From Allosphingosinicella sp. (GTDB taxonomy: Bacteria; Pseudomonadota; Alphaproteobacteria; Sphingomonadales; Sphingomonadaceae), in contig JASLBD010000262.1 of the NCBI GenBank assembly GCA_030146745.1, positions 1 through 13,488 of the forward strand: a stretch of 13,488 bases of DNA, given 5' to 3'. The notes beneath the pieces are model-generated. The model saw nothing but the letters and a program-made list of their open reading frames with translations, searched no databases and was not told the origin of the DNA. Of this stretch, positions 1-13,488 are shown piece after piece (position 1 is the stretch's first letter; every line of letters starts with the position of its first letter). A program made the position numbers and the translations under genes.

Positions 1-864
1 GGCAATGACCGCGCTCGGAATGTCGGATGGGACGATCGGGGGAGTGCCGAGCTTTCCCCGGACGGCGATGTCCGACGGCGCCTCGCCCATCAGCAGGGCG
101 AGGCCGCTGGCCAGCTCGGCCCGGCGGCGATCCAGATCGTCCATGTCGGAGCGGATGGTCGCGATCTCGGCCCGGGCGCGGTTCACCGCCAGCCGGGTCG
201 CGAGGCCGTTGCGCTCGCGCTCCTCCAGTATTTTCAGAGCCGCGCCCTGATCGTCCGCCGCCTTCGCCAGGATCGAGCGCTCCTCGTCGAGCGCGCCGAT
301 CTCGAAATAGGTCTGGACCGTGTCGGCCTCCACGAGCAGCCGCGCATGGCGGAGCAGGTCCGCGCTTGCCGCGGCGTCCAGGCGGGCCGCCTTTTTCCCT
401 TTGGACAGCCTGCCGAGCAGGTCGATCTCATAGCTGAGGCTGGCCCCCGAATTGATCAGGCTGCCGCCGCGGCCGGCCTCGTTGACCAGCGCGCCGGTGC
501 GCTGCGACGCGCTGCCGCCGCCGCCGATCTGTGGATTGCGGGCCGCGGCCGCGCCGCGCAACAGGGCCCTCGATTTTTCGAGCCGCGCCGCCGCTTCCTG
601 GATGCTGCCGTTGCTCTTGCGGGCCTTCTCGACGAAGCCGTCGAGCACGGGGTCGTTGAAGATCTTCCACCAGGCCTCGTCGGCGAGGCTGACCGCCGGG
701 ACGGTCGCGGCCGGATAGCGGTCGGCGGCGTTGAAGCGCTCGGGGACGGCGGGCTTGGGCAGGTCGGGAGCGCGGGACTTGGCCGCCTGGACCGGGCTCA
801 ACCCGACAAGGAGCAGGACCAGCCAGATCCCTGAATGTCTTGCCCTGAAGCTCGGAGCCATCAT
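1..864 (-). CDS. TolC/NodT-family outer-membrane efflux protein, C-terminal part outside window
   Basis: The reverse strand is open from two adjacent ATG codons (864 and 861) to the window edge, giving 288 residues of a longer protein; TolC-family proteins are usually about 450-500. Residues 1-30 form a Sec signal peptide (basic RARH, hydrophobic IWLVLLLVGL, then SPVQA|A). There is no lipobox cysteine, unlike many NodT lipoproteins. The mature part has the family pattern: a W-W-K-I-F-x-D-P block, helices of the type N-x-x-I-x-E-A-A-A-R-L-x-x-S-R, and the strand/turn Y-E-I-D-L-L-G-R-L before a long coiled-coil-like helical region. It is the likely outer-membrane channel completing the tripartite exporter whose inner-membrane and adaptor genes are divergent at 5995-12067. 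It lies 126 bp beyond the last peptide gene on the same strand, so it may be the distal gene of that transcript. Family assignment is firm; the partnership is inferred from position. Confidence 0.88.
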   Translation of the reverse strand, partial: MMAPSFRARHSGIWLVLLLVGLSPVQAAKSRAPDLPKPAVPERFNAADRYPAATVPAVSLADEAWWKIFNDPVLDGFVEKARKSNGSIQEAAARLEKSRALLRGAAAARNPQIGGGGSASQRTGALVNEAGRGGSLINSGASLSYEIDLLGRLSKGKKAARLDAAASADLLRHARLLVEADTVQTYFEIGALDEERSILAKAADDQGAALKILEERERNGLATRLAVNRARAEIATIRSDMDDLDRRRAELASGLALLMGEAPSDIAVRGKLGTPPIVPSDIPSAVIA

Positions 865-905
865 GCCCTGCTGCTCTTCACGAAGTGACGCTGAACTGAA
901 CAGTA

Positions 906-933
906 TAGCCACCCAGCCGAAGCTGGATGGCTA
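906..933 (-). terminator. Strong stem-loop with UUCG tetraloop between peptide array and TolC-like gene
   Basis: Twelve-base arms at 906-917 and 922-933 pair with one G-U on the minus-strand RNA, closing a TTCG loop. It sits between the last peptide gene (stop at 991) and the TolC-like start (864). No U-tract follows, so it is not a classical intrinsic terminator. It may attenuate transcription or stabilise the 3' end of the array message. The stem is seen directly; the function is inferred. Confidence 0.5.
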
Positions 934-990
934 CACATCTGGCGATGGCGCTCGGACTGCGTGAACAGCCTGACGCCATCAACCTACCAC

Positions 991-1119
991 TTAGTAGTAG
1001 ACGCTGCCGCCGCAACGGCCGCTGCCGCCGCAACGATCGGCATAGACGTCGGTGCTGCCGCCGCAACGGCCGCCGCAACGATCGATCATGCCGGCGCGAA
1101 CCCTGGATTTGATTTTCAT
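991..1119 (-). CDS. RCGG-repeat precursor peptide P13, 42 aa
   Basis: The last gene of the array in transcription order. The leader MKIKSRVRAG is followed by MIDRCGGRCGG, then STDVYAD, RCGGSGRCGG and the tail SVYY. It has four RCGG units, the first two directly abutting (R-C-G-G-R-C-G-G), which is unique in the array. The Shine-Dalgarno AGAGGAAG lies just upstream. It shares the SVYY ending with P6 but differs from its neighbour P12 in length. It is a predicted exported, Cys-rich peptide; the leader and array membership support it, and no known family is recognised. Confidence 0.85.
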   Translation of the reverse strand: MKIKSRVRAGMIDRCGGRCGGSTDVYADRCGGSGRCGGSVYY

Positions 1120-1140
1120 GTTGGCTTCCTCTCATGTTTT

Positions 1141-1153
1141 GCGCGGATTGCGC
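1141..1153 (-). promoter_or_regulatory. Small GCGC stem-loop upstream of P13; type example of an element before 11 of 13 precursors
   Basis: The pattern GCGC, 3-6 nt, GCGC lies about 18-24 nt upstream of the start codon, just ahead of the Shine-Dalgarno. Exact copies are at 1141-1153 (P13), 1656-1668 (P10), 1822-1834 (P9), 1986-1999 (P8), 2198-2211 (P7), 2394-2404 (P6), 2656-2668 (P5), 2928-2939 (P4), 3082-3093 (P3), 3382-3394 (P2) and 3637-3650 (P1, with a UUCG-type loop on the RNA). The copies before P12 and P11 are degenerate. Loop sequences vary while the arms persist, which suggests RNA pairing. It could influence translation initiation or mRNA processing between units; that role is inferred. 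Confidence 0.55.
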
Positions 1154-1158
1154 ATTAT

Positions 1159-1178
1159 CCGGCCAGCCCGGAGGCCGG
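1159..1178 (-). repeat. Post-stop hairpin between P12 and P13
   Basis: Arms CCGGCC (1159-1164) and GGCCGG (1173-1178) close an 8-nt loop, 22 nt after the P12 stop. It is a weaker copy of the GGCC-CGGA-GGCC hairpin family found after most array genes. No U-tract follows. Confidence 0.45.
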
Positions 1179-1199
1179 TCGAATTTCTTTGTCTACGTC

Positions 1200-1292
1200 T
1201 TAGACGTAGTAGGTCTTGCTGCCGCCGCAGCGGGTGCTGCCGCCGCAACGATCGGCGATGATGCCGGCGCGAACCTTGGTCTTGATCTTCAT
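1200..1292 (-). CDS. RCGG-repeat precursor peptide P12, 30 aa
   Basis: Leader MKIKTKVRAG, core IIADRCGGSTRCGGSKTYYV with two RCGG units. The stop codon TAA is at the centre of a perfect 7-bp palindrome (CTACGTC-TAA-GACGTAG on the reverse strand, 1193-1209). The two units are separated by Ser-Thr rather than the single Thr of P8-P11. An AGGAAG ribosome site precedes the ATG. The upstream small GCGC hairpin is degenerate here. Confidence 0.85.
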   Translation of the reverse strand: MKIKTKVRAGIIADRCGGSTRCGGSKTYYV

Positions 1293-1326
1293 GTCAGCTT
1301 CCTCTCATGTTTTGTGCGATAGCGTA

Positions 1327-1358
1327 GTATCCGGCCTGCCCGGAGGCTGGCCGGATAC
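1327..1358 (-). repeat. Post-stop hairpin between P11 and P12
   Basis: Fourteen-base arms with a single mismatch (1327-1340 and 1345-1358) close a CGGA loop, 13 nt after the P11 stop. There is no following U-tract, so it is better read as an RNA 3'-end stabiliser or processing barrier than as an intrinsic terminator. Confidence 0.55.
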
Positions 1359-1371
1359 CTTTGTCTACGAC

Positions 1372-1461
1372 TTAGACGTAGTAGACGGTGCTGCCGCCGC
1401 AGCGGGTGCCGCCGCAACGATCGGAGATGATGCCGGCGCGAACTTTGGTCTTGATCTTCAT
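1372..1461 (-). CDS. RCGG-repeat precursor peptide P11, 29 aa
   Basis: Leader MKIKTKVRAG, core IISDRCGGTRCGGSTVYYV with two RCGG units. The protein is identical to P10, and the 90-nt gene differs from it at a single synonymous base (valine codon 7, GTT here and GTC in P10), so the pair arose by a recent duplication or gene conversion. The upstream ribosome site is AAGGAAG. Confidence 0.87.
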   Translation of the reverse strand: MKIKTKVRAGIISDRCGGTRCGGSTVYYV

Positions 1462-1542
1462 TTTAGCTTCCTTCCACGTTTTACGCTTCACTGCGCAGTA
1501 TCCAGCAGGCCCGGAGGCCGGCCGAATTCCTTTGTCTACGAC

Positions 1543-1632
1543 TTAGACGTAGTAGACGGTGCTGCCGCCGCAGCGGGTGCCGCCGCAACGATCGGAGATG
1601 ATGCCGGCGCGGACTTTGGTCTTGATCTTCAT
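1543..1632 (-). CDS. RCGG-repeat precursor peptide P10, 29 aa
   Basis: Encodes the same 29-residue peptide as P11: leader MKIKTKVRAG and core IISDRCGGTRCGGSTVYYV. It lies 171 bp from P11, with matching stop context and Shine-Dalgarno. Two identical products argue for dosage or very recent expansion rather than diversification at this point of the array. Confidence 0.87.
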   Translation of the reverse strand: MKIKTKVRAGIISDRCGGTRCGGSTVYYV

Positions 1633-1669
1633 TTTAGCTTCCTTTTCATGCTTTTGCGCGATTTGCGCA

Positions 1670-1701
1670 GTATCCGGCCGGCCCGGAGACCGGCCGGATA
1701 C
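1670..1701 (-). repeat. Post-stop hairpin between P9 and P10
   Basis: Twelve-bp perfect arms (1670-1681 and 1690-1701, GTATCCGGCCGG and its complement) with an 8-nt loop, beginning 12 nt after the P9 stop. It directly adjoins the small GCGC stem-loop (1655-1669) that precedes P10, so the whole spacer is two stacked hairpins. Confidence 0.6.
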
Positions 1702-1713
1702 CTTGTCTACGTC

Positions 1714-1800
1714 TTAGACGGCGTAGACGGTGCTGCCGCCGCAGCGGGTGCCGCCGCAACGAGTGACATAGCCAGCGCGGATTTTGGTCTTGATCTTCAT
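1714..1800 (-). CDS. RCGG-repeat precursor peptide P9, 28 aa
   Basis: Leader MKIKTKIRAG (Ile at position 7), core YVTRCGGTRCGGSTVYAV with two RCGG units. It belongs with P3 and P8 to the subgroup whose core starts Tyr-Val-Thr directly before the first Arg-Cys. A 12-bp perfect stem-loop (1670-1701) lies 12 nt after its stop. Confidence 0.87.
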   Translation of the reverse strand: MKIKTKIRAGYVTRCGGTRCGGSTVYAV

Positions 1801-1840
1801 TTTAGCTTCCTCTCATGTTTTGCGCTTCATGCGCAGTATC

Positions 1841-1862
1841 CGGCCGGCCCGGAGACCGGCCG
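1841..1862 (-). repeat. Post-stop hairpin between P8 and P9
   Basis: Seven-bp arms (1841-1847 and 1856-1862) with an 8-nt loop, the same family as the 1670-1701 hairpin and similarly placed after the P8 stop and before the P9 GCGC element. Confidence 0.5.
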
Positions 1863-1877
1863 AATTCCGTTACCTAC

Positions 1878-1964
1878 TCAGACGAGGTAGGTGGTGCTGC
1901 CGCCGCAGCGGGTGCCGCCGCAACGAGTGACGTAGCCGGCGCGAACTTTGGTCTTGATCTTCAT
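1878..1964 (-). CDS. RCGG-repeat precursor peptide P8, 28 aa
   Basis: Leader MKIKTKVRAG, core YVTRCGGTRCGGSTTYLV with two RCGG units. It uses TGA, whereas most members use TAA. It differs from P3 only in the last two residues (LV for KL), although six other copies lie between them or beside them, suggesting shuffling of units within the array. Confidence 0.87.
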   Translation of the reverse strand: MKIKTKVRAGYVTRCGGTRCGGSTTYLV

Positions 1965-2005
1965 TTTAGCTTCCTTCCACGTTTTGCGCTTCATTGCGCA
2001 TTATC

Positions 2006-2027
2006 CGGCCGGCCCGGAGGCCGGCCG
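2006..2027 (-). repeat. Post-stop hairpin between P7 and P8
   Basis: Nine-bp perfect arms (CGGCCGGCC at 2006-2014 and its complement at 2019-2027) with a CGGA loop, located 17 nt after the P7 stop. No U-tract follows. Confidence 0.55.
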
Positions 2028-2044
2028 AATTCCTCGATTACGAC

Positions 2045-2176
2045 TTAGACGGCGTAGACCGTGCCGCCGCAACGGTCATAAGTGCCGCCGCAACGAGTGC
2101 TGCCGCCGCAACGGTCGTAGGTGCCGCCGCAACGATCGGCGAGACGGCCGGCGCGAACATTGGATTTGATTTTCAT
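2045..2176 (-). CDS. RCGG-repeat precursor peptide P7, 43 aa
   Basis: The longest member. The leader is MKIKSNVRAG, followed by RLAD and four RCGG units separated by TYD, ST and TYD, then the tail TVYAV. The repeated R-C-G-G-T-Y-D block suggests internal unit duplication within the core. The Ser-Asn in the leader (positions 5-6) is shared in part with P5, P6 and P13. Ribosome site AAAGGAAG. Confidence 0.86.
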   Translation of the reverse strand: MKIKSNVRAGRLADRCGGTYDRCGGSTRCGGTYDRCGGTVYAV

Positions 2177-2255
2177 TCTGGCTTCCTTTCAGATTTTGCG
2201 CTTCATCGCGCAATATCCCGCCGATCCGAAGACCGGCTGAATATTTAGCTGCGGC

Positions 2256-2375
2256 TTAGTAGTAGACGCTGCCGCCGCAACGGGTCGATCCGCCGCAACG
2301 ATCCGTACCGCCGCAACGGGTGGTGGTGTCGTCGGTCCGGAGGAGGCCAGCGCGAACATTGGTCCTGATTTTCAT
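2256..2375 (-). CDS. RCGG-repeat precursor peptide P6, 39 aa
   Basis: Leader MKIRTNVRAG (the only Arg at position 4). The core opens with an unusual LLRTDDTTT segment, then RCGGTDRCGGSTRCGG and the tail SVYY. It has three RCGG units, one written with alternative codons (TCG-GGA-GGC context), so its core is slightly diverged at DNA level. Ribosome site AAGGAAG. Confidence 0.85.
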   Translation of the reverse strand: MKIRTNVRAGLLRTDDTTTRCGGTDRCGGSTRCGGSVYY

Positions 2376-2444
2376 GTTGCTTCCTTCACGTTTGCGCATT
2401 GCGCGCTATTCGTCGGACCCATATCCGCCGAATTCTGGGGGTCG

Positions 2445-2501
2445 GGCCTCCCGCTTTGGCCGCCCGGCTGAGCCGGACATTGCGCCAGTGGGCGGGAGGC
2501 C
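2445..2501 (-). repeat. Large inverted repeat in the P5-P6 spacer
   Basis: Perfect 10-bp arms GGCCTCCCGC (2445-2454) and GCGGGAGGCC (2492-2501) enclose a smaller CCGGC-TGA-GCCGG stem. The neighbouring P4-P5 spacer (about 2716-2766) has a clearly related sequence with arms CCGCCCG (2724-2730) and CGGGCGG (2754-2760) and an inner CCGGC-TTGA-GCCGG, so the spacer was duplicated together with a gene. Confidence 0.5.
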
Positions 2502-2512
2502 GTCCTGTAGGC

Positions 2513-2635
2513 TTAGACTTCGTAGGTGGTGATCCCGCCGCAACGGGTGCAGCCGCCGCAACGATCGATCACGGCGCCGCAACGATCGGTGGTAGAAGCG
2601 CAACGGCCGGCACGGATGTTGGTCTTGATCTTCAT
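2513..2635 (-). CDS. Divergent RCGG-repeat precursor peptide P5, 40 aa, five cysteines
   Basis: Leader MKIKTNIRAG, then RCASTTDRCGAVID and RCGGCTRCGGITTYEV. Two of the four Arg-Cys units are degenerate (RCAS, RCGA) and one unit carries an extra Cys after Gly-Gly (RCGGC), giving five cysteines, the most in the array. The core begins directly with Arg-Cys after the leader Ala-Gly. The Shine-Dalgarno context (AAGGAATTATC) differs from the other copies. It could be a decaying copy or a specialised variant; the leader and reading frame are intact. Confidence 0.82.
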   Translation of the reverse strand: MKIKTNIRAGRCASTTDRCGAVIDRCGGCTRCGGITTYEV

Positions 2636-2779
2636 GATAATTCCTTCCACGTCCTGCGCAGGTTGCGCATCACCCGGCAGAGATCCGCCGAATCTTGTCG
2701 GTCGCGCCCCGTGCCCTGGTCTGCCGCCCGGCTTGAGCCGGAGATGGAGCCAGCGGGCGGGAGGCCCGGCCCAAAGCCG

Positions 2780-2899
2780 TCAGGGGATATCGTACCCGCT
2801 GTCGAAGTAGGTGCTGCCGCCGCAACGGTCGGTGCCGCCGCAACGCGTGCCTCCGCAACGGGTGGTGTAGCCGGCGCGAACCTTGGTCTTGATTTTCAT
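2780..2899 (-). CDS. RCGG-repeat precursor peptide P4, 39 aa
   Basis: Leader MKIKTKVRAG, core YTTRCGGTRCGGTDRCGG, tail STYFDSGYDIP, stop TGA. The first 18 core residues are identical to those of P1, but the tails are unrelated, so the conserved Cys block and the variable acidic/aromatic tail seem to evolve separately. Ribosome site GAGGAAG. Confidence 0.86.
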   Translation of the reverse strand: MKIKTKVRAGYTTRCGGTRCGGTDRCGGSTYFDSGYDIP

Positions 2900-2974
2900 G
2901 TTGGCTTCCTCTCACGCTCTCATGTCTGCGCGTGTGCGCAAGATCGGACCGACTTCGTCGGCCCGACCCGTTCA

Positions 2975-3061
2975 TTAGAGCTTGTAGGTCGTCGAACCGC
3001 CGCAGCGGGTGCCGCCGCAGCGAGTGACGTAGCCAGCGCGGACTTTGGTCTTGATCTTCAT
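2975..3061 (-). CDS. RCGG-repeat precursor peptide P3, 28 aa
   Basis: Leader MKIKTKVRAG, core YVTRCGGTRCGGSTTYKL with two RCGG units. It is the minimal form of the family, near-identical to P8. Ribosome site AAGGAAG. The frame and leader conservation distinguish it from the longer overlapping open frames on both strands, which are by-products of the GC-rich repeats. Confidence 0.87.
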   Translation of the reverse strand: MKIKTKVRAGYVTRCGGTRCGGSTTYKL

Positions 3062-3158
3062 GTTGGCTTCCTTCCACGTTTGCGCATTCGCGCTTCCTCC
3101 GGAGGACCTCGTGTCCGCCGAAGCTTCGTTGGCCGGCACAGCGTGTCGGCCGAGCCGC

Positions 3159-3201
3159 TTCGTCAGCCTCCCCGAAGCTTGCGCTTCGCCCGGCTGACGA
3201 A
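3159..3201 (-). repeat. Nested inverted repeat in the P2-P3 spacer
   Basis: Outer arms TTCGTCAGCC (3159-3168) and GGCTGACGAA (3192-3201) are perfect over 10 bp; an inner stem CGAAGC (3173-3178) / GCTTCG (3183-3188) closes a 4-nt loop. This 173-bp spacer is the longest in the array and holds no open frame with a plausible ribosome site that I can support. Confidence 0.5.
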
Positions 3202-3234
3202 TGAGAGAGAATCCGGGCCCCTTCCGGATGCTGC

Positions 3235-3360
3235 TCAGACGGCGTAGACGCTGTCGTATTCGTAATAGCGGGTGGTGCCGCCGCAGCGGGTGCTGCCGCC
3301 GCAACGGGTAGTGCCGCCGCAACGGTCGTAGCCGGCGCGAATCTTGCTCTTGATCTTCAT
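3235..3360 (-). CDS. RCGG-repeat precursor peptide P2, 41 aa
   Basis: Leader MKIKSKIRAG, core YDRCGGTTRCGGSTRCGG with three units, then a long Tyr-rich tail TTRYYEYDSVYAV (four Tyr in 13 residues), stop TGA. It is the most tyrosine-rich tail in the array, together with that of P1. Ribosome site AAGGAAG. Confidence 0.86.
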   Translation of the reverse strand: MKIKSKIRAGYDRCGGTTRCGGSTRCGGTTRYYEYDSVYAV

Positions 3361-3454
3361 CTTGGCTTCCTTCCACGTCTTGCGCCTGAAGCGCTTGTTT
3401 CGGCGAGAACTTCGTCAGCCTTCGAAATCTGCGCTTCGTTCGACTGAGAAGCGA

Positions 3455-3486
3455 AAGGCCGTCCGGGGCACTCCCCGGACGGCCTT
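3455..3486 (-). terminator. 14-bp perfect hairpin after P1, possible attenuator
   Basis: Arms AAGGCCGTCCGGGG (3455-3468) and its exact complement (3473-3486) close a 4-nt loop, 9 nt after the P1 stop. On the minus-strand RNA it is followed by only three U residues, a weak intrinsic-terminator signature. As the strongest stem in the array and the first after the maturase-like gene and P1, it could set the ratio of upstream to downstream message or protect the 3' end. Confidence 0.5.
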
Positions 3487-3495
3487 CAGCCGATT

Positions 3496-3618
3496 TTAGT
3501 ATGAGGCATCGAGATAGTAGCGGTCGTCGGTGGCGCCGCCGCAACGATCGGTGCCGCCGCAGCGAGTGCCGCCGCAACGAGTAGTGTAACCGGCGCGGAC
3601 TTTGGTCTTGATCTTCAT
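3496..3618 (-). CDS. RCGG-repeat precursor peptide P1, 40 aa
   Basis: First gene of the array, starting 33 nt after the stop of the 642-residue protein and probably on its transcript. The leader MKIKTKVRAG is followed by YTTRCGGTRCGGTDRCGG and the acidic/aromatic tail ATDDRYYLDASY. The Shine-Dalgarno GAGGAAG (3624-3630) is 5 nt before the ATG. A 14-bp perfect hairpin lies 9 nt after its stop and could limit read-through to the remaining genes. Confidence 0.87.
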   Translation of the reverse strand: MKIKTKVRAGYTTRCGGTRCGGTDRCGGATDDRYYLDASY

Positions 3619-3651
3619 TCTGGCTTCCTCACGTTTGCGCCCGAAGGCGCG

Positions 3652-5580
3652 TCATCCGGCAGACAGTTCGTCCAACGGAATTTCTCTCGGCGCCGCCGCA
3701 ACGATCCTCACGCCTTCGGTGATGGTGACCTGGTCGACCGTGACGTCGATCGTGACCCCCAGCACCTTCGCGATGTCGTCGATGAGGAACGGCACCTCTT
3801 TTCTCTCGTCTTTGGAATCGACGCTCTTGTCGAGGCCGACATAAGTGGCCAGGTCGCGCCCCATGAACGTCCGCTTGGGCTTTTCGCGCCCGAGCAGATT
3901 GTTGATCCGGTCCTGCACGTCCAGCGAGACCCGCAGGGCCACCTGGACGAAACTGATGAACCGGCCCAGCCAGTCCGCCAGCTCGGCGAAGAGCTCGTCT
4001 CCGTCCGGAAGATCGTGGAAGTGGCGGGCGAAGATCGCCCTGAGCTCTTCCATCGTCTTTTCCGGCAGCGGCGGAACGTTTTCGTATTGCTCCTCGAGCG
4101 ACGGTTCGGGGAACTTGCCCGTCAGTCCGAAGCCGCACTTCTGGTACATGTCGTTATAGGCGATCAGGCGGCTCTTCCGGAACGCGTCCGATTTGAGCCA
4201 GCCCACATCCTGGGTGACTTCGTGGATCTTCTGGGCGCGCTCGCGCAGGCGCGTCAGGGTCGGCGAGTCGGACTTGGTCCAGCCGTTGATGATCTCCCTC
4301 AGCTGGGCATGCCCGGCCGTCGAGGTCGGGAAGAGCGAGAAGACGGACCCGAAAGCCTGCAATCCGAGCAAGCCGTAGTCCACAGCCTTGTCGACCTCGT
4401 CGAGAGCCGCCTGCACTTCCGGATGGATTGCCTCAGGCCAGCCGCCCTTGGGATCGGCGCGGTCGAGGACGACCGCAAGGAAATCGTCGACCATCGCCGG
4501 CGGGCCGGCGCAGACGCCCTGCCCGGTATGGAACGAGAAGTTGCGCTCGGCATATTGATGCGCCTCATGCCCGGTCATCGGGGTCGTTCCCGAGCGGGTC
4601 GGCTCGCCGAACGGAACGAACAGCATGTGGTGCATCAGCATCCGCAAGCCGTCGGTCAGCCGGAAGGCCGACGAAAGCGCGGGGTGAAGCTTGCCGTTCT
4701 CGACCCGGTTCTCGACCCGCATCACCTGATAGGTGGGAAGCGCCAGAACGCAGACCGTCATCCGCTCGATGTCGCCGACGGTCCAGCCGCGCTCGTCGAC
4801 CTCGGGGAAGCGCGCCCGGTACGCGTCGCTGACCCGCCGGACGATCACCATCATGTGCCGCCACTGGTCGCGCATGATCCTGAGCGCCGTCACGTTCATC
4901 GGAAGATCGGGCTGGTAGCGGGTCCCCGAATAGGTACAGGTCCGCCACAGGGTGGGGCGATCGAGCCGCATCGCCGGCGGGAAGACGTTGGCCTCGCCGA
5001 CCTGCCGGTTGTCCTGGTCGAGATACATGTGAGCGACCCGGAAGATCGGGATGAAGAGCTCGACATAGCCGGTCTCGAGCGGCTTGCCCGAGATCAGGGT
5101 CATGATCTCTTCGCAATCGTCCCACGTCTTGCCGTAGTCGATCCGCGCCGGCATCAGCAGCGTTTCGCGCTCCTCGTGGCGCAGCGCCGCCGGAACATCG
5201 GCAACCTCGTCCGCATATTGGAGGACGTCGGCTTCGATCAGATCCTCGAGCATCTGCCGCACGCGAGGCCATTCGTAATCGCCCCACTGGAGAGCGTCGC
5301 CGGCCCGGAAGCGCGACTGCTTGCACAGCGTCTCGCCGAAGGAATAGAAAGCGGGATCGTCGAACGCGATTTCTTTGTCGCGATAATAGACCCGCAGCTC
5401 CCGCGGAGTCTCCTCGTCTTCCCAATATTGAGTGAAGGCGCCTTTCGAGAGCGGAAAGATCAGCTCATCGTCCTGATGGAGGGCGCGGACGCTGCCAGTA
5501 TCATCCTCTTCGGATGGTACGCTGCTAAATGCCGTATTTGCGGAACCAGCTGCCGAAGCTTCATTGGAAAGCGTAGACAT
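3652..5580 (-). CDS. Unrecognised 642-aa protein, candidate peptide-modifying or processing factor
   Basis: I do not recognise the family. It is soluble-looking and mostly helical, with no signal peptide or membrane segment. Residues about 35-125 (AFYSFGETLCKQ to WPRVRQMLEDLIEADVLQY) read like a PqqD/RRE-type winged helix, the fold many RiPP enzymes use to bind leader peptides; this is a weak visual resemblance. The middle has a His-rich stretch: HHM at 317-319, HEAH at 338-341 and H351 within GHEAHQYAERNFSFHTGQG, plausible metal or haem ligands but unproven. Six cysteines (86, 156, 215, 277, 357, 482) are scattered with no CxxxCxxC or Cys-pair cluster. I chose the ATG at 5580 because a GGAG lies 12 nt upstream; an in-frame TTG at 5703 would add 41 residues with no better ribosome site. 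Its stop is 33 nt before P1, which ties it to the peptides. It could be a maturase, chaperone or regulator. Confidence 0.8.
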   Translation of the reverse strand: MSTLSNEASAAGSANTAFSSVPSEEDDTGSVRALHQDDELIFPLSKGAFTQYWEDEETPRELRVYYRDKEIAFDDPAFYSFGETLCKQSRFRAGDALQWGDYEWPRVRQMLEDLIEADVLQYADEVADVPAALRHEERETLLMPARIDYGKTWDDCEEIMTLISGKPLETGYVELFIPIFRVAHMYLDQDNRQVGEANVFPPAMRLDRPTLWRTCTYSGTRYQPDLPMNVTALRIMRDQWRHMMVIVRRVSDAYRARFPEVDERGWTVGDIERMTVCVLALPTYQVMRVENRVENGKLHPALSSAFRLTDGLRMLMHHMLFVPFGEPTRSGTTPMTGHEAHQYAERNFSFHTGQGVCAGPPAMVDDFLAVVLDRADPKGGWPEAIHPEVQAALDEVDKAVDYGLLGLQAFGSVFSLFPTSTAGHAQLREIINGWTKSDSPTLTRLRERAQKIHEVTQDVGWLKSDAFRKSRLIAYNDMYQKCGFGLTGKFPEPSLEEQYENVPPLPEKTMEELRAIFARHFHDLPDGDELFAELADWLGRFISFVQVALRVSLDVQDRINNLLGREKPKRTFMGRDLATYVGLDKSVDSKDERKEVPFLIDDIAKVLGVTIDVTVDQVTITEGVRIVAAAPREIPLDELSAG

Positions 5581-5994
5581 ACGTCGACAATACTCCGTCG
5601 AGGCCACGAGCGGGAAAGTCGTTCCCCCGCCGATCCTTTGGGCCGGAAGACTCAGTCGTTGAGTACCTCCGACGTTAGAGACGATAGGCCGGGGACGGAC
5701 CAACTCAAGCGGATTTGGATCGCACTTCGGATGTATCCGTGGAAACGCTAAGTTGCCTTTGAGGGATACCGGTTACCTAGTGAAAAAACACCGGTTTCGG
5801 ATCAATAACGACCGTAGTTATACCGCCGCTTGCCGGCCCCCTCCAATCCGCTTAATTTACACCAAATGGGTAGACATTGAAGCGCGACGTTGCAGTGCTT
5901 TGATTCTGAAATCTCTTCCCATAAGCTGCGCTCCGGGTGCACCTCTCGTTGCGCCGTGGGATCAGGTGTTCAGAGTGGCTCCGGGGAGAGCGAG
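5581..5994. promoter_or_regulatory. Divergent intergenic region between peptide operon and exporter operon
   Basis: This 414-bp stretch separates two opposed starts and is visibly richer in A/T than its surroundings, as expected for a control region. It contains two ACCGGT palindromes 22 bp apart (5768-5773, 5790-5795), a dyad ATAAC-N7-GTTAT (5805-5821), and a run of six A (5783-5788). Open frames of about 60-80 codons cross it, but I see no ribosome site or family resemblance and do not call them. A rightward promoter must lie here for the exporter genes; TTGAAG at 5877 is only a weak -35 candidate without a good -10. Confidence 0.55.
5817..5846 (-). promoter_or_regulatory. Candidate leftward sigma-70-type promoter for the peptide operon
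   Basis: On the minus strand, TTGGAG (5841-5846) and TATAAC (5817-5822) are separated by 18 nt, approximating a -35/-10 pair. The -10 overlaps one arm of the ATAAC-N7-GTTAT dyad, so a dimeric regulator could occlude it. This would leave an untranslated leader of roughly 230 nt before the ATG at 5580. It is a motif match only. Confidence 0.3.
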
Positions 5995-7173
5995 TTGACG
6001 TTTCAGTTTTCCAAGACAACCCAATCCCTGGCGCTCGACTCACCGCGGATCGTCCTGATCTCCCTGGCGCTCGCGGGGATTGCGCTCGTCGCGTGGCTGC
6101 TCTGGTTCGGCTTCGGCAACGTCACCGTCTACGAAGTCTCACGCCAGGCGCGGCTCCAGGTCGGCAGCGCTCCGCGGGAAATCTCGTCCTTGCTGGCCGG
6201 CCGCTTGACCGAGGCGCATATCGTGATCGGGCAGAAGGTTCGTGCCGGGGACGTGCTGGTCGAGCTCGATTCGACCCGGCAGCGGTTGCGTCTCGCCGAA
6301 GCCCAGGCGCGGCTCCCTCTCTACCCGGCGCGGATCGCGTCGCTGCGGAAGGAGATCGCCTATCTCAGCCGGGTGATGGAGAACGAGCGGCGGTCCACGC
6401 AGGCCGCCGTACGGGCCGCCAACGCCCGGCTGCAGGGCGCCGATGCGGCGTCCAGGTTCGCGAACGACAGCGCGGCCCGGATAAGGAACGATGCGGCGAC
6501 CGGAGGGTCCGCCACCGTCGACGCCGTCCGCGCCGCCGCGGATGCCCGCAAGGCCGAATCGGAGCGGGATATTTCGGCCGCTGAACTGGCCAGGCTCGGA
6601 GTCGACGCGAGCGTCACCGCCGATCAGACGCGCGTCCAGATGGAGAGGCTGACCCGCGACCTGCTGGCGACCCAGTCGGAAGCGGCAGCCACGCACGAGT
6701 CGATCCAGCAGCTTCGCCTCGAGGTAGCCAATCATCAGATCCGGGCGCCGGTCTCCGGCGTCGTCGGCGAGATGCGCGCGCTCAGCGCCGGAGCCTATGT
6801 CGCTCCCGGGCAGAAGCTGGCGACGATCATTCCGCAGGGCGACCTCCTGATCGTTGCCGATTTCGATCCGACCACCGCGCTCGGCCGGATCCGGCCGGGA
6901 CAGACGGCCCGCTTCCGGCTCGAAGGATTTCCCTGGGTCCAGTTCGGAACGATCGAGGCCACCGCCATCCGGGTCGCCGGCGAAATCCGCGACCAGTCGC
7001 TGCGCGCCGAATTCCGGATCAGGCGGGACGCGACCCGGGGCCTTGTCCTTCGCCACGGTCTCCCCGGACGGATCGAGGTCAGGGTGGAGACGGTGTCGCC
7101 GGCCAGGCTGCTGCTGCGATCGGCCGGACGGATGACGGAAGGCCCGGAGCCTCGGGCCGGCGCCGCGCGATGA
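5995..7173 (+). CDS. HlyD-family periplasmic adaptor of a type I / peptide exporter
   Basis: I place the start at TTG 5995 because GGGGAG (5983-5988) sits 6 nt upstream; an ATG at 5890 would add 35 residues without a ribosome site. The 392-residue product has a short cytoplasmic tail, one membrane helix (about 17-41, ending in WLLWFGFGNV), a half-lipoyl segment (GRLTEAHIVIGQKVRAGDVL, about 69-88), an Ala/Arg-rich coiled-coil hairpin (about 94-245), a second lipoyl half (IRAPVSGVVGEM and a following PGQKLATIIPQGD), then a beta-barrel domain. This is the adaptor that links inner-membrane ABC exporters to a TolC channel; the N-terminal layout is like the secretion proteins of NHLM-type bacteriocin clusters. 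The stop overlaps the next start as ATGA, indicating translational coupling with the peptidase transporter. Confidence 0.9.
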   Translation: MTFQFSKTTQSLALDSPRIVLISLALAGIALVAWLLWFGFGNVTVYEVSRQARLQVGSAPREISSLLAGRLTEAHIVIGQKVRAGDVLVELDSTRQRLRLAEAQARLPLYPARIASLRKEIAYLSRVMENERRSTQAAVRAANARLQGADAASRFANDSAARIRNDAATGGSATVDAVRAAADARKAESERDISAAELARLGVDASVTADQTRVQMERLTRDLLATQSEAAATHESIQQLRLEVANHQIRAPVSGVVGEMRALSAGAYVAPGQKLATIIPQGDLLIVADFDPTTALGRIRPGQTARFRLEGFPWVQFGTIEATAIRVAGEIRDQSLRAEFRIRRDATRGLVLRHGLPGRIEVRVETVSPARLLLRSAGRMTEGPEPRAGAAR

Positions 7174-9887
7174 GCCAGGTCGAGGACAAGCCGAAGGAGC
7201 GCAGCTTCTTCGCGGTCGAGGTCGTCCAGACGTCGTCGATGGATTGCGGGCCGGCGGCTTTGAAATGCCTGCTCGAAGGCTATCATGTCCCGATCAGCTT
7301 CGGCCGCCTGCGCGAAGCCTGCCAGACCGACGTCGACGGGACCTCCATCGACACGATCGAGGAGATCGCCACGGACCTGGGCCTGGTGGCGGAGCAGGCC
7401 TTGGTGCCGATCGATCACGTCACTCTCGACAGCGCCGGCATGCTTCCGGCGATCGTGGTCGTGAACCGGGGCGCGGCGCTCCACTTCGTGGTGGTATGGC
7501 GCCGCCACGGCCGCTGGCTCCAGGTCATGGATCCCGCCGTCGGCCGCCGCTGGGTCGGCCTTCGCCAGTTCAAGCAGGAGATCCACGCCCACGGGCAAAC
7601 GGTCGAGATCGCCGACTGGCGAAGCTGGGCGGCCACCGGCGACTTTCTGGACCCGCTCCGGGAGCGCCTGCGACTCATCGGCGCGGGGCCGGCGCTCGTC
7701 GAGGAGCTCGTCGCGGAGGCCGTGGCCGATCCGGGCTGGCACCCGCTCGGCGCGCTGGATGCGAGCACGCGGCTCGTTCAGTCGCTCATCGACAACGGCG
7801 GCATTCGCCCCGGCGGCGAAGCGGCGGGCGTGCTTCGCGGCCTGATTCGCGAGGCGTCGGAAGGTCACGCCGCCGGGCGGACGGAGACGCTCATCCCCAA
7901 GATTTTCTGGTCGGTGAGCGAAGACCAGCCGCCGGGCGTCGCCTCGCCCGGGACGCTCAGGGTCGCCGGCGCGGTCGTGCTCGGCGTCTCCGGACTGAGG
8001 TCGAGCGACGCCGGGGCGGCCGAGGAAGGAAGACCGCTCTCGCTCGAGCTTTCGGCGGCGCTTTCCGAAAAGGCGGTGCCGCCGCTCGCGGCCTTGTGGA
8101 AGATGCTGCGCGAGGACGGCCTGCTCGCGCCGCTTGCGCTGATCCTCGCCGGAGCCTTCGCGGTGAGCGCGACGATGATCGAGGCGCTGCTGTTTCGCGG
8201 CCTCTTCGACATATCCGCGCAACTCGCCTTGCCGAGCCAGCGACTGTTCGCCGCGATCGGGTTGCTCATCTTCGCGACGATCCTGCTCGCGATCGAATAT
8301 GCGACCGGGCTCGGCACCTTGCGCTGGGGCCGAAAGCTCGAGGCGCGGCTGCGCATGGCGCTCCTGGCGAAGCTGCCGCGCCTCAACGACCGCTATTTCC
8401 ACAGCCGCCCGATCTCGGACATGGCCGATCGCAATCACAATATTCAGACGGTGCGCGGAGTTCCGGGCCTCGGCCTTCGGCTGATCCAGTCGGTGCTCGA
8501 ACTGGCGATCACGTTCGCGGGAGTGCTCATCCTCGCGCCGGGCAGCTGGCTGCTGGCGTCATTGCTGGCGGTGATAGCGGTCAGCTTCCCGTTCACCACC
8601 CAGCATCTGCTCAACGAGCGAGACCTGCGAGCGCGCAATCACGCGGGAGCGCTCAACAGCTTCTATCTCGACGCCATGCTCGGCCTCGCGCCGGTGCGGG
8701 CCCATCGCGCCGAGCGCAGCGTCCAGGGCCAGCACGAAAGCCTGCTGGTCGAATGGTACAAGTCGCTTCGAGGCCTGATCAACCTCACCCTGGCGACCGA
8801 CACGGTGCAGGCGATTATCACAACCGCCGTGGTCGGCGCGATGCTCCTGATGCATTTCTTCAGCGCCGAGCGAGTCACCGGATCCGATCTGCTGCTCGTC
8901 TACTGGACCCTCAAGCTGCCGGCGCTCGGCGCTCAGATCGCCCGGCTGATCCATCAATATCCGGCCCAGCGGAACGTCCTTTCGCGACTGCTGGAGCCGC
9001 TTTCGGCGCCCGAAGACCTCGAGCTGACCGAAGAGGAGCGGGCCGCGATTGCGACCCGGCAAAAAGGGCCGGCGTCGAAGGGCATCGCGCTCGAGTTCCA
9101 CGACGGAAGCGTTCTCGCCGCGGGCCACACCATCCTCCAGTCGGTCGACCTGTCCATCACTCCGGGCGAGCATGTCGCCATCGTCGGCATGTCGGGCGCG
9201 GGCAAATCGTCCCTGCTGGGCGTGCTGCTGGGCTGGCACCGGCTGGCCACCGGCCATCTCCTCATCGACGGCAAGCGCGCCCAGGGCCGCGACATCGAAG
9301 CGATGCGCCACGAAACCGCGTGGGTCGATCCGGCCATCCAGATCTGGAACCGCTCGCTGCTCGACAACCTGACTTACGCTTCGGACGACGATGCGGCCCT
9401 CGCCGTCGGCGACGTCATCGCCGCCGCACGGCTGCGCGGAGTCACGCAGAAGCTCCCGCAAGGGCTGCAGACCTTCCTGGGCGAGGGCGGCGGACTGTTG
9501 TCCGGCGGCGAAGGCCAGCGCGTCCGGCTGGCGCGCGCCCTGCTCAGCCCGACCACCCGCCTCGCCCTGCTCGACGAACCTTTTCGAGGCATGGACCGGA
9601 CCCAGCGCCGCGCCCTCCTCGCCGAGGCGCGGGAGTGGTGGAGATCGGTCACCTTGCTGTGCGTCACCCACGACGTCGCCGAGACCATGGCCTTCGACCG
9701 GGTCCTGGTCGTGGAGGACGGCCGGATCATCGAGGACGGCGCCCCGCGGAGCCTGATGGCGCGCCAGTCACGCTATCGCGATCTGATCGATGCCGAGGCG
9801 GAGGTCGGCGAGTCTCTCTGGAAAGGCGATTTCTGGAGGCGCCTGTCCCTGGTCGACGGACGATTGAAGGCGAGCGAGAGCCGCTGA
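7170..9887 (+). CDS. C39 peptidase-containing ABC exporter (PCAT), 905 aa
   Basis: Peptidase-containing ABC transporters cleave leader peptides after Gly-Gly-type sites and export the cargo. Residues 1-150 form a C39 domain with all expected residues: Gln20 (oxyanion), Cys26 in S-S-M-D-C-G-P-A-A, His105 in L-H-F-V-V-V, Asp121 in V-M-D-P. Residues about 155-315 are an extra linker, making the protein longer than the usual 700-750; I cannot assign this part a fold. Membrane helices follow (about 318-600). The nucleotide-binding domain has Walker A GMSGAGKS (673-680), signature LSGGE (777-781), Walker B LALLDEP (798-804) and H-loop His834. The Q-loop reads W-V-D-P-A-I-Q, lacking the usual Gln. 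The ATG overlaps the HlyD stop (ATGA) and the stop overlaps the next ATG by one base. It should trim the RCGG peptides after the leader R-A-G. Confidence 0.93.
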   Translation: MSQVEDKPKERSFFAVEVVQTSSMDCGPAALKCLLEGYHVPISFGRLREACQTDVDGTSIDTIEEIATDLGLVAEQALVPIDHVTLDSAGMLPAIVVVNRGAALHFVVVWRRHGRWLQVMDPAVGRRWVGLRQFKQEIHAHGQTVEIADWRSWAATGDFLDPLRERLRLIGAGPALVEELVAEAVADPGWHPLGALDASTRLVQSLIDNGGIRPGGEAAGVLRGLIREASEGHAAGRTETLIPKIFWSVSEDQPPGVASPGTLRVAGAVVLGVSGLRSSDAGAAEEGRPLSLELSAALSEKAVPPLAALWKMLREDGLLAPLALILAGAFAVSATMIEALLFRGLFDISAQLALPSQRLFAAIGLLIFATILLAIEYATGLGTLRWGRKLEARLRMALLAKLPRLNDRYFHSRPISDMADRNHNIQTVRGVPGLGLRLIQSVLELAITFAGVLILAPGSWLLASLLAVIAVSFPFTTQHLLNERDLRARNHAGALNSFYLDAMLGLAPVRAHRAERSVQGQHESLLVEWYKSLRGLINLTLATDTVQAIITTAVVGAMLLMHFFSAERVTGSDLLLVYWTLKLPALGAQIARLIHQYPAQRNVLSRLLEPLSAPEDLELTEEERAAIATRQKGPASKGIALEFHDGSVLAAGHTILQSVDLSITPGEHVAIVGMSGAGKSSLLGVLLGWHRLATGHLLIDGKRAQGRDIEAMRHETAWVDPAIQIWNRSLLDNLTYASDDDAALAVGDVIAAARLRGVTQKLPQGLQTFLGEGGGLLSGGEGQRVRLARALLSPTTRLALLDEPFRGMDRTQRRALLAEAREWWRSVTLLCVTHDVAETMAFDRVLVVEDGRIIEDGAPRSLMARQSRYRDLIDAEAEVGESLWKGDFWRRLSLVDGRLKASESR

Positions 9888-12067
9888 TGGCCGACCTCGG
9901 AATCGAAAAGCTCGCGGCCGAGCCCGATCCCCGGATGATGGAGGCGATGCGCCCGTTCCTCTGGCCGTTCGCCCGGATCGGCGAAGGGATCGAGGAGCTT
10001 TCGCGTCGCGCGGGCCTGCGCCCGAAGAGCTCGTCCGATTCGGTAAGGGTGCCGGCCGCGATCGCCGCCGGCAACACGCGCAACCTGTCTGACTGGTTCG
10101 ATTGGGCGGCCGAGCATCTCGGGATCGAGGCCACTATGATCCAGACTCCGGTGTCCGAGATGCCCGACCTGCTCAGGGCCGGCGTTCCGGCGATTTTCCC
10201 GAATGGAATGTACGAGGCTCCGGGAGTCCTGCTTCTGGTGGGATGGCGGCGCGGCCGGCCGCTGATGCTGGCCCCCGATCTGCGGGTCCGTCCCTGCGAC
10301 CCGGAGCATCTTCGAGGAATGATTTGCTGGCCGCGCGAGGGTCCGCTGATCCCGGAGATCACCCGGCTGGTTCGAGCGACGGGCATCGGCCCCGCGCGCG
10401 AGCGGCAGGTCCGTTCCGCAATGCTTCGCGAGCAGCTCGCCCAGTGGCAGGTCGAGCGCATCTGGGTGCTTCGTCTGCCGCCCTCGGCGAGCTTCTGGAA
10501 GCAGCTGTCGCACATCGGCGCCTTCAGGAAGGTCGCGGCGATGATGGGCATTTTCGCGGCGAGCTACGTCGCGGAGATCGCCGGCTGGGCGCTGATCGGC
10601 TCGGCCGCGCTGGGCGGAAACTTCGACCCCGGCCTGTTCGTGGCCTGGCTTCTGCTCATGGCGACTATGATCCCGCTGGGAACCCTGGGAGGATGGTGGG
10701 CGGCGACCCTGGCGCTGGATGCGGGGCGAATCCTCAAGGCCCGGCTGCTTGCCGGAGCGCTTCGGATGTCGTCGGACAGCATCAAGCGGCAAGGCGTCGG
10801 CCAACTGCTCAGCCGTGTCGTCGAATCGCAGGCGCTCGAGTCGCTGTCGCTCAACGGCGGCATGTCGCTGCTGCGGTCGCTTCTGGCGCTCGGCTTCGCG
10901 GCGTGGATCCTGAGCCAGGGAGTCGCTCCGGCCACCCATCTCCTCCTGCTCGGCGGGTGGACTCTGCTCGCCGTCGTGCTCAGCTGGAATTTCTTCCGCA
11001 AGCTGCGCAGGTGGACGATGACCCGCCTCGACATGACCCACGAGCTGATCGAGGTGATGGTCGGGCATCGAACGCGCCTCGCGCAGGAACCGCCGCAGCG
11101 CAGCAACGGCGGCGAAGACAGCGCGCTTCAGAACTACCTCAATGTTTCCGGCATGATGGACTGGACGGCGGTGACGACCACTCTTGGAGTGTCGTCGGGC
11201 TGGGTCATCGTAGGGCTGATCGGGCTGGTCCCGGCCTTCGTCGGCAATCTGGAAGTGTCCTCGACCGCGATCGCGATCAGCCTGGGGGGGATATTGTTCG
11301 CCCAGCGCGCCTTCTCCGGGATCTCCGAAGGCCTCTCCGCCGCTGGCCGAGCCTGGGTCGCATGGGCGCAAGTGGCGCCGATGTTCCACGCGGCCCGCAA
11401 CAAGACCTCCTCCAAGGCCTACATCACGCTCGAGCAGCTGGAGAACGAGGCGATCCGCATGCCGCTGATCGACGCCCAGGCCCTGTCCTTCGCCTATCCT
11501 TCGAGCAACGAGACCGTCATCGAAGCCACCGACCTCCTCATCGCCCATGGCGACCGGATCTTGCTCGAAGGCTCTTCGGGCGGGGGCAAATCGACGCTGG
11601 CGGGGCTTCTCACGGGGCTCAATACGCCCAAATCGGGCCTGTTGCTGCTCAACGGCCTCGACCGCCACACGCTGGGCGACGATTGGCACCGGCTCGCCAC
11701 CTCGGCGCCGCAGTTTCACGAGAACCACATCCTCTCCGGCTCGGTCGCGTTCAACCTGCTGATGGGAAAGCAATGGCCGCCGCCCGTCGTGGACGTCGCG
11801 GAGGCCCAGACGCTTTGCGAGGAGCTCGGCCTCGGTCCTCTGATCGCCCGAATGCCGGGCGGGCTGAACCAATATGTCGGCGAGACCGGATGGCAGCTTT
11901 CGCACGGCGAGCGCAGCCGCATCTTTCTGGCCCGGGCGCTCCTTCAGGGCGCCCATCTGACCGTGCTCGACGAGAGCTTCGCGGCACTCGACCCCGAGAC
12001 TCTGGCCCTTTGCCTCGATTGCAGCCTCAAGCGCGCGAGAACGCTGATGGTCATTGCTCACCCGTGA
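9887..12067 (+). CDS. Second ABC exporter with degenerate C39-like N-terminal domain, 726 aa
   Basis: The start overlaps the preceding stop (TGATG). Residues about 55-150 follow the C39 layout (LGIEATMI..., then GVPAIF, VLLLVGW and PLMLAPD) but have no Cys at the active-site position and no catalytic His, so it resembles the C39-like domains that bind substrate without cutting. Helices occupy about 212-480. The nucleotide-binding domain has Walker A EGSSGGGKST (561-570), Q-loop Gln609, variant signature LSHGE (671-675), Walker B LTVLDESF with Asp695-Glu696, and His725 as H-loop. The protein ends two residues later (A-H-P-stop), missing the 20-40 residues that usually follow; the bases after the stop do not restore homology in this frame. 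It probably pairs with the peptidase transporter as a heterodimer, similar to NHLM-type systems. Confidence 0.9.
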   Translation: MADLGIEKLAAEPDPRMMEAMRPFLWPFARIGEGIEELSRRAGLRPKSSSDSVRVPAAIAAGNTRNLSDWFDWAAEHLGIEATMIQTPVSEMPDLLRAGVPAIFPNGMYEAPGVLLLVGWRRGRPLMLAPDLRVRPCDPEHLRGMICWPREGPLIPEITRLVRATGIGPARERQVRSAMLREQLAQWQVERIWVLRLPPSASFWKQLSHIGAFRKVAAMMGIFAASYVAEIAGWALIGSAALGGNFDPGLFVAWLLLMATMIPLGTLGGWWAATLALDAGRILKARLLAGALRMSSDSIKRQGVGQLLSRVVESQALESLSLNGGMSLLRSLLALGFAAWILSQGVAPATHLLLLGGWTLLAVVLSWNFFRKLRRWTMTRLDMTHELIEVMVGHRTRLAQEPPQRSNGGEDSALQNYLNVSGMMDWTAVTTTLGVSSGWVIVGLIGLVPAFVGNLEVSSTAIAISLGGILFAQRAFSGISEGLSAAGRAWVAWAQVAPMFHAARNKTSSKAYITLEQLENEAIRMPLIDAQALSFAYPSSNETVIEATDLLIAHGDRILLEGSSGGGKSTLAGLLTGLNTPKSGLLLLNGLDRHTLGDDWHRLATSAPQFHENHILSGSVAFNLLMGKQWPPPVVDVAEAQTLCEELGLGPLIARMPGGLNQYVGETGWQLSHGERSRIFLARALLQGAHLTVLDESFAALDPETLALCLDCSLKRARTLMVIAHP

Positions 12068-12195
12068 GGAAAGACGTCGCTAGAAAAGCTTACCTCCGCA
12101 CAGGGTCCGGCCCGCTCTACCTCCAGATTGGATATGTTATAACTTGACGAAGAAGGCCGTTATCGGCTTGATGTCGCGGTCGAACGGAGAGGGCC

Positions 12196-12735
12196 ATGCT
12201 GCGCATCCTCGGCTATGCAATCTTCGTGTATCTGGTGCTCAAGCTCTGTCGCTTGATGGTGAGGCCGGCTGCCGGAGATGGGGACACCGAAGCGGCCTGG
12301 AGAACCGTGATTCGATCAGGCGAGCCGATGCTTTTCATCGGAATATTCGGTTTCGCCGCGATGATCGCGATCTACACCACGTGGTGGGGGCATCGGTTCA
12401 AGGAGGGATGGTACACCTACTCGACCGACTGTCATGCCAGGATGGCCGCGTCGCACCATCTTCCCGGCAGGCCGGTGAGATTCGGTTCTTACGGCGCTGC
12501 GCAGGCAGCGGCCGGGCATCTAAGGTCCGCCGAGATACACGGGGCTCAGCTCGGATTGCGCAAAGAGATCATCGACAGGAAAGTAGATCAGGCGCGGATT
12601 GCCTATTCCCGATATTATACCGTCGTGGCGGCAAGGAACTCCCGACAAGCCGTGGCGGCCTCATTCGACGGCCTGGATCGATGCCTGAGAGGCGAAGGGT
12701 CTCCCCGCGGAGAGCTTCTGACGCCGAACGTCTAG
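12196..12735 (+). CDS. Unrecognised 179-aa membrane protein
   Basis: A good ribosome site (GGAGAGGG, 12186-12193) precedes ATG 12196. Two hydrophobic segments are clear: residues about 4-22 (LGYAIFVYLVLKLCRLMV) and about 45-65 (MLFIGIFGFAAMIAIYTTWW), so the N-terminal third is a helical hairpin and the remaining 110 residues, rich in Arg, Ala and His, are probably on one side of the membrane. I see no family motif. It starts 128 bp after the truncated ABC gene on the same strand, in a gap where I find no confident promoter or terminator, so it may belong to the exporter transcript or be the first independent gene to the right. A link to peptide export is not shown. Confidence 0.7.
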   Translation: MLRILGYAIFVYLVLKLCRLMVRPAAGDGDTEAAWRTVIRSGEPMLFIGIFGFAAMIAIYTTWWGHRFKEGWYTYSTDCHARMAASHHLPGRPVRFGSYGAAQAAAGHLRSAEIHGAQLGLRKEIIDRKVDQARIAYSRYYTVVAARNSRQAVAASFDGLDRCLRGEGSPRGELLTPNV

Positions 12736-12807
12736 GCTGGGCTCGGCATCGGGTCCGCTGAAACATCGTCTTTACTTTGGCTCTTCCTGCCGCTCGACTT
12801 TGCCTTG

Positions 12808-13488
12808 TCAGGCGGCCACCAGCGGGCAAGGCAATCCCGGGACGTCGACCCGGAACTCGAACAGGTCGCCGGCCTGCGGCTGACGCTCGATCTCCCCCGG
12901 GGGCAGGAGCTGCCGGGCCGTGGTGGCGTAGACGGTGCGCAAATCCTCGCCGCCGAAGGCGATCTTGGTGATGTTGGCGACCGGGAAGCGGACCCGGCCG
13001 ATCAGCTCTCCGGCCGGCGAATAGCGGCGCGCCTCCCAGCCGGCGTAGAGGCTGATCCAGACGCAGCCTTCGCTGTCCACGGTCGGGCCGTCGGGATAGC
13101 CCTCGGCTGGATCGATCCGCGCGAACGGCCGGGACAGCCCGAGCGCGCCGTCCTCGCCGACATCGGCGGCATCGATCGTGCCCTGGCGGGTGTCGACGAA
13201 ATAGAGAATCCGACCGTCGGGCGACAAAGCCGGGCCGTTGGTGATCGCGATTCCCTCGATACCGGTCGGAGTGACGGTGCCGCGCTCGAAGCGGTAGAAG
13301 GCCCCGGTCCTGGCCGTCTCGCCATTGTCCATCGTCCCGAACCAGAGCCGGCCGGCGAGGTCGACACACCCGTCGTTGAGCCGGTTGTTCGGCCGCTCCG
13401 GCTCCATCTCGGCGATCAGGGTGAATCGGCCGGTCGATTCGTCGAAGCGGTGGAGCCCGCTCATCAGCCCGGCCACGAACCCGCCCCC
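12808..13488 (-). CDS. SMP-30/gluconolactonase/LRE-family protein, N-terminal part outside window
   Basis: The reverse-strand frame is open to the right edge, giving the C-terminal 226 residues of a protein usually about 290-300 long. The six-bladed propeller signature is clear: an R-L-N-D-G-C-V-D-L-A-G-R-L-W-F-G-T-M blade strand, then I-T-N-G-P-A-L-S-P-D-G-R-I-L-Y-F-V-D-T, then G-Y-P-D-G-P-T-V-D-S-E-G-C-V-W-I-S. The Asn of N-G-P and the Asp of P-D-G-P-T-V-D correspond to metal ligands in this family; the N-terminal Glu ligand lies outside the window. Members hydrolyse sugar lactones such as gluconolactone, and the exact substrate cannot be told here. It converges on the preceding gene with a 72-bp gap lacking a clear terminator, and probably belongs to unrelated sugar metabolism. 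Confidence 0.88.
   Translation of the reverse strand, partial: GGGFVAGLMSGLHRFDESTGRFTLIAEMEPERPNNRLNDGCVDLAGRLWFGTMDNGETARTGAFYRFERGTVTPTGIEGIAITNGPALSPDGRILYFVDTRQGTIDAADVGEDGALGLSRPFARIDPAEGYPDGPTVDSEGCVWISLYAGWEARRYSPAGELIGRVRFPVANITKIAFGGEDLRTVYATTARQLLPPGEIERQPQAGDLFEFRVDVPGLPCPLVAA

What the first reader, a model, noticed from the sequence alone, without database searches (positions are those of the whole stretch)
991..3618. Undescribed family: thirteen tandem RCGG-repeat precursor peptides
Seen directly: 13 short genes with individual ribosome sites, a near-invariant ten-residue leader ending R-A-G, and cores built from 2-4 R-C-G-G units with variable aromatic tails. Known: multi-copy precursor arrays next to C39-ABC/HlyD/TolC exporters are typical of exported RiPPs. 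Inference: this is a new RiPP-like or Cys-rich secreted peptide family. I do not recognise the core motif from any named class. Repeated Cys-Gly-Gly would suit metal binding, thioether or disulfide chemistry.
Basis: partly seen in the sequence, partly recalled or inferred. Interest (0 to 1): 0.93.

Follow-up and report, generated by a model that had tools for sequence, protein, structure and literature searches.

The report
Leader-guided RCxG cysteine peptide family
Thirteen tandem genes encode tiny peptides built from Arg-Cys-Gly-Gly units, next to a peptide exporter and a large protein of no known family that is predicted to modify the cysteines before the peptides would be secreted; relatives with the same leader, most with a single Arg-Cys-x-Gly motif, occur across Proteobacteria, so this is likely a new class of bacterial peptide natural product.

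Summary
Confirmed: 13 minus-strand ORFs (991-3618), each with its own ribosome site, a near-invariant ten-residue leader ending R-A-G, and 36 Arg-Cys units (34 exact RCGG). The RCGG array is an amplified form of a wider family. A leader-only scan found such peptides in all 18 related loci whose contig continues past the 642-aa gene (22 loci in all); all 18 have a Cys core, 14 with R-C-x-G. Of the 120 best profile hits, all end in RC[VATPL]G-x and 119 have one core Cys, so internal disulfides cannot be the shared purpose. The 642-aa protein (M642) matches no Pfam or NCBIfam family; its N-domain is modelled RRE-like, its helical domain matched no solved fold convincingly. In 251 genomes of one order, 7 of 7 with M642 have a precursor, against 2 of 244 without. 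11 of 12 M642 genomes encode the C39-ABC exporter. Leader residue 8 is Arg in 27 of 27 Cys-core precursors and Lys/Gln in 5 of 5 Cys-free ones of M642 genomes: a candidate address code. Best reading: a new RiPP class, cysteines modified by M642, then exported. Chemistry and activity are unknown.

The parts
991..1119 (-). precursor 13 (4 RCGG units)
1200..1292 (-). precursor 12 (2 RCGG)
1372..1461 (-). precursor 11 (2 RCGG; identical peptide to precursor 10)
1543..1632 (-). precursor 10 (2 RCGG)
1714..1800 (-). precursor 9 (2 RCGG)
1878..1964 (-). precursor 8 (2 RCGG)
2045..2176 (-). precursor 7 (4 RCGG)
2256..2375 (-). precursor 6 (3 RCGG)
2513..2635 (-). precursor 5 (RCAS, RCGA and 2 RCGG; 5 Cys)
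2780..2899 (-). precursor 4 (3 RCGG)
2975..3061 (-). precursor 3 (2 RCGG)
3235..3360 (-). precursor 2 (3 RCGG)
3496..3618 (-). precursor 1 (3 RCGG), nearest to the 642-aa gene
1120..3495 (-). 12 spacers between precursors (75-173 nt); their consensus has two predicted hairpins upstream of the ribosome site
   Evidence: 11 consensus pairs, 3 with compensatory changes
3652..5580 (-). 642-aa protein 'M642', predicted leader-binding maturase
   Evidence: no Pfam/NCBIfam match; 770 homologues
5203..5472 (-). M642 residues 37-126, predicted RRE-like winged helix
3886..5133 (-). M642 residues 150-565, all-helical domain with invariant H184, D188, R192, E196, C215, R346, C357
1..912 (-). outer-membrane efflux (TolC-type) protein, cut by the window end
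   Evidence: PF02321
5890..7173 (+). HlyD-type adaptor (longest frame; by comparison with relatives the start is more likely the in-frame TTG at 5995)
   Evidence: PF13437; relatives
7170..9887 (+). C39-peptidase/ABC exporter half; C39 at residues 18-137, Cys26/His105/Asp121
   Evidence: PF03412, PF00005; triad kept in 18 of 18 relatives read
9887..12067 (+). second ABC half-transporter without a C39 match
   Evidence: PF00005

Best explanation
The 13 genes encode precursors of a likely new class of RiPP, in which the adjacent 642-aa protein M642 is predicted to bind the ten-residue RAG leader through an RRE-like domain and to modify the cysteine of each R-C-x-G unit, after which the C39-ABC/HlyD/TolC exporter would cut off the leader and secrete the core. 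Shown here: the genes, the conserved leader, the R-C-x-G core, the conserved M642-precursor order, the co-occurrence with M642 and the exporter, and an intact C39 catalytic triad. Predicted by structure modelling: the RRE-like domain and an all-helical domain without a convincing match among solved structures. Inferred: that the helical domain is an enzyme; that it acts on the Cys; that leader Arg8 addresses a precursor to M642 while Lys/Gln8 precursors use the same exporter unmodified; that cleavage is after A-G. The 13-fold array would make a combinatorial set of multi-site peptides from one maturase. Most likely role, inferred only from the export and the variable cores: a secreted agent of competition or of metal/redox scavenging.
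Confidence: 0.6

Rival explanations
1. The peptides are secreted unmodified as thiol or metal-binding peptides (or class II microcin-like bacteriocins). M642 is a leader-binding chaperone, escort or immunity protein, not a maturase.
For: No recognised enzyme family for M642; related precursors with Cys-free His/Asp-rich cores lie beside the exporter in loci without M642; C39 exporters also serve class II bacteriocins (passages of PMC6363468).
Against: M642 has a long list of invariant polar residues (H, D, R, E, two Cys), as active sites do, and goes with Arg8/Cys-core precursors; a plain chaperone would not obviously need this.
Confidence: 0.22
2. A metallophore system that works like methanobactin: Cys-based metal ligands are installed on a short exported peptide, with a di-heme MauG-type partner in some clusters.
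For: CCP_MauG proteins (PF03150) lie next to M642 or the exporter in several loci (L014, L022, L049, L047; by reading or tblastn also L011, L021, L050, L051). Some methanobactin operons carry a di-heme peroxidase (MbnH) gene, of unclear relevance there (passages of PMC3621798).
Against: No DUF692/MbnB hit among the window proteins scanned; methanobactin operons have MATE exporters and/or TonB importers, here C39-ABC; one Cys per core in 119 of 120 listed relatives.
Confidence: 0.1
3. RCGG itself is the C39 cleavage site: the Gly-Gly of each unit is cut and the array peptides are concatemers of short signals.
For: In the window every core has at least two Cys-Gly-Gly units, and C39 peptidases cut after Gly-Gly.
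Against: The widespread form has R-C-[VATPL]-G, without Gly-Gly at that place, in 120 of 120 listed hits; known sites sit at the end of a leader of defined register.
Confidence: 0.05
4. Chance or low-complexity ORFs in a GC-rich minus strand.
For: The region is GC-rich and repetitive; overlapping long ORFs exist on the other strand.
Against: 0 leader matches in 1000 Markov simulations against 13 observed, synonymous variation under fixed residues, and conservation across distant bacteria.
Confidence: 0.01

Closest known systems
NHLP/Nif11-leader RiPP export systems (TIGR03794/03796/03797)
   Same: C39-ABC plus a second ABC plus HlyD exporter with a set of small precursors
   Different: Scores far below the curated cut-offs (184 vs 853, 98 vs 709, 51 vs 156 bits); leader of ten residues ending A-G instead of a long NHLP/Nif11 leader (leader length recalled); different maturase
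RRE-containing RiPP maturases (McbB, TruD, ThcOx, PbtF, TbiB1)
   Same: Predicted N-terminal winged helix of the same arrangement
   Different: Catalytic part is an all-helical domain without a recognised fold; no YcaO, ThiF, nitroreductase or transglutaminase-like domain found in M642
Methanobactin (MbnA/MbnB/MbnC)
   Same: Short precursor with C-terminal Cys; some clusters with a MauG-type di-heme protein
   Different: No MbnB/DUF692 match in the window proteins scanned, C39-ABC instead of MATE export, mostly single-Cys core
Heterocycloanthracin/sonorensin bacteriocins (TIGR03601)
   Same: Cys- and Gly-rich core; weak match (E 0.06) to two of the three precursors scanned
   Different: 13.9-14.0 bits against a cut-off of 35; no YcaO found
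Double-glycine (C39) microcins and bacteriocins
   Same: Small leader peptides with an intact C39-ABC/HlyD/TolC exporter
   Different: A-G end, ten-residue leader, dedicated M642 partner

Membership tests
RiPP (general) | genetically encoded precursor with conserved leader and variable core | tested here: met
RiPP (general) | dedicated modifying enzyme encoded with the precursor | tested here: inconclusive
   M642 co-occurs (7 of 7 vs 2 of 244), RRE-like domain predicted, activity unknown
RiPP (general) | post-translationally modified product | not testable with these tools
   needs mass spectrometry
RRE-containing maturases | PqqD-like winged helix that binds the leader | tested here: inconclusive
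C39-peptidase ABC exporter (PF03412) | C39 domain above gathering score with Cys-His-Asp | tested here: met
   73.7 bits vs 22; C26/H105/D121 in window and 18 of 18 relatives
Double-glycine leader peptides | leader ending GG/GA/GS with upstream Leu(-12), Glu(-8), Leu(-7) | tested here: not met
   leader of ten residues ending A-G; definition from passages of PMC6363468
NHLP/NHLM export system | TIGR03796/03797/03794 above cut-off | tested here: not met
   184.2/853.3, 98/709.4, 51.1/156.2 bits
Methanobactin | MbnB (DUF692, PF05114) next to MbnA | tested here: not met
   no PF05114 hit among the window proteins scanned
YcaO-type azole peptides (incl. TIGR03601) | YcaO cyclodehydratase; precursor above TIGR03601 cut-off | tested here: not met
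   no YcaO hit among the window proteins scanned; 14 bits vs 35
Lanthipeptide | dehydratase/cyclase and Ser/Thr-Cys pairs | tested here: not met
   no lanthipeptide enzyme hit in the window proteins scanned; Cys core without Ser/Thr in L019
Sacti-/ranthipeptide | radical SAM enzyme | tested here: not met
   no radical SAM hit in the window proteins scanned

The most novel reading that the evidence does not exclude
M642 founds a new maturase fold, possibly heme- or metal-dependent (a number of relatives begin with a Cys-Pro-x-His stretch and some clusters add a MauG-type di-heme protein), that carries out an undescribed cysteine modification at R-C-x-G. One leader residue (Arg8 against Lys8) decides which peptides of a shared exporter are modified. 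The window's organism amplified this into a 13-gene, 36-site peptide library.
Probability: 0.3. Interest if true: 0.92.

Novelty: new variant of a known kind. Interest (0 to 1): 0.78.

Why it matters
It points to a RiPP class with a candidate maturase family absent from Pfam and NCBIfam (770 homologues at E 1e-3), built around a ten-residue leader and a four-residue core motif. That is simple enough to test by co-expression. The Arg8/Lys8 split offers a natural test of how one exporter could serve modified and unmodified peptides, and the single-Cys cores narrow the chemistry to something other than internal disulfides.

Tried and rejected

Weak points of my counts: the 120 hits are the best-scoring of 806 and were found with a profile that already contained R-C-x-G, so they describe the main form, not all forms; the less biased numbers are the leader-only ones. 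The patterns used favour well-conserved M642s. The 27 Cys-core leaders include one identical peptide from two closely related genomes, and I sorted the peptides by core and by genome for that call. HlyD and the C39-ABC were counted by tblastn in loci of unequal length; 6 of 22 loci show no HlyD, at least one of them (L021) because the contig ends. Frequency differs by order: 1 of 296, 7 of 251, 1 of 399, each including the genome used as centre.
Full report
Observation. The minus strand from 3618 to 991 carries 13 closed ORFs of 28-43 residues, all starting with ATG behind a GGAAG-type site. Leader positions M1-K2-I3 and R8-A9-G10 are invariant while synonymous codons vary, so selection acts on the peptide. 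The leader pattern appears 13 times against a maximum of 0 in 1000 Markov simulations. Cores contain 36 Arg-Cys units, 34 of them RCGG; 36 of 37 Cys follow Arg, and every tail has at least one Tyr.

Surroundings. Upstream on the same strand is a 642-aa protein (M642; 3652-5580) with no Pfam or NCBIfam match at E up to 1. Downstream on the same strand is a TolC-type protein cut by the window end (PF02321). Divergently transcribed are HlyD, a C39-ABC half (PF03412) and a second ABC half, then an orphan 179-aa ORF; an SGL-domain gene follows on the minus strand. M642 has 770 homologues at E 1e-3, of which the best 120 were listed; the close ones that bear an organism name are Allosphingosinicella, Sphingomonadales or Alphaproteobacteria records. 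Sequence search with one precursor gave 43 RCGG-type precursors at E up to 1, one of them from this window; the four that bear an organism name are Allosphingosinicella or Sphingomonadales.

The wider family. A profile scan of one genome per species gave 22 loci with M642 relatives (33-70% identical) from Alpha-, Beta- and Gammaproteobacteria and one Nitrospira record. HlyD lies in the same locus in 16 of 22 and the C39-ABC in 15 of 22; several of the rest are short contigs. A scan with the leader pattern alone, blind to the core, found 25 peptides in 18 loci; the four loci without one end inside M642 or within 90 bases of its match. In 17 of the 18 a precursor lies within 500 bases after M642, as in the window; in L016 one lies shortly before M642 and one about 9 kb away. 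All 18 loci have a Cys core, 16 with R-C, 14 with R-C-x-G. Per peptide the numbers are 23, 21 and 18 of 25, against shuffled-core maxima of 8 (R-C) and 5 (R-C-x-G) in 20,000 rounds. A profile of these peptides found 806 proteins at E up to 1; the 120 listed all end in R-C-[VATPL]-G plus one residue, 110 of them with S before R-C, and 119 have exactly one core Cys. So the RCGG array is best read as a multiplied form of a motif that elsewhere mostly occurs once, each unit being one modification or ligand site.

Co-occurrence. In 251 genomes of one order, 7 have M642 and 9 have a precursor match at E 0.01. All 7 M642 genomes are among the 9 (7 of 7 against 2 of 244; Fisher p 3e-12, not corrected for kinship). 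The two exceptions are informative. G420 has the exporter with two Cys-free His/Asp-rich cores and, about 10 kb off, one core with R-C-V-S. G366 has the exporter with three cores ending in NRCETFRR-like sequence. Neither has an M642 match, none of the six cores has R-C-x-G, and all six leaders have Lys8. The C39-ABC is found in 11 of 12 M642 genomes searched, in four of them on another contig or over 1 Mb from M642; in G006 the separate exporter locus carries its own Cys-free, Lys8 precursors. In M642 genomes leader residue 8 is Arg in 27 of 27 Cys-core precursors and Lys or Gln in 5 of 5 Cys-free ones. All 43 proteins and all 120 listed also have Arg8. I read residue 8 as a likely address code for M642; this is a prediction.

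Mechanism. Shown: leader, core, gene order, co-occurrence, C39 triad (Cys26, His105, Asp121 in the window and in 18 of 18 relatives). Predicted: RRE-like leader binding. Inferred: M642 modifies the Cys of R-C-x-G, the modified peptide is exported by the C39-ABC/ABC/HlyD/TolC complex, and the leader is removed after Ala-Gly. The A-G end and ten-residue length differ from classic double-glycine leaders (passages of PMC6363468), so the cleavage site is the least certain step. A thioether to Ser/Thr cannot be general (the L019 core has none), and no YcaO, radical SAM, lanthipeptide or DUF692 enzyme was found among the window proteins scanned.

Verdict. It fits the RiPP kind, but of the named classes tested it met the definition of none. 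Interest is high because the candidate maturase family is absent from the curated libraries searched and the system is simple to test; it is limited by the lack of any direct evidence on chemistry or activity.

Noticed in passing
L047 9077-9338, L052 8023-8112, L057 6945-7293, L016 9634-9738: Cys-free, His/Asp/Gly-rich cores (e.g. KHGADD...GHK) behind a Lys8 version of the same leader, beside the exporter or elsewhere; a second peptide class that seems to share the exporter without M642.
   Followed up: partly
L014 7717-9933, L022 9764-11995, L049 8408-10648, L047 803-2503 (also L011, L021, L050, L051): MauG/CCP-type di-heme proteins (PF03150 in the four scanned; the other four by reading or tblastn) next to M642 or the exporter in part of the family.
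   Followed up: partly
L003 3820-5868, L009 3544-5587: Histidine kinase and response regulator (LuxR-type in L009) between HlyD and M642, suggesting sensed regulation.
   Followed up: partly
L002 11836-11994, L008 11871-12047, L013 4656-4778: Cores that consist of one R-C-[ST]-G running into a stretch of about 12 to 30 glycines.
   Followed up: no
window 1120-3495, minus strand: The consensus of the 12 spacers has two hairpins before the ribosome site; 3 of 11 pairs show compensatory change, possibly mRNA processing or stability elements.
   Followed up: partly
window 3629-3706, minus strand: A second frame over the 3' end of the M642 gene reads D-R-C-G-G-A; coincidence or trace of an overprinted precursor.
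   Followed up: no
window 9887-12067: The second ABC half has an N-terminal extension with no C39 match and no M-D-C-G-P-type motif.
   Followed up: partly
L005 12162-12485: Only a fragment of the second ABC half is left beside M642, and no C39-ABC was found at E 1e-100 in that genome (G005): decayed cluster or incomplete assembly.
   Followed up: partly
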